IMG/VR virus record: IMGVR_UViG_3300040960_000278
Span: 1 to 37,984 of that record
DNA: 37,984 nucleotides
Strand: one strand, 5' to 3'
Origin: a virus
Part shown: piece after piece, positions 1-37,984 of the stretch
How positions within the stretch are numbered: position 1 is the first letter of the stretch
Layout: every line of letters starts with the position of its first letter
Made by a program: the position numbers and the translations under genes
Notes under the pieces: generated by a model
What the model saw: only the letters and a program-made list of their open reading frames with translations
Database searches by the model: none
What the model was told of the DNA's origin: nothing

Positions 1-127
1 TGCGCTCCTGCACGTGTACGATGGGTAAAAGCATTAGACTTAACAGGCTCAATGGAAGCAGTACAGCCACAAATAATACTGCTATTGGCATTTGGAGCAA
101 TGGCAATGAGATGAGCGTTACGCATTC
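1..127. repeat. Left copy of the 127-bp end overlap (circular contig seam)
   Basis: Bases 1-127 are identical to 37858-37984. The copy lies inside nrdA and joining the ends restores one uninterrupted nrdA frame, so this is an overlap of a circular or circularly permuted assembly and not a gene duplication. A length of 127 is a common assembler k-mer, which makes an assembly overlap more likely than a true terminal repeat. Confidence 0.95.
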
Positions 128-1337
128 TAGTACCTGTGAGATCTTCTGGTTCACCTAACTCCTCCGCTAGTTGTTGAGAAGCAGCACGTGCTTCGTTATA
201 GATGTGCTTTGATATCTGAATGTTAAGACTCTTGGCCATAGGATTTTCCCAAGGTAAGTTACGCTGTTGTAACAGACCATGAAAACCCATAGCACCTAAG
301 CCAATACTACGCTCACGTTGTGCTGAGTACTTAGCCTTGCTCAATTGATCAGGTGCATTGTTAATGAATACATCAAGTACATTATCGAGGAGACGTACAA
401 GGTCTGCCACAATAGTAGTGTCTTTCCAATCATCATACTTCTCTAAGTTGATAGAAGATAAACAACATACTGCGGTGCGATCTTCATTAGTCGCTAAGTG
501 AATCTCATTACATAAGTTACTACCATTGATCTTTAATCCCATAGCTTTCTGAGCAGGGTTAAGATGCGCGTTAGCAGTGTCAATAAAGTTAAGGTACGGC
601 TGACCAGTGCGGAAGCGTACGTCTAGCAAACGCTGCCATAGTGTGCGAGCACGTACGGTATTACGTACTTCACCGCTATGTGGATCTACTAAATCCCACT
701 CACCATCATGCTCTAGCATCAACATGAATTCATTAGGGATGTTAACAGCACCGAACAAGTTGAAGCACTTACGATCAGGATCACCACCTGTAGGTACTTT
801 GAAGTTTAAGAACTCTTCAATGTCAGGATGACTGATGTCTAAGTATGCAGCGTAGCTACCCTTGCGTGTCTTGCCTTGCTTGTACGCAGTCATCTGACTA
901 TCCACTACCTTAAGGAATGGAATAGGTGACGGTGCCTTATCAGACACAGCACGCACGTCAGACCAGTGACCACCTACACCACCACCTTTAACAGATAACC
1001 AAGCTACCTCTTCGTTGTGGCCAATGAGACTTTCTAAGTTGTCACCTACATACGTGAGGAAACACGATATCGGAAGGCCATGTACAGGTTCGCTAGGTAG
1101 TGGTGCGTTACTGAGTACAGGACTAGCAAACATAAACCAACGCCGAGAAGCGTAATCATAAATCCGCTGAGCAAAGGCAGAGTCACCGTTGCTATAGGCA
1201 ACAGCAGCGCGAGCGAAAGCCTCTTGAGGATCTTCGTTGTCGCGGCAGTAGTAGTCTTTAAGAAGTGTACTAGCTTGTGGAGATAGGTCTTCGTTACGGG
1301 TTGTATCAATTGTAATTCCTAGATATTCTTTTTTCAT
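1..1337 (-). CDS. nrdA: Ribonucleotide reductase class I, large (alpha) subunit, N-terminal part (continues at 37446-37984)
   Basis: Reduces ribonucleotides to deoxyribonucleotides for phage DNA synthesis, with NrdB. Across the circular seam the gene is 1749 nt (582 aa). In the translation I see FASPVLSN (about 70-77), the redox cysteine in LPISCFL (C92, E. coli C225 equivalent), the active site SNLCNEI (N274, C276, E278; E. coli N437/C439/E441), and C291 in AVCCLS (E. coli C462). The first family-conserved cysteine lies about 130 residues earlier than in E. coli NrdA, so the N-terminal ATP-cone that mediates dATP shut-off is absent. That is a sensible state for a phage enzyme. The ATG at 1337-1335 overlaps the stop of the preceding microprotein (TAATG). 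Its C-terminal third is at the other end of the window. Confidence 0.96.
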   Translation of the reverse strand, partial: MKKEYLGITIDTTRNEDLSPQASTLLKDYYCRDNEDPQEAFARAAVAYSNGDSAFAQRIYDYASRRWFMFASPVLSNAPLPSEPVHGLPISCFLTYVGDNLESLIGHNEEVAWLSVKGGGVGGHWSDVRAVSDKAPSPIPFLKVVDSQMTAYKQGKTRKGSYAAYLDISHPDIEEFLNFKVPTGGDPDRKCFNLFGAVNIPNEFMLMLEHDGEWDLVDPHSGEVRNTVRARTLWQRLLDVRFRTGQPYLNFIDTANAHLNPAQKAMGLKINGSNLCNEIHLATNEDRTAVCCLSSINLEKYDDWKDTTIVADLVRLLDNVLDVFINNAPDQLSKAKYSAQRERSIGLGAMGFHGLLQQRNLPWENPMAKSLNIQISKHIYNEARAASQQLAEELGEPEDLTGTRMRNAHLIAIAPNANSSIICGCTASIEPVKSNAFTHRTRAGA

Positions 1338-1426
1338 TATCGTGTTACCAAATAAGTGACTGCGAATACTGCAAACCATAGTGACCAAATAGGTGCTATG
1401 TATTTTTCAGCGAAGCTATTCATCAT
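1337..1426 (-). CDS. 29-aa single-span membrane microprotein
   Basis: An ORF of 29 codons starting MMNSFAEKYIAP and ending in a hydrophobic stretch (about residues 12-27, WSLWFAVFAVTYL) and TR. A strong ribosome site (AGGAGGAGT) lies directly upstream, and its TAA overlaps the nrdA ATG (TAATG), so translation of nrdA is probably coupled to it. The start ATG lies inside the 3' end of the upstream 56-aa gene. Function is unknown; the predicted product is a small inner-membrane protein. The ribosome site and the tight coupling are the main support, since the ORF is very short. Confidence 0.6.
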   Translation of the reverse strand: MMNSFAEKYIAPIWSLWFAVFAVTYLVTR

Positions 1427-1586
1427 ACTCCTCCTCTTCAAATTGTGCAATGATATAATCATAATTTTCTTCGATGATATCTTTGCAACGTTCTACTAAA
1501 TCATCTGCGTGTAGCTCAAATAACTCCATGAGTGTAGTCTCATCAAGACTCTTCAGCTTCTCGCATAACTCTGCGTAGGTAATCAT
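1416..1586 (-). CDS. 56-aa acidic hypothetical protein
   Basis: Starts MITYAELCEKLKSLDE and ends with an acidic tail (QFEEEEYDE). It shares an ATGA junction with the upstream DUF3310 gene, and its end overlaps the next microprotein start. The composition and the regular Leu/Glu spacing suggest a small, mostly helical protein. I do not recognise a family. Its place in an unbroken coupled series between the DUF3310 gene and nrdA argues that it is real. Confidence 0.65.
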   Translation of the reverse strand: MITYAELCEKLKSLDETTLMELFELHADDLVERCKDIIEENYDYIIAQFEEEEYDE

Positions 1587-1864
1587 AACACACTTACCAA
1601 CTTATCAATGTAATGACGTGCCTTCTGTAGATCTTGCACGCCGCCTTTGTCTTCCCATCGACTAACATACTTGATGATGTTACCCCATAGGTAGCCTTTG
1701 AATGCTTCCTCAGACATACATGACTCCATGTAATCCCAAGGTTGAATAGCTTTCTGATAATGATCGCCCCCAATCTGGGTACGATCCTCCCTACTTTGGG
1801 TACGCTTTGCTTGGTTACGCTCTGCTACTGCATCGCAGACTTCTCGGTATGTTAATTCAGACAT
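1583..1864 (-). CDS. DUF3310 family protein (T7 gp1.7-like)
   Basis: A 93-aa protein with the DUF3310 signature: IGGDHYQKAIQPWDYM (about 31-46), then GNIIKYVSRWEDKGG (about 61-75) and DLQKARHYIDKL. The same domain occurs in T7 gp1.7, a nucleoside monophosphate kinase, so a role in nucleotide supply beside nrdA/nrdB is plausible but inferred. I chose the ATG at 1864 because GGAGAGC stands 4-10 bases upstream. A longer in-frame start at 1885 would overlap the upstream gene more. The stop overlaps the next start (ATGA). Confidence 0.85.
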   Translation of the reverse strand: MSELTYREVCDAVAERNQAKRTQSREDRTQIGGDHYQKAIQPWDYMESCMSEEAFKGYLWGNIIKYVSRWEDKGGVQDLQKARHYIDKLVSVL

Positions 1865-2198
1865 AATGCTCTCCATTGTTTCCATTCTGGCCTATGATAT
1901 CCATACGATCTTCATCAAAGTCAAAGCCTTTCTCATTCCAGTGAGCAGGACGGTTGTCTTTCATTTCCTGTGGTGCGAAGTCATCTAGCTCAAGTAACTT
2001 AGCGAAGATCTCTTCTTGCTTTAGAGTACGTGCCTCAAGTATTTGAGCTAGTCCAATCCAAGCATTCATTGTCTTATCTACTGACCATTTGTTTTCGTAT
2101 GCCATCTCAGCAATCAGCTCTATGTCGTCTTGCGTCATAGCCACTCGCATCATGGCATCTTCTAAGTCAAACCTATCAACGCCCCATTTATTTTTCAC
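1857..2198 (-). CDS. Hypothetical protein, about 113 aa, probable GTG start
   Basis: I place the start at the GTG at 2198, which has a purine-rich GAGAGAAG stretch upstream and gives only an 11-bp overlap with the metallophosphoesterase gene. In-frame ATGs upstream (up to 2264) would need a long overlap and would add a hydrophobic leader that looks like a frame shadow. The protein begins VKNKWGVDRFDLEDAMM and includes DDIELIAEMAYENKW and a Glu/Asp-rich C-terminus. It looks helical and acidic. No family is recognised; it sits between the phosphoesterase and the DUF3310 gene. Confidence 0.6.
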   Translation of the reverse strand: MKNKWGVDRFDLEDAMMRVAMTQDDIELIAEMAYENKWSVDKTMNAWIGLAQILEARTLKQEEIFAKLLELDDFAPQEMKDNRPAHWNEKGFDFDEDRMDIIGQNGNNGEHYV

Positions 2199-2955
2199 TG
2201 TACTTCTCTCGCAGATAATTAATACTAACAGGTAACTCATCAAAGCTACCATCATTAACTTCATTCAGCATCCACAGTCCAGACCATGACCCGTTAGTTT
2301 GTGGGTTAAGATAATCTTCATCGTGTTGGTAGTAGATACCTGCGAACAAACCAGTAAGATTCTTACCATCAGCTCTGCGGCCATAAGCAATGTCACGATC
2401 TTGTACGTGACCCATGACACAGCTCATCATCTTCTTAGATAGAAGTAGCTTCGCACTACTGACAGGTCTACCCATAACACCTGATACAAAGTAATGGCTA
2501 TAACATACGCCATCGATAACAGCAGGTTCAAGAAAGTCATACACTTCCCATCCAAGTTTGTTTAAGCGTAGGTCATCATAGCTAATCAATCCCTCTAGCT
2601 TTGCATCGTTCTCTACTGCACGCTCGATACGTTGCTCATGGTTACCAATCAAGAAGATCATGCGAGGATTCCATTGCTTCTTCTTGTTAAGACGCAAGCG
2701 ATCCTGCTCTTCACGTATTGGTGTTAGCAGATCAAACATACCATCAAGACCTGCATCGATGTCATGCTTGTAGCGTCTGCCTTCAAATGATTTCTTGCCT
2801 ACATCGTACATAGATAACGATGGCATATCCCAGTGATCACCTAAGTGTACGATCACATCTGGTTTCTTTTCTGCTGCATACTGACCTGCCCATCGTAGGT
2901 GATCAGTCTTGCCGTTAGGTTTACATTGTGTATCTGGTATTACTAAGTGTTTCAT
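2188..2955 (-). CDS. Calcineurin-like metallophosphoesterase
   Basis: A 255-aa protein with the full two-metal phosphoesterase signature: D8 in VIPDTQ, GDHWD (G39-D43), GNHE (G104-E107), H154 in CYSHYF and GHVQ (G182-Q185). Such enzymes cleave phosphomono- or diesters; the substrate here is unknown, with nucleotides or nucleic-acid ends as candidates. The ATG at 2955 overlaps the stop of the endonuclease I gene (ATGA), and AGGAAGAA precedes it. Similar phosphoesterases are common in the replication region of podo- and siphoviruses. Function is sure at the fold level only. Confidence 0.88.
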   Translation of the reverse strand: MKHLVIPDTQCKPNGKTDHLRWAGQYAAEKKPDVIVHLGDHWDMPSLSMYDVGKKSFEGRRYKHDIDAGLDGMFDLLTPIREEQDRLRLNKKKQWNPRMIFLIGNHEQRIERAVENDAKLEGLISYDDLRLNKLGWEVYDFLEPAVIDGVCYSHYFVSGVMGRPVSSAKLLLSKKMMSCVMGHVQDRDIAYGRRADGKNLTGLFAGIYYQHDEDYLNPQTNGSWSGLWMLNEVNDGSFDELPVSINYLREKYSEK

Positions 2956-3359
2956 TTCTTCCTGCTCCACATTGGAGGTACTGTGTCGGGTGAGTAGTAC
3001 TCAAAGTTGTTCTTCTTCGCCCACTCTGCCATTGTGAATCTACTACCATCAGCACGCTTACGTGCGAATGGCATAGCAGTGTTAGGGTTCTGAAAGATAA
3101 AGACTAACGTTTCATTCTTACCGAGTGAGTTACGTACGTCTACATACTTGCGTGCTTCATCCCTTGTTCTGAATCTACCTTTCACTTCAATGAATGTAGT
3201 GAATCCATACTCTTCAAATACAAAATCAGGTTCATACCTACGTACCTGAGTGTACTCGATCTTGTCAGGGTGATAGTTACAACGTTTAAGTTGCTTGGCT
3301 AAGTCGTACTCTAGCCATGAATCATATCCCTTCGGTACGTTTTTCTTGCTTCGCTTCAT
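2952..3359 (-). CDS. T7 endonuclease I-like Holliday junction resolvase
   Basis: A 135-aa protein aligning by eye with T7 gp3: SWLEYDLAKQL (catalytic E17), RYEPDFVF (D45), and FIEVKGRF (E58, K60), matching the E20, D55, E65 and K67 set of T7, followed by the family's R/K-rich segment. It cleaves branched DNA during genome concatemer resolution and, in T7, host DNA breakdown. I chose the start MKRSKKNVPKG; upstream in-frame codons belong to the overlap with the exonuclease gene (38 bp). Confidence 0.9.
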   Translation of the reverse strand: MKRSKKNVPKGYDSWLEYDLAKQLKRCNYHPDKIEYTQVRRYEPDFVFEEYGFTTFIEVKGRFRTRDEARKYVDVRNSLGKNETLVFIFQNPNTAMPFARKRADGSRFTMAEWAKKNNFEYYSPDTVPPMWSRKK

Positions 3360-4044
3360 CCTGTGCGGCCTCTTCTGTTTCTGGTGGCATCCATAACTCA
3401 CCTTTGATCCTACGTAAATAGAGTAGCCTCCCATTTTCTAATGCTCTGTCTTCGCCTAGATGTTCAACACATACTTCCCACATCTCACGTGGTGTCTTAT
3501 CACCAAGTAGCTTAGCTGCCTTAACACAACCGATACCTTTAACACCAATGATGTTATCGATACGATCACCCATTAAGAATTGCATATAGAAATTAAGATC
3601 ACCTTCATCCTGTTCAATGTAATACAACCGCTTCTTAGCAAAGTTGTAGTGCCATCCAACAACCTGATCGAAGTCTTTATCTAGTGAAACGATGATGGCT
3701 TCATCGCCTAGCTCAGTCGCTCGGATAGCGATGGTATCATCTGCTTCCTCGCCATCTGAAACGTCAGCATCCCATTCCTTAATTAGGTACTCACGTAATG
3801 CTGCATGGTGTACAGGCTTGCGGTTATCTTTTCTGTTACCTTTGTAAGGTTCAGTGACTGCGATATCATTGCGGAAGTTTGTCGTCCCTGACAAGAACAC
3901 TTCACACTCTTCTACTTCATCTAGCTCCACCATAATGTCAGCGATAAAACTATACATAGTAGAAGTTGCTACCTCCTCGGACTCCTTATCGCAAGCGAAT
4001 CCGATTCGGTAGCATAGCATATCACCGTCAATCAGGGCGATCAC
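3322..4044 (-). CDS. 5'-3' exonuclease (FEN/T7 gp6-type)
   Basis: A 240-aa protein of the flap-endonuclease/5' nuclease superfamily. Visible motifs are DGD (D6, D8), YKGNR (67-71), GEEADDT (E100, D102, D103), SLDKDFD (D122, D124), GDRIDNI (D160, D163) and the helix-hairpin-helix VKGIG (168-172). It removes RNA primers and resects DNA during replication and recombination. The start codon is GTG (4044-4042), overlapping the SSB stop (GTGA), with GAGG just upstream. The charged C-terminal tail overlaps the endonuclease I gene. Confidence 0.92.
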   Translation of the reverse strand: MIALIDGDMLCYRIGFACDKESEEVATSTMYSFIADIMVELDEVEECEVFLSGTTNFRNDIAVTEPYKGNRKDNRKPVHHAALREYLIKEWDADVSDGEEADDTIAIRATELGDEAIIVSLDKDFDQVVGWHYNFAKKRLYYIEQDEGDLNFYMQFLMGDRIDNIIGVKGIGCVKAAKLLGDKTPREMWEVCVEHLGEDRALENGRLLYLRRIKGELWMPPETEEAAQDEAKQEKRTEGI

Positions 4045-4448
4045 AAGACCTCGATATCAGCATCGTCACCGATTTCCTCAACAGCATCAGCGTGATACTC
4101 TTTAAGGTCAGTGACTACTAGCTTAGCGATACCTGCGCTTACACCCTTAGCACCTGTCGGAGCTTTCCAAGCGTAAGGTTTGATCAGTACGTCAGCCTTA
4201 GATTCGTTAGCAACCTTGGCCATGATCTCATTACCATCCTTATCGTATGGTGTGATTGGATACTTAGACTTTGAAGTAAAGAAGTAACCACGATCGTCAT
4301 CCTTGGTACGTACCTTCACACCTTCTTCCTCAAGGCGTGCTACTTGTGCATCAGTCAGGTTACATACATCTACCTGATACTTACCTGATAGTTGATTTGT
4401 CTCTTTCAGGCAAGACCAGTAGAGATCAACGTTGGTGAGCTTAAACAT
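4041..4448 (-). CDS. Single-stranded DNA-binding protein (T7 gp2.5-like)
   Basis: A 135-aa protein; the segment ADVLIKPYAWKAP followed by a KLVVTDLKEY strand resembles the conserved core of T7-like gp2.5 proteins (KLKVKYSLVPYKWN). The C-terminus is acidic (EEIGDDADIEVL), the usual protein-interaction tail of SSBs that contacts polymerase and helicase. It sits just before the exonuclease, as expected in a replication cassette. It is shorter than T7 gp2.5 (232 aa), so the assignment rests on the core and the tail. Confidence 0.8.
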   Translation of the reverse strand: MFKLTNVDLYWSCLKETNQLSGKYQVDVCNLTDAQVARLEEEGVKVRTKDDDRGYFFTSKSKYPITPYDKDGNEIMAKVANESKADVLIKPYAWKAPTGAKGVSAGIAKLVVTDLKEYHADAVEEIGDDADIEVL

Positions 4449-4450
4449 AA

Positions 4451-4693
4451 TTACTTGTCCTCTGTTTTAGCGTTGGTGTTAGTTAGGTTCTGAGTACTAC
4501 CACGTCCGAACAATTGTGATGCTTGCTCAACAGTACCAGTAAATGACATTGAGAATGTCGCACTGCCTTTAGCATCGTTGTCCATGCGGGTACTACCGTC
4601 ACCCATGAATGAATTATTACCACGTACGTTAGTATCGTCAGCGGCCATAACTGGTGTTGCAGCTACTGCTGCGATCAAGATTAAGTGTTTCAT
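4451..4693 (-). CDS. Small exported protein (signal peptide), unknown function
   Basis: An 80-aa protein starting MKHLILIAAVAATPVMA, a typical Sec signal peptide with cleavage expected after about A17 (VMA-AD). The mature part is small, polar and rich in Asn, Ser, Thr and Gly (DTNVRGNNSFMGDGSTRMDN), without cysteines. The ribosome site is clear (AAGGAGATTCTA before ATG). It is the first gene behind its own promoter at 4719-4747, directly ahead of the SSB gene. A periplasmic or envelope protein in the middle of a replication operon is unexpected. Superinfection exclusion or envelope modification would fit but is inference. Confidence 0.8.
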   Translation of the reverse strand: MKHLILIAAVAATPVMAADDTNVRGNNSFMGDGSTRMDNDAKGSATFSMSFTGTVEQASQLFGRGSTQNLTNTNAKTEDK

Positions 4694-4718
4694 TAGAATC
4701 TCCTTAGATTACACTAAT

Positions 4719-4747
4719 ATTATATCATAAGATTTAGTGTGTGTCTA
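4719..4747 (-). promoter_or_regulatory. Sigma70-type promoter PE2 for the secreted protein/SSB segment
   Basis: Read on the minus strand: TAGACA (4747-4742), a 17-bp spacer, TATAAT (4724-4719), and a TGA extended -10 directly before it. The -35 lies in the last codons of the polymerase gene. The expected start site precedes the ribosome site of the exported-protein gene by about 20 bases. Confidence 0.75.
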
Positions 4748-6377
4748 GCCATGTCTTGCCGATCTTTGCCTCAGACTCAGCAGGGATGCGAAAGCCTAAG
4801 ACATTACCTGCCTTGATACTAGCCTTGGTCATGATGTTTGCTACTACGTCACCATAGTGAGCAGGTACTTCCATCTGAATCTCATCATGTACAAAAGCCA
4901 CTTGCTTAACAGGGACATTAGCTCGGCGCAACATACGATGTGCTTCGACACACCATTGCTTTGCGATGATAGCACCGCATGATTGTAGCAAGCTGTTGAG
5001 TGCTGCGTGCTCTGATCGGATGCGTACCTTGCGACCATCCAATGCAGGGACGTAACCCTTCGATGCGATCCTCTGCACCTTTAACAGCAGTTGCTGTAGC
5101 TTGGGTGTGTTACCCATGAACTTATCAATTAACTCTTGTCCTTTCTTTGCGTTACCTCCTGCGATTGCGCCTATCTTTGCAGCACCTGCACCATAGAGCA
5201 GGGCGTAGATAAATGTCTTAGCCTGTGCTCTGGTCTCAAGACCTGCTGCGTGTTGATTAGCAGTATGAATGTCACCATCGAGTAACTCTTTGGTGTAGTT
5301 ATCATCCTGCATATAGTGAGCTAAACAGCGTAGCTCAATACCACTAAGGTCAGTACCTACTAGTACGTTACCTTCGTCTACTGTCCAACAGCTACGGCAC
5401 TCCTTACCGTATGGACTATTAACACTAGGTACTTGACCAAGGTTAGGGTTCTGGTGCGTCATACGTCCTGTCACAGCACCATTACTGATCACCCTACCAT
5501 GTACCCTACCGTCATCATCAGCACGTTCTAGCCATGAATCCACTAGGCCGACACGTTTCTGTAGCATCAGGTATTCGTTGATTAGCTTAGCCTCTGGTAG
5601 ATCAATACCATCAAGTACCTTCTCATTCACGATGATAGATCCTTTCTCAGTACGCTCAGTGAACTTAACACCTAGAGTTTCAAGACGCTTAGCAATCTGT
5701 TGTCGTGATCCTACGTTAAACTCTTCAACGTGATCCTTCAAACGTTTACCTGTCTTCTCACTCCATCGCTCAGTAACGATAGGTGGAAAGGTAACCTGCA
5801 TCTGCATCTCGATATCTACCATGCGGTTGCGTAGCTCAGCGAGTAGCTTACTTGCCTTCGGTACGTCTAGCTTGAAACCAGTACGTTCCTGACGTGCCAT
5901 GTGCATAGCTACCTCATGCTCTAGTGCTAGTGATTGTTGCCAACCTTCACCCATCTCATGCACAAGATGTTTGTGCAAGCGTTCGAGTACCTCAACGTCA
6001 CGTGTACAGTAGTCAAGCATCTCTACTGTTAGGCCGCCATCAAAGTCTTCAACATCAAAGTCCATCTTGTCAAAGCCTAAGCGTTTGCCCCATGCCTTGA
6101 GACTGTGACCACCTTCTACGTTAGGATCGTACAAGCGTGACATGATCAACGTATCGTGTGCGTGTGGTAGTTTGATACCAATACCTAACACTTCACGTAG
6201 TACCTTAGCATCGAAGCCAATCAGGTTATGAGCACAGACTTGTTCGTTCTCAAGGTACTTAGCTAACAGCTTGTACTCTTCAGGCGTAGTCCATGTTTGA
6301 ATAACCTCACCTTTCTTAGTGACGACACACCAGATCTTATCGTGTGCTAGATTAGTTTCAATGTCTAAGTAAATCAT
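4734..6377 (-). CDS. DNA polymerase, family A (T7 gp5-like, no thioredoxin-binding insert)
   Basis: A 547-aa replicative polymerase. The N-terminal 3'-5' exonuclease has D5 and E7 (DIET), D56 (IGFD) and D127 (YCTRDVEV). The polymerase domain has motif A TDLSGIELR (D343), motif B RAQAKTFIYALLYG (R383, K387, Y391) and motif C VHDEIQ (H497-E499). Tyr at 391 equals T7 Y526 / E. coli F762, the state usually seen in virulent phages. T7 gp5 has 704 residues; here the thumb region between TGK (209-211) and SRQQIAKRL (224-232) is very short, so the roughly 75-residue thioredoxin-binding loop of T7 is lost. ATGA junction with the upstream gene. Confidence 0.96.
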   Translation of the reverse strand: MIYLDIETNLAHDKIWCVVTKKGEVIQTWTTPEEYKLLAKYLENEQVCAHNLIGFDAKVLREVLGIGIKLPHAHDTLIMSRLYDPNVEGGHSLKAWGKRLGFDKMDFDVEDFDGGLTVEMLDYCTRDVEVLERLHKHLVHEMGEGWQQSLALEHEVAMHMARQERTGFKLDVPKASKLLAELRNRMVDIEMQMQVTFPPIVTERWSEKTGKRLKDHVEEFNVGSRQQIAKRLETLGVKFTERTEKGSIIVNEKVLDGIDLPEAKLINEYLMLQKRVGLVDSWLERADDDGRVHGRVISNGAVTGRMTHQNPNLGQVPSVNSPYGKECRSCWTVDEGNVLVGTDLSGIELRCLAHYMQDDNYTKELLDGDIHTANQHAAGLETRAQAKTFIYALLYGAGAAKIGAIAGGNAKKGQELIDKFMGNTPKLQQLLLKVQRIASKGYVPALDGRKVRIRSEHAALNSLLQSCGAIIAKQWCVEAHRMLRRANVPVKQVAFVHDEIQMEVPAHYGDVVANIMTKASIKAGNVLGFRIPAESEAKIGKTWLDTH

Positions 6378-6658
6378 ACGTGATTGTCTGTTTGAATAAT
6401 CCTAAAGAATGTATCATGTTCTGGAAATTCTTTCATGAACTTCCTAGCATAGAAAGCTACATGACTATTAGATATCTTGTAGTTATCATCTGATTTAGTT
6501 TCTACCTGACTATACCATCTGATACGTTCAATGATAGCTTGTGCTCCATAACTTTTTACACCTGCCTTAATAGCTTGGAAGGTATAGTCTTTGAACAGAT
6601 CCCAAATATGTGGGTTGTCACTATCAAACTTATCAAACTTTTCTTTTAACTTATTCAT
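6374..6658 (-). CDS. Conserved hypothetical protein, 94 aa
   Basis: Contains KFDSDNPHIWDLF (about 9-21), AIIERIRWYSQVET (about 41-54) and HVAFYARKFMKEFP (about 66-79). I recognise this pattern from a small conserved protein of phages and prophages whose role is not established. It is coupled by ATGA both to the primase-helicase gene and to the polymerase gene, so it is made with the replisome. A replication accessory role is only suggested by position. Confidence 0.75.
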   Translation of the reverse strand: MNKLKEKFDKFDSDNPHIWDLFKDYTFQAIKAGVKSYGAQAIIERIRWYSQVETKSDDNYKISNSHVAFYARKFMKEFPEHDTFFRIIQTDNHV

Positions 6659-8247
6659 AACTCATCCTCATCTCTACGTTCTGTCATTCTACCTGTGTCT
6701 AAGTGATACAGCAATGACGTTGCTTTACCTGTGATACCACAGAATCGATTCTTAAGTACTCGCACGTGTGTGGTGTTACGCTCTAGCGGATCATCGTGTT
6801 GGCCATTTCGTTCGAGACCAATAACCATGTCACTAAGCTGAGCAATACTGCCACTGCCACGTAGCTGAGCCAAAGAAGTTGCAGCTCCTTCTTCATGTCC
6901 TTTACCCTCCGGTCTTTTCAAGTGTGATACTACAGTCAACGATACGCCTGTCTCTTGTACTAGCATACGTAGCTTAGTCATAATCTCATCAAGTGCTTTT
7001 CGCTCATCGCCGGATGCTTGGGCTGACACAACGATGGAGACGTGATCCAAGAATATGTATTGACATCCAAGTCCTTTAGCCATATAGCGTACACGATTGA
7101 TAATGTTGTCAACGCTAGTGCTACCAAAGTGATCAAAGAGATACAAACGTCCAGTACCAAGCGTAGCGTTAAACGCCTCGATCTTTTCTTCATCTGTTGC
7201 CTCACAGTCAGGTAAGTGTAATGGTTTATTAGCGGCCAGTGACATAACACTTAAGCCTGTCTTACGTGTACCTTCCTCAAGGAATAACAAACCAATGTTA
7301 TCTTCTGTCTTATGCAGTACGTGGTACACAATCTCACGTAGGAATTGAGACTTACCTAAACCTGATCCTGCCGTCACTGTCACTAGCTCACCCTTACGTA
7401 TGCCGTAGGTTAGCTTGTTCAATGCAGGGAATGGATAGTCACAGTCACTAGCCTTGATAGGTTTCATCACCTCTTCAAGTAGCGTGTCGCCTGAGATGAT
7501 ACCATCAGGTACGTACTGATCAGCACTCCACCATCGATCATTAAACTCTTTGTTCTCATGGTGTGCTAGGTAATCACACGCATCCTTACGATCGGTAGCG
7601 TGCTTGAATATCTTAGCCTTACTACCGAACAGCTCAGCCAATTGATTAGCTGCACGTTGTCCTACCTCATCACCATCCATACAGATCACGATGTTCTCAA
7701 AGGTAGTCAGCCATTCATACTGTGCCTTTGCATCCTTCAATGCAGACTGAGCACCGTTGCGTACTGATACGACAGGGTACTTAGATCCCATCATCTGGTA
7801 CGCTGCCATCGCATCAAACTCACCTTCGGTTATGGTGACAAACTTACCACCGCCTGAGAATAGATGTTGGCCATACAGTTGTGCATCTTTCCAGTTACCT
7901 TGCGTGCGAAATTGTTTATCTTCGCCGCGTGTCTTAGCTGCAATGATGTTGCCTTTGCTATCAGTGTATCCATAAGCGTAGGTCTCACCATCCTTAATGC
8001 AATTGTATTTCTCGCACGTCTCGCGTGAGATACCACGCTCAAGGATAGTGCGGTGTCCTGTTGTGAAGTCATACGTTAACTTCGATTCTTGTTTAGGTTG
8101 AGGTTGCATATAATTATCTCTTGCGTTATCGCCCTTGGTATGTGTCTGACAAGAGAAACAATACGTACTATTGTCTTCGTTGATTGTCAGTGCATCACTG
8201 CTGCCACAGTCAGGACATGGTTGGTGTGTTTTCTTATAACTCTGCAT
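6655..8247 (-). CDS. Bifunctional DNA primase-helicase (T7 gp4-like)
   Basis: A 530-aa protein with all T7 gp4 modules. The zinc-binding domain has C11, C14, C30 and C33 (CPDCG, CFSC). The TOPRIM primase has ITEGEFDA (E141) and CMDGDEVG (D191, D193). The RecA-like helicase has Walker A AGSGLGKS (293-300), Walker B IFLDH (D401), SHLKRP (H442), the LRGSGSIAQLSD loop (462-473) and the arginine-finger motif LKNRFCG (R501). The acidic C-terminus (RRDEDEL) would contact polymerase. It unwinds DNA and makes RNA primers at the fork. It overlaps the next gene by ATGA and the upstream gene by 14 bp. Confidence 0.96.
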   Translation of the reverse strand: MQSYKKTHQPCPDCGSSDALTINEDNSTYCFSCQTHTKGDNARDNYMQPQPKQESKLTYDFTTGHRTILERGISRETCEKYNCIKDGETYAYGYTDSKGNIIAAKTRGEDKQFRTQGNWKDAQLYGQHLFSGGGKFVTITEGEFDAMAAYQMMGSKYPVVSVRNGAQSALKDAKAQYEWLTTFENIVICMDGDEVGQRAANQLAELFGSKAKIFKHATDRKDACDYLAHHENKEFNDRWWSADQYVPDGIISGDTLLEEVMKPIKASDCDYPFPALNKLTYGIRKGELVTVTAGSGLGKSQFLREIVYHVLHKTEDNIGLLFLEEGTRKTGLSVMSLAANKPLHLPDCEATDEEKIEAFNATLGTGRLYLFDHFGSTSVDNIINRVRYMAKGLGCQYIFLDHVSIVVSAQASGDERKALDEIMTKLRMLVQETGVSLTVVSHLKRPEGKGHEEGAATSLAQLRGSGSIAQLSDMVIGLERNGQHDDPLERNTTHVRVLKNRFCGITGKATSLLYHLDTGRMTERRDEDEL

Positions 8248-8512
8248 CGTTCAAGTCCATGTTCAAACGAATCCAACGTGCAGCTTTAGTGTTACGTAGA
8301 TCCCTGTTCTGTTCTTCACCCATGTACTCAACACATCGCTGAGCTAACATTGATTGAGCAGGGTTATCAATGTAACTCTGCAGTTGCTTAAGGAATTTAA
8401 CAATACCATAAGAATCTACATACTTGGCCGCATCAACATACACGTTGTGCATATGTAACTCTTCCATCATAGCTCTGTATTCGTTGTAATCTCTTTCAAT
8501 ATCTTCAGTCAT
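8234..8512 (-). CDS. Hypothetical protein, 92 aa
   Basis: The first gene after promoter PE1. It begins MTEDIERDYNEYRAMMEELH and ends RLNMDLNDAEL. It is acidic and probably helical, with no recognised domain. It overlaps the primase-helicase start by 14 bp and is therefore co-translated with it. The ATG is preceded by AGAGAAGATAACT. Confidence 0.7.
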   Translation of the reverse strand: MTEDIERDYNEYRAMMEELHMHNVYVDAAKYVDSYGIVKFLKQLQSYIDNPAQSMLAQRCVEYMGEEQNRDLRNTKAARWIRLNMDLNDAEL

Positions 8513-8574
8513 AGTTATCTTCTCTTTAGTACTTAGTTATTACTTAGTAATAATAATATTAAGTTGTTCTTAAG

Positions 8575-8590
8575 TAACTCTATAGAGTTA
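8575..8590. promoter_or_regulatory. Perfect 16-bp palindrome over the PE1 start site (probable operator)
   Basis: TAACTCTATAGAGTTA is its own reverse complement. It begins at the last base of the PE1 -10 box and spans the expected transcription start, the classic place for a repressor site. A 7-bp inverted repeat (TTATTAC-TTA-GTAATAA, 8537-8553) lies in the leader below it. Ten of its bases (AACTCTATAG) recur just before the small terminase start at about 13266. Confidence 0.7.
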
Positions 8591-8618
8591 TTGTAGCACA
8601 TTTAATTCTCAAAGTCAA
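8590..8618 (-). promoter_or_regulatory. Sigma70-type promoter PE1 for the replication genes
   Basis: Minus strand: TTGACT (8618-8613), 17-bp spacer, TACAAT (8595-8590), with a TG at the extended -10 position (TGCTACAAT). Both boxes deviate by one base from consensus. It lies partly in the 3' end of the zinc-ribbon gene and drives the 92-aa gene, primase-helicase and polymerase. Its -10 context TGCTAYAATA is shared with the three late promoters. Confidence 0.85.
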
Positions 8619-8814
8619 CGTACCACTGATCATCATCAGCTACTTCATCCATGTTAGCTAGATCTTCGTTGTCTGCTAGGTCATAGTTATCTATGGTTGG
8701 TGTCTTAGTGTAGCTCAAGCATTTGTTACAGGTATCAAGATACTCACCTGTATCAGCGTGCTTTCGCGTTGCTTCAAAGTCACTCAGTAACACATCACAT
8801 ATAACACATCTCAT
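8602..8814 (-). CDS. Small zinc-ribbon protein, 70 aa
   Basis: Starts MRCVICDVLL with a CxxC pair (C3, C6) and a second CxxC (C29, C32, in TCNKC), spaced as a treble-clef/zinc-ribbon knuckle, then an acidic C-terminal half (NEDLANMDEVADDDQW). The start at 8814 forms an ATGA overlap with the upstream membrane microprotein. Zinc binding is inferred from the four cysteines; a transcription or replication accessory role is a guess. Confidence 0.72.
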   Translation of the reverse strand: MRCVICDVLLSDFEATRKHADTGEYLDTCNKCLSYTKTPTIDNYDLADNEDLANMDEVADDDQWYVDFEN

Positions 8815-8897
8815 TCCTGCATCCCCCAATAGATAGACAACATGAATAACCCTACTACAATTACTGTTATAGTAACAGGTAGTATATCAGTGGACAT
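8811..8897 (-). CDS. 28-aa single-span membrane microprotein
   Basis: MSTDILPVTITVIVVGLF begins an ORF with one hydrophobic span (about residues 6-23) and a short polar tail (YWGMQE). It starts by overlapping the end of the preceding gene (TAATG context) and its stop overlaps the zinc-ribbon start (ATGA). That complete coupling on both sides is the main evidence. Unknown function; probably in the inner membrane. Confidence 0.55.
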   Translation of the reverse strand: MSTDILPVTITVIVVGLFMLSIYWGMQE

Positions 8898-9111
8898 TAC
8901 CCTCATCCTCTGACATATAGTAAGCCACCATCTCGCCTTCCTCTTGCACCATCTTACCTTCTTCAAGCTGTACCATCAGGTCATCTATCTCAGCGAGTTT
9001 ATCCTTACTCATGTAGGCGTTACCTGCAAAGTAAGCTAGTGCGTGTTGGATATGTTCAAGCTGCCACTCATACATAAATATTCCAACGATCTGTTCATCA
9101 GCATCCGACAT
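8887..9111 (-). CDS. Hypothetical acidic protein, 74 aa
   Basis: Begins MSDADEQIVGIFMYEWQLE and is rich in Glu/Asp with a Met-rich C-terminal half (VQLEEGKMVQEEGEM). I chose the ATG at 9111 because GGAG lies 9 bases upstream; an ATG at 9132 is also possible. Helical, soluble, no known family. Part of the coupled early series. Confidence 0.6.
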   Translation of the reverse strand: MSDADEQIVGIFMYEWQLEHIQHALAYFAGNAYMSKDKLAEIDDLMVQLEEGKMVQEEGEMVAYYMSEDEGNVH

Positions 9112-9322
9112 CGTAGTCTTCTCCATCGTCAAGTTGTCTAGTTATTGCGTGTTCAAAGGCACGCTTCGCATCTATTAGGTTAGCATATTTTATTCCCGTT
9201 GTCACGTTACCATGTCGCACTAGCCAGAAGGCAGTACCCATTGGACGATAGACTTCGCCACAGGTTTCGCCATTGTATTGGCCAAGGTATAACTCATCAT
9301 GTATCTTTCCAAATGTCACCAT
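9098..9322 (-). CDS. Hypothetical protein, 74 aa
   Basis: Start MVTFGKIHDELYLG at 9322, preceded by GGAG at 8-base spacing. The sequence (YRPMGTAFWLVRHG, then KYANLIDAKRAFEHAI) looks like a small alpha/beta protein. No family recognised. It overlaps both neighbours by a few bases. Confidence 0.6.
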   Translation of the reverse strand: MVTFGKIHDELYLGQYNGETCGEVYRPMGTAFWLVRHGNVTTGIKYANLIDAKRAFEHAITRQLDDGEDYDVGC

Positions 9323-9501
9323 GTAACGGTCTCCTTTGTGCGTGGTACACATACTGCTTGATAGTTTACGATCGGCCTACCCTTGATCTCAATCACCTCT
9401 TCACGATGGGCGAAGCAAGCTGTCATGCTTTCGTATCGGCCTAACTCACCCACGACTAGATCATTACTAGTCAATCCAATAAATACTAATACCCATTCCA
9501 T
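9316..9501 (-). CDS. Hypothetical protein, 61 aa, with hydrophobic N-terminus
   Basis: Starts MEWVLVFIGLTSNDLVVGEL; the first ten residues are hydrophobic but no positive N-region or clear signal-cleavage site follows, so export is uncertain. Two cysteines (TACFAH, AVCVP). AGGATTGAGAT precedes the ATG. A similar sequence style (small protein with a C...C pair and ending near a Thr/Val-rich tail) occurs in other phage early regions, but I name no family. Confidence 0.55.
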   Translation of the reverse strand: MEWVLVFIGLTSNDLVVGELGRYESMTACFAHREEVIEIKGRPIVNYQAVCVPRTKETVTW

Positions 9502-9504
9502 ATC

Positions 9505-9729
9505 TCAATCCTTATTCATGCTGTGCCAGTACTCATCCGGCAATGGTTCGTGTACGGATAGCTCTGGAATACCCTCTGAGACGCTCTGTGCTGCGCTCTG
9601 AGGCACGATCTCTGTCACTACCCAGTTAGGGTACATCATAGCCTTCGCCATGCCCTCTAAGAAGCTCCTATCGGGTGACTGTAAAGCCGCTTTATTTGTA
9701 CGGGTATCTACTAAGTAATAAGTTTTCAT
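9505..9729 (-). CDS. Hypothetical protein, 74 aa
   Basis: Begins MKTYYLVDTRTNKAALQSPD and ends LPDEYWHSMNKD. ATGA junction with the upstream HTH gene. The first half reads like a small alpha/beta fold, the second half is acidic and Ser/Pro-rich. No recognised family. Confidence 0.55.
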   Translation of the reverse strand: MKTYYLVDTRTNKAALQSPDRSFLEGMAKAMMYPNWVVTEIVPQSAAQSVSEGIPELSVHEPLPDEYWHSMNKD

Positions 9730-9908
9730 GCTGCTGTGTTCCTTCTGTGTTTAGCTAGTACTTTTTTAATCGTGGTTGTACCTACGTCAAACTTCTTGGC
9801 TAATGATGCTATGCTCAGTTGTTTGACTTGCTCATACAATTCGTTACGCTCTTCGTTTAATAGGATGATCATCTGAATATCAAATGGTGTTAGCTTTGGC
9901 TCACTCAT
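9726..9908 (-). CDS. Small helix-turn-helix DNA-binding protein, 60 aa
   Basis: Residues about 32-53 (SIASLAKKFDVGTTTIKKVL) form a helix-turn-helix of the resolvase/Hin or sigma-like type, preceded by a helical segment (LNEERNELYEQVKQL) and followed by a basic end (AKHRRNTAA). It is the only clear HTH protein I see in the leftward arm, so it is the first candidate to bind the dyad repeats in the control region or the palindrome at 8575-8590. That link is inference. ATGA junctions on both sides. Confidence 0.75.
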   Translation of the reverse strand: MSEPKLTPFDIQMIILLNEERNELYEQVKQLSIASLAKKFDVGTTTIKKVLAKHRRNTAA

Positions 9909-10072
9909 AATTCCTCCACTGCTGTGTCACGATAGGTGACCTTCACGTTGTACTCACGTTGGATCAAGTCAATACCTCCAACGTCCATTAGATCTTGGAT
10001 TCTATCTTGTGTGTGTTGATCATCATCGCACTCAATCACACCACTAATCTCTTCGTGTATATAAATCTTCAT
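9905..10072 (-). CDS. Hypothetical protein, 55 aa
   Basis: Starts MKIYIHEEISGVIECDDD and ends VTYRDTAVEEL. Its start overlaps the upstream stop (ATGA) and its stop overlaps the HTH gene start (ATGA), so it fills an otherwise empty 160-bp gap exactly. Acidic, probably a small alpha/beta fold. No family recognised. Confidence 0.65.
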   Translation of the reverse strand: MKIYIHEEISGVIECDDDQHTQDRIQDLMDVGGIDLIQREYNVKVTYRDTAVEEL

Positions 10073-10287
10073 AGCTCTTTGCTCTCTATAAATTTCTCAA
10101 CAAACTCTACGTCCCTGTGTTCTAGTATCCAATCAAACCAGAACTCATAGATCATATCGTACATCTCACGATGTGTTAGTTTGTTTATGTACTCATCCAT
10201 TGCGTCCATAAAATCCTGCTGATACATTCTGAATTGTACACGCTGTCGCTCTACTTCTAATGGGTGTCTACTTGCTGATGGTTTCAT
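10069..10287 (-). CDS. Hypothetical protein, 72 aa
   Basis: Starts MKPSASRHPLEVERQRVQF; the C-terminal half is aromatic and acidic (YDMIYEFWFDWILEHRD). ATGA overlaps at both ends place it firmly in the coupled operon. No recognised domain. Confidence 0.62.
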   Translation of the reverse strand: MKPSASRHPLEVERQRVQFRMYQQDFMDAMDEYINKLTHREMYDMIYEFWFDWILEHRDVEFVEKFIESKEL

Positions 10288-10487
10288 TGCATTGTCCTCA
10301 TAATTTCAAATCCAAAATCTACTGCGTACTCTTGTTTGTACTCAGCCCATGTAGGGTAAGGCATCCCTGCCCTAGTGTTAGCATCTACTAACACCCTCCA
10401 CTTGTCAAAGAGTTGTTCTTCTGGTAGGTAAAAGTTGTCCTCATACCATGCTTCATATGCCTCTGCATATTCTAATTCTTTATCCAC
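10284..10487 (-). CDS. Hypothetical protein, 67 aa, GTG start
   Basis: I place the start at the GTG at 10487 because a near-perfect ribosome site (GGGAGGATTGTC) stands before it. The longer in-frame reading to 10565 lies inside the upstream gene. The product begins VDKELEYAEAYEAWYEDN and is rich in Tyr, Glu and Trp. Unknown function. Confidence 0.6.
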   Translation of the reverse strand: MDKELEYAEAYEAWYEDNFYLPEEQLFDKWRVLVDANTRAGMPYPTWAEYKQEYAVDFGFEIMRTMQ

Positions 10488-10812
10488 GACAATCCTCCCA
10501 TTTAATGTCACTGTCTGTCTGGCCGAAGTCACTATCGGTACACCACTTGTCAATCCATTTGCCATAGGTGCAATCGCTTACGCTTTCGTCTGGATCATTC
10601 CAGTGTAGTGCAAACACCCACTCTTGATCACCATCTTTGCTAAGGTAACACTGCGCTCCACCTTCCTCGCGTGTTGCGTCATATGCTTTCTTAGCACTCG
10701 CTCCATTGTAGATAACAAACCCCTCTTCCTCCATGCTATAGACCTTGAAGTTAATACCTTGTTTCTCTGCTGCTTTGAACAGTTGATTGATTGTGTTGCG
10801 TGGTGTTTTCAT
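10480..10812 (-). CDS. Hypothetical protein, 110 aa
   Basis: Begins MKTPRNTINQLFKAAEKQGI; a central part (FVIYNGASAKKAYDATREEG) and a C-terminal acidic, Asp/Trp-rich part with cysteines (SDCTYGKWIDKWCTDSD). Its ATG overlaps the stop of the 30-aa gene upstream (ATGA). The N-terminus resembles small phage proteins that begin with an amphipathic helix and a two-strand unit, but I assign no family. Confidence 0.65.
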   Translation of the reverse strand: MKTPRNTINQLFKAAEKQGINFKVYSMEEEGFVIYNGASAKKAYDATREEGGAQCYLSKDGDQEWVFALHWNDPDESVSDCTYGKWIDKWCTDSDFGQTDSDIKWEDCRG

Positions 10813-10901
10813 TTTGAATTATCCTCTATGAATCGGTTGTACTTCTCAATTGCTTCCAATAGTTTCTGCAATTCTTTCTCTAGTTGTTGCTTGGTAACCA
10901 T
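10809..10901 (-). CDS. 30-aa coiled-coil microprotein
   Basis: MVTKQQLEKELQKLLEAIEK begins a fully helical 30-residue ORF with Leu/Ile heptad spacing. It starts at a TAATG overlap with the gp88-like gene and ends at an ATGA overlap with the 110-aa gene; AAGGTGAA precedes the ATG. Its tight placement supports translation; function unknown. Confidence 0.5.
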   Translation of the reverse strand: MVTKQQLEKELQKLLEAIEKYNRFIEDNSK

Positions 10902-11497
10902 TACTTCACCTTCTCTACAATGATGGTGTGATTGTTCTTACGATAGCAAGCCATGCAATCCATACATGATTTACCTGTGCATTCTGTCTGACCTTGGCCA
11001 ACCTCGCCACTGTCACTGGCATTGAATACCTTGTCAAAGCCTTTAGGGATCCGAGTCAGCACCTTGTCAGTGCGTGGATTGCTATAGATCATGATCAGGT
11101 TGTCAGGGATAGCGAAGTCCTTTACTAGGTTTATACGCTTCGTCCACAGTGCAAACGTGGTGTAAGGATTAGCGCGTGCTATGTTGATGTAATTGTTGAA
11201 GTGTGTCGCATTGATTAGCTCACCATGTGCGTGAAATCTAAAACTATGCGCGTTGATTGTTGGTAGCTCGTCAGGCTCTAACGTGCGGCTAGATAATAGC
11301 TCGCTGTTACGTTGCCAAGGTGCCTCGCAGTTTTTGCGTACACCTTGCAGCATTGCGGCCGAATAACAATCCTTGCAGATAGCATCCGTCTTTCGCATTT
11401 TGCTACAGAATTCATTTGATAGCGTGTTTGTATTGATAGCTTGAAAGCCTTTTAGCTTTCCTGTTAACGTTGATATTTTAATTTTAATTTCTTGCAT
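10901..11497 (-). CDS. Cys-rich phage protein, gp88-like family
   Basis: A 198-aa protein with NTNTLSNEFCSKMRK and CKDCYSAAML near the N-terminus (C31, C41, C44), NCEAPWQRNSELLSS, FRFHAHGELINATH in the middle, TTFALWTKR, and a C-terminal cluster CTGKSCMDCMACYRKNN. This pattern is found in a conserved actinophage/proteobacterial phage family (often called gp88-like) of unknown function. The cysteines may hold zinc or an iron-sulfur cluster. Strict conservation of Cys, His and Arg suggests an enzyme. The ATG at 11497 is preceded by AGGATTAATC. It is the largest gene of the first early segment. Confidence 0.78.
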   Translation of the reverse strand: MQEIKIKISTLTGKLKGFQAINTNTLSNEFCSKMRKTDAICKDCYSAAMLQGVRKNCEAPWQRNSELLSSRTLEPDELPTINAHSFRFHAHGELINATHFNNYINIARANPYTTFALWTKRINLVKDFAIPDNLIMIYSNPRTDKVLTRIPKGFDKVFNASDSGEVGQGQTECTGKSCMDCMACYRKNNHTIIVEKVK

Positions 11498-11499
11498 GA

Positions 11500-11673
11500 T
11501 TAATCCTCAATTAAATCTAATTCTGTAAACGTGTGATTCCATTTATCGGAATGACCAACAAAACAAACACCGCGTTTTTCTAATGCTTTTACTATCTGTT
11601 TTTCGGTAAGTTTAATATAACTATTTTCTAGCGCATAGCGATATACTTCATAAGCGCAGCTGTCTAATTGCAT
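11500..11673 (-). CDS. Hypothetical protein, 57 aa
   Basis: I start it at the ATG at 11673, which has GGAG 9 bases upstream. A longer in-frame reading would run back into the preceding gene's 3' end and has no ribosome site. It begins MQLDSCAYEVYRYALENSY and includes KLTEKQIVKALEKRG, a helix pair. No known family. Confidence 0.6.
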   Translation of the reverse strand: MQLDSCAYEVYRYALENSYIKLTEKQIVKALEKRGVCFVGHSDKWNHTFTELDLIED

Positions 11674-11717
11674 AATAATTTGCTCCAATTTTAGCGGCCA
11701 TCCTTGGCCATGATTGA

Positions 11718-11903
11718 TTAGTAAATTGTGTCTGAAGTGTAGTATGCCCATTTCTTGTCTGGGTTGTATTTTTCCCAGTCTTCGCGGCGATCTTGCAAAT
11801 AGCTCCATGCTTTTTTCTTGCTGCTGAAATAGTTATTTATTTTAGCTTGCGTGCCGTCTTGATATTCCCAGAAAATAACTACGATATGTACTTTTTTAGC
11901 CAT
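11718..11903 (-). CDS. Hypothetical protein, 61 aa, first gene of the leftward arm
   Basis: Starts MAKKVHIVVIFWEYQDGTQA with GAGGAATTATCATC before the ATG. Basic and aromatic, with SSKKKAWSYLQDRREDW in the middle. As the promoter-proximal leftward gene it would be among the first phage proteins made, a position often held by host-takeover factors. Function unknown. Confidence 0.65.
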   Translation of the reverse strand: MAKKVHIVVIFWEYQDGTQAKINNYFSSKKKAWSYLQDRREDWEKYNPDKKWAYYTSDTIY

Positions 11904-11946
11904 GATGATAATTCCTCTTTTGCTAATGTGTCAGGATTGACAAGGA

Positions 11947-12172
11947 TAACCACTCTTGCGAATGGTTAACCGTTTCAAACTGATACGCCACTATCAGGAG
12001 ATCCCGTAGCACCTACACTGGCAGGTTATGCTCTCACAATCTCAACATCATTGTATTACGCCGATGCTCCGACAGTATCCAGTGCCGTTCTGGTTGATCC
12101 TGTTTTCAAGTGTCTGATCAGTAGCCACTGCAATTAATTGTTTTTATTGATGGGTTAATTCGTCATCCCATC
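11947..12172 (-). other. Hairpin-rich block, possible structured leader of the early transcript
   Basis: At least six inverted repeats follow each other. They are 11947-11968 (on the minus strand a 9-bp stem TAACCATTC/GAGTGGTTA, with one G-U, capped by GCAA), 11980-11997 (CTGATA/TATCAG), and 12008-12032 (AGCA-CCT/AGG-TGCT). The rest are 12072-12103 (ACAG-CCAG/CTGG-CTGT), 12119-12130 (CAGT/ACTG) and 12149-12172 (GATGGG/CCCATC). The stem at 11947 is perfect only when read on the minus strand, and its loop is then a GNRA tetraloop, so the leftward RNA is the likely structured molecule. No known RNA family recognised. Confidence 0.45.
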
Positions 12173-12267
12173 CGAGTATTGGCGCGCTCTCAATCGCTTC
12201 TCATGTGGTGTACTTTAGTCGCTTGGTCACCAATGTCTATTAAAAGTTTTTTATAGATACCATAAGA

Positions 12268-12295
12268 ATTATTTATATATACCTATATTAGTCAC
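12268..12295 (-). promoter_or_regulatory. Weak candidate leftward early promoter
   Basis: Minus strand: GTGACT (12295-12290), 16-bp spacer, AATAAT (12273-12268), in a very AT-rich stretch. It lies upstream of the hairpin block and the first leftward gene. Match to consensus is modest (4/6 and 5/6); I list it because some promoter must exist here and I see no better one. Confidence 0.3.
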
Positions 12296-12325
12296 CTCTA
12301 ATGGTTCGGATCCGAGACCTGTAAC

Positions 12326-12346
12326 AGTATATAAGCAAATACTAAT
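12326..12346 (+). repeat. 21-bp dyad repeat, copy 1
   Basis: Matches the consensus core ATATWAGCANNTNCTAAT. It is isolated from the other eight copies and lies to the left of the DnaA boxes, so the two sets flank the candidate origin. Confidence 0.8.
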
Positions 12347-12412
12347 ATACTATGTCTTGTATATAATGAGTACGCGTAGCAATTATCATGCCAACGTGTT
12401 CTGGCCAGCGTT

Positions 12413-12465
12413 TCATCCACAGGTTACTAACAGGGTTATCCACAGAATTGGCATAGTTATCCACA
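12413..12465 (+). promoter_or_regulatory. Three phased DnaA boxes
   Basis: Two perfect boxes TTATCCACA at 12436-12444 and 12457-12465 and one near match TCATCCACA at 12413-12421, all in the same orientation. Start-to-start distances are 23 and 21 bp, close to two helical turns. Host DnaA binding here is the direct reading. Confidence 0.8.
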
Positions 12466-12473
12466 TAGCTAGG

Positions 12474-12564
12474 AGGCTCTGTAAGGCTCTCTAAGGCATT
12501 TTTGGATTTTAGATACCCTGCTATCAAGTACCCCTAAAACGGCATAGAGGCTCTCAGAGGCTCT
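12474..12564 (+). repeat. Helically phased AGGCTCT repeats
   Basis: AGGCTCT occurs at 12474, 12484, 12548 and 12558: two pairs each spaced exactly 10 bp. A shortened AGGC at 12494 continues the first 10-bp series. All lie on one face of the helix next to the DnaA boxes, suggesting a protein-binding array. Confidence 0.7.
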
Positions 12565-12604
12565 CACAGGTATAGAGAACAAATAGAGAACTTAGGCCGA
12601 TTGC

Positions 12605-12633
12605 TTGACATTCTGGCCAGAGTATGCTATGGG
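12605..12633 (+). promoter_or_regulatory. Degenerate copy of the late promoter with a palindrome in its spacer
   Basis: TTGACA (12605-12610), a 17-bp spacer ending AGTATGC exactly as in the three late promoters, then TATGGG where TATAAT is expected. The spacer contains TCTGGCCAGA. Either a dead promoter or one that needs an activator bound to the nearby repeats. Confidence 0.4.
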
Positions 12634-12684
12634 TCATATCAGTATATTAGCAAGTACTAATGTATGGGATTCTGGCCAGAGTAT
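12610..12684 (+). repeat. Repeated TCTGGCCAGA palindrome
   Basis: The 16-bp segment ATTCTGGCCAGAGTAT occurs at 12610 and 12669, and a 9/10 copy of the palindrome at 12400-12408. TCTGGCCAGA is a perfect 10-bp palindrome. Copies alternate with the dyad repeats. Confidence 0.7.
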
Positions 12685-12911
12685 TAGCATATTAGCAAGT
12701 ACTAATGCGACTAGGATATAAGTATATTAGCAAGTACTGATGGAGATCTGTATAAGTATATTAGGATATGCTAAATAGCTACTACACCGACACACACATT
12801 AGTACTTCAGAATATAAGCACATACTAATACAGTACTTTAGAATATAAGCAGATTCTAATGCGCCTCCTCCATTAGCATATTAGCATATAACAATATAAG
12901 CAGATTCTAAT
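12641..12911 (+). repeat. Array of eight 21-bp dyad repeats (iterons/operators)
   Basis: Copies start at 12641, 12686, 12721, 12755, 12809, 12840, 12875 (degenerate) and 12891. Consensus AG then NATATWAGCANNTNCTAAT, built around the dyad TTAG-N6-CTAA. An inverted half copy is at 12796-12810. Spacing is irregular (31-54 bp, two copies overlap), unlike a CRISPR. The half-site CAAGTACTAA recurs inverted as TTAGTACTTG across the -35 of late promoter PL1, so one protein could bind both the array and that promoter. Confidence 0.85.
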
Positions 12912-12924
12912 GCGTTCCTAAGGC

Positions 12925-12959
12925 GGGTTCGCTACAGGGGACGGGGGAGGGGGCGGCGG
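12925..12959 (+). other. G-run cluster with quadruplex potential
   Basis: Runs of 3, 4, 5 and 5 G (12925-12927, 12937-12940, 12943-12947, 12949-12953) followed by GG-C-GG-C-GG type sequence, on the plus strand only. The first loop is 9 bases, the others 2 and 1. It stands out in an otherwise AT-rich region next to the last dyad repeat. Confidence 0.55.
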
Positions 12960-13090
12960 CTAATCAGAATTCTATAGTACCTACCTAGACACAAAAAAGA
13001 GCAAAATAGCAACTAGGTAATAAAAAAGAAACTGTACTGGTAACTATTTGTTTTCTTTATAGAAACTGCGGCGGCTCTGCGGAGTGTCAT

Positions 13091-13102
13091 GTCTCATGAG
13101 AC
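13091..13102. promoter_or_regulatory. 12-bp perfect palindrome upstream of PL1
   Basis: GTCTCATGAGAC equals its reverse complement and lies about 50 bp upstream of the PL1 -35 box. Placement suits an activator site; no partner is known. Confidence 0.45.
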
Positions 13103-13154
13103 CCGCCATAAAAGGTAACACAAACTGCACTGTTATCAATGGAGTATTTAGTAC

Positions 13155-13183
13155 TTGACTTTCTCTAAAAAGTATGCTATAAT
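13155..13183 (+). promoter_or_regulatory. Late promoter PL1
   Basis: TTGACT (13155-13160), 17-bp spacer ending AGTATGC, TATAAT (13178-13183), extended -10 TGC. The sequence AGTAT-GCTATA-ATATACT makes a dyad over the -10. It drives the packaging, lysozyme and portal genes. Shares spacing and 12 or more bases around the -10 with PL2 and PL3. Confidence 0.88.
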
Positions 13184-13276
13184 ATACTGAATAGAAACGT
13201 TAACAAACGTAGAATTATAATCTTAGTGTTATTTTTAATGTTAATCACTAAGTACCTAAAGAGAAAACTCTATAGT

Positions 13277-13669
13277 ATGGAAGAGCCTCAGACAACAAAG
13301 AAACGCGGAAGACCTAAGAAGGCTGATGTGTTATCAAAAACAAAAGGTAACAGAGTAGCACGTGGTCGTCCTAAAGGCGATGCAGCCATCATTAACGAAT
13401 ATAAAGCAAGGATGTTAGCATCTCCAAAGAGTGCTAAAGTTCTTGAGAAGATCTTTGATGCAGCGTTAGATGATGAACATAAACACCAAGCTGCTGCATG
13501 GAAAATAATTACTGATCGTGTTATCCCTACAGCAACCTTCGAGAAGGATGTTGTTAAAGGCGCAGGACGTAATGCTATACAGATTAACATCAGTGGCATC
13601 GGCGGTAGTGTGGATGTTTCTCCTACTGATGACGATGATATTATTGAGGCAGAGTACACTGATGAGTGA
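13277..13669 (+). CDS. Putative small terminase subunit with AT-hook-like motifs
   Basis: A 130-aa protein starting MEEPQTTKKRGRPKKADV. Two GRP motifs (RGRPKK at about 10-15 and RGRPKG at about 30-35) resemble AT-hooks that bind the minor groove. The middle is helical (INEYKARMLASPKSAKVLEK, then DEHKHQAAAWKIITDR) and the end is acidic (DDDDIIEAEYTDE). It is the first late gene, two genes before the large terminase, and proteins of this shape are usually annotated as terminase small subunit. The start is uncertain: no good ribosome site precedes the ATG at 13277, and in-frame starts exist at 13226 and 13238. Confidence 0.65.
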   Translation: MEEPQTTKKRGRPKKADVLSKTKGNRVARGRPKGDAAIINEYKARMLASPKSAKVLEKIFDAALDDEHKHQAAAWKIITDRVIPTATFEKDVVKGAGRNAIQINISGIGGSVDVSPTDDDDIIEAEYTDE

Positions 13670-14501
13670 AGATAGATTTGCACCCGCCCGTGGATTAATG
13701 GAGCTAGTAGGCGACAAAGAATCTAACGGTGATTACAACGTAGCCTACGGTGGCACTAAAGATAACTTCACTAACATGACTGTAGATGAAGTGCTGAAGT
13801 GGCAAGACGATTACGTTGATGCAGGTAGTCGCTCTAGTGCTGTTGGTAAATATCAAATTATTCGTAAAACGTTACGTGATTTAAAAAAGAAAATGAAACT
13901 CAAAGGAGATGAAGTATTTTCTCCTGAGATGCAAGATGCTATGTTTGTTCAATTATTACGCAAGCGTGGTTATGATAAATGGACTGAAGGTAAATTATCT
14001 GATGATGAGTTTGGTAATAACCTTGCAAAAGAATGGGCATCATTCCCTGTCCTAACAGACATAAAAGGAAGCAAGCGTAAGGTTAAAGCAGGTGAAACCT
14101 ATTACGCAGGTGATGGACTCAACAAAGCATTAATTTCTCCTGAACAAGTACGTAGTGCCTTAGTTTCATATCGTACACCTGATCCTTTAATAGAACGTCA
14201 AAAACAATACGAAAAAGATCTTGAAGAGGAAATGAAGTACGCTGAACTAGCAGGTGATTATGATCCTTTTGCTCATGATCCTTACTATGAACCTTATGGT
14301 CGTACTAATATGTACCGTGTAACTACACGTAATGGTGTTCCTGTTCAAGGTGCAATACCAGATCCTGATTGGCATGGTGATCGTAGAATGGCTGAGTCAT
14401 ATTATACTGACCGTCCTTTTGAAAGTTACCCTGAGCCTGAAGAAGATCCAGTAAGTACTGCACTTTCACAGTTGTATTGGCTAGATAAGAATATCAAATA
14501 G
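13662..14501 (+). CDS. Lysozyme-like glycosidase (lambda R-type lytic transglycosylase), probable endolysin
   Basis: A 279-aa protein. Residues about 8-140 align by eye with lambda R: ELVGDKESNGDYNVAYGG (candidate catalytic E20, lambda E19), SSAVGKYQIIRKTL, FSPEMQDAMFVQLLRKRG and NLAKEWASFPV. Lambda R cleaves peptidoglycan between MurNAc and GlcNAc. The C-terminal 120 residues (acidic, Tyr/Pro/Asp-rich: DYDPFAHDPYYEPYGRTNMY) match nothing I know. There is no signal peptide, so release would need a holin. It starts at 13662 with an 8-bp overlap with the upstream gene and ends one base into the terminase GTG. A virion-associated role is the alternative. Confidence 0.78.
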   Translation: MSEDRFAPARGLMELVGDKESNGDYNVAYGGTKDNFTNMTVDEVLKWQDDYVDAGSRSSAVGKYQIIRKTLRDLKKKMKLKGDEVFSPEMQDAMFVQLLRKRGYDKWTEGKLSDDEFGNNLAKEWASFPVLTDIKGSKRKVKAGETYYAGDGLNKALISPEQVRSALVSYRTPDPLIERQKQYEKDLEEEMKYAELAGDYDPFAHDPYYEPYGRTNMYRVTTRNGVPVQGAIPDPDWHGDRRMAESYYTDRPFESYPEPEEDPVSTALSQLYWLDKNIK

Positions 14502-15757
14502 TGGCAGATCTCAACGTTGAGTTACTCCCTTGGCAGCAGGAAGTATTCGCTGACAAGACAAGATTTAAAATCGTTGCAGCAGGAAGACGTACTGGTAAGT
14601 CTCGCTTAGCAGCATGGATGTTAATCATTAATGCGCTACAGACTGAACGTGGTCACGTTTTCTACGTAGCTCCTACGCAAGGACAGGCACGTGACATTAT
14701 GTGGTCAACGCTCATGGAGCTTGGTCATGAAGTCATCAAAAGTGCTCACATCAATAACTTACAGATAACTCTTGTTAATGGTGCTGTAATATCTCTTAAG
14801 GGTGCTGACCGTCCTGAGACAATGCGTGGTGTTAGTCTTCGCTTCTTAGTGTTAGACGAATACGCTGACATGAAACCCTCAGTATGGGAACAGATCTTAC
14901 GTCCTGCTTTAGCTGACCAGAAAGGCGATGCTATGTTTATTGGTACGCCTATGGGACGTAACCACTTCTACGATCTTTATCACTATGGTGAGTTAAGTGA
15001 CGATGACTCATACAAGTCTTGGCACTTTACTTCTTATGATAATCCTCTCCTTGATCCAGAAGAAATCGACACAGCTAAGAAGTCTATGTCTAGCTATGCG
15101 TTTAGACAAGAATTTATGGCTTCATTTGAAGCTGCAGGATCAGAAATATTTAAAGAAGAATGGATTCAGGTTGATAATGAAGAACCTGAAGATGGAGACT
15201 TCTACATCGCTGTTGACCTTGCAGGTTTTGCAGACATCGAGAAAGCAACCACTAAAAGTCAGAAACGTCTTGACCAAACCGCTATCTCAGTTGTTAAAGT
15301 AAATGAAGATGGTTGGTGGGTTGCTGAGATTATACACGGCAGGTGGGATATCAAAAAAACTGCTGAAAAAATATTTGAGGCTGTTGCTTGGTACGAACCC
15401 GTCTCAGTCGGAATAGAGAAAGGTGCATTGAAGAATGCAGTACTTCCTTATCTTACTGACTATATGAAAGCAAACAATAACTTCTTCCGAGTAGAAGAGT
15501 TAACACACGGTAACAAAAAGAAAGTAGATCGTATTGTGTGGGCGTTACAAGGACGCTTTGAACATGGTGCGATCTGGTTAAACGAAGGCGATTGGAATGC
15601 TGAGTTTCTTGATGAACTTTTCCAATTTCCTAACAACATGGTACACGATGACCTTGTAGACTCACTGGCGTATATTGATCAGTTAGCTAAAGTTTGTTAT
15701 GACTATGATTATGAACAAGATGACTTTGAATTCCTAGACGCTCACGCAGGATACTAA
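14501..15757 (+). CDS. Terminase large subunit
   Basis: A 418-aa packaging motor and nuclease. Walker A AGRRTGKS (27-34), Walker B LVLDE (116-120, D119-E120), coupling motif FIGTPMG (146-152), then an RNase H-like nuclease with D239 (IAVDLAG), E306 (VGIEKGAL) and D383/D384/D387 (VHDDLVDSL). It packages concatemeric DNA through the portal and cuts it. Start codon GTG at 14501 shares one base with the stop of the lysozyme gene (TAGTG). Length fits a compact podovirus terminase. Confidence 0.95.
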   Translation: MADLNVELLPWQQEVFADKTRFKIVAAGRRTGKSRLAAWMLIINALQTERGHVFYVAPTQGQARDIMWSTLMELGHEVIKSAHINNLQITLVNGAVISLKGADRPETMRGVSLRFLVLDEYADMKPSVWEQILRPALADQKGDAMFIGTPMGRNHFYDLYHYGELSDDDSYKSWHFTSYDNPLLDPEEIDTAKKSMSSYAFRQEFMASFEAAGSEIFKEEWIQVDNEEPEDGDFYIAVDLAGFADIEKATTKSQKRLDQTAISVVKVNEDGWWVAEIIHGRWDIKKTAEKIFEAVAWYEPVSVGIEKGALKNAVLPYLTDYMKANNNFFRVEELTHGNKKKVDRIVWALQGRFEHGAIWLNEGDWNAEFLDELFQFPNNMVHDDLVDSLAYIDQLAKVCYDYDYEQDDFEFLDAHAGY

Positions 15758-15758
15758 T

Positions 15759-17654
15759 ATGGAAGAATATAGCTTTGGTGAAATGACTGTAGAAGGTTGG
15801 ATCGCAGATAAATGTGACGGTTGGCGCGATCACTATGAATCTACATACGCTGAAGATCATGAAGAGTACTATCGCTTATGGCGTGGTATTTGGAACCCGA
15901 ATGACCGCTTACGTGACAGTGAACGTAGCAGACTTATTTCTCCTGCTTTGCAGCAAGCAGTTGAGTCTAGCGTTGCCGAAGTAGAAGAAGCTACGTTTGG
16001 TCGCGGCAAGTGGTTTGACATTAAAGACGATTTGCAAGATCAAAACAAAAATGATATTGCGATGGTACGTGCTCAGCTTGAAGAAGACATGAGCTTTGTT
16101 AAAGCACGCAAGAATATTGCAGAGTGTGTACTTAACGCTGCAGTATATGGTACTGGTATCGGTGAGATTGTTCTTGACGAAGTAAAAGAAATTCGTCCTG
16201 CAACACAACCAGTAATGGAAGGCGCAATGACTGCGGTTGGTGTTACTGAACAAGATCGTATGTTAGTTAAAATCCGTCCGATCTTACCTCAGAACTTCTT
16301 GATTGATCCTGTTGCAGTATCGATTGAAGAAGCACTCGGCGTAGCTATTGATGAGTTTGTACCGCTACATCAAGTACAAGCAGGTATTGATGCAGGTATT
16401 TACTTTGATGTAGATATTCAAATTGCTGCGCCCGATGAAGCAATTGAAGCAGATCAAGATCTTACTACTTATAACGAAGACAAAGTACGTTTGACTAAGT
16501 ACTATGGTAAAGTACCACGTGAATTACTAGAGTCAGATGACGAAGTTAAAGTAGAACTTGATACTAAAGATACCTATATAGAGGTAATTGCTGTTATTGC
16601 TAACGGTGATACCCTATTAAAACTAGAAGCTAACCCTTACATGATGCAAGATCGTCCTGTTGTTGCATTTCAATGGGACATCGTACCTTCTCGTTTTTGG
16701 GGACGTGGTATTTGTGAAAAAGGTTATAACTCTCAGAAAGCACTTGACACTGAGTTACGTGCTCGTATTGACAGCTTAGCACTGACAGTACACCCAATGA
16801 TGGCTGTTGATGCATCACGTCTACCACGTGGTGCTAAGATGGAGATCAAACCGGGTAAGACATTACTTACAAACGGCAATCCTTCTGAGATTTTGCAGCC
16901 ATTTAACTTTGGCCGCACTGATACTGTAACATTTGAGCAAGGTAGAGACCTTATGCAGATGGTACAAATGGCTACAGGTGCTATTGATACAGTAGGTATG
17001 CCGTCATTTGCAGGTAGTGAAGCTACTGCTGCAGGTATTTCTATGTCTCTTGGTGCTATCATCAAGCGTCATAAACGTACATTGATTAATTTCCATGAGA
17101 ATTTCCTCGTACCTTTTGTTACCAAAGCAGCACATCGTTATATGCAGTTTGCTCCTGAGTTATATCCTGCAAAAGACTTTAAGTTTACCGCAGCATCTAC
17201 TCTAGGTATTATTGCACGTGAGTATGAAGTAACACAATTAGTACAATTACTGCAAACTATGTCGCCTGAGTCACCAATGTATCCATTGTTGATTGAGTCA
17301 ATCGTAGATAACATGAATCTTTCTAATCGTGAGCAAATTATTCAGAAGATTCGTGAAGCTAATCAGCCTAATCCTGAAATGCAGCAGATGCAGATGGCTA
17401 AATTTGAGTCTGATATGGCGTTTCAACAGGCACAGACTGCAGCATTGCAAGGTCAAGCCGCAGAATCGCAAGCACGTACTCAAAAATACCGTATGGAAAC
17501 TGAAGCAATTCCTGAAGAGTTGGCAATTGAAGAACTATCTGCAGTGGCCAAAGCTACAGACTTGTTAGATGGTAAATCTGACGCTCTCAAACTAATGGAA
17601 CTACGTTTGAAGAAACAACAAATGGAATCTCAAGAACGAATGGCAGCAAATTAA
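15759..17654 (+). CDS. Portal (head-tail connector) protein
   Basis: A 631-aa protein right after the large terminase. It contains SERSRLISPALQQAVESSVAEVEEATFG near the N-terminus (shown in parts: SPALQQAVESSVAE), a FQWDIVPSRFWGRGICEKGY segment in the middle and an ATAAGISMSLGAIIKRHKRT helix, followed by a Gln/Met/Ala-rich coiled-coil C-terminus (MQQMQMAKFESDMAFQQAQ). This organisation fits podoviral portals of the marine T7-like group. It forms the dodecameric ring through which DNA enters and leaves. AGGATACTAAT precedes the ATG; its stop overlaps the next small gene (TAATG). Confidence 0.88.
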   Translation: MEEYSFGEMTVEGWIADKCDGWRDHYESTYAEDHEEYYRLWRGIWNPNDRLRDSERSRLISPALQQAVESSVAEVEEATFGRGKWFDIKDDLQDQNKNDIAMVRAQLEEDMSFVKARKNIAECVLNAAVYGTGIGEIVLDEVKEIRPATQPVMEGAMTAVGVTEQDRMLVKIRPILPQNFLIDPVAVSIEEALGVAIDEFVPLHQVQAGIDAGIYFDVDIQIAAPDEAIEADQDLTTYNEDKVRLTKYYGKVPRELLESDDEVKVELDTKDTYIEVIAVIANGDTLLKLEANPYMMQDRPVVAFQWDIVPSRFWGRGICEKGYNSQKALDTELRARIDSLALTVHPMMAVDASRLPRGAKMEIKPGKTLLTNGNPSEILQPFNFGRTDTVTFEQGRDLMQMVQMATGAIDTVGMPSFAGSEATAAGISMSLGAIIKRHKRTLINFHENFLVPFVTKAAHRYMQFAPELYPAKDFKFTAASTLGIIAREYEVTQLVQLLQTMSPESPMYPLLIESIVDNMNLSNREQIIQKIREANQPNPEMQQMQMAKFESDMAFQQAQTAALQGQAAESQARTQKYRMETEAIPEELAIEELSAVAKATDLLDGKSDALKLMELRLKKQQMESQERMAAN

Positions 17655-17785
17655 TGATTACACGTAAAGAATTAGAGGACGTTCTGACACAAGTAAACAC
17701 AATCCTTGAACGTATGGAACGTAGAATAGAAAAACTAGAAGAGTTGACTAAGAAACCTGTAGGGCGGCCAAAAAAAACCTCTTGA
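17654..17785 (+). CDS. 43-aa coiled-coil microprotein with AT-hook tail
   Basis: Starts MITRKELEDVLTQVNTILER, continues as a heptad-repeat helix (MERRIEKLEELTKK) and ends PVGRPKKTS. The GRPKK motif is AT-hook-like and also occurs in the putative small terminase. It starts at a TAATG overlap with the portal gene and its stop overlaps the PL2 -35 box. Function unknown; a small DNA-binding or packaging accessory is possible. Confidence 0.6.
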   Translation: MITRKELEDVLTQVNTILERMERRIEKLEELTKKPVGRPKKTS

Positions 17786-17810
17786 CTTTTACTAAATAGT
17801 ATGCTATAAT
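17782..17810 (+). promoter_or_regulatory. Late promoter PL2 (scaffold/capsid)
   Basis: TTGACT (17782-17787), 17-bp spacer ending AGTATGC, TATAAT (17805-17810), extended -10 TGC. Nearly identical to PL1 and PL3. Drives two small genes, scaffold and major capsid up to the terminator at 20089. Confidence 0.88.
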
Positions 17811-17828
17811 AATACTATCTTATAGCAT
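17801..17828. promoter_or_regulatory. 9-bp inverted repeat across the PL2 -10 and start site
   Basis: ATGCTATAA, 10-bp spacer, TTATAGCAT. The left arm contains most of the -10 box and the right arm lies beyond the expected start site. It could be an operator, or a hairpin in the first bases of the transcript. Confidence 0.5.
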
Positions 17829-17846
17829 AAACTCAGGAGAATGTCA

Positions 17847-18083
17847 ATGACACCTGAATTAGAAAAATATTACGAACAGTACTTTGATCTTTTTGTAACA
17901 GATGGTTGGAAACAATTCATCTCAGACATCTCTGCTAACCTAGAGTCATTTGACATTAGAAGCATTGAAAAGTTTGGAGATCTAAGGTACTCACAAGGTC
18001 AAATTAAAGTAATTGACCAGATAATGAATTGGGAAACATTGATACGCAATACTTATGCGGAGCTTGAACAAGATGCCTCGTAG
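17847..18083 (+). CDS. Hypothetical phage protein, 78 aa
   Basis: Starts MTPELEKYYEQYFDLFVTDG at 17847, with AGGAGA at 7-base spacing; the ATG at 17841 would be too close to it. Helical and aromatic (GWKQFISDISANLES, then IDQIMNWETLIRNTYAEL). Small proteins of this kind are common between portal and scaffold in marine podoviruses; a role in head assembly is suggested by position only. Confidence 0.72.
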   Translation: MTPELEKYYEQYFDLFVTDGWKQFISDISANLESFDIRSIEKFGDLRYSQGQIKVIDQIMNWETLIRNTYAELEQDAS

Positions 18084-18267
18084 GATTTTTGAGTTTCAGT
18101 GTACCAATAATCACATAACTGAAAGGTATATCGATGCGGAGATCCGCGAAGTCGAATGCTCAGAATGTGGTGAACTAAGTAAGCGGATAATTTCTCCTGT
18201 CCTAATTGGTGGATACATTGGATCTGACAAGTGGGCTGAAAGACATGAGAAAGCTGCTTTAAAATAA
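18073..18267 (+). CDS. Zinc-ribbon (FmdB-like) small protein, 64 aa
   Basis: Starts MPRRIFEFQCTNNHITERY; the second knuckle is CSECG (about 29-33). The layout (Cys near residue 10, CxxC about 20 residues later, then a Gly-rich end) is that of FmdB-type zinc ribbons, although the first pair here is C...H (CTNNH) in place of CxxC. Such proteins are frequent next to phage scaffold and capsid genes; function unknown. Overlaps the previous gene by 11 bp. Confidence 0.75.
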   Translation: MPRRIFEFQCTNNHITERYIDAEIREVECSECGELSKRIISPVLIGGYIGSDKWAERHEKAALK

Positions 18268-18269
18268 TC

Positions 18270-18278
18270 TTATCCACA
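18270..18278 (+). promoter_or_regulatory. Isolated perfect DnaA box
   Basis: TTATCCACA in the short gap before the scaffold gene, identical to the two perfect boxes of the control region. A single copy could be chance. Confidence 0.35.
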
Positions 18279-18303
18279 ATACTGTAAAGTACGGAGTTTA
18301 ATA

Positions 18304-19113
18304 ATGGCAGAGTTTTTGGATGTTAGTCCAGAAGAAGAACTGCAAGATGGCGAAGAACTAGCCACTCTTGAAGAAGAGAATACAACTGAGCAGGAACCTG
18401 AAGAGGAAACTCCTGAAGAAGTTGAAACTGAAGAAGAGGATGATCTACCTGAGAAATACAAAGGTAAATCAGCTAAGGATATTATCCGAATGCACCAAGA
18501 AGCTGAGAAGTTACTTGGCCGACAATCTTCTGAAGTAGGTGAGTTACGTAAACTTGTAGACAACTTTATTCAGACACAGACAGCGCAAGCCGCAAAGCCC
18601 AATGAGTCCGAAGAACAGATTGATTTCTTTGAGAATCCACAAGGTGCAGTTGAACAGCTAATCAACAATCACCCTAAGTTTAAGCAGACTGAAGATATTT
18701 CTAATCAGCTTAAGCAACAACAGACTATGAATCAGCTACAGACTAATCATCCTGATTATGTCGAAATTGTAGGTGATGATGAGTTTGCTAATTGGGTGAT
18801 GGGTTCTAAGGTTCGTCAAGAACTTTATAAACGTGCTGATAGTCAGTTTGATTATGACGCTGCTGATGAGCTTCTTACCACATGGAAAGAGCGCAAAAGT
18901 ATTGTCAAGCAAACTAAAGAGCATGAAGAGACAGCTAGAAAACAACAAGCTAAAGCAGCATCAACAGGTACTGCTAAAGGCTCTGGTGAAACTCCTAGAA
19001 AGAAGATCTATCGTAGGGCAGACATTATTAAGCTAATGCAAAATGACCCGCAACGATACCTAGATCTCGCTGATGAGATTACTCTAGCGTATAGTGAAGG
19101 TCGAGTTAAATAA
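18304..19113 (+). CDS. Capsid scaffold protein
   Basis: A 269-aa, very acidic protein. The first 55 residues are Glu/Asp-rich (SPEEELQDGEELATLEEE), followed by a KYKGKSAKDIIRMHQEAEKL motif typical of podoviral scaffolds, Gln-rich helices and a basic C-terminus (TPRKKIYRRADIIKLM) that would bind the capsid protein. It lies directly before the major capsid gene. GGAG stands 7 bases before the ATG. It guides procapsid assembly and leaves before DNA packaging. Confidence 0.87.
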   Translation: MAEFLDVSPEEELQDGEELATLEEENTTEQEPEEETPEEVETEEEDDLPEKYKGKSAKDIIRMHQEAEKLLGRQSSEVGELRKLVDNFIQTQTAQAAKPNESEEQIDFFENPQGAVEQLINNHPKFKQTEDISNQLKQQQTMNQLQTNHPDYVEIVGDDEFANWVMGSKVRQELYKRADSQFDYDAADELLTTWKERKSIVKQTKEHEETARKQQAKAASTGTAKGSGETPRKKIYRRADIIKLMQNDPQRYLDLADEITLAYSEGRVK

Positions 19114-19137
19114 CTTACACTATTGAGGTGATCTAAA

Positions 19138-20079
19138 ATGGCACTTGGTTCAAACCATGTTACTAATACCACAGCAGCAACTTTTATTCCAGAGCTGTGG
19201 TCTGACGAAATCGTAGCAGCATACAAGAAGAATCTTGTTCTTGCTAATCTTGTAAACAAAATGCCTATGAAAGGCAAGAAGGGTGATACTCTTCACATTC
19301 CTAAGCCTACTCGTGGCTCTGCTTCAGCTAAGGCAGCTTCTACTCAAGTAACTCTACAAGCAGCTACTGAGTCAGAAGTTACCGTAACTGTTAACAAGCA
19401 CTATGAGTACTCACGTCTGATTGAAGACATCACTGAAGTACAGGCTTTGGCATCATTGCGTAAGTTCTATACCGATGACGCAGGTTACGCTCTAGCTAAG
19501 CAAGTTGATGACGACTTGTTTACTTTGGCTAAATCTTTCGGTAACGGTGATGGTTCATCTTACGCTACTAACAATGCGTTCTACATTGACGGTACTAACG
19601 GTTTGTCTACCTATGCGGCTGACACTGTAACTACTGCAGACGTATTTACTGACGCAGGTTTCCGCGCTCTTATCCAAGAGTTGGATGACGCTGATGTTCC
19701 TATGGATGGCCGTTTCTTGGTTGTTCCACCATCAGCAGTTAACACCATTCGTGGTATTGATCGTTACGTGTCTTCTGACTTCGTATCTGGTCAGCCTGTA
19801 GTTAACGGTAAGATTGGTACTTTGTACGGTATTGACATCTTTGTTTCTACCAACTGCCCAGTTATTGAAACTGCAGCAGACAACAGTGCTTCTTCTGTTG
19901 ACACTCGCGGTGCTATCTTGGCACACAAAGATGCAATGGTACTTGCTGAGCAAATGGGCGTTCGTTCACAAACTCAGTACAAGCAAGAGTACCTTGCTAA
20001 CTTGTTCACCTCAGATATGCTCTACGGCACAGCAGTGATCCGTCCAGAGTCAGGTCTGTTGGTAGCAATGCCAGACTAA
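19138..20079 (+). CDS. Major capsid protein
   Basis: A 313-aa protein between scaffold and a terminator, the position and size of a podoviral HK97-fold coat protein. It begins MALGSNHVTNTTAATFIPEL and has the family features FIPELWSDEIVAAYKKNLVL, a GDTLHIPKPT segment, the HYEYSRLIEDITEVQA strand/helix and a late LYGIDIFVSTNCP. GAGGTGATCTAAA is a strong ribosome site and promoter PL2 is specific to this short segment, as expected for the most abundant protein. Confidence 0.93.
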   Translation: MALGSNHVTNTTAATFIPELWSDEIVAAYKKNLVLANLVNKMPMKGKKGDTLHIPKPTRGSASAKAASTQVTLQAATESEVTVTVNKHYEYSRLIEDITEVQALASLRKFYTDDAGYALAKQVDDDLFTLAKSFGNGDGSSYATNNAFYIDGTNGLSTYAADTVTTADVFTDAGFRALIQELDDADVPMDGRFLVVPPSAVNTIRGIDRYVSSDFVSGQPVVNGKIGTLYGIDIFVSTNCPVIETAADNSASSVDTRGAILAHKDAMVLAEQMGVRSQTQYKQEYLANLFTSDMLYGTAVIRPESGLLVAMPD

Positions 20080-20088
20080 AGTCTGACT

Positions 20089-20124
20089 AGAGGCTAGGGC
20101 GTTCTGCTCTAGCCTCTTCCCCTT
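20089..20124 (+). terminator. Intrinsic terminator after the major capsid gene
   Basis: Stem AGAGGCTAGGGC / GCTCTAGCCTCT (12 bp, one G-U) with loop GTTCT, followed by TCCCCTTTCTCT. The tract is pyrimidine-rich with few consecutive U, so read-through is likely. It resembles in position the terminator after T7 gene 10. No promoter follows before the fibre gene. Confidence 0.75.
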
Positions 20125-20163
20125 TCTCTCCACATTAGTCTCAGTCTTTAGAAAGGTATACCT

Positions 20164-23100
20164 ATGGCTATTTATCGCGGAACTGGCGGTTCTACATCTA
20201 CTACAGAACAAGCTACTATTGATGCTGTCAACGAAGACGCAGCTACCGCTACCACTAAAGCGGCCGAGGCTAGTGCTTCCGCTACTGCAGCGGCTACATC
20301 TGCAACTAGCGCATCTTCATCAGCAACTAGTGCAGCTTCTTCTGCTTCTACTGCTACAACTAAAGCAAGTGAAGCATCTACCTCTGCTACGAATGCAGCT
20401 ACTAGCGCATCAGCAGCTTCTACTTCTGCATCTGCAGCTTCTACTAGTGCAAGCAATGCAGCATCCTCAGCAACTACTGCTACTACTCAAGCAGCTTCAG
20501 CAACTACGTCAGCAGCTAATGCAGCAGCGTCAGAAACAGCAGCAGAGACTGCAGAATCTAATGCTGAAGACTTTGCATCGGATGCACAAAAGAGTGCCTA
20601 CGGTGCTGAAGACGCACTTCAGACCCTCTCTGATTCCTCTACTCTATATTCAGCACGTCACTATGCAGCTAAAGCTGAAGAGAGCTATACTAACACCTCT
20701 AGCACTATTGATGCAGCGGTAGCTACAGCAACTGCAGCAGCAGCTTCTAGTGCAACTGACTCTGCTAACTCAGCAACTGCTTCGGCAAACTCAGCGACTG
20801 CTTCAGCTAACTCTGCAACTGCAGCAGCTTCTAGCGCATCAGCAGCTCAGGCAGCCGAGGATGCAGCATTAGCAGCTCTTGATTCATTTGATGATCGTTA
20901 CTTAGGTGTTAAAACTTCTGATCCAACAACCGACAACGATGGTAATGCTTTAGTAGCAGGTGCTTTATATTACAACTCTACTGACGATGTAATGAAAGTA
21001 TACGAAGGTAGCATTTGGGTTGCTGCTTATGCATCACTTTCAGGTACGTTAGTTGCTGCCAATAACCTGTCTGACGTTGCATCAGTATCAGCAGCTCGCA
21101 CTAATCTTGGCTTAGGTACAGCAGCGACTACAGCATCTACTGATTACGTTGCTGTTACTGGCGACACAATGACAGGCAACCTTGACGTAACAGGCACAGT
21201 CACGGCTGATGGGCTGACGGTTGATGGTAGTGCTACGATAAACACTTCTAGCACAAATCTTCTTAATTTAAACTACATTGGAGATTCAAAGGGTAGTATC
21301 ACAACGGACGGGATTAACTTAAAGCATAATGCGACATCAAATATGCATTTTAATGTCAATTCTGCAGACCGTTTAAAAATTGAAGGTAACGGAGACATCT
21401 CCTTCTACGAAGATACAGGCACCACCCCTAAGTTCTTCTGGGATGCTAGTGCTGAGTCTTTGGGTATTGGTACGACTAGTCCTGCGCAGACATTAGATAT
21501 AAACGGCATTGCGCAAATTCAAACTGCAACTGGAAGCACAAGAAAATTAAGACTTAAAGATAGTGTTTCATCTGAATATTTTGACATAGGCGTTTCAATA
21601 TCTTCAGGTCAGCCTAGTTTTACCGTTTCTGATGGTGCTGATGAACGTATGCGTATCGATAGCAGTGGCAATGTCGGTATTGGTACGACTTCGCCTGTTT
21701 CTTCTACTGGATACACTAGCCTAACGCTTAACAATGCCACTAACAGCGGTTATTTAGTGCTTGAAAATAACGGCACTAATAAGATGGATATGTATGTTTC
21801 TGGTGGCACAGAGGCGACATTGCGAGGTGTTGGCGTACCTCTGAGTTTACAGGCTACTGGTGCAAACGTCATGACATTTGATACCAACTCCTCAGAACGT
21901 ATGCGCATCGACTCCAGTGGCAATGTAGGTATTGGTACAGGTAGTCCTACTAACTTGTTACATCTTGATTCAGGCACAGGTACAACGGCTTGGGCTAAAT
22001 TTGAAAACAACACTAACTATGGATATATAGGGTACGACAACGCAGATGCTTGGCTGTTCTATAACGGTACAACAGAACGTATGCGCATCGACAGCTCAGG
22101 CAATGTTGGTATTGGTACGAGTAGTCCTTCTTCATATTTAGAAGTAGTTGGAAGCGGGGTTGCTAACAGCACGATTGCTAGAATTAAGGGCGGTTCAGCG
22201 ACAGGGAATAGAGGTATTGATATTTCAAACGATGCCTCTGGAAATGTTGAAATACAAGCAATTAGAGCTTCGGATAATTCAACTGGTTATCAATTAACAA
22301 TTAACCCAGACGGCGGCAACGTGGGTATTGGTACGAGTAGTCCTTCTACTGTTTTGCATCTCAATGACACAACTGACCCGATTATCAGATTACAACGTGG
22401 TGGCGGTGTCTATAGCCAAGTCCAGTCAGATGGTGCGGGTTCGCTTTATTTGTCTGCGGATGCAGGTAACACTGGTTCTTCAAGCCGTATGCAGTTCAAT
22501 GTTGACGGCTCAGAGAAGATGCGCATCGACTCCAGTGGTAACGTTGGTATTGGTACGAGTAGTCCTGAAGAACGCTTAGATTTAAGTGACACGTTCCCGC
22601 AAAACTTAAAATTAGGACTTCGTGGTTATCTTGGTCAAACATACGGAGCATCTGGTACTTTATTAGGTCATTGCGTAAAAGCCAAAACAGGAGGCACGAC
22701 ACTTGAAGAATTAGTAGTCACTGAAACAAACTCAGGCGGTGGAGCACCTGCTGCTATTTATATGTCTAGCGGTACAATTAAGTTCCACACGGCATCTTCA
22801 GGTACAGAAGGAGCTACGTTTGACTCAGAAGGTATGCGCCTTGAGTCTGATCATGACCTACACGTTGACGGTGATGTCATTGCATACTCAACCACAATCT
22901 CTGACGAGCGTCTGAAGGACAACATTGTTGGTATTGATGGCGCACTCGACAAAGTATCACAGCTCAACGGTTACACCTTTAACTACAAAGCTGACGGCAA
23001 AGTATCAGCAGGTGTTATCGCACAAGAAGTAGAGAAGGTACTACCAGAAGCGGTAAGCGAGAAAGAACTACCACTGAAGGCTGACGATGGCGAGCAGTAC

Positions 23101-23202
23101 AAGGTAGTCAACTACGATGCACTACATGGTCTGATGATCGAAGCAATCAAAGAACTGACCAACAAGGTCAACGAACTAGAAGCTAAATTGGAGAACAAAT
23201 AA
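20164..23202 (+). CDS. Long tail fibre with self-cleaving S74 chaperone domain
   Basis: A 1012-aa fibre. Residues 15-240 are an Ala/Ser/Thr-rich heptad stalk (SASTATTKASEASTSATNAA). Then comes a GNALVAGALYYNSTDDVMKV module (about 260-280) and an AARTNLGLGTAATT repeat. Next are five or six beta repeats with the signature MRIDSSGNVGIGTSSP (about 490-805). The C-terminal 100 residues are an intramolecular chaperone/peptidase S74: SDERLKDNI with catalytic S913 and K918, GVIAQEVEKVLPEAV, NYDALHGLMIEAIKEL and a terminal coiled coil. In this family the chaperone trimerises the fibre and cuts itself off. It recognises the host surface. Coding repeats make it prone to recombination. Confidence 0.93.
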   Translation: MAIYRGTGGSTSTTEQATIDAVNEDAATATTKAAEASASATAAATSATSASSSATSAASSASTATTKASEASTSATNAATSASAASTSASAASTSASNAASSATTATTQAASATTSAANAAASETAAETAESNAEDFASDAQKSAYGAEDALQTLSDSSTLYSARHYAAKAEESYTNTSSTIDAAVATATAAAASSATDSANSATASANSATASANSATAAASSASAAQAAEDAALAALDSFDDRYLGVKTSDPTTDNDGNALVAGALYYNSTDDVMKVYEGSIWVAAYASLSGTLVAANNLSDVASVSAARTNLGLGTAATTASTDYVAVTGDTMTGNLDVTGTVTADGLTVDGSATINTSSTNLLNLNYIGDSKGSITTDGINLKHNATSNMHFNVNSADRLKIEGNGDISFYEDTGTTPKFFWDASAESLGIGTTSPAQTLDINGIAQIQTATGSTRKLRLKDSVSSEYFDIGVSISSGQPSFTVSDGADERMRIDSSGNVGIGTTSPVSSTGYTSLTLNNATNSGYLVLENNGTNKMDMYVSGGTEATLRGVGVPLSLQATGANVMTFDTNSSERMRIDSSGNVGIGTGSPTNLLHLDSGTGTTAWAKFENNTNYGYIGYDNADAWLFYNGTTERMRIDSSGNVGIGTSSPSSYLEVVGSGVANSTIARIKGGSATGNRGIDISNDASGNVEIQAIRASDNSTGYQLTINPDGGNVGIGTSSPSTVLHLNDTTDPIIRLQRGGGVYSQVQSDGAGSLYLSADAGNTGSSSRMQFNVDGSEKMRIDSSGNVGIGTSSPEERLDLSDTFPQNLKLGLRGYLGQTYGASGTLLGHCVKAKTGGTTLEELVVTETNSGGGAPAAIYMSSGTIKFHTASSGTEGATFDSEGMRLESDHDLHVDGDVIAYSTTISDERLKDNIVGIDGALDKVSQLNGYTFNYKADGKVSAGVIAQEVEKVLPEAVSEKELPLKADDGEQYKVVNYDALHGLMIEAIKELTNKVNELEAKLENK
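21643..22565 (+). repeat. DNA repeats encoding the MRIDSSGNVGIGT fibre motif
   Basis: Four full copies of about 48-54 bp at 21643, 21895, 22075 and 22513 and a partial copy at about 22311. They are highly similar in DNA (GGTATTGGTACGAGTAGTCC is identical in several) with scattered synonymous changes. Spacer regions between them differ strongly in sequence and length, the pattern expected of exchangeable fibre cassettes. Confidence 0.8.
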
Positions 23203-23528
23203 TGGCAACAATTACATGGTCAGTGGCAATGCTAGAGCGCACCAATGACGCAGATAAGATAGTCAACATTGCACACTATCGAGTAGACGGTGTTGATGGT
23301 GAAGACACAGCAGGTGCTTACGGCACGATGAACTTCGAAGGTGATGCGTCAGCAGACGGTTTTATCGCATTCGACTCACTAACAGAAGCAGACGTGATCG
23401 GTTGGATCAAGGCTGAGTTTGGTGATGAGAAGGTTGCTGAGATTGAAGCTGCAATCAACGCACAGATCGCTGAGAAGCAGAATCCTACATCAGTAGCTGA
23501 AGTACCTTGGGCGGCATCTGAGGGTTAA
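23202..23528 (+). CDS. Conserved phage protein following the tail fibre, 108 aa
   Basis: Starts MATITWSVAMLERTNDADKI (TAATG overlap with the fibre stop). The layout, a two-strand start ITWSV..L, a GTM/Y-G centre, SLTEADVIGWIKAEFGDEKV and an AEIEAAINAQIAEKQNPT end closing with PWA, is that of a small conserved phage protein seen next to fibre genes in many phages. Its job, possibly fibre attachment or assembly, is not established. Confidence 0.75.
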   Translation: MATITWSVAMLERTNDADKIVNIAHYRVDGVDGEDTAGAYGTMNFEGDASADGFIAFDSLTEADVIGWIKAEFGDEKVAEIEAAINAQIAEKQNPTSVAEVPWAASEG

Positions 23529-23531
23529 TCA

Positions 23532-24518
23532 GTGGCACTGCAATCATCTGGACAAATATCGTTTTCTGAAATTGCAACTGAGTTTACTGGGTCTGCTCCG
23601 CATAGCCTAAGTGAGTATTATCGTTTATTAGGCAGTGCGCCACGTAAAGTAACTCAAAATAACTCTAACATTCCTACGTCAGGTCAGATTAAGTTTTCTG
23701 ACTTTTACTCAGGTGTGCGTCAGGCAACTGATCAAGCAGATGCTATAACTTCGACACAATCTTATACTGTACCTTCAGGCGTGAACTCAATTGAATGTCT
23801 TGTAGTTGCAGGAGGCGGTGGCTCAGGACACTCAGGAGCAGGTGCAGGTGGTGTTGTTTATAATTCTGCTTTAGCAGTCTCAGGTGGCACAAGCTACACA
23901 GTAACTGTAGGTGGTGGTGGTAATGCCTCATCTTCTGGTTACTTAAATAATGCAGCTCAGTTCAACATGAACTCCGGTTCTGGTTCAAGTTTTGGTAATC
24001 TATCATCAGCAGTTGGTGGAGGTGCATCACATACTTCAGGTGGCTCCGGTGGTGGTAAATATCAAGGACAAGTGGGACCCGGATCTGGTACAGCAGGACA
24101 AGGCTCTAGTGGCGGTAACGGGTTTAACTACAACGGTGCTGAATCAGGTTCCGGCGGTGGCGGTGGTAAGTCCAATGTTGGCGGTAATGCACAATCTGGA
24201 CGAACTACCCAAGTAAATGCAACAGGTGGCAATGGTGCTAGTTACAATATTGGCGGTGTGAACTACTCTGTTGGTGGAGGAGGTGGTGGTGCTTCTTATG
24301 GTGGTATCTACGGCGGTGGCTTAAGAGCAGCAGGTGGCTCAGGCGGCGGTGGTGGTACTGCGGGTGGCGCAGGTTCAGGTGGTTCAGGATCAGCGCAAAC
24401 TGGTGGTGGCGCAGGTGGAGGATCTCGCGACTTCCAAGGCGGTAACAGTGTTTACTTTAACGGCGGCGGTTCAGGTGGCTCTGGTATTGTTGTAGTTGGA
24501 TATTCGGCGTATTTGTAA
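23532..24518 (+). CDS. Glycine-rich tail adhesin / receptor-binding protein
   Basis: A 328-aa protein with GTG start (GAGG 9-10 bases upstream). N-terminus MALQSSGQISFSEIATEF, then SLSEYYRLLG and IPTSGQIKFSDFYSGV, a module typical of marine phage tail proteins. From about residue 95 the sequence is built of Gly runs (AGGGGSG, SGGGGG, GGAGSGGSGSAQTGGG) separated by short polar stretches, like the polyglycine-II adhesins at fibre tips of T-even phages. It probably sits at a fibre tip and sets host specificity. It ends GSGIVVVGYSAYL, a conserved beta closing strand of such Gly-rich domains. Confidence 0.82.
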   Translation: MALQSSGQISFSEIATEFTGSAPHSLSEYYRLLGSAPRKVTQNNSNIPTSGQIKFSDFYSGVRQATDQADAITSTQSYTVPSGVNSIECLVVAGGGGSGHSGAGAGGVVYNSALAVSGGTSYTVTVGGGGNASSSGYLNNAAQFNMNSGSGSSFGNLSSAVGGGASHTSGGSGGGKYQGQVGPGSGTAGQGSSGGNGFNYNGAESGSGGGGGKSNVGGNAQSGRTTQVNATGGNGASYNIGGVNYSVGGGGGGASYGGIYGGGLRAAGGSGGGGGTAGGAGSGGSGSAQTGGGAGGGSRDFQGGNSVYFNGGGSGGSGIVVVGYSAYL

Positions 24519-24898
24519 TGGCACATTTTGCAGAAATTGATGAAAACAATGTTGTATTGCGTGTTCTTGTAGTCGCTGACGAAAACACCGCAGACGAAAA
24601 CGGTAACGAAGTTGAAGCTGTTGGCGTAGCGTACCTCAAAGGCTTGTTTGGCGAAGATACAAACTGGGTGCAAACTTCGTACAATAGAAACATGAGAGGT
24701 ATTTTTGCAAGCGTAGGCGGTACTTACGAAGCAGATACCGATGTTTTTATCCCCGAAAAGCCTTACCCTTCATGGGTGTATAATTACGAAGGAAAACATT
24801 GGGAAGCTCCGGTTGCTTTAGAAGGTTTTCCTTTGGACTACGAATGGAACGAAGAAACATTATCTTGGGATTTTACAGGGACTGTAGATGAAGACTGA
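24518..24898 (+). CDS. Conserved marine-phage protein, 126 aa
   Basis: Starts MAHFAEIDENNVVLRVLVV and has NWVQTSYNRNMRGIFASVG, FIPEKPYPSWVYNYE and YEWNEETLSWDF. I recognise this set from a protein common in cyanophages and other marine viruses, usually in the tail-fibre neighbourhood; its function is unknown. The start overlaps the adhesin stop by one base (TAATG). Likely a structural or fibre-associated protein. Confidence 0.8.
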   Translation: MAHFAEIDENNVVLRVLVVADENTADENGNEVEAVGVAYLKGLFGEDTNWVQTSYNRNMRGIFASVGGTYEADTDVFIPEKPYPSWVYNYEGKHWEAPVALEGFPLDYEWNEETLSWDFTGTVDED

Positions 24899-25475
24899 AA
24901 TTAAAAACTTTGTAGCTGTGTTTGAAGATGCTTACAGCCCAGAATTTTGCGACAAATCGATGGTCTATATGGATCAAATGATTGAGCAAGGTTTTGGAAG
25001 AACTCGACAAGAACACGACAAGGTTGATAAATCAGTAAAACAAGACACTGCTATTTTTCCCACCGAAGAGCAGTTAGTTGACATGAAAGGTACTAGAGAA
25101 ATTCATAAGGAATTTATGGATGTCTTTTGGAACGACCTCTACCCTATCTACGCTGAAGAGTTTGATGTTTTAAAGGTATCTGGCGAGCATAAGATTTATA
25201 CTACAAAGATGCAAAGAACTCCTGTTGGCGGTGGGTATCATGTGTGGCACTGTGAAAACAACGACAAAGAACACGCTGATCGTGTAATGTCTTTTGTTCT
25301 TTATCTTAACGATATTGAAGAAGGCGGTGAAACAGAATTTCTTTACCAACACATGAGAGTAAAACCTAAGAAAGGTACGTTAGTTTTATTTCCTGCTGCT
25401 TTTACTCACGTTCATCGTGGTAATCCTCCTTTAACAAACACTAAATATATTATTACTGGATGGCTTGAGTTTTAA
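24888..25475 (+). CDS. 2OG-Fe(II) oxygenase (prolyl-4-hydroxylase type)
   Basis: A 195-aa protein with the double-stranded beta-helix motifs of 2-oxoglutarate/iron dioxygenases: YHVWHCEN (H121, E123), YLNDIEEGGETEF, and LVLFPAAFTHVHRGNPP (H174 or H176), then KYIITGWLEF where K186 would hold 2-oxoglutarate. The first metal pair reads H-x-E instead of the common H-x-D. In the family it hydroxylates proteins or other substrates. Its place between tail adhesin genes and membrane proteins suggests modification of a tail protein or a host target; that is inference. It overlaps the previous gene by 11 bp. Confidence 0.88.
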   Translation: MKTEIKNFVAVFEDAYSPEFCDKSMVYMDQMIEQGFGRTRQEHDKVDKSVKQDTAIFPTEEQLVDMKGTREIHKEFMDVFWNDLYPIYAEEFDVLKVSGEHKIYTTKMQRTPVGGGYHVWHCENNDKEHADRVMSFVLYLNDIEEGGETEFLYQHMRVKPKKGTLVLFPAAFTHVHRGNPPLTNTKYIITGWLEF

Positions 25476-25477
25476 TT

Positions 25478-25681
25478 ATGGACATCGAAACTGCAGAACG
25501 ACTAGCTAAACTTGAAACTCAAGTAGACAAGCTATTAGAAATGGTAGAGGAAAACCACAAAGACCTACACGAAGTCAAAGATCAACTGACTAAGTGGAAA
25601 GGTATTGCAGGTGGTATTGCCATTGCAGTCTCATGTCTATGGGCATTTGGTGTTGCTGTGGTTGAGTGGCTGAAGCGATGA
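25478..25681 (+). CDS. XhlA-like coiled-coil plus membrane-anchor protein, 67 aa (possible lysis protein)
   Basis: Residues 1-43 form a coiled coil (ERLAKLETQVDKLLEMVEEN) and about 44-63 a membrane span (AGGIAIAVSCLWAFGVAVVE), ending in basic WLKR. This architecture matches the XhlA hemolysin/holin-accessory family. Its stop overlaps the start of a second small membrane protein with the opposite order. A role in lysis or membrane targeting is likely but unproven. Confidence 0.7.
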   Translation: MDIETAERLAKLETQVDKLLEMVEENHKDLHEVKDQLTKWKGIAGGIAIAVSCLWAFGVAVVEWLKR

Positions 25682-25875
25682 ACGAGAAACTTGTACAGGT
25701 AGTTTTAGCAATCTTAGTAGGTCTCATGGGTTGGAACTTTAAAACACTCAACGAGATTCAACTACAGATGGAAACTGTCATGTACAAGTACGCTGATCTG
25801 AAAGAAATTAACGAACTTAAGATTAGACTTAAAGAACTTGAGTGGCGACTGAATGCCGATGCAGGTATGAAGTAG
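25678..25875 (+). CDS. Small membrane protein with N-terminal span and coiled coil, 65 aa
   Basis: Starts MNEKLVQVVLAILVGLMGWN (span at about 6-21) followed by a coiled coil (LQMETVMYKYADLKEINELK). ATGA junction with the 67-aa gene. The two adjacent proteins are mirror images in order (coil-span and span-coil), which would let their coiled coils pair at a membrane. Could be a holin partner or a spanin-type protein. Confidence 0.68.
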   Translation: MNEKLVQVVLAILVGLMGWNFKTLNEIQLQMETVMYKYADLKEINELKIRLKELEWRLNADAGMK

Positions 25876-25880
25876 TGAGC

Positions 25881-26072
25881 ATGGCAGAGATGGTGCTCAT
25901 CTATGCACTAAATCATGGTGTGTGGAAGATGACAGAAGAAGGTGTCCCACAGATATGCCTGAGCGTCCCTGTAGAGACTTCTGAGGGCAAAACAGAGAAC
26001 TTTCAAGGGTGTACCGCAGTACCAGAAGAAGTGCTCTTAGAATGGCTTAGAACGACTTACAAAGAGGCATGA
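25881..26072 (+). CDS. Hypothetical protein, 63 aa
   Basis: Starts MAEMVLIYALNHGVWKMTEE; a GTG two codons upstream (25875), overlapping the preceding stop (TAGTG), is an equally good start. It has two cysteines (QICLSV, QGCTAV) and ends LLEWLRTTYKEA. Soluble alpha/beta look. Small proteins of this style occur in marine podovirus late regions; no function is known. Confidence 0.62.
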   Translation: MAEMVLIYALNHGVWKMTEEGVPQICLSVPVETSEGKTENFQGCTAVPEEVLLEWLRTTYKEA

Positions 26073-26078
26073 AGACTT

Positions 26079-26573
26079 ATGGATCCGGTGAGCATCATTG
26101 GCATAGCCACTACAGCATTCAAAGGCTTAAAGCAGTTAGTCGAGAGCGGGAGAGAATTGCAAGATTGCATGAGTCAACTGAGTCAGTGGGCAGGTGCAAT
26201 AGCGGATCTGGACAAAGCAGACGAGCTGAACAAGAAACGCAAAGGAAACCTATTTCGTTCGTTGCTACCGAAGAGTGGCAAAAGCATCGAACAAGAAGCA
26301 ATGGAGATCTATGCAGCCAAGGTTACAGCCAGAGAGCAGCGATCAGAGCTTATGCAGTTCCTAGGTGCGACTCAGGGCGAACGTGGACAGCGTGAGTTTA
26401 TTGAGACTGAGAAAAAGATTCGCAAGATGCGACAAGATGCAATTTATGCTGAGATTGATCGCAGAGAAAAACTTAAAGAATTAGGCATTGCCGCAATTGT
26501 GGTTGTACTAGCAGTAGCTACTGTAGGCGGCGCAATAGCGTTAATGGTGGCAATGAAAGGTACAGTCCAGTGA
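26079..26573 (+). CDS. Coiled-coil protein with C-terminal membrane anchor, 164 aa
   Basis: Starts MDPVSIIGIATTAFKGLKQL, then a long charged helical region (SGKSIEQEAMEIYAAKVTA, REFIETEKKIRKMRQDAIY) and one C-terminal membrane span (about 134-157, IAAIVVVLAVATVGGAIALM). Similar tail-anchored coiled-coil proteins are frequent in marine phages beside lysis genes. Stop and next start overlap as GTGA. A membrane-associated or lysis-related role is inferred. Confidence 0.72.
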   Translation: MDPVSIIGIATTAFKGLKQLVESGRELQDCMSQLSQWAGAIADLDKADELNKKRKGNLFRSLLPKSGKSIEQEAMEIYAAKVTAREQRSELMQFLGATQGERGQREFIETEKKIRKMRQDAIYAEIDRREKLKELGIAAIVVVLAVATVGGAIALMVAMKGTVQ

Positions 26574-26791
26574 TTCCTAAACCAGTCATTGTTAAGTGGG
26601 CAGATATTACTACTTACATGGTCTGGAATGAATCTGAAGAAGAAGAGATGTGTACGTTTGAGACCATTGGATTCTTAATAGAACAAACTGATCAGTATAT
26701 TAAATTATGTGATACAGCACCTGACATAGGACAAGTTACTAAATATCCTGTAGGATGTGTACTAAGTATTACTGAGTTAAAAAAGAAATGA
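26570..26791 (+). CDS. Hypothetical protein, 73 aa, GTG start
   Basis: Begins VIPKPVIVKWADITTYMVWN at a GTGA overlap and ends YPVGCVLSITELKKK. The pattern W-x-D...W near the start, TIGFLIEQTDQYIKLCDT in the middle and P-x-G-C-V-L-x-I near the end is shared by small phage proteins of unknown function. ATGA overlap with the lipoprotein gene. Confidence 0.72.
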   Translation: MIPKPVIVKWADITTYMVWNESEEEEMCTFETIGFLIEQTDQYIKLCDTAPDIGQVTKYPVGCVLSITELKKK

Positions 26792-27150
26792 AAGCATTAA
26801 TATTAGTCTTAGCATTATCATTATCAGGCTGCTCTTCATTGGGCATGGTGTCTGGTTTATTTGGTGACGATAGCGGTACTGAAGTTAATACTAATGCTCA
26901 GATTGGTAAAGAAAATACTCAGAACACTGCGGCCATACAAGCTAACACAGAAGCAGGTGATAATGCTCAAATAGCTGATCAAGCTAATGCAGTCACAGGA
27001 ACACAGATTATAAACTCAGAGCTACCGCCTTGGGTTTTAATATTAATTGCTCTACTTGCAGGTTGGGCAATACCAAGTCCGATGGAAATGGCACTAGGCA
27101 TAGTGAATTTCTTTAGGATAATCTTTGGCAAAGAACCACTTAAGAGGTAA
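26788..27150 (+). CDS. Lipoprotein with membrane span, spanin-like
   Basis: A 120-aa protein with signal and lipobox MKALILVLALSLSGCSS (lipid-modified C15 expected). A polar Asn/Thr/Gln-rich middle (TEVNTNAQIGKENTQNTAAI) follows, then a membrane span (about 81-95, WVLILIALLAGWAIP) and a basic end. A lipobox plus a second membrane segment in a phage late operon suggests a single-protein (unimolecular) spanin that bridges outer and inner membranes during lysis. Resembles proteins annotated as phage spanin2 family; assignment by memory. Confidence 0.68.
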   Translation: MKALILVLALSLSGCSSLGMVSGLFGDDSGTEVNTNAQIGKENTQNTAAIQANTEAGDNAQIADQANAVTGTQIINSELPPWVLILIALLAGWAIPSPMEMALGIVNFFRIIFGKEPLKR

Positions 27151-27152
27151 CA

Positions 27153-27290
27153 ATGCCAGTACGTAAAGTCAGTAAAACTTGTTACAAATATGGTACATCA
27201 GGAAAGAAGTACTGCGGCTCAGGAGCTAAAAAGAAAGCGACTAAACAAGGCCAAGCAATTGCAATTTCAAAATCTAAGAGGAAAAAATAA
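27153..27290 (+). CDS. 45-aa basic phage protein
   Basis: Starts MPVRKVSKTCYKYGTSGKKY and continues CGSGAKKKATKQGQAIAISK before a KRKK tail. Strongly basic with two cysteines. AGAGG lies 7 bases upstream of the ATG and the stop overlaps the next gene (TAATG). Short basic proteins with this CYK...GKKYCG pattern recur in phages; it may bind DNA or the basic protein encoded next. Confidence 0.7.
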   Translation: MPVRKVSKTCYKYGTSGKKYCGSGAKKKATKQGQAIAISKSKRKK

Positions 27291-28207
27291 TGGCACGTAA
27301 AGCTACAACACGCTCTCAAGTGCAAGCTAAGAAAAAAGCAGCAGCTAAAAAGAAAGCAGCTCCTAAGAAGCCAGTACGCGGCCAACGCGCTGCAACTTCT
27401 GTTGCTAATCAAAAGAAGAAAGTTACTAAGAAAGCACCTGCTAAGAAAGCTACAGCTAAACGTAACGTAGGTAAAACTGTACGCGCAGCAGAGCGTCAAG
27501 CACGTGCAGCAATTGGTGACAAAGCATTTAATATGCAAGAGCGTGTAGCAGATCGCAACGTAAAGACTCTTAAGTCTAAACCTGCTCCAACTACTCCACC
27601 TAAAAAGGGTGCAGCAAAGGGCGCAGTAACACGTAAGCAGAATCAGTTTAAGAAGGCAGCAGGTGCAGCAGCTAAAGCAGCACGTAAAGGTGCTAAGTCT
27701 GATGCAGTTAAACCTACTACACGTTTAAAACCTGCAGCAACCGCAGCAGGGCGTAAGACTCAGGTAGCTAAGTTACTTAAGCAAGGTATGAAGCGTGCAG
27801 GTATTCTTGGTTTAGGTTTTGCAGCAGCAGACTTTGCAGGTTTGACTCCTAGCTTAACCGATCGTGATCGTAGAATGGGTAAACGTACTCAAGAAGTACA
27901 GAAAAAAGAAGCTAACAAAAAAGACAAAGGTCTTAAGAAAAAAGCTAATCCACCACGTAAGAAACCAGTAAACATTGGTAACGTATCTAAAGCTAAAGCC
28001 GAAGCAGCAGCACGTAAGAAAGAGCGTGAGGATGCGATGGCAGAACGCTTAGCAGCTCGCCGTGCAGAAGCAGCAGCTAAGAAAAAAGCAGCAGTACCTA
28101 AGAACGTAGTACGTGATGGATCAGGTAAACCAGTACGTTCAGGCTCAGGCGGTTATGTAACATTCGGCCGTGATTACTCTAAGTCTTTGGATGAATGGGA
28201 TTATTAA
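27290..28207 (+). CDS. Lys/Ala-rich histone H1-like basic protein
   Basis: A 305-aa protein dominated by Lys, Ala and Arg. Residues 1-60 hold KKxA/PKK repeats (KKKAAAKKKAAPKKPVRGQR; KKAPAKKATAKR), like histone H1 tails or bacterial H1-like proteins. A central hydrophobic stretch (about 163-180, AGILGLGFAAADFAGLTPSL) is followed by more KKK repeats and an acidic/aromatic end (SKSLDEWDY). DNA or RNA binding is very likely from charge. It could be packaged in the head as a DNA-condensing internal protein or act on the host nucleoid. It closes the segment before promoter PL3. Confidence 0.75.
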   Translation: MARKATTRSQVQAKKKAAAKKKAAPKKPVRGQRAATSVANQKKKVTKKAPAKKATAKRNVGKTVRAAERQARAAIGDKAFNMQERVADRNVKTLKSKPAPTTPPKKGAAKGAVTRKQNQFKKAAGAAAKAARKGAKSDAVKPTTRLKPAATAAGRKTQVAKLLKQGMKRAGILGLGFAAADFAGLTPSLTDRDRRMGKRTQEVQKKEANKKDKGLKKKANPPRKKPVNIGNVSKAKAEAAARKKEREDAMAERLAARRAEAAAKKKAAVPKNVVRDGSGKPVRSGSGGYVTFGRDYSKSLDEWDY

Positions 28208-28231
28208 TTAACATAAAGCCAAGGATGGCTA

Positions 28232-28260
28232 TTGACTTTCTTAAAAAAGTATGCTATAAT
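28232..28260 (+). promoter_or_regulatory. Late promoter PL3 (tail and internal virion genes)
   Basis: TTGACT (28232-28237), 17-bp spacer ending AGTATGC, TATAAT (28255-28260), extended -10 TGC. It is the third copy of the PL1/PL2 sequence, in the 77-bp gap before the tail tube gene. The arms AGTA and TACT flank the -10. Confidence 0.88.
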
Positions 28261-28284
28261 AGTACTATACCGTAGGACGTAAAC

Positions 28285-28929
28285 ATGACATATTTACAAA
28301 TTGTTAACAATGTACTTAAACGTTTGAGAGAACGTGAAGTCTCTACAGTTAACGAAAACGCATACTCAGCACTTATTGGTATTTTTGTTAATGATGCTAA
28401 GACTGAGATTCAGCACGCTTGGTCTTGGTCTGCAGATCGTACAACATTAACTGCAGCGACTACAGCTAACTTGTATTCGTATTCGTTGACAGGTGCGGAT
28501 AGTAATTTCCAAATGTTAAACGTATACAACGATACTAACAATTGGTTTTTAGAGTACATGGATGGAAACGAATTAACAGGTAAGATGTTGTCTGCTCCAC
28601 AAACAGGTGCGCCTATGTACTACAGCTACAACGGTGTAGATACTAATGGCGATACTATGGTAGATTTGTATCCTATTCCAGATGCTGCATACGATATTCG
28701 TTTTAATATGGTTAAACGTGCAGCAGATTTTAGCGCAGATACTGATGAAAGTTTCTTACCTACCCTTCCAATTATTATGCTTGCATATGCTAAAGCTGTT
28801 GAAGAACGTGGTGAAGATGCAGGTGTTGCATCGTCATCGGCATACGCTATAGCACAGAAACATTTATCAGACTACATTTCTCTTGATGCAGCTAAGCATC
28901 CTGAAGAACTTGAGTGGTATACAGCGTAA
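28285..28929 (+). CDS. Tail tubular protein A-like (T7 gp11, head-tail adaptor)
   Basis: A 214-aa protein starting MTYLQIVNNVLKRLREREVS, the typical gp11-like N-terminus, with VNDAKTEIQHAWSWSADRTT and a helical C-terminus (LPIIMLAYAKAVEERGED, AQKHLSDYISLD). It forms the ring between portal and nozzle. AGGACG precedes the ATG. Its stop overlaps the next gene (TAATG). Confidence 0.88.
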   Translation: MTYLQIVNNVLKRLREREVSTVNENAYSALIGIFVNDAKTEIQHAWSWSADRTTLTAATTANLYSYSLTGADSNFQMLNVYNDTNNWFLEYMDGNELTGKMLSAPQTGAPMYYSYNGVDTNGDTMVDLYPIPDAAYDIRFNMVKRAADFSADTDESFLPTLPIIMLAYAKAVEERGEDAGVASSSAYAIAQKHLSDYISLDAAKHPEELEWYTA

Positions 28930-30482
28930 TGGCTAAGCAGTTACTTACAGCTTCTATAGCAGCACCCGGATTTTATGGTTTAAATACTATGGATTCTGAG
29001 GTAACGCTTAATCAAGGCTTTGCACGTAACGCAGAGAATTGTATTATTGATGAAGGTGGACGCTTAGGTTCTCGCAATGGTTGGGCATATGTTGCTCAAA
29101 CTGCTACACCTGCAACGCCTGTTAATCTTAAGGGTATGCACCGTTTCTTAGACATTGACGGTACTGAATACTTTGGTGCTTGGTCTGATACTGCATTCTA
29201 TATTAAATCTGGTGGTAACTTAAATAGCGTTACATACACTAACACACCTGCAGTAAATACTTTAACAGATGGTAATTGGCAAGCAGCTACGCTTAATGAT
29301 GCAGCGTTTTTATTCCAACGTGGTTATGAGCCTATCTACTTTAACCCTACTACTGGTGTGTTAGACGATATTACTACACAGGGTAAAGGTACACCACCAC
29401 AGGCAAACACTGTACTGTCAGCTTACGGCCGTTTATGGGTAGCTGATACACCTACTAATAAAACTACTGTATACTGGTCAAACCTTCTTGATGGCGCTGA
29501 ATGGCGTTCAGGTACTGGTACTGTAGGTTCGCTAGATATCTCTAGTATTCTTGTATATGGTAACGATGAGATTGTAGGCTTAGGTGCTCACAATGGTTAC
29601 TTAATTATCTTCTGTAAGAATAATATTATTATCATGGGAGATACTGACAATCAAGATAAGTACGTAGATCCTGTTGATATGCAGTTGATTGAAGTAATAC
29701 ATGGTGTTGGTTGTATTGCTAGAGACTCTATTACTAATACTGGTACTGACATTATGTTCTTGTCAGAAGCAGGTGTACGTAGTCTTGGTCGTACCATTCA
29801 AGAGAAGTCACAACCAATGCGTGACGTTAGTATTAACGTACGTGATACGTTAGTAACTCAAGTCTCTCGCGTTGATAAAACTCAAATCAAAGCTGTATAC
29901 TCTGATCACTTTGCATTTTATTTATTAGCAATACCAGATGAAAACACTGTCTGGTGCTTTGATATGCGTGGTACGTTAGAGAATGGTGGCGCACGTGTTA
30001 CACGTTGGAATAACTTAGATCATTCATCATGGTTAGCGTTTGATGGTTCTATGTACATGACAAATACTCAAGGTATTGCAGAGTACAAAGGTTATCAAGA
30101 TAACGGTTCTAAGTATTCAATGCAATACTACACTAACTACTTTGATTTTGAAATGCCTAATATTATAAAGATAGTTAAAAATCTATCAGCTACTGTTATT
30201 GGTTCTACAGGTCAAAAGTTTGTAGCTAAAGTAGGTACAGACTACGAAGATATTTATACATCATACAACCTTACTGTAAAAGAAGGTACTCCTGCAGAGT
30301 ATAACGTAGACGAATACAATACTACTGCAGAGTACTCAGGCGGTATCCTTATCGATAACGTTCGTATTCCTACCGGAGGTTCTGGCTTTGTTATTCAACT
30401 TGGTTTCGAGTCTACCATCAACGGTGGCTTCTTAAACATTCAACAGATTGACCTGTATGTGAAACAGGGGAGAATTAATTAA
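28929..30482 (+). CDS. Tail tubular protein B-like (T7 gp12-type nozzle)
   Basis: A 517-aa protein starting MAKQLLTASIAAPGFYGLNT. It has QGFARNAENCIIDEGGRLGS near the N-terminus and RLWVADTPTNKTTVYWSN in the middle, features shared by podoviral nozzle and stabiliser proteins with a beta-propeller. A C-terminal part of strands and GGFLNIQQIDLYVKQG closes it. It forms the tail tip through which DNA leaves. Position directly after the gp11-like gene supports this. Confidence 0.87.
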   Translation: MAKQLLTASIAAPGFYGLNTMDSEVTLNQGFARNAENCIIDEGGRLGSRNGWAYVAQTATPATPVNLKGMHRFLDIDGTEYFGAWSDTAFYIKSGGNLNSVTYTNTPAVNTLTDGNWQAATLNDAAFLFQRGYEPIYFNPTTGVLDDITTQGKGTPPQANTVLSAYGRLWVADTPTNKTTVYWSNLLDGAEWRSGTGTVGSLDISSILVYGNDEIVGLGAHNGYLIIFCKNNIIIMGDTDNQDKYVDPVDMQLIEVIHGVGCIARDSITNTGTDIMFLSEAGVRSLGRTIQEKSQPMRDVSINVRDTLVTQVSRVDKTQIKAVYSDHFAFYLLAIPDENTVWCFDMRGTLENGGARVTRWNNLDHSSWLAFDGSMYMTNTQGIAEYKGYQDNGSKYSMQYYTNYFDFEMPNIIKIVKNLSATVIGSTGQKFVAKVGTDYEDIYTSYNLTVKEGTPAEYNVDEYNTTAEYSGGILIDNVRIPTGGSGFVIQLGFESTINGGFLNIQQIDLYVKQGRIN

Positions 30483-31165
30483 TGGCTAACTATACCAAAT
30501 CAACTAACTTTGCCACGAAGGATAGTCTAGCTTCCGGCAACCCACTTAAGGTCATCAAAGGCACTGAGATTGATGATGAGTTTGAGGCACTAGAGACTGC
30601 AATTGCGACTAAGCCTGATTCTTTAGACGTAGCTGATGATATTCTTGCTGCCAAAAAAGCATTATATCCTGTAGGTACTATTTACATCAACGCTACTAAT
30701 AGCACTAACCCTGCTACGTTGCTTGGTTTTGGTACTTGGACTGCTTTTGGTGCAGGTCGTGTTCCTGTAGGTATTGACTCTTCTAACACGTTATTCGACA
30801 CTGCTGAAGAAACTGGTGGTAGCGCAGATGCTATTGTTGTATCTCACACCCACACAGGTACTACAGATACCGATGGTGAGCACAATCACTACATTGTTGA
30901 AAAATCGGATTACAGTTACAGTTACGCTAACGACACTACCACTTCTGATCAATCTCTTGGCAACGGTTTGAACGATGGCGGTGCTGCTTCTTACTTGATG
31001 TCTGGCCCAAACTCTACTACAGATCAGCCTAAAGCAAACTTTGGTCTATCAAGTAACGCAGGTGACCACAACCACGCTATTACAATGGATAGCACAGGTT
31101 CTTCAGGAACTGATGCTAACTATCAGCCTTACATTACTGTATATATGTGGAAGCGTACAGCATAA
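30482..31165 (+). CDS. Collar-domain tail fibre protein, 227 aa
   Basis: Starts MANYTKSTNFATKDSLASGN with IKGTEIDDEFEALETAI, an N-terminal module common in marine phage fibres. It continues with YPVGTIYINATNSTNPATLL and GFGTWTAFGAGRVPVGID, and a His-rich part (VSHTHTGTTDTDGEHNHYI) ending NYQPYITVYMWKRTA. These are the marks of the phage tail-collar / microcystin-dependent fibre family, where histidines bind metal. A second, short fibre or a nozzle appendage is likely. TAATG overlaps at both ends. Confidence 0.85.
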   Translation: MANYTKSTNFATKDSLASGNPLKVIKGTEIDDEFEALETAIATKPDSLDVADDILAAKKALYPVGTIYINATNSTNPATLLGFGTWTAFGAGRVPVGIDSSNTLFDTAEETGGSADAIVVSHTHTGTTDTDGEHNHYIVEKSDYSYSYANDTTTSDQSLGNGLNDGGAASYLMSGPNSTTDQPKANFGLSSNAGDHNHAITMDSTGSSGTDANYQPYITVYMWKRTA

Positions 31166-31434
31166 TGCCTACTAAAAAGAAAGACTCACGTTTAACTAGA
31201 GCAGGTGTAGCAGGTTACAACAAACCTAAACGTACACCTAGTCATCCTACTAAGTCACACGTAGTTGTGGCTAAAGAAGGTGACAAGATTAAAACTATTC
31301 GCTTTGGTCAGCAAGGCGTAACAGGTGATCGTAAACCTACTAAGCGTCAAGCATCATTCAAAGCACGTCATGCTAAGAACATTGCTAAAGGTAAGATGTC
31401 TGCTGCGTACTGGGCAAACAAGGTCAAATGGTAA
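31165..31434 (+). CDS. Conserved basic phage protein, 89 aa
   Basis: Starts MPTKKKDSRLTRAGVAGYNK and has TPSHPTKSHVVVAKEGDKI, IRFGQQGV and SFKARHAKNIAKGKMSAAYW. I recognise this as a widely conserved small phage protein (a DUF family in marine podo- and myoviruses) of unknown function. It is basic and probably DNA-binding or virion-associated. Start chosen at the TAATG overlap. Confidence 0.8.
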   Translation: MPTKKKDSRLTRAGVAGYNKPKRTPSHPTKSHVVVAKEGDKIKTIRFGQQGVTGDRKPTKRQASFKARHAKNIAKGKMSAAYWANKVKW

Positions 31435-31718
31435 AGATACCTGTAGTACAGCAACCAGAATTTACTATCTACTTTGAACAGTATGGTGGTGAAACTTTTA
31501 CTCACGCTGATGTAGCTAAGTGGGATAAAGAAACACGTAATCGTTTTATAGATGCACATAGTATTTTACACGCATTACATACAAAACCTTTCTACTGTTT
31601 AGTAGACAACAAGAAGTTATCAAAGTTTGTATATTTACTCGGATACAAACCTCATCAAGAAATAGAATGTGTAGATGGGTTAACCCGCCACATCTGGATT
31701 TATAATGGAGAAGATTAA
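31428..31718 (+). CDS. Hypothetical protein, 96 aa, in T7 gp13 position
   Basis: Starts MVKIPVVQQPEFTIYFEQYG and ends LLGYKPHQEIECVDGLTRHI. In T7 order (gp11, 12, 13, 14, 15, 16) this is the gp13 slot. The C-terminal KFVYLLGYKPHQEI resembles the last strand of GNAT-like proteins, as in T7 gp13. The similarity is weak, so a gp13 role in virion assembly is only suggested. Confidence 0.65.
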   Translation: MVKIPVVQQPEFTIYFEQYGGETFTHADVAKWDKETRNRFIDAHSILHALHTKPFYCLVDNKKLSKFVYLLGYKPHQEIECVDGLTRHIWIYNGED

Positions 31719-32455
31719 TGGGTGGTATAGTTAGCAGCGTCCTAGGTATGGACAGTGGTAATCAAGCAGGTCAAGCTGCGGTAGAAGCAGGTGATCGTTA
31801 TGCAAAAGACGTTTACTTCCGTCCTTATACAATGACTACAGGCACAGGCGTTACTCAATATACGCCAGATAGTTATGAGTCACAGTTAAATCAACCATTC
31901 TACGATGCTCAAGCAGCAGGTTTAGGTACTGCTACTAATATCTTAGGACAACTGCAGCAGTTTTCTCCTGCTCAACGACAGCAACAAATCTTCCAAGAAC
32001 AAGCTGCATTACTACAGCCTGAATTCCAACGTCAACAAGCACGTATGGAAAGCGGTGCATTTGGTAGTGGCCGTTTAGGGTTACGCTTATCAGGCCAAGC
32101 TGTAGGTGCAGGTGGTGGTTCAGTACAACCTGATGCGTTTGGTTTAGCACAAGCACAACAACAAACACTCGGTGCGCTTGCTGCAGGATCACGTCAACAA
32201 GCACTTGAAGAAGCTAGTACTCTTGGTGATATTGGTATTAAGGCATTGGCAGGTAGTCTTGGTGTATCTGAACTTGAAGCTACATTAATGAAACTTGGTA
32301 TTGACGCAGAATCTGCACGTGCTATGGCAGCAGCTAGTGCAGGTCAAGTTGGTACTAGTGGTTATGCTCAAGCAACTCAAGCAGGTATGGCATCTGATAA
32401 AGCAATGGGTAGTTTGTGGGGCGGTGTTGCTTCTGGTTTAATTGGATTGCTATAA
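31718..32455 (+). CDS. Internal virion protein (T7 gp14-like position)
   Basis: A 245-aa protein rich in Gly, Ala and Gln. N-terminus MGGIVSSVLGMDSGNQAGQA, then FRPYTMTTGTGVTQYTPDSY, the QQQIFQEQAALLQPEFQRQQ helix, GAFGSGRLGLRLSGQAVG, and a Gly-rich C-terminus (GSLWGGVASGLIGLL) that could insert in a membrane. This pattern is common in marine podoviruses as an internal/ejection protein. In T7 gp14 forms the outer-membrane part of the DNA ejection channel. GGAG precedes the ATG. Confidence 0.75.
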   Translation: MGGIVSSVLGMDSGNQAGQAAVEAGDRYAKDVYFRPYTMTTGTGVTQYTPDSYESQLNQPFYDAQAAGLGTATNILGQLQQFSPAQRQQQIFQEQAALLQPEFQRQQARMESGAFGSGRLGLRLSGQAVGAGGGSVQPDAFGLAQAQQQTLGALAAGSRQQALEEASTLGDIGIKALAGSLGVSELEATLMKLGIDAESARAMAAASAGQVGTSGYAQATQAGMASDKAMGSLWGGVASGLIGLL

Positions 32456-32464
32456 GGGATAATC

Positions 32465-33196
32465 ATGGCTACTAATTTATTTGAAAAAGTACAAGAGCTT
32501 CAGTTTCAACGTCAAAAGCAAAATGAAGAGATGATGAATTTTATGGCATCTCTTGATGGCTATGGTCAGATTGGTTATGGTATTGGTAGAGCATTAGGTG
32601 GTCTGTTTAGCAGTGGCAAGACTGACAAAGAAATGCTACAAGCTGAGCGTGAAGATGCATATGCTAAGCGTGTGTTAATGGAACAAGATCCTCAAATACA
32701 ACAGCAGTTACTACAAGGTGCGTTTGCACTCAGCGCAGAACTAGGTCAAAACTTAGAAACTAAACTAGCTGAAGAACGTTCTGCTCAAGTCACTGCGCTT
32801 AAGACTCAAATGGAAATGCAGAAGATGCAGCAAGACATGGCAATTGCGTTACAAGAGCAGCGTCAGAAAGATCTTGAAGCAGCTCAAACAATGCAACGTC
32901 AATTCAAAGCACCTAGTAAAGAAACACTTGCAGCGGCTACTGCGTTTGCTGAAGAGATTGATTGGGAAGCTATGGGTTATACTCAACCGCCTAACAAATT
33001 TCAAGTCTATAACATGGCAGGACGTATGGAGTTTGGTTTACCTGCTGAACAAGCAATGCTTGCAGCTATGGGTGCAGCTCCTGCAGATCGTCCAATCCAA
33101 GATAAGTTTGCAGATGTACGTGCTAAGACTGATCAGCAAATGCTTACTACAGACGTAGCAAACCCTAAGTCATTATCTGATCCAACAGAATACTAA
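32465..33196 (+). CDS. Internal virion protein (T7 gp15-like position)
   Basis: A 243-aa, Gln/Met/Glu-rich, mostly helical protein (MATNLFEKVQELQFQRQKQN; TALKTQMEMQKMQQDMAIAL). A Gly-rich patch at about 37-50 (YGIGRALGGLFSSG) resembles a membrane-active segment. It lies between the gp14-like and gp16-like genes, so it is the likely third ejection protein, although it is much shorter than T7 gp15 (747 aa). AAGGGATAATC precedes the start. Confidence 0.68.
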   Translation: MATNLFEKVQELQFQRQKQNEEMMNFMASLDGYGQIGYGIGRALGGLFSSGKTDKEMLQAEREDAYAKRVLMEQDPQIQQQLLQGAFALSAELGQNLETKLAEERSAQVTALKTQMEMQKMQQDMAIALQEQRQKDLEAAQTMQRQFKAPSKETLAAATAFAEEIDWEAMGYTQPPNKFQVYNMAGRMEFGLPAEQAMLAAMGAAPADRPIQDKFADVRAKTDQQMLTTDVANPKSLSDPTEY

Positions 33197-33205
33197 GAGG
33201 TAGCA

Positions 33206-36205
33206 ATGGCTACAATTGCACAAGAATTGCAGGACACGCTCACACAGCCTGTAGACATCGCTGTGCCTGAGTCTGAGTCTGCCGCACCTCCTGCACCTGC
33301 AGAGCAAGAACTCACGTTACAGGACATTATAGGGTCTGAGACGCTAATGTCTTTAGGTGCTCAGGCAGGTGACGTAGTACGTGATGGCGAACTCATTCGT
33401 AACTTCTCTAGTCCAGAGGATGCTAAGCCACTCGGCAAGCGCATTACCGCACAAGAATTCCTACTAGATCCTAGCTTACGTCAGCGTGGTGCTGAGGTAG
33501 GTGATCGCATTGCTGAAGACGGTACGATTGAGAAGGCAGGTTACAACAGTGCTATCAATCAATTCCGCTACGGTTGGAATAAAGGTGAAGGCTTAGTTAA
33601 CATGACTTCAGATGTACTAGAAGCGGCTGCGCCTCTAGGTACGTTTGGTCAAACAACAGCAGAGCGTTATGGTGAAGAGTTTGATGCAGCTACATTTAAG
33701 CGCAGACTAGAACTCATCAACCAAGCAGAGCAGCGTGATATTGCTAAGTCAATGGGCTACAACTTTTTGTCTGAAATTAACCGCCGAGGTGGTGGTACAG
33801 CAGCGTCAGTTGTAGGTGAGATTACTGGTGAGCTTGCAGGCGGTGATATCTTGTTACCTGCTACCGTATTATCTAAGGGTGCTAAAGGTTTAGCTGCAGC
33901 AGGTGCTGCGTACGGTGGTACGTACAGTATGGGTAAAGACTTAACAGAAGGTAAGTCTATTGACCTTGAGAAAGCTACAGGCTACGCACTAGGTGGTGCT
34001 GCACTATCACAGTTATTTCCACTAGCAGGTAAAGGCATTAGCGCAGTAGGTAACAAACTTGCTACACGTGGTGCTAAAGCTGAGCTAGATAAGATTCAGA
34101 ATCAGATTAACAAGATGGCAGCAGAGGGTGAACCTACTGAAGCTATCAATACTGAGATTGCACGTCTTGGTAAGCGTATTCAAAATGTAGAGAACATGAC
34201 AGGCGGTAAGATTACTGTACCTGCATCTAAGTCTCAGGCTGAACAGCGCATTGCAGATACTATTGCACATGACAGTACACTAGGCAGACGTATCAGTAAA
34301 GAACTAGACAAGTATCTTGGTACATTATCAACCCGTATTCGTAAGTACTCTGAGCCTATCTTCGGACGATTGCGTAAGTTTGAAGCAGATAGTCACATTG
34401 CTACTCACAAGAATCTTAAAGAAGTAGATGGTTGGTCAGAAGGTATACTACGTTTACCTAAAGCAACACAACGTGCTATCGGTTTTCATTTATCTTCTGA
34501 GAACTTTAAAGCAGCTAAGGCATTGATGCCTGATGAGCTTGCTTCTATGTTTGATAACGCTGTAGTACCTACACTCAAGCGTCTTAAGGATCAGCTTAAA
34601 GCACAAGGCGATGAGTTTGTAGAGATTCAGAACTACTTCCCACGAATGGTTAAGGACATCAAAGGTCTTAAGCAAGCGATGGGTCAGTCAATGCGCTCTG
34701 AGCTAGAGGATGTGCTAGAAAAAATAGCTAAGTCACGTGGTATGAGCCGTGCTGATTTATCAGAGACTGAGGTAACACGTATCATGGAGCGTATGCTTCG
34801 TGGTTATAAACCTGTTATGAAGGGTAAGAAGCTACAGTATGAGAAGGCACGTACTGTATCACTAGACGATAACCTATATCGCTTCTACGAAGATCCTACT
34901 ACTGCGCTCAGCGATTACATTCGTAAGTCAGTACACGATATGGAGTCACGTAAATTCTTTGGTACTTCAAAGATTGTAGATGAGCAGGGTTTAAATCCTA
35001 ATGCTTCAATTGCTCAGCTTGCTAAAGATGAGATGAAAGATCTTACCTTGGATGAGCAAGATGAACTTATGGGTTTGTTAACAGCACGCTTTACAGGTGG
35101 TGAGCAAACTCCTAATCAGGTACTACGTTTCATTCGTAATACTGGCTACATGGGTACAATAGCTAATCCACTATCAGCAATGATTCAGCTTGGTGACCTT
35201 GCTGCGTCAGGTGCGTTGCATGGTTTAGTTAATACCATGAAGTCTATGTTTGGCCGTAACAATCCTTTGTTTGTTAAGCTAGATGACATTGGTATTGGTA
35301 ACATGATATCTGAAGAGTTATCTGATCCAATGAAATCATCACGTCTGCTACGTACATTGTTCAGACGTTCAGGCTTTACAATGGTGGATCGCTTCGCTAA
35401 AGAAACATCCATGAATGCTGCGCTTGCTAAGAACTATAAGTTAGCTAAGAGTGCAGGCGGTGAAGCAGCAATACGTAAGAAATGGCAGGGTACGTTTGGT
35501 AAAGAAACCGATGCATTGATTGCAGATCTTAAAGCAGATCGTATGTCTGATAACGTAAAGCTATTAGCATTCAACGAACTATCTGACTTGCAGCCTATCA
35601 CATTAATGGAGATGCCAGAGAAATATCTAACATCACCTAACGGCCGTATCTTTTATATGCTTAAGTCATTCATGCTCAAGCAGCTAGACGTAGCACGCCG
35701 TAATGTATTCCAAGAGTTTAAGACTAACCCTAAGAATGCAGTGAAGACTGCGGCAGCGTTGTGGGGATACTTAGCGATTGCTAACGGTAGTACTAGCATT
35801 GCACGTGACGTACTACTCAAGCGTGATATCAGTAATGAAGACTTTCCTGATCGTGCGATGTGGGCATTGCTAGGTGTATATGGTATTGATAAGTATACAG
35901 GCGAGCGTTACTTAGCTAATGGCCAAGTAAAGGATGCAGCAATTAATATGATCATGCCCGCTACGCCTATCTTCGATGCTATGTTTGGTGCTCTTGATAA
36001 GGGTATTGACATTGCAGCAGGGCGTAAAGATCTTGAGGATGTCAACCTTGGTAAGTTTGTGAAGCCAGTACCTATCGTAGGTAACATCTTCTATAACTGG
36101 TTCTTAGGTGGTGCTGAGCTTTGGAATGAAGATCGTATAAGTAAGACTAAGGATACAACTACTAAGGATATACTTAAGTCTGAATGGGACATCAAGACTA
36201 AATAA
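33206..36205 (+). CDS. Large internal virion / ejection protein (T7 gp16-like position)
   Basis: A 999-aa protein, the last late gene. N-terminal part Pro/Ala/Glu-rich (PESESAAPPAPAEQEL), then VGEITGELAGGDILLPATVL and several Gly/Ala hydrophobic stretches (GLAAAGAAYGGTYSMG; GTIANPLSAMIQLGDLAASG) that may cross membranes. Long charged helices follow, and GRIFYMLKSFMLKQLDVAR and IVGNIFYNWFLGGAEL lie near the end. It has no lytic transglycosylase motif of the gp16 N-terminus. The cell-wall enzyme of this phage is instead encoded at 13662-14501. Role: DNA ejection channel across the inner membrane, by position and size. Confidence 0.78.
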   Translation: MATIAQELQDTLTQPVDIAVPESESAAPPAPAEQELTLQDIIGSETLMSLGAQAGDVVRDGELIRNFSSPEDAKPLGKRITAQEFLLDPSLRQRGAEVGDRIAEDGTIEKAGYNSAINQFRYGWNKGEGLVNMTSDVLEAAAPLGTFGQTTAERYGEEFDAATFKRRLELINQAEQRDIAKSMGYNFLSEINRRGGGTAASVVGEITGELAGGDILLPATVLSKGAKGLAAAGAAYGGTYSMGKDLTEGKSIDLEKATGYALGGAALSQLFPLAGKGISAVGNKLATRGAKAELDKIQNQINKMAAEGEPTEAINTEIARLGKRIQNVENMTGGKITVPASKSQAEQRIADTIAHDSTLGRRISKELDKYLGTLSTRIRKYSEPIFGRLRKFEADSHIATHKNLKEVDGWSEGILRLPKATQRAIGFHLSSENFKAAKALMPDELASMFDNAVVPTLKRLKDQLKAQGDEFVEIQNYFPRMVKDIKGLKQAMGQSMRSELEDVLEKIAKSRGMSRADLSETEVTRIMERMLRGYKPVMKGKKLQYEKARTVSLDDNLYRFYEDPTTALSDYIRKSVHDMESRKFFGTSKIVDEQGLNPNASIAQLAKDEMKDLTLDEQDELMGLLTARFTGGEQTPNQVLRFIRNTGYMGTIANPLSAMIQLGDLAASGALHGLVNTMKSMFGRNNPLFVKLDDIGIGNMISEELSDPMKSSRLLRTLFRRSGFTMVDRFAKETSMNAALAKNYKLAKSAGGEAAIRKKWQGTFGKETDALIADLKADRMSDNVKLLAFNELSDLQPITLMEMPEKYLTSPNGRIFYMLKSFMLKQLDVARRNVFQEFKTNPKNAVKTAAALWGYLAIANGSTSIARDVLLKRDISNEDFPDRAMWALLGVYGIDKYTGERYLANGQVKDAAINMIMPATPIFDAMFGALDKGIDIAAGRKDLEDVNLGKFVKPVPIVGNIFYNWFLGGAELWNEDRISKTKDTTTKDILKSEWDIKTK

Positions 36206-36228
36206 AAAACGGGGGCGCAATGCCCCCG
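36204..36228 (-). terminator. Strong intrinsic terminator for leftward transcripts
   Basis: Stem CGGGGGC/GCCCCCG (7 bp plus a G-U) with a 3-5 base loop, followed on the minus strand by TTTTTT. It ends the nrd transcript and stops it from running antisense into the late genes. On the plus strand the stem has an A-run before it but no U-run after it, so late transcripts are less well stopped. Confidence 0.88.
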
Positions 36229-36247
36229 AATACTACCTCCACAGTAG

Positions 36248-36364
36248 TCAATCCTTATTACGATAGCATCGGTTGCTAGAGCAATCGTTCTTACCGCACC
36301 AGTACGCAAACAGTACACAACCTGCTGCGACAATAGCTACGAATAAATCACCTATCAATTCCAT
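36248..36364 (-). CDS. 38-aa membrane microprotein with Cys-rich tail
   Basis: Starts MELIGDLFVAIVAAGCVLFA (one span, about 4-22) followed by a polar tail with cysteines (CGKNDCSSNRCYRNKD). The start overlaps the nrdB 3' end, with GGAG at 7-base spacing, and it lies just before the terminator, so it is the last gene of the early arm. Unknown function. Confidence 0.6.
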   Translation of the reverse strand: MELIGDLFVAIVAAGCVLFAYWCGKNDCSSNRCYRNKD

Positions 36365-37308
36365 CCCCAATCTCCTGTCATGCCTGACGCATTGTAGTCT
36401 GTCACTACACCTTCAAAGAAATTCTTAAAGCTGTCACCTGCGATAACCCATTCCAACCAAGGTAGTGGATTGTCACGCTGATCCCAGTTACCTTTAAGAC
36501 CTAGCTGAATCAGTCGTCTGTCTGCGATATATCGAATGTACGTTTTGACTTCTTCTTTCGTGAGACCTTCCACCTTACCAAGTCCAAACGCAAGGTCAAT
36601 AACTTTATCCTCAATGTCAACAGCATCGCGAAACATTTGGTATATGCTCTGCTTAAACTGATCTGTAACGATCTTAGGATGTTCATTACAATACTCCCTG
36701 AATAATTTTGTCATACCGTCACAGTGCATGGACTCATCACGCACTGACCACTCTACAATCTCACACATACCTTTCATCTTACCGAATCGTTGGTAGTTTA
36801 GTAGCATTGCAAACGCACTGAACAAACTCATACCTTCATTCAATACACTGCGTGCTATAGCTTGGCCAAGACCTGCCGTAGTATGTACGTCAATGTCAGC
36901 CATGAAGTCTAGCTTGTCCTGCATCTCTGTGATCTCAGTGAATGCAGAGAACTCTTCCTCTGGAAAACCTAGAGTATCATTCAACAATGCATACGCACGT
37001 TGATGGATGAACTCACGGTTAGCGAATGACGTTAACATCGCACGAATCTCATTGTTCTTGAACTTAGGAATGTAAGCCTCAAGATAATTCGTACCTACTT
37101 GTACGTCTGACTGTGTGAACAGTCGTAGTATCTGTGTGATGTGGTTACGCTCTACATCAGTCAGTTTCTTAGACTTCCATTGTGTCACGTCATCAGCTAA
37201 CTTAGCTTCCCACTCGCCCCAGTGTACCTTCTCATGTGAGACTGCAAAGTCTACGGCCCAAGGATACTGGAATGGTTTGTATGTTACACTACTCTTCGTC
37301 AAACTCAC
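36355..37308 (-). CDS. nrdB: Ribonucleotide reductase class I, small (beta) subunit
   Basis: A 317-aa di-iron/tyrosyl-radical protein that activates NrdA. Metal ligands are visible with the same spacing as in E. coli NrdB: D68, E99 and H102 (NREFIHQRAY), E158 (NEGMSLF), E192 and H195 (RDESMHC). The radical tyrosine is present (Y106, E. coli Y122). The C-terminal residues (GDWGWN) would dock to NrdA. The start is a GTG at 37308, with GAGGTAAG upstream. It overlaps the preceding microprotein gene. All key residues are intact, so it should be active. Confidence 0.96.
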   Translation of the reverse strand: MSLTKSSVTYKPFQYPWAVDFAVSHEKVHWGEWEAKLADDVTQWKSKKLTDVERNHITQILRLFTQSDVQVGTNYLEAYIPKFKNNEIRAMLTSFANREFIHQRAYALLNDTLGFPEEEFSAFTEITEMQDKLDFMADIDVHTTAGLGQAIARSVLNEGMSLFSAFAMLLNYQRFGKMKGMCEIVEWSVRDESMHCDGMTKLFREYCNEHPKIVTDQFKQSIYQMFRDAVDIEDKVIDLAFGLGKVEGLTKEEVKTYIRYIADRRLIQLGLKGNWDQRDNPLPWLEWVIAGDSFKNFFEGVVTDYNASGMTGDWGWN

Positions 37309-37453
37309 GTTTACTTACCTCAATTCTTTTATGTGCTACGTCTTCACACGCAGTAAAGTAACCTTCTTCAAATGCGTGCTTGTATGTTTTTTGTAAAGCA
37401 TACGCAAAGAAGATTAATAATATGATTATCTCAGCGTATTCAAAACTAACCAT
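37289..37453 (-). CDS. 54-aa membrane microprotein between nrdA and nrdB
   Basis: Starts MVSFEYAEIIILLIFFAYAL (span about 6-20) followed by a charged soluble tail (HAFEEGYFTACEDVAHKRIE). The ATG overlaps the nrdA stop by 8 bases and the 3' end overlaps the nrdB start by 20 bases, so it is locked between the two subunits. No family recognised. Small membrane proteins between phage nrd genes could anchor the complex, but this is speculation. Confidence 0.65.
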   Translation of the reverse strand: MVSFEYAEIIILLIFFAYALQKTYKHAFEEGYFTACEDVAHKRIEVSKREFDEE

Positions 37454-37984
37454 GACACGCTAAGCATTCGTCAGCATCCTTCAATGCTACACGTGCTACC
37501 TTATCACCGACTTGATCGGCTGTGATACCTGCGTTAGTACGTAGATAATACAATCCTTTCAGTCCACCTTTGAAAGCGCGTAAGTGTACAGCATTGACGT
37601 ATGACTTGTCACTACCTGAAGGGAAGAACAAGTTAACACTCTGCCCTTGGCATACATACGGTTGACGATCTGCTGCGTGGTCTACTACCCAACGCTGATC
37701 AATCTCAAACGCTGTCTTGAATACATCCTTCTCCCACTCATCTAAGAATTCAAGGTGCTGTACGCTACCCTGATTAGCGATAATTGTTTTCCACACTGCA
37801 TCGTTGTTACGTCCCTTCTCTTCTAACACTTTCTCAAGGTATTTATTCTTGATGAGATGCGCTCCTGCACGTGTACGATGGGTAAAAGCATTAGACTTAA
37901 CAGGCTCAATGGAAGCAGTACAGCCACAAATAATACTGCTATTGGCATTTGGAGCAATGGCAATGAGATGAGCGTTACGCATTC
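37446..37984 (-). CDS. nrdA: Ribonucleotide reductase class I, large subunit, C-terminal part (continues from 1-1337)
   Basis: Continues the nrdA frame across the seam; the last 127 bases repeat the window start. Visible are APNANSSIICGC (about 414-425), the CQGQSVNLFF segment, the radical-transfer tyrosine pair in GLYYLRTN (Y549, Y550; E. coli Y730/Y731) and the C-terminal redox pair ECLACHG (C577, C580), which takes electrons from thioredoxin or glutaredoxin. The pair is CxxC, shorter than the CxxxxC of E. coli. With the N-terminal part the protein is 582 aa. Confidence 0.96.
   Translation of the reverse strand, partial: MRNAHLIAIAPNANSSIICGCTASIEPVKSNAFTHRTRAGAHLIKNKYLEKVLEEKGRNNDAVWKTIIANQGSVQHLEFLDEWEKDVFKTAFEIDQRWVVDHAADRQPYVCQGQSVNLFFPSGSDKSYVNAVHLRAFKGGLKGLYYLRTNAGITADQVGDKVARVALKDADECLACHG
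37858..37984. repeat. Right copy of the 127-bp end overlap
   Basis: Identical to 1-127. Removing one copy closes a 37,857-bp circle and restores nrdA. Confidence 0.95.

Follow-up and report, generated by a model that had tools for sequence, protein, structure and literature searches.

Phage operators, known and proposed, at host-type promoters

In phage lambda the control regions OR and OL carry dyad operators of approximately 17 bp that overlap promoters of the host RNA polymerase, with three sites per control region served by the proteins CI and Cro. In the telomere phage PY54, Cro acts on a single 16-bp palindromic operator, OR3, located next to strong phage promoters (PMC4488713). Phages related to PY54 differ in the peripheral bases of this operator (PMC4488713).

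Here we describe a perfect 16-bp palindrome that coincides with the predicted start site of a sigma-70-type promoter at the head of a phage replication operon. From the letters of this genome and its relatives, we lean, albeit with considerable reserve, towards a putative DNA operator over the start site as the best explanation of the palindrome.

The genome and its replication operon

The window, i.e. the whole stretch of 37,984 nucleotides that was analyzed (IMG/VR record IMGVR_UViG_3300040960_000278), contains the complete genome of a phage, which is circularly permuted and maps as a circle of roughly 37,857 bp, since its ends share a 127-bp direct terminal repeat (1-127 and 37858-37984) and the ribonucleotide reductase gene (nrdA) reads uninterrupted across the end junction. 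The leftward block holds the replication genes, the rightward block those for terminase, portal, capsid and tail. The operon of interest, on the minus strand, begins with a gene for a 92-aa protein of no family (8234-8512), of which a scan found no relatives, and continues with the genes for a primase-helicase (phrog_239; 6655-8247), a DNA polymerase (phrog_17; 4734-6377) and the remaining replication proteins, namely a gp2.5-like ssDNA-binding protein, an exonuclease, an endonuclease and a metallophosphoesterase (2188-4448).

Among the genes examined there were none for lysogeny. A single-subunit RNA polymerase was not detected with PF00940 in the genome, control genomes likewise giving no match, and a PHROGs scan of the replication and main structural genes revealed no RNA polymerase either. 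The podophage group appears to rely on the RNA polymerase of its host. A search of genome contigs for this host yielded one distant match, in a MAG, which does not point to a host.

The non-coding stretch 12314-12911 between the divergent gene blocks is a possible replication origin. It contains degenerate 30-35-nt repeats resembling TATATTAGCAAGTACTAATG and, at 12436-12465, two TTATCCACA DnaA-box words 21 bp apart; a looser DnaA pattern was not enriched genome-wide.

The promoter and the palindrome over its start site

The promoter sits at the stop codon of the gene for a 70-aa CxxC...CxxC protein (8605-8814, minus strand), a conserved upstream neighbor in relatives; the next gene starts at 8512. 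Direct reading of the sequence bore out the original prediction of TTGACT-N17-TACAAT at 8618-8590 (minus strand) together with a perfect 16-bp palindrome. The −35 box TTGACT (8613-8618) is still within the coding sequence for the CxxC protein, in its final codons, and is separated from the −10 box TACAAT (8590-8595) by a 17-nt spacer ending in TGC, which makes the −10 box an extended one (TGC-TACAAT). With both hexamers present and a spacer in the range of 16-18 nt, the predicted promoter is of the sigma-70 type; it scores 10/12, with TG. Promoters of the TTGACT-17-TG box class are also located at 13155, 17782 and 28232, and the overall number of sigma-70-like matches is at the level of shuffles (45 versus 47.3). 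The promoter, called early in the original prediction, is internal to the leftward cluster and could equally be of the middle class.

The palindrome TAACTCTATAGAGTTA occupies 8575-8590. It had been described as following the −10 box at once; the two are indeed adjacent but actually share one base, the last T of the box being the first T of the palindrome. The center of symmetry falls between 8583 and 8582, 7 nt past the −10 box and at the predicted +1 (approximately 8583). Operators of dimeric repressors of the Cro/CI type have two-fold symmetry over some 14-18 bp and overlap a promoter or start site, as the 16-bp palindrome does with the predicted +1. The leader of the operon (8513-8574, minus strand), which contains ACTAAGTACTAAAGAGAA as ribosome-binding region, resembles the late leader discussed below; its RNA fold is not significant (z −0.42).

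We propose that the sigma-70-type promoter would drive the leftward operon from the 92-aa protein gene via the genes for primase-helicase, DNA polymerase and ssDNA-binding protein to those for the nucleases, and that a dimeric DNA-binding protein, encoded by phage or host, would occupy the palindrome over +1. The bound protein would block open complex formation by the host RNA polymerase, so that in one phase of the infection the replication operon would be expressed less, or later. The proposal starts from what is observed: promoter-like boxes, a dyad, the registration of the two, their position at the head of the operon and the enrichment of dyads in relatives. Use of the promoter, a +1 near 8583, protein binding, repression and timing are what we infer. 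The palindrome is most likely a repressor-binding site, and sites of this sort are ordinary phage switches.

Position of the palindrome and its possible formation by chance

TAACTCTATAGAGTTA is the only perfect palindrome of at least 16 bp in the genome, and this 16-mer occurs in it once. In dinucleotide shuffles 0.65 perfect 16-bp palindromes are expected per genome of this composition and 48% of the shuffles have at least one, versus only 15 of 20,000 shuffles with such a palindrome in the 34 nt that span −10..+28 here. The palindrome is therefore unusual by its position rather than by its existence, and the earlier statement that it is unlikely by chance is right for the former and wrong for the latter. 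A chance palindrome at an ordinary promoter would also agree with the finding that its letters are not retained in the nearest relatives (see below). Its position argues against chance, as does the dyad enrichment across the phage group, which persists when the studied genome is left out (p 0.001-0.009), so that we regard this explanation as improbable. The exact 16-mer was found in 27 contigs of IMG/VR, in unrelated contexts; a convincing sigma-70 promoter was in register with it in none of them.

The palindrome could also function as RNA, UAACUCUAUAGAGUUA in read-through transcripts from upstream forming a small hairpin as a target of processing or binding. UAACUCUAUAGAGUUA folds as a 6-bp stem with a UAUA loop, and the late ribosome-binding site, too, has the word CTCTATAG within a possible hairpin. 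However, the fold is at the level of shuffles (z −0.93), transcripts from this promoter would begin within the palindrome and lack its 5′ arm, a T run for a terminator is missing, and there is no Rfam match. An RNA element is thus the least credible of the explanations, and we give it very little weight.

The homologous promoter in related phages

Relatives, designated here by L numbers, were gathered with the primase, the DNA polymerase and the CxxC protein as queries. Many of them also have a strong promoter where the CxxC protein gene ends, at its stop codon; in some, including L002-L004 and MEP401/402, there is no promoter at this place. A close relative covering 8575 was not found: the contigs of L109-L111 (83-91% identity in DNA polymerase) and of L311/L312 (93-95% in small terminase) stop short of this position. 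The nearest relatives that cover the region read TATAATAATTCTATAGAGTTT (L115) and TATAATAATTCTATAAAGTTCTATAGAAT (L001), the counterparts of the palindrome being AATTCTATAGAGTTT and AATTCTATAAAGTTC. In both the dyad pairs are broken and not restored by compensatory changes, which counts against an operator, as does the fact that the genome has a single putative site.

Other lineages have perfect dyads of other sequence at the replication promoter: ATACTATATAGTAT, overlapping the −10 box, in the L130 group (L130, L132, L136-138), CTCTTAAGTACTTAAGAG in L142 and ATGAGTACTCAT in L058. Different perfect dyads in different lineages are what one expects of an operator that changes in step with its repressor. 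The spacing between dyad and −10 box also differs among lineages, which fits a protein-binding site better than a fixed element of the promoter.

For 23 distinct promoters, selected by promoter score rather than symmetry except for two with a TACCCT −10 box added and five excluded by hand, the perfect half-arms sum to 104 versus 71.5 ± 5.1 in shuffles and the best dyads to 141 versus 125.4 ± 3.4; neither sum was reached in any of 1000 shuffles. With one promoter per lineage (17, from a lineage list drawn by eye), the perfect arms sum to 76 versus 54 ± 4.6 (0 of 2000 shuffles) and the best dyads to 104 versus 93.9 ± 3.0 (p 0.0005); omission of the studied genome from this set gave p values of 0.001 and 0.009, respectively. 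In a stricter promoter set (n = 13) the enrichment was modest (z 2.4-2.5). Dyads were not enriched in the downstream control region +22..+56, nor were start-site dyads at other strong promoters (n = 63) or at late promoters (n = 35) of these phages. An operator is favored over chance because start-site dyads typify the homologous promoter across the wider phage group. As to conservation of the palindrome in relatives, its letters differ and its symmetry is not exactly kept even in the nearest phages, whereas start-site dyads as such are enriched across lineages.

Part of the word could, instead, belong to the promoter. According to this explanation the strong promoters of these phages include AACTnTATAG right behind the −10 box, as a discriminator or as part of the first transcribed bases, where it might act as a −10-like pause element, and the perfect palindrome of this genome is its accidental extension. 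In many relatives the −10 box of the small-terminase late promoter is succeeded by TATAATAACTATATAG, which is not a full dyad; one group of relatives has this reading at its late promoters. Likewise, late promoters of relatives have AACTATATAG immediately behind their −10 box but lack full symmetry, which we count against the operator and which suggests that part of the word may be a promoter feature. The motif ACTAYRTAG (at most one mismatch), picked by eye from the very promoters counted, occurs in 24 of 111 distinct promoters at −5..+12 relative to the −10 box, versus 7, 7, 2 and 2 in control windows. Against a promoter element speak the replication promoters of L142, L058 and L259, whose dyads are unrelated to the word, the start of the motif, which varies from −3 to beyond +10 relative to the −10 box, and the specificity of dyad enrichment for the replication promoter. 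We consider this explanation unlikely, although it is the most serious competitor of the operator.

The late leader

The late promoter TTGACT-17-TATAAT (13155-13183, plus strand) precedes the small terminase gene. It had been noticed that part of the palindrome recurs before this first late gene, which hinted at an early-late switch. AACTCTATAG does recur at 13266-13275, exact over 10 nt, and is kept in two close relatives; the switch in its proposed form is not supported, since the late −10 box (13178-13183) is 82 bp upstream of the copy, which is located between the ribosome-binding site and the ATG. A shared early-late operator was rejected for this reason and because the late start region reads ATACTGAATAG, which is not the palindrome; TTAGTACTT as a shared early-late element was discarded too, since it is no commoner than by chance (22 versus 16.8).

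At 13258-13276 (plus strand), just before the ATG at 13277, the leader reads AAAGAG-AAAA-CTCTATAG, i.e. a ribosome-binding site and the complementary CTCTATAG. Pairing of AGAG with CTCT would leave AAAA as the loop, so that the late AACTCTATAG probably belongs to a putative ribosome-binding-site hairpin rather than to a second operator. The 8-mer core CTCTATAG is not enriched in the genome (3 versus 1.7 by chance). The late-leader element is nevertheless real, since L311 and L312 (93-95% in small terminase) match AAAGAGAAAACTCTATAGTATG at 22 of 22 positions while much of the remaining leader differs. In L311, L312 and L315-L319 the element at 13258-13279 is kept, sometimes with the hairpin arms swapped in order, and in more distant relatives its place is taken by CTCTATAGAGG or CTCTATAGTAGAGG.

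In some genomes both promoters have similar words; in L119 these are TACTATATAGGAA at the replication and TACTATGTAGGAAA at the late promoter. The group may have an element common to its replication and late promoters; such a common word is absent from the late promoters of the studied genome (13155, 17782 and 28232). These three rightward promoters (plus strand) also share spacer sequence resembling TTTYTYTAAAAAGTATGC, which is likewise found in late promoters of relatives. In late leaders of relatives the stretch from about +30 to +50 shows dyad enrichment (z 5.5-6.7), and here the palindrome CTTAAGTATACTTAAG recurs in L325, L334, L337, L339, L340, L344 and L348. L197, L215, L216, L217, L227 and L254 have promoters with GATCAGTTGTGATC, a short inverted repeat, just past the predicted start.

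Candidate regulators and the CxxC protein

The original prediction named as repressor a 60-aa putative HTH protein (9726-9908, minus strand). Its matches are weak, that to HTH_7 having E 0.003 and missing the curated cut-off and that to a phage late activator E 0.004, and no homologue was found in approximately 270 related loci (best E 0.18), which speaks against this candidate. Of the predicted repression of the replication operon there remain the host-type promoter with its start-site dyad and the enrichment of such dyads in relatives; the repressor candidate finds no support. By eye, candidate small HTH-like proteins are encoded upstream in L125-127, L005/6/202, L119, L142, L051 and L007. 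Some of them seeded a profile, with which the non-seed members scored within the decoys.

The CxxC protein, with the signature CDxxLSDFEATRK, is encoded near the primase gene in at least 581 phage contig stretches. No other family is shared by nearly all loci compared; many of these were, however, chosen through the CxxC protein, and its gene is also present at loci without the promoter. It has no match in Pfam and a weak one to an unnamed PHROG (E 0.0007), and its model gave no significant fold match in the PDB.

Comparison with known systems

Related primase-helicases are present in the Zobellviridae-like podophages SIO1 and P12053L, which are more distant. The Methylophilales phages MEP401/402, which are Zobellviridae-like podophages too, resemble the studied phage in that the CxxC gene lies just before that for primase; in contrast, the two genes overlap in these phages, leaving no room for an intergenic promoter or palindrome. 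It is conceivable, although we think it rather doubtful, that this large group of lytic podophages, for which an RNA polymerase gene is not known, regulates the replication operon by start-site operators with fast sequence turnover, each paired with an exchangeable small regulator encoded immediately upstream. If so, repressor/operator pairs of the early region would diversify as in the immunity of temperate phages, but in lytic ones. The operator, if real, would be a concrete site for the timing of replication in widespread, experimentally neglected podophages, and the pattern of different dyads at the same place makes the protein that sets this timing testable.

With lambda the locus shares an operator-like dyad site overlapping a host-type promoter; it differs in its single site, where lambda has three per control region with CI and Cro to bind them. 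With PY54 it has in common one 16-bp palindromic site per genome, here a putative operator, by a promoter. PY54 is temperate and its Cro is known, whereas here the search for a repressor gave no established candidate and the palindrome coincides in part with a promoter for replication genes. By analogy, and with no claim to membership of the same family, the Cro operator of PY54 would be the closest studied counterpart in action.

Follow-up and report, generated by a model that had tools for sequence, protein, structure and literature searches.

The leftward operon of this phage begins with a leader in which no gene is evident, and the question that it raises is whether this leader makes a structured RNA kept by selection and, if it does, what such an RNA is for. 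The window, by which we mean the whole stretch of DNA analysed, is an entire IMG/VR virus record of 37,984 bases, and no DNA similar to it was found in the annotated phage collection. Rightward from 13.2 kb lie the genes for terminase, portal, major head protein and tail fibre; leftward from 11.9 kb the genes run toward primase/helicase, DNA polymerase and ribonucleotide reductase. The leader RNA region opens the leftward operon. A repeat array flanks it on one side and a gene for 61 amino acids on the other, and the terminase genes are about 1.1 kb away and oriented away from it.

Layout of the locus

The elements that border the leader RNA are the following.

11718..11903, minus strand: first leftward protein gene, 61 aa, without a family match; a 62-aa homologue is present in L188, the relative compared below
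12212..12239, minus strand: candidate leftward promoter TAGACA-16-TAAAGT, 9 of 12 consensus matches, predicted transcript start near 12204
12277..12912, no strand assigned: upstream repeat array, outside the RNA, 10 related 27-nt repeats with the inverted core ATTAG-N6-CTAAT

The promoter is weak evidence when taken alone, because the scan gave 11 promoter-like sites against 7.3 expected by chance; both of its hexamers are unchanged in the L188 alignment, in which the spacer differs. A protein search with the product of the first gene gave no match, and this gene starts 29 nt after the hairpin window (11933-11982) described below. Further along, the leftward gene at 10901-11497 (minus strand) matches Pfam GP88; a search with it added 21 loci, several with terminase in the same divergent layout, and among these 21 there was no match to our hairpin model beyond those already counted.

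The repeat array also carries three TTCTGGCCAG repeats; it is partly kept in L029 and L188 and resembles an origin or a set of operators. On the rightward side, a promoter-like sequence, TTGACTTTC..AAAGTATGCTATAAT, occurs in three near-identical copies (13155-13183, 17782-17810 and 28232-28260) where none is expected by chance, and similar stretches are present in many relatives; judged by sequence, the three are probably the late promoters of the phage, of the host sigma-70 type.

The leader as a single sequence

The initial annotation had singled out a stem at 11947-11968 that is perfect only on the minus strand and there carries a GCAA loop. This stem is present as described (UAACCAUUC-GCAA-GAGUGGUUA, with one U.G pair), and the 42-nt stretch around it (11937-11978) folds at -16.5 kcal/mol, a z of -5.0 that none of 200 shuffles equalled. 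The description of the whole leader as a chain of hairpins did not hold: the folding z is -1.95 on the minus and -1.97 on the plus strand, with 3 of 100 shuffles as good on each, so that a chain of hairpins alone is unconvincing when the whole folds barely better than chance, and the consensus fold presented below is instead a multi-branched RNA at about 11928-12200. The inverted repeats reported for the region exist, but they include short palindromes; one of them, 11980-11985/11992-11997, forms no hairpin in the consensus fold, where its halves pair elsewhere.

That the region has no coding frame, also claimed from the sequence, agrees with the codon statistics and with L188. The longest stop-free frame in the leader has 55 codons, on the plus strand, with a codon score of -0.22 against 0.40 ± 0.19 for the genes of the phage; runs as long appear in 389 of 500 shuffles, and the frame is broken in L188. 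We also considered 11970-12134 as a fragment of a tail gene on account of its protein-like translation and rejected it: it has no PHROG or phage match, its homologue at the DNA level is noncoding, and the frame is not conserved.

Covariation between the window and L188

L188, an IMG/VR locus found through a peptide search with the 55-codon frame that returned this single locus, is the one relative with the same leader. It resembles the window at the DNA level, with 69% over about 2.1 kb that take in the leader, the repeats and the small terminase gene, and this similarity is very unevenly spread. The 5' part of the RNA (12106-12203) is 96.9% identical, with a best 98-nt stretch of 99% at 12095-12192, against 57.7% and 62.2% in other intergenic DNA (12331-12640 and 12913-13153, respectively); the hairpin stands at 64.3%, the 61-aa gene at 73.7%, and terL at 92, 98 and 68% in codon positions 1, 2 and 3. 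The leader RNA drifts more slowly than its surroundings, the opposite of the fast drift that the initial annotation had named as the sign of a spurious feature.

Compensatory changes, proposed there as the check in relatives, are present. In a hand-adjusted alignment of the window and L188, the RNAalifold consensus has 79 pairs with 11 two-sided changes, no one-sided change and no broken pair. In a MAFFT core alignment of 187 columns with shortened loops, all 10 variable pairs changed on both sides (two in P6, three in P8 and five in P9), as good a result being reached by 1 of 500 shuffles, and structures slid by 1-3 columns give 0-1. The structure conservation index is 0.90, compared with a mean of 0.56 and a maximum of 0.71 in 200 column shuffles, at an energy z of -6.8. 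The fold, and selection on it, are thereby demonstrated, and it is this comparative evidence, beyond the folding of a single sequence, that makes the leader feature real.

The signal is also specific to one strand. The antisense conservation index is 0.74, the consensus energy is -71.8 in the minus sense and -49.3 in the antisense, and G.U pairs in 7 of the 10 helices of P1-P9 of the window favour the minus strand. The initial annotation had suggested that the leftward transcript opens with a structured RNA, or that the region makes a noncoding RNA of its own, and had offered host control or protection from nucleases as possible roles; the results support a structured RNA of one or the other kind.

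The multi-branched fold

The leader RNA is noncoding, about 230-270 nt long and multi-branched, and consists of two domains and a closing hairpin.

12130..12197, minus strand: domain I, three-way junction (RNAalifold consensus), pairs identical in L188
Minus strand: domain I helices (RNAalifold consensus), P1 12197-12190/12137-12130; P2 12189-12187/12176-12174; P3 12172-12163/12158-12149
11987..12125, minus strand: domain II, multi-branched, P4 (12125-12114/11997-11987) enclosing P5-P8
Minus strand: domain II inner helices (consensus), P5 12110-12107/12102-12099, invariant; P6 12093-12090/12082-12079
Minus strand: domain II inner helices (consensus), P7 12068-12062/12050-12044, invariant; P8 12043-12035/12006-11998
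11928..11986, minus strand: P9, long imperfect closing hairpin, base 11986-11975/11940-11928, tip 11971-11960/11955-11944
11947..11968, minus strand: GNRA-capped stem, the tip of P9; loop GCAA in the window, CUUG in L188, mostly NCUA in relatives

The whole RNA has two members, the window and L188. Helices P1-P5, P7 and the base of P9 are invariant between them and therefore rest on energy, the P9 base also on the wider hairpin family; the five two-sided changes of P9 all lie in its tip. The main differences in length, in the hand-made alignment, are in the loops of P7 and P8, one of them being an extra small hairpin in L188. At 11980-11997, CTGATA..TATCAG, identical in L188, may pair locally into a hairpin incompatible with P4 and with the base of P9, and a switch between the two folds is conceivable from the sequence.

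The closing hairpin belongs to a family

Two relatives gave weak matches, at the corresponding position, to the hairpin part of the whole-RNA model. When this hairpin was turned into a pattern, a scan of all loci returned 28 places, of which the 11 with strong long flanking pairing were used as seeds. The 11-seed covariance model matched 15 further loci, two of which, L063 and L145, duplicate records already included; the matches in L118, L121, L058 and L105 are weak (E above 0.1), and 40 unrelated loci (336 kb) gave none. From 34 matches we made an alignment of 23 sequences, window included, dropping 6 plus-strand mirror matches, the duplicate records L063 and L145, L095 (the same hairpin sequence as L079), and L118 and L121 (of different shape or partial), and retaining L058 (E 0.99) and L105 (E 0.13).

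The architecture of the hairpin is that of two stacked stems, an internal loop and a small variable loop. In the 23 hairpins 94.7% of cells are paired, against 35-45% in slid versions, percentages that lean upward because the seeds were picked for pairing and the hits fitted to the model; the count of different pair types per position is the stronger evidence. Double changes occur at 16 of the 19 pairs, and RNAalifold without a supplied structure returns nearly the same stem. The GNRA cap, which the initial annotation took for a feature, is not conserved: GCAA occurs in 2 of the 23, CUUG in L188 and NCUA most commonly, so the cap is incidental.

Nor is the hairpin peculiar to the leader. Every hairpin used reads leftward, and for most the small terminase gene is about 0.7-1.5 kb away; whole records carry one copy each (7 of 18 records). 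An upstream gene is present in 21 of the 24 loci examined; its stop codon is at most 8 nt from the hairpin window in 17 of these 21 and 44-105 nt away in four, and the next start codon follows 11-48 nt past the hairpin in the 21 loci where a start was found. The hairpin joins genes of many families, at least 11 unrelated ones upstream and 10 downstream. By its sequence contexts, then, the P9-type hairpin appears to be a modular inter-cistron element of related phages, and where relatives place a protein gene the window and L188 have a structured RNA.

The modelled hairpin is found in 20 of 83 distinct relatives with at least 1600 nt upstream and is absent from 63. Many other relatives have a two-part hairpin of different sequence, at most 7 nt from the stop codon in L140, L165, L099, L162, L065 and L066; these are examples and no statistical result, because the opposite strand is also hairpin-rich, and general hairpin counts (3.6 leftward and 2.5 rightward per locus) were dropped as evidence. 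In L110, L117, L118 and L119, a terminator-like hairpin with a T run directly follows the first leftward gene, about 1.1-1.3 kb upstream of the small terminase gene.

Searches for further copies and known families

The 15th release of Rfam gave no covariance-model match in the window at the gathering cut-off, and nothing meaningful in the window and L188 leaders at E up to 10. Searches of annotated phage and plasmid DNA, for close as well as remote similarity, found no homologue of the leader, the few short hits having E of 8e-3 or worse and sharing nothing else. Exact patterns added little: GATAGTGGCGTATCAG matched 7 stretches and GAACGGCN{8,22}CGGAGCATCGG 27, the one real match in each case being L188, and none of the 8 stretches with CTGATCAGACACTTGAAA in genomes was supported by the model. 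The whole-RNA model R1, run on 207 sources (100 + 88 + 19, window and L188 included, the third set being 19 of 40 pattern-scan loci) and 28 whole records, matched in full only in the window and L188. No description of the leader RNA or of the hairpin family was found among open-licence PMC papers, though one may exist elsewhere. We regard the leader as a new structured RNA of phages that carries a modular linker hairpin of RNase III-like type, and the RNA family is absent from Rfam 15.

Other long leaders occur among the relatives. L030 (1017-1480, minus strand) has one of about 460 nt that holds no long leftward frame and contains many GNRA-like hairpins along with a perfect boxA-like CGCTCTTTAACA; its sequence is unrelated to the window RNA and has no Rfam match. 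L182 (3142-3402, minus strand) and L045 (1122-1412, minus strand) have long leaders without a clear gene, followed by a strong two-part hairpin. All three are candidate noncoding RNAs only, because their folding energy is unremarkable (z of -1.4 in L182, -1.0 in L045 and +0.7 in L030), and with these values folding energy alone was rejected as evidence.

A proposed role for the leader RNA

We propose that P9 is a processing or insulation element. Since the RNA stands in the first slot of the operon and P9 resembles the T7 site R1.1, we propose further that the operon yields this RNA as its first product and that P9 is where the mRNA is split off from it. The leftward early transcript would start with the noncoding RNA (12200 to about 11930), that is, with the three-way junction, the multi-branched domain and the terminal long hairpin, and this RNA would fill the slot that relatives give to their first protein-coding early gene. 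P9 would then follow the first cistron and precede the ribosome-binding site of the one behind it, where the host RNase III or a similar nuclease most likely cuts or marks it, so that the upstream RNA would be freed as a stable molecule and the downstream mRNA would keep a protected end. The released RNA would probably act at an early stage of infection, its target being either the host or the expression of the phage itself. On balance we think it somewhat more likely than not that the first slot of the early operon holds a noncoding RNA which an RNase III-type hairpin splits from the mRNA, and that this RNA is released and acts early.

The model RNase III site, T7 R1.1, lies between genes 1.0 and 1.1 and is a hairpin of 60 nt that contains an internal loop (PMC6121014); for RNase III to cut, a stem of 12 bp capped by a tetraloop is enough (PMC8708148). 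The window hairpin is likewise made of lower and upper stems around an internal loop, with an upper stem of about 11-12 bp and a small loop; in relatives it lies, by position, between cistrons of the early transcript and ends shortly before the next ribosome-binding site. There are two differences: P9 of the window sits between a noncoding RNA and the first gene, not after a gene, and the internal loop of R1.1 is asymmetric (4/5 nt), whereas that of the hairpin family is symmetric in the alignment, with 3-4 nt a side.

Two other classes of phage RNA invite comparison. GOLLD and ROOL, which an excerpt of PMC12286853 describes as ornate, larger phage RNAs, often near tRNA genes, are also noncoding and have elaborate folds with covariation support; many GOLLD, however, exceed 800 nt, and the window RNA has no Rfam match and the window no tRNA. 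The RNA anti-CRISPRs (Racr), small noncoding phage RNAs in the part of PMC10651486 that introduces them, may be comparable as phage-encoded products that could act against host defence; Racrs mimic CRISPR repeats as short solitary units.

Other readings of the same evidence

A cis-acting leader, in which the RNA remains part of the mRNA and regulates the operon behind it as a processive antiterminator or a riboswitch-like regulator, would suit the position at the head of the replication operon. The put RNAs of HK022 are, in the account given by the relevant section of PMC9378689, cis-acting structured RNAs in early leaders, of about 70 nt and two stem-loops, that suppress termination by binding RNA polymerase, and like the window RNA they need no coding sequence. 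The terminator-like hairpins of L110, L117, L118 and L119, together with the boxA-like sequence of L030, make control of read-through at the first-gene position plausible, and the alternative hairpin at 11980-11997 excludes P4 and the P9 base, as a switch requires. Against this, the window RNA, at about 270 nt with ten helices in a multi-branched fold, is about four times larger than put and not of its size class; its ribosome-binding site is mostly unpaired in the fold; and the conserved hairpin precedes different genes in different relatives. A scan of 11904-12204 with the boxA consensus found no lambda-type nut or rRNA-type boxA (GCTCTTTAACA-like, 2 mismatches), and 11500-13600 holds no intrinsic terminator-like site (G+C stem followed by a T run). 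We regard control in cis as possible but doubtful.

Instead of being a nuclease site, the hairpin could serve for stability as a cap, bind a protein as an operator, or form a DNA junction that eases the swapping of cassettes. The hairpin does separate unrelated gene cassettes, its palindromic DNA could serve recombination, and the invariant U.G and A-U pairs of the upper stem, with an almost invariant A-U at the internal loop, could be read by a protein. The roles at the DNA level are countered by the strand: in the leftward RNA sense the hairpins score 73-76 bits, and the same places on the other strand 19-27, which, together with a conserved U.G that would be a mismatch in the complementary RNA, indicates that RNA rather than DNA is selected. 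Recombination directed by sequence would be poorly served as well, because the families differ greatly in sequence while the pairing is kept. Taken as a whole, we hold this second reading to be unlikely, though arguable.

It is very improbable that the RNA serves replication or packaging, either as a primer or regulator beside origin-like repeats or as a packaging RNA near the terminase genes. The RNA does have the 10-copy array and two TTATCCACA sites next to it, with terminase at a distance of about 1.1 kb; it points away from the array, however, L029 keeps the repeats without the RNA, no Rfam family matches, and TTATNCACA is no commoner than chance across the whole window. Chance hairpins or an unrecognised coding region, for which a single-sequence folding z of about -2 and the 55-codon plus-strand frame might be cited, we dismiss, given 10 of 10 compensated pairs, a conservation index beyond all 200 column shuffles, and a frame that is neither conserved nor like the phage's genes in codon score.

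Implications for early phage operons

Returning to the reading that we favour, of an early RNA released at P9, a bolder extension can be offered tentatively. The first-expressed slot would be a cassette site that can take a small protein or, in its stead, a large structured RNA, with processing hairpins of one kind closing both. The RNA of the window and L188 would be a stand-alone early RNA gene acting in trans on the host, for instance as a decoy for a factor involved in defence or expression, and L030, L182 and L045 might have, in their long leaders, unrelated RNAs in the same role.

The locus adds a new RNA family, with clean compensatory evolution, at the site of the first early gene of such phages, and the hairpin family, which recurs beside many different genes, offers a testable modular signal for the splitting of early phage transcripts. 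Should the RNA act in trans, structured RNAs and cassettes for small proteins would be interchangeable tools during the first minutes of infection.

Follow-up and report, generated by a model that had tools for sequence, protein, structure and literature searches.

Phage and plasmid origins that use host DnaA are known in kind, and the way in which replication starts in T7-like phages without an RNA polymerase of their own is, to our knowledge, unsettled. In bacterial oriC-type origins, consensus DnaA boxes cluster on the same helical face beside AT-rich DNA, where the gene arms diverge, and the P1 oriR, pSC101 and F origins combine, within a single intergenic region, DnaA boxes, iterons, and GC-rich and AT-rich blocks. 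Both sets of features recur in the phage DNA described here (the window, that is, the whole stretch of 37,984 nucleotides that was analysed). The window differs from a bacterial origin in its few boxes, in that no DnaA-trio was found and in being a phage whose boxes lie near a predicted terminal repeat, and from the plasmid origins in that no Rep initiator was recognised and that it is a phage with a T7-like replication module.

Among phages, the cobaviruses/Zobellviridae (ICBM1, SIO1 and P12053L) resemble the window in their replication arm, with 46% identity in the primase/helicase, and in having no RNA polymerase. The cobavirus terminal repeat sits in a gene-free region between the arms together with a GC-rich block, and was mapped in ICBM1 as a repeat of 172 bp (PMC6775973); in the window, such a repeat is predicted. 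Unlike the window, P12053L contains no perfect DnaA box, and the cobavirus TerL is distantly similar and the orientation of the records is different. DnaA boxes have also been listed, with other repeats, among the features of the injection stop signal in the terminal-repeat region of phage T5 (PMC13250531). DnaA boxes near a terminal repeat are all that T5 and the window have in common: T5 enters in two steps via a long terminal repeat, whereas nothing in the window shows staged entry.

The DnaA-box cluster and its surroundings

The ends of the record overlap by 127 bp (1-127 = 37858-37984), which makes the window a closed phage assembly of 37,857 bp. Its leftward replication arm encodes a T7-like primase/helicase (6655-8247, - strand; the first large gene of this arm), a PolA-type DNA polymerase (4734-6377, - strand), an exonuclease, an endonuclease, SSB and ribonucleotide reductase, and its rightward structural arm encodes TerL, portal and capsid. 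No T7-type RNA polymerase was found in the window, or in P12053L, by a search in which CRP-125 served as the positive control, in agreement with the earlier note, which had stated that this genome has no such polymerase. Together with the T7-like primase/helicase, PolA, exonuclease, endonuclease and SSB, this gives the window the make-up of an RNA-polymerase-less, cobavirus-like phage of the T7 supergroup. The window has just one large divergent intergenic region, non-coding from 11904 to ~13276, between a leftward gene that starts at 11903 and a putative small terminase (TerS-like) gene with an AT-hook motif (13277-13669, + strand; AT_hook match), whose TerS role is suggested by its position before TerL. 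The DnaA boxes lie inside this region. The sole ORF of at least 60 aa across them (12342-12527, TTG start) is not credible, and a coding reading was rejected; no RNA families or tRNAs were found. An assignment of the host from GTDB genomes was likewise rejected, because the matches were MAG contigs only, with unclear binning.

The cluster consists of three DnaA boxes on the + strand, namely a box with one mismatch (TCATCCACA, 12413-12421) and two perfect copies of TTATCCACA (12436-12444 and 12457-12465), with start-to-start spacings of 23 and 21 bp. The earlier note had described two perfect boxes and one near match on the same strand, 21-23 bp apart and in phase, and this description holds: the spacing is helical, and when the whole genome was shuffled 400 times with dinucleotides preserved, no shuffle gave a same-strand perfect pair within 30 bp. 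One further perfect box is present in the genome (18270), and sites with at most one mismatch number nine, against 10.3 expected, that is, without enrichment, so that the signal is the cluster and not the total. No DnaA-trio was seen by eye beside the boxes. By their sequence and spacing, the three boxes represent a predicted binding site for host DnaA near the terminus of the phage genome.

Directly left of the boxes, 12322-12372 ranks third among the least stable 50-bp stretches of the genome, and the least stable one (12238-12288), which contains two AT-rich 14-mers 22 bp apart (12247-12260 and 12269-12282), is a candidate DNA-unwinding element that would be expected to melt. Low duplex stability next to DnaA boxes is a property of DnaA-dependent origins. 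About 10 degenerate iterons with the consensus GTATATTAGCAAGTACTAATG surround the boxes and extend to their right (12277-12912, + strand), and a direct-repeat array beside DnaA boxes is found in iteron-type origins such as P1 oriR and pSC101. A strand-skew plot, which the earlier note had proposed as a check, placed the minimum of the cumulative GC skew at 12540 and the maximum at 36215, which fits an origin here. The skew is inseparable from transcription, since the genes on either side of the site point away from it; GC skew was therefore rejected as independent proof, being confounded by gene strand and, in relatives, also by the G tract.

Other elements share the region. A G-rich tract, whose position is conserved in most relatives, occupies 12937-12960 (+ strand), and the rightward arm has a strong sigma-70-type promoter at 13155-13183 (+ strand). 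This promoter is one of three near-identical copies (TTGACT...TATGCTATAAT) in the structural arm (13155-13183, 17782-17810 and 28232-28260), a repetition that is consistent with use of the host RNA polymerase. The element GCAA-N6-TGCCAA (12379-12394, + strand) forms arrays in relatives, being repeated in L117, L142, L149, L005 and L010, and its reverse complement resembles a sigma-54 -24/-12 promoter; read in reverse, 12379-12394 is a leftward sigma-54-like TTGGCAT-N5-TTGC, 18 bp from the first box. The nine copies in L117 form an iteron-like array in both orientations, so that this element, in general, is unlikely to be a sigma-54 promoter.

Predicted terminal repeats and DnaA-box arrays in relatives

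Upstream of the TerS-like gene, the repeat array and the G-rich tract are flanked by two related motifs, M1 (GGTAcCCaCAcggACACTCACACTT) and M2 (GTACCCaCtcAGATACAAAAAAGG...). In the window, M1 (12777-12801, + strand; unique in the genome) is the predicted left edge of a direct terminal repeat, and M2 (12977-13012, + strand), followed by AT-rich DNA, is the predicted right edge, so that the virion DNA would carry a direct terminal repeat at 12780-12980, with approximate edges. M1 was present in 112 of the 113 loci counted, at a median of 179 bp left of M2. The prediction is modelled on G003 and ICBM1. G003, a 36.3-kb contig of L166 that is apparently a complete linear genome with its terminal repeats, has a 221-bp direct end repeat (1-221 and 36118-36338), which holds seven DnaA boxes and whose edges fall in M1 (weak match) and M2 (strong match). 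In ICBM1, the order of repeats, G-rich tract, cut and ACACAAAAA matches in this orientation; the M1/M2 motif models gave no score at the ICBM1 terminal repeat. Several contigs start at M1 or M2, in modest excess. On the basis of the direct repeat of G003 and the mapped ends of ICBM1, we suggest that M1 and M2 bound a direct terminal repeat and are probably a pair of terminase cut sites. An interpretation of the G-rich tract as a cos site was dropped in favor of this reading, because contig ends do not accumulate at a single base and G003 and ICBM1 have direct repeats.

Scans with TerL and TerS-like proteins yielded about 150 loci from uncultivated viruses. For the enrichment analysis, 93 non-redundant loci were gathered regardless of DnaA boxes, and the 1 kb upstream of the TerS-like gene contained 128 perfect copies of TTATCCACA, compared with 1.1 expected and with at most 5 for permuted 9-mers in the same test. 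At least two perfect boxes were found in 34 of the 93 loci and at least three in 24, and in none of the shuffles. The same-strand spacing of boxes in these loci peaked at 11-12, 19-23 and 30-34 bp, and in 17 of 33 loci no more than 6 bp lay between the end of the last box and the G-rich tract. Box density was 9.2 per kb within M1-M2, 0.3 per kb in the 600 bp to the left and 0.02 per kb elsewhere, in a set that includes some loci found via DnaA boxes. An independent scan of a viral collection for two boxes 11 bp apart returned at least about 118 loci, and roughly one-fifth of the ~118 matches listed encode relatives of the window's TerS or TerL. No similarity to the window's TerS, TerL, portal, capsid, primase or polymerase was detected in further viral contigs that carry DnaA-box arrays (L230 5497-5602, L245 8967-9156 and L177 104-359).

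The window is atypical among these phages, in that its predicted repeat holds other iterons and its boxes lie ~310 bp outside, a minority arrangement shared with L091, L129 and, in part, L200; array-bearing relatives have 3-10 perfect boxes, whereas the window has two. No perfect box was found at this place in the nearest relatives, L082 and L042, which have only the CTAATG iterons that they share with the window, and the box segment of the window does not align with L082. In many relatives without DnaA boxes the same slot holds other repeats, such as GCAA-N6-TGCCAA arrays in L117 and L142. L145 has 11-bp tandem units (TGCGTGTGGTG, with the CCCAATGGTG type nearby) 165-200 bp left of the G-rich tract, and these occupy the slot where other relatives have boxes at 11-bp steps. 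Among 19 genomes, no gene convincingly tracked DnaA-type as opposed to iteron-type repeats, and no Rep initiator gene was recognised among the proteins searched, besides which there are small uncharacterised ORFs. L020 (4446-4532), L022 (150-254) and G003 (34103-34207) have a second DnaA-box cluster, which lies ~2-2.7 kb further left, where the replication arm begins; in L020 and L022 it ends with a box that is followed by AT-rich DNA. DnaA-trio repeats near a box are the mark of the BUS (PMC8287927), and a recognisable BUS is also missing from about 15% of bacterial origins. At 192 boxes of the relatives, BUS-like flanks (a DnaA-trio within 16 bp of a box) numbered 0, versus 1.9 in shuffles.

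When the DnaA array of one relative was used as a query, matches were found in T7-like isolates. The end repeat of phiEap-1 (NC_028772) is 195 bp long with five perfect boxes, the array lying at 71-174 and again at the right end; Shigella phage A7 (NC_048180) has a 177-bp repeat with four perfect boxes (22-135) and zero elsewhere in the genome; and Kp7 (ON148527) has a 238-bp repeat with five perfect boxes (63-222). In these Autographiviridae repeats of 177-238 bp, perfect boxes are ~21-22 bp apart and wider. All three phages encode an RNA polymerase, unlike the window, and differ from it in that its boxes are outside the predicted repeat. A perfect-box array was also observed at the record end (47146-47186) of Vibrio phage BD1 (L427), a T7-like isolate with its own RNA polymerase. 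Since arrays occur in isolates that encode the polymerase, genome-end arrays are not simply a substitute forced by its loss, and they need not be the primary origin. The earlier note had argued from the missing polymerase to the use of DnaA; as a general rule, this argument fails, because RNA-polymerase-encoding T7-like phages carry terminal-repeat arrays and the RNA-polymerase-less cobavirus P12053L is without any perfect box. The DnaA-dependent origin that the note had proposed thus loses this argument, and retains the non-random boxes, their helical spacing, an unwinding candidate and the enriched arrays in relatives.

Possible roles of DnaA near the genome terminus

We favor the explanation that the cluster is a landing site for DnaA near the genome terminus, most likely for the initiation of replication, with a probability that we put at slightly under one-half. 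Host DnaA would bind the three boxes in helical phase and most likely help to open the AT-rich DNA to the left (12238-12372); the opened DNA would then be the entry point for the phage primase/helicase and polymerase, with forks then travelling left across the replication arm and right across the structural arm. This explanation is favored by the 0/400 shuffles, by the placement of two of the three least stable stretches just left of the boxes, by the position of the cluster at the junction of the arms and the skew minimum, by the enrichment in relatives, by the clusters outside the repeat in L091, L129 and L200 and the second clusters in L020, L022 and G003, and by the lack of a T7-type RNA polymerase that could prime replication. 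Against it stand the absence of perfect boxes from L082 and L042, the presence of only two perfect boxes in the window, the lack of a DnaA-trio in relatives, the arrays in RNA-polymerase-bearing phages and the confounding of skew by gene direction. Because the predicted terminal repeat of the window holds unrelated iterons, its boxes may be an auxiliary element of an origin of mixed type.

The relatives' arrays lie within the stretch that forms the terminal repeat of G003, beside the G-rich tract and M2, and RNA-polymerase-bearing T7-like phages have arrays in their terminal repeats. These observations speak for a different action of DnaA near the terminus, namely when the terminal repeat is duplicated or cut in the course of packaging, in end protection or in a pause of DNA entry like that at the T5 injection stop signal, which is a precedent for DnaA boxes at such a site (PMC13250531). 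We regard such an action as rather unlikely in the window, where the boxes are ~310 bp outside the predicted repeat, and the latter, at ~200 bp, is too short for staged gene entry, unlike that of T5. Moreover, we know of no role of DnaA in packaging. DnaA is also a known bacterial transcription factor, and the boxes are upstream of the leftward arm, with the leftward sigma-54-like sequence 18 bp from the first of them; that DnaA controls transcription from the divergent region, particularly of the replication arm, is nevertheless improbable, as the nearest leftward promoter-like sites (12295-12268 and 12239-12212) are >100 bp from the boxes, the arrays of relatives are tied to the G-rich tract and not to a promoter, and a sequence that occurs nine times in both orientations, as in L117, is unlike a promoter.

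The cluster might instead be a non-functional remnant, if the lineage had gone over to CTAATG iterons and retained a portion of a DnaA array that was older or had recombined. Iterons do fill the usual slot in the window and are the only repeats of its closest relatives, and the box segment cannot be aligned with L082; however, the genome's least stable DNA lies beside two boxes that are perfect and in helical phase, and similar clusters outside the repeat are found in L091, L129 and L200, which leaves a remnant quite improbable. Titration of DnaA by the boxes, blocking the host's own replication start, would suit relatives with many boxes per genome, such as L200 with 11, but for three boxes it is very improbable, and it would not need a position at the arm junction and beside the terminus.

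Initiation at a DnaA landing site, which remains our preferred reading, would give RNA-polymerase-less T7-like phages a testable candidate for a replication start, in the form of a DnaA site with an easily melted region nearby. As judged from their sequences, related marine phages and some T7-like phages probably recruit DnaA at their genome ends. We propose more tentatively, as a possible but doubtful generalization, that genome-end DnaA-box arrays are a recurrent device of the T7 supergroup for bringing the host initiator to the terminus, where it would start or complete replication. Terminal repeats would then carry fast-changing arrays of short phased repeats, with the DnaA box as the repeat unit in several separate lineages, some of which have a phage RNA polymerase and some of which do not. 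The T5 case aside, we found no report in the open-licence literature of DnaA arrays at the genome ends of lytic phages of the T7 supergroup. Arrays in the terminal repeats of T7-like phages, both marine and enterobacterial, would link the host initiator with the ends of phage genomes, and cultivated phages such as phiEap-1 allow the pattern to be tested.

As a separate observation, the DnaA-array query also matched Lactococcus phages, Arthrobacter phages and some Microviridae.

Follow-up and report, generated by a model that had tools for sequence, protein, structure and literature searches.

Three conserved sites resembling host sigma70 promoters ahead of the virion genes of an uncultured phage group with no RNA polymerase gene detected

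Gene Layout and the Divergent Intergenic Region

The IMG/VR contig IMGVR_UViG_3300040960_000278, analysed here over its full 37,984 bases (the window), comes from a phage of an uncultured group known from metagenomes. Its first 127 bases are identical to its last 127, which fits an assembly that is complete and either circular or terminally redundant. An intergenic region at ~11.9–13.2 kb separates two divergent gene blocks. The leftward block encodes primase-helicase, DNA polymerase, exonuclease, endonuclease, and ribonucleotide reductase; the rightward block encodes terminase, portal, scaffold-like, capsid, fibre, tail, and internal virion proteins. The two units converge at a G+C-rich hairpin followed by a T run (36210..36228, - strand). 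On the + strand, the rightward block begins with a probable small terminase carrying an AT-hook-like motif (13226..13669; homologues in 125 loci), its role suggested by its position ahead of the terminase large subunit, TerL (14501..15757). The portal protein (15759..17654), the scaffold-like and major capsid proteins (18304..20079), and two tail/connector-like proteins (28285..30482) follow. A 2OG-Fe(II) oxygenase-family gene (24888–25475, + strand) sits inside the late block, and a 999-aa late protein without a family match (33206–36205, + strand) is, by position, probably an internal virion protein. A search at near-DNA level against cultured phages returned one short match, in the fibre, and the only matches of TerL and portal among cultured phages are distant ones. 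TerL matched four genome contigs (two at 73% and two at 36%–37% identity), all of them in metagenome bins, so these matches do not identify a host.

A DnaA-box array on the + strand of the intergenic region (12413..12465; TCATCCACA at 12413, TTATCCACA at 12436 and again at 12457) is a candidate replication origin. At least two perfect boxes (TTATCCACA) occur within 1 kb upstream of PL1, the first of the late sites described below, in 19 of 47 regions, compared with 0.4% of control windows. The boxes lie mostly 200–400 bp from PL1, at spacings near multiples of the helical turn (11, 19–23, 30–34, and 42–44 bp), and such arrays suggest a host-DnaA-dependent origin in phages that have their own replication proteins. 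Also present (12277–12912) are roughly ten 27-nt repeats, imperfect and resembling ATATTAGCAAGTACTAATG, and three palindromes of the TCTGGCCAGA type; the cores of these elements are rare in relatives.

Two promoter-like sites on the - strand precede early genes. PE1 (8590..8618), upstream of the primase-helicase, reads TTGACT-17-TACAAT from 8618 to 8590 with TGC preceding the -10 box, and so bears out the resemblance to the late sites remarked on in a preliminary description of this sequence. Its counterpart scores ≥15 in 4 of 24 relatives' regions, on the weight matrix introduced below. The second early site, TAGACA-17-TATAAT (4719..4747), lies ahead of the ssDNA-binding-like and exonuclease genes. 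In its counterparts in four relatives (G004, G008, L132, and L171) the spacer is an inverted repeat, ACACACATTAAT..TGTGTGT (ACACAC/GTGTGT), a possible operator. No strong sigma70-like promoter for the leftward early genes was found on the - strand of 11904–13150, where the best candidate is CTGACA-18-TATCAT. A further + strand promoter-like site, the fourth, lies within the intergenic region (12605–12633) and reads TTGACA-17-TATGGG, with AGTATGC preceding the -10 position.

Three Late Sites and Their Conservation

The sequence TTGACT-N17-TATAAT occurs exactly three times in the window, as had been described, against a mean of 0.01 in shuffled sequence (none of 100 shuffles reached three). All three copies, PL1 (13155..13183), PL2 (17782..17810), and PL3 (28232..28260), are on the + strand; each has AGTATGC preceding the -10 box and an A just past it, and their scores far exceed those of all remaining + strand sites. 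PL1 lies upstream of the small terminase, a lysozyme-like gene, TerL, and portal. PL2 lies between the portal and the scaffold and capsid genes, which it would serve, and a 43-codon AT-hook-like ORF (17655–17786) has its stop codon overlapping the -35 box of this site. PL3 is placed 25 bases ahead of the tail gene at 28285 and would serve the two tail/connector-like genes. The proposal that each site opens one functional module holds in outline, with small terminase, lysozyme-like gene, TerL, and portal after PL1; small genes, scaffold, capsid, fibre, and lysis after PL2; and tail and internal virion proteins after PL3. No convincing + strand terminator was found between the modules, and PL1–PL3 thus probably feed one overlapping late unit. 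The label "late" is inferred from gene content, and promoter activity itself is likewise an inference.

Two structures lie at or beside these sites. A perfect 10-bp inverted repeat at PL2 (TATGCTATAA/TTATAGCATA, 17800–17829) creates a mirror-image promoter-like site on the - strand (17847–17819, score 16.9), which is also present in one relative (L005). A short hairpin, AGCC-AAGGAT-GGCT, stands immediately before PL3 (28217–28230); a close relative (L208) has the same hairpin as TGCC-AAGGAA-GGCA, a compensatory change.

Relatives were fetched by their TerL and tail proteins, so the motif had no part in their selection. The terminase query matched at least 599 contigs, and nearly all relatives have a TTGAC[A/T]-17-TATAAT-like site upstream of terminase. 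A weight matrix was trained on the relatives' PL1 sites and then applied to the other positions with a cut-off score of ≥15. An orthologous site reached this cut-off before the small terminase (PL1) in 70 of 84 regions, a figure that is not independent of the training. For the two positions on which the matrix had not been trained, the counts were 59 of 65 relatives between portal and scaffold (PL2) and 31 of 46 ahead of the tail gene (PL3). The same score was reached by 3.9% of random 450-bp regions drawn from the same sequences, real promoters included. In near-complete relatives the order of the sites is that of the window. Occupation of the same three positions in dozens of relatives indicates that PL1–PL3 are real, and they are best explained as strong host-type promoters that selection would hold at three positions.

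Aligning 96 nonredundant late sites gives the consensus A.AWA...C-TTGAC[A/T]TTT....AAAA.TRTGC-TATAAT-A. Constraint falls first on A-rich sequence between about -45 and -40 and on C-36; it then covers TTGAC with A or T at -30, the T-rich bases -29 to -27, A-rich bases ahead of the extended -10, TRTGn itself, TATAAT, and the A that follows; core positions in this set were partly selected by the matrix, the flanks were not. The count of 17-bp spacers was likewise shaped by the ungapped matrix, and a few relatives have 18 bp. Every strongly constrained element either is a standard sigma70 element or adjoins one, and nearly all of the consensus can be read as standard sigma-70 architecture. PL1–PL3 have TTGACA-like -35 and TATAAT-like -10 boxes within the 16–18 bp separation of sigma70 promoters, and each carries a TGn extended -10; the AGTATGC of the window is for the most part a case of the general TRTGn form of this element. 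An A-rich proximal UP region is part of the clade consensus and, within the window, is strongest at PL2. In Escherichia coli promoters the proximal UP element lies at -45 to -37, and a 17-bp spacer is both the commonest and the most active (PMC2613000). All core elements and the 17-bp spacer are shared with strong sigma70 promoters in general that have an UP element and an extended -10; the clade adds constraint at -36 and -27 and occupies three fixed places in the genome.

Searches for a Phage Polymerase, Sigma Factor, or Regulator

The window has no recognisable T7-type RNA polymerase gene. A profile search for single-subunit polymerases agrees with the absence proposed earlier: PF00940 was silent in the window and in seven relatives (T7 control, 9.9e-110). 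T7 RNA polymerase found no match in the window by tblastn, nor does the window contain a DFDGD motif, and PHROGs named neither an RNA polymerase nor a sigma factor in the scanned ORFs (most ORFs, a few small ones left out). The 999-aa protein was considered as a hidden virion polymerase and set aside, having no PHROGs or convincing Pfam match and no relevant PDB sequence match. Its AlphaFold model is almost all helical and of low confidence (mean pLDDT 48.1), so that the model alone does not settle this question.

Relatives by replication genes that lack RNA polymerase are documented, namely cobaviruses (PMC6918029) and Zobellviridae (PMC9960094); the gene is also absent from pelagiphage Skadi-1 (PMC10504331). 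With Cobavirinae/Zobellviridae (P12053L, SIO1) the window shares a T7-like DNA polymerase and primase-helicase (~46% identity), early and late genes on opposite strands, and the combination that marks that group, T7-like replication genes with no RNA polymerase gene. P12053L differs in having no late-class site scoring ≥15 (best 13.4), and cobaviruses are not among the 12 portal matches listed. HMO-2011-type phages (HTVC115P) provide the closest cultured primase-helicase (54%) and a portal 23%–27% identical to those of the group, but HTVC115P has a single site scoring ≥20, within coding sequence, and a genome of 54 kb against 38 kb. phiEco32-type phages also lack their own RNA polymerase and have two gene blocks on opposite strands; they differ in using a phage sigma factor (PMC9960094, PMC8948821), the trait that defines the type, and PHROGs found none in the scanned ORFs of the window. 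T7-like Autographiviridae have related replication genes and gene blocks, whereas the window is without T7-type promoters and without the single-subunit RNA polymerase that characterizes that family.

Among the early small proteins of the window, most lack relatives in our set. The exception is a CxxC...CxxC protein (8602..8814, - strand), kept across the clade (in seven relatives' genomes and 51 further loci) and the sole candidate found for an early regulator. It is predicted, with moderate confidence, to adopt a small zinc-finger-like fold; a fold search returned generic zinc-finger PDB matches alone, none at E ≤ 0.001, and its viral matches are uncharacterised proteins. A weak Pfam match to the sigma-G inhibitor Gin (E 0.027, one of 20 members) is a lead only. 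An HTH-like ORF (9726–9908, 60 aa) was rejected as a clade regulator, as it was not found in relatives.

Probable Host-Type Promoters and Competing Explanations

The use of host sigma70 polymerase, the first half of what the preliminary description proposed, is supported by the sigma70 type of the constrained elements and the lack of any phage RNA polymerase found. The evidence put forward for the second half, a phage-encoded regulator, does not bear it out. The exact 19-base core was found on 119 contigs, of which 47 (25 distinct sites) have no homologue of the window's proteins, so the core is not peculiar to a single phage regulator. The remaining 72 do encode such homologues (in 69, the CxxC protein or one involved in packaging or the virion), and the exact motif is nevertheless common in the clade. 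The spacers are nearly identical in the window's phage, but the clade as a whole does not follow this pattern (P = 0.18).

According to a rival explanation, which we regard as unlikely, a phage protein binds at ~-45 to -27, around the -35 box, and together with host sigma70 polymerase raises or times late transcription; the CxxC protein, kept clade-wide, would be the one candidate found. Conservation exceeds that of the 25 unrelated sites at A-42/A-40 (66/96 in the clade versus 5/25; Fisher P 1.8e-5), at C-36 (83/96 versus 10/25; P 6.3e-6), and at T-27 (81/96 versus 13/25; P 0.002), although this comparison is a rough one, the controls being just 25 and picked by the same exact core. PL1 and PL2 also covary: likeness within a genome exceeds that between genomes in the -10 box (z ~4.7), just upstream of the -35 box (z ~3.4), and in the first ten bases downstream, and is absent in the spacer. 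This could reflect a shared trans-acting factor, but it could also come from base composition, shared descent, or adaptation to different hosts, for all of which the statistics are uncorrected. Activator-dependent promoters usually have a weak -35 box, whereas both boxes here are near consensus; the A-rich part falls where the proximal UP element lies; and no fold or family match ties the CxxC protein to transcription. A composite site, in which the CxxC zinc-binding protein or another factor contacts ~-45 to -27 of a consensus sigma70 promoter, seems to us quite improbable; if true, it would allow late timing without a phage polymerase, a phage sigma factor, or a weak -35 box.

Far less credible is a regulator that binds the inverted AGTAT/ATACT arms spanning the -10 box. 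The arms are readable at PL1 (AGTAT-8-ATACT) and PL2 (AGTAT-9-ATACT), as described, but PL3 has only AGTA-11-TACT, and both arm length and spacing (8, 9, and 11 bases) vary. They are not conserved among the 96 orthologous sites, where the G of AGTAT is kept in 39% and the ATACT positions carry ≤0.35 bits of information content, and pairing between arms did not exceed shuffled pairing (P = 0.16). An argument for a regulator that rests on the arms therefore fails, and the conservation and pairing tests led us to reject the inverted-arm operator. Nor are the sites at all likely to be recent copies of one promoter inside this genome: PL1 and PL3 do agree at 87% of non-core positions (more than the 99th percentile for pairs from different genomes), but the flanks of the three sites are just 22%–43% identical and all three positions are occupied, with differing spacers, in relatives, which speaks against recent duplication.

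PL1–PL3 are thus probably clade-conserved, strong sigma70-type promoters read by host RNA polymerase, one for each block of virion genes. They would be alike because each is held near the same holoenzyme optimum, which would comprise A-rich sequence upstream, TTGAC[A/T], a spacer of exactly 17 bp, TRTGn, and TATAAT. Transcription would start at all three sites, read by host sigma70, and they would form a series of re-initiation points along the ~23-kb rightward unit, with timing set by copy number after replication, by the order of DNA entry, or by a phage factor. Some observations sit less easily with host-type promoters. Near-consensus promoters are expected to fire at once, which does not account for late timing; constraint at C-36, T-27, and A-42/-40 surpasses that of the unrelated same-core promoters; PL1 and PL2 covary; and the intergenic region yielded no promoter of comparable strength for the leftward early genes.

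This analysis yields a promoter map that can be put to the test in a large group of uncultured phages, which must borrow the RNA polymerase of their hosts, and the clade consensus offers a means of locating the group's virion genes. It also turns late timing in a podovirus without an RNA polymerase of its own into a concrete question, posed at three defined positions beside a likely DnaA-dependent origin.
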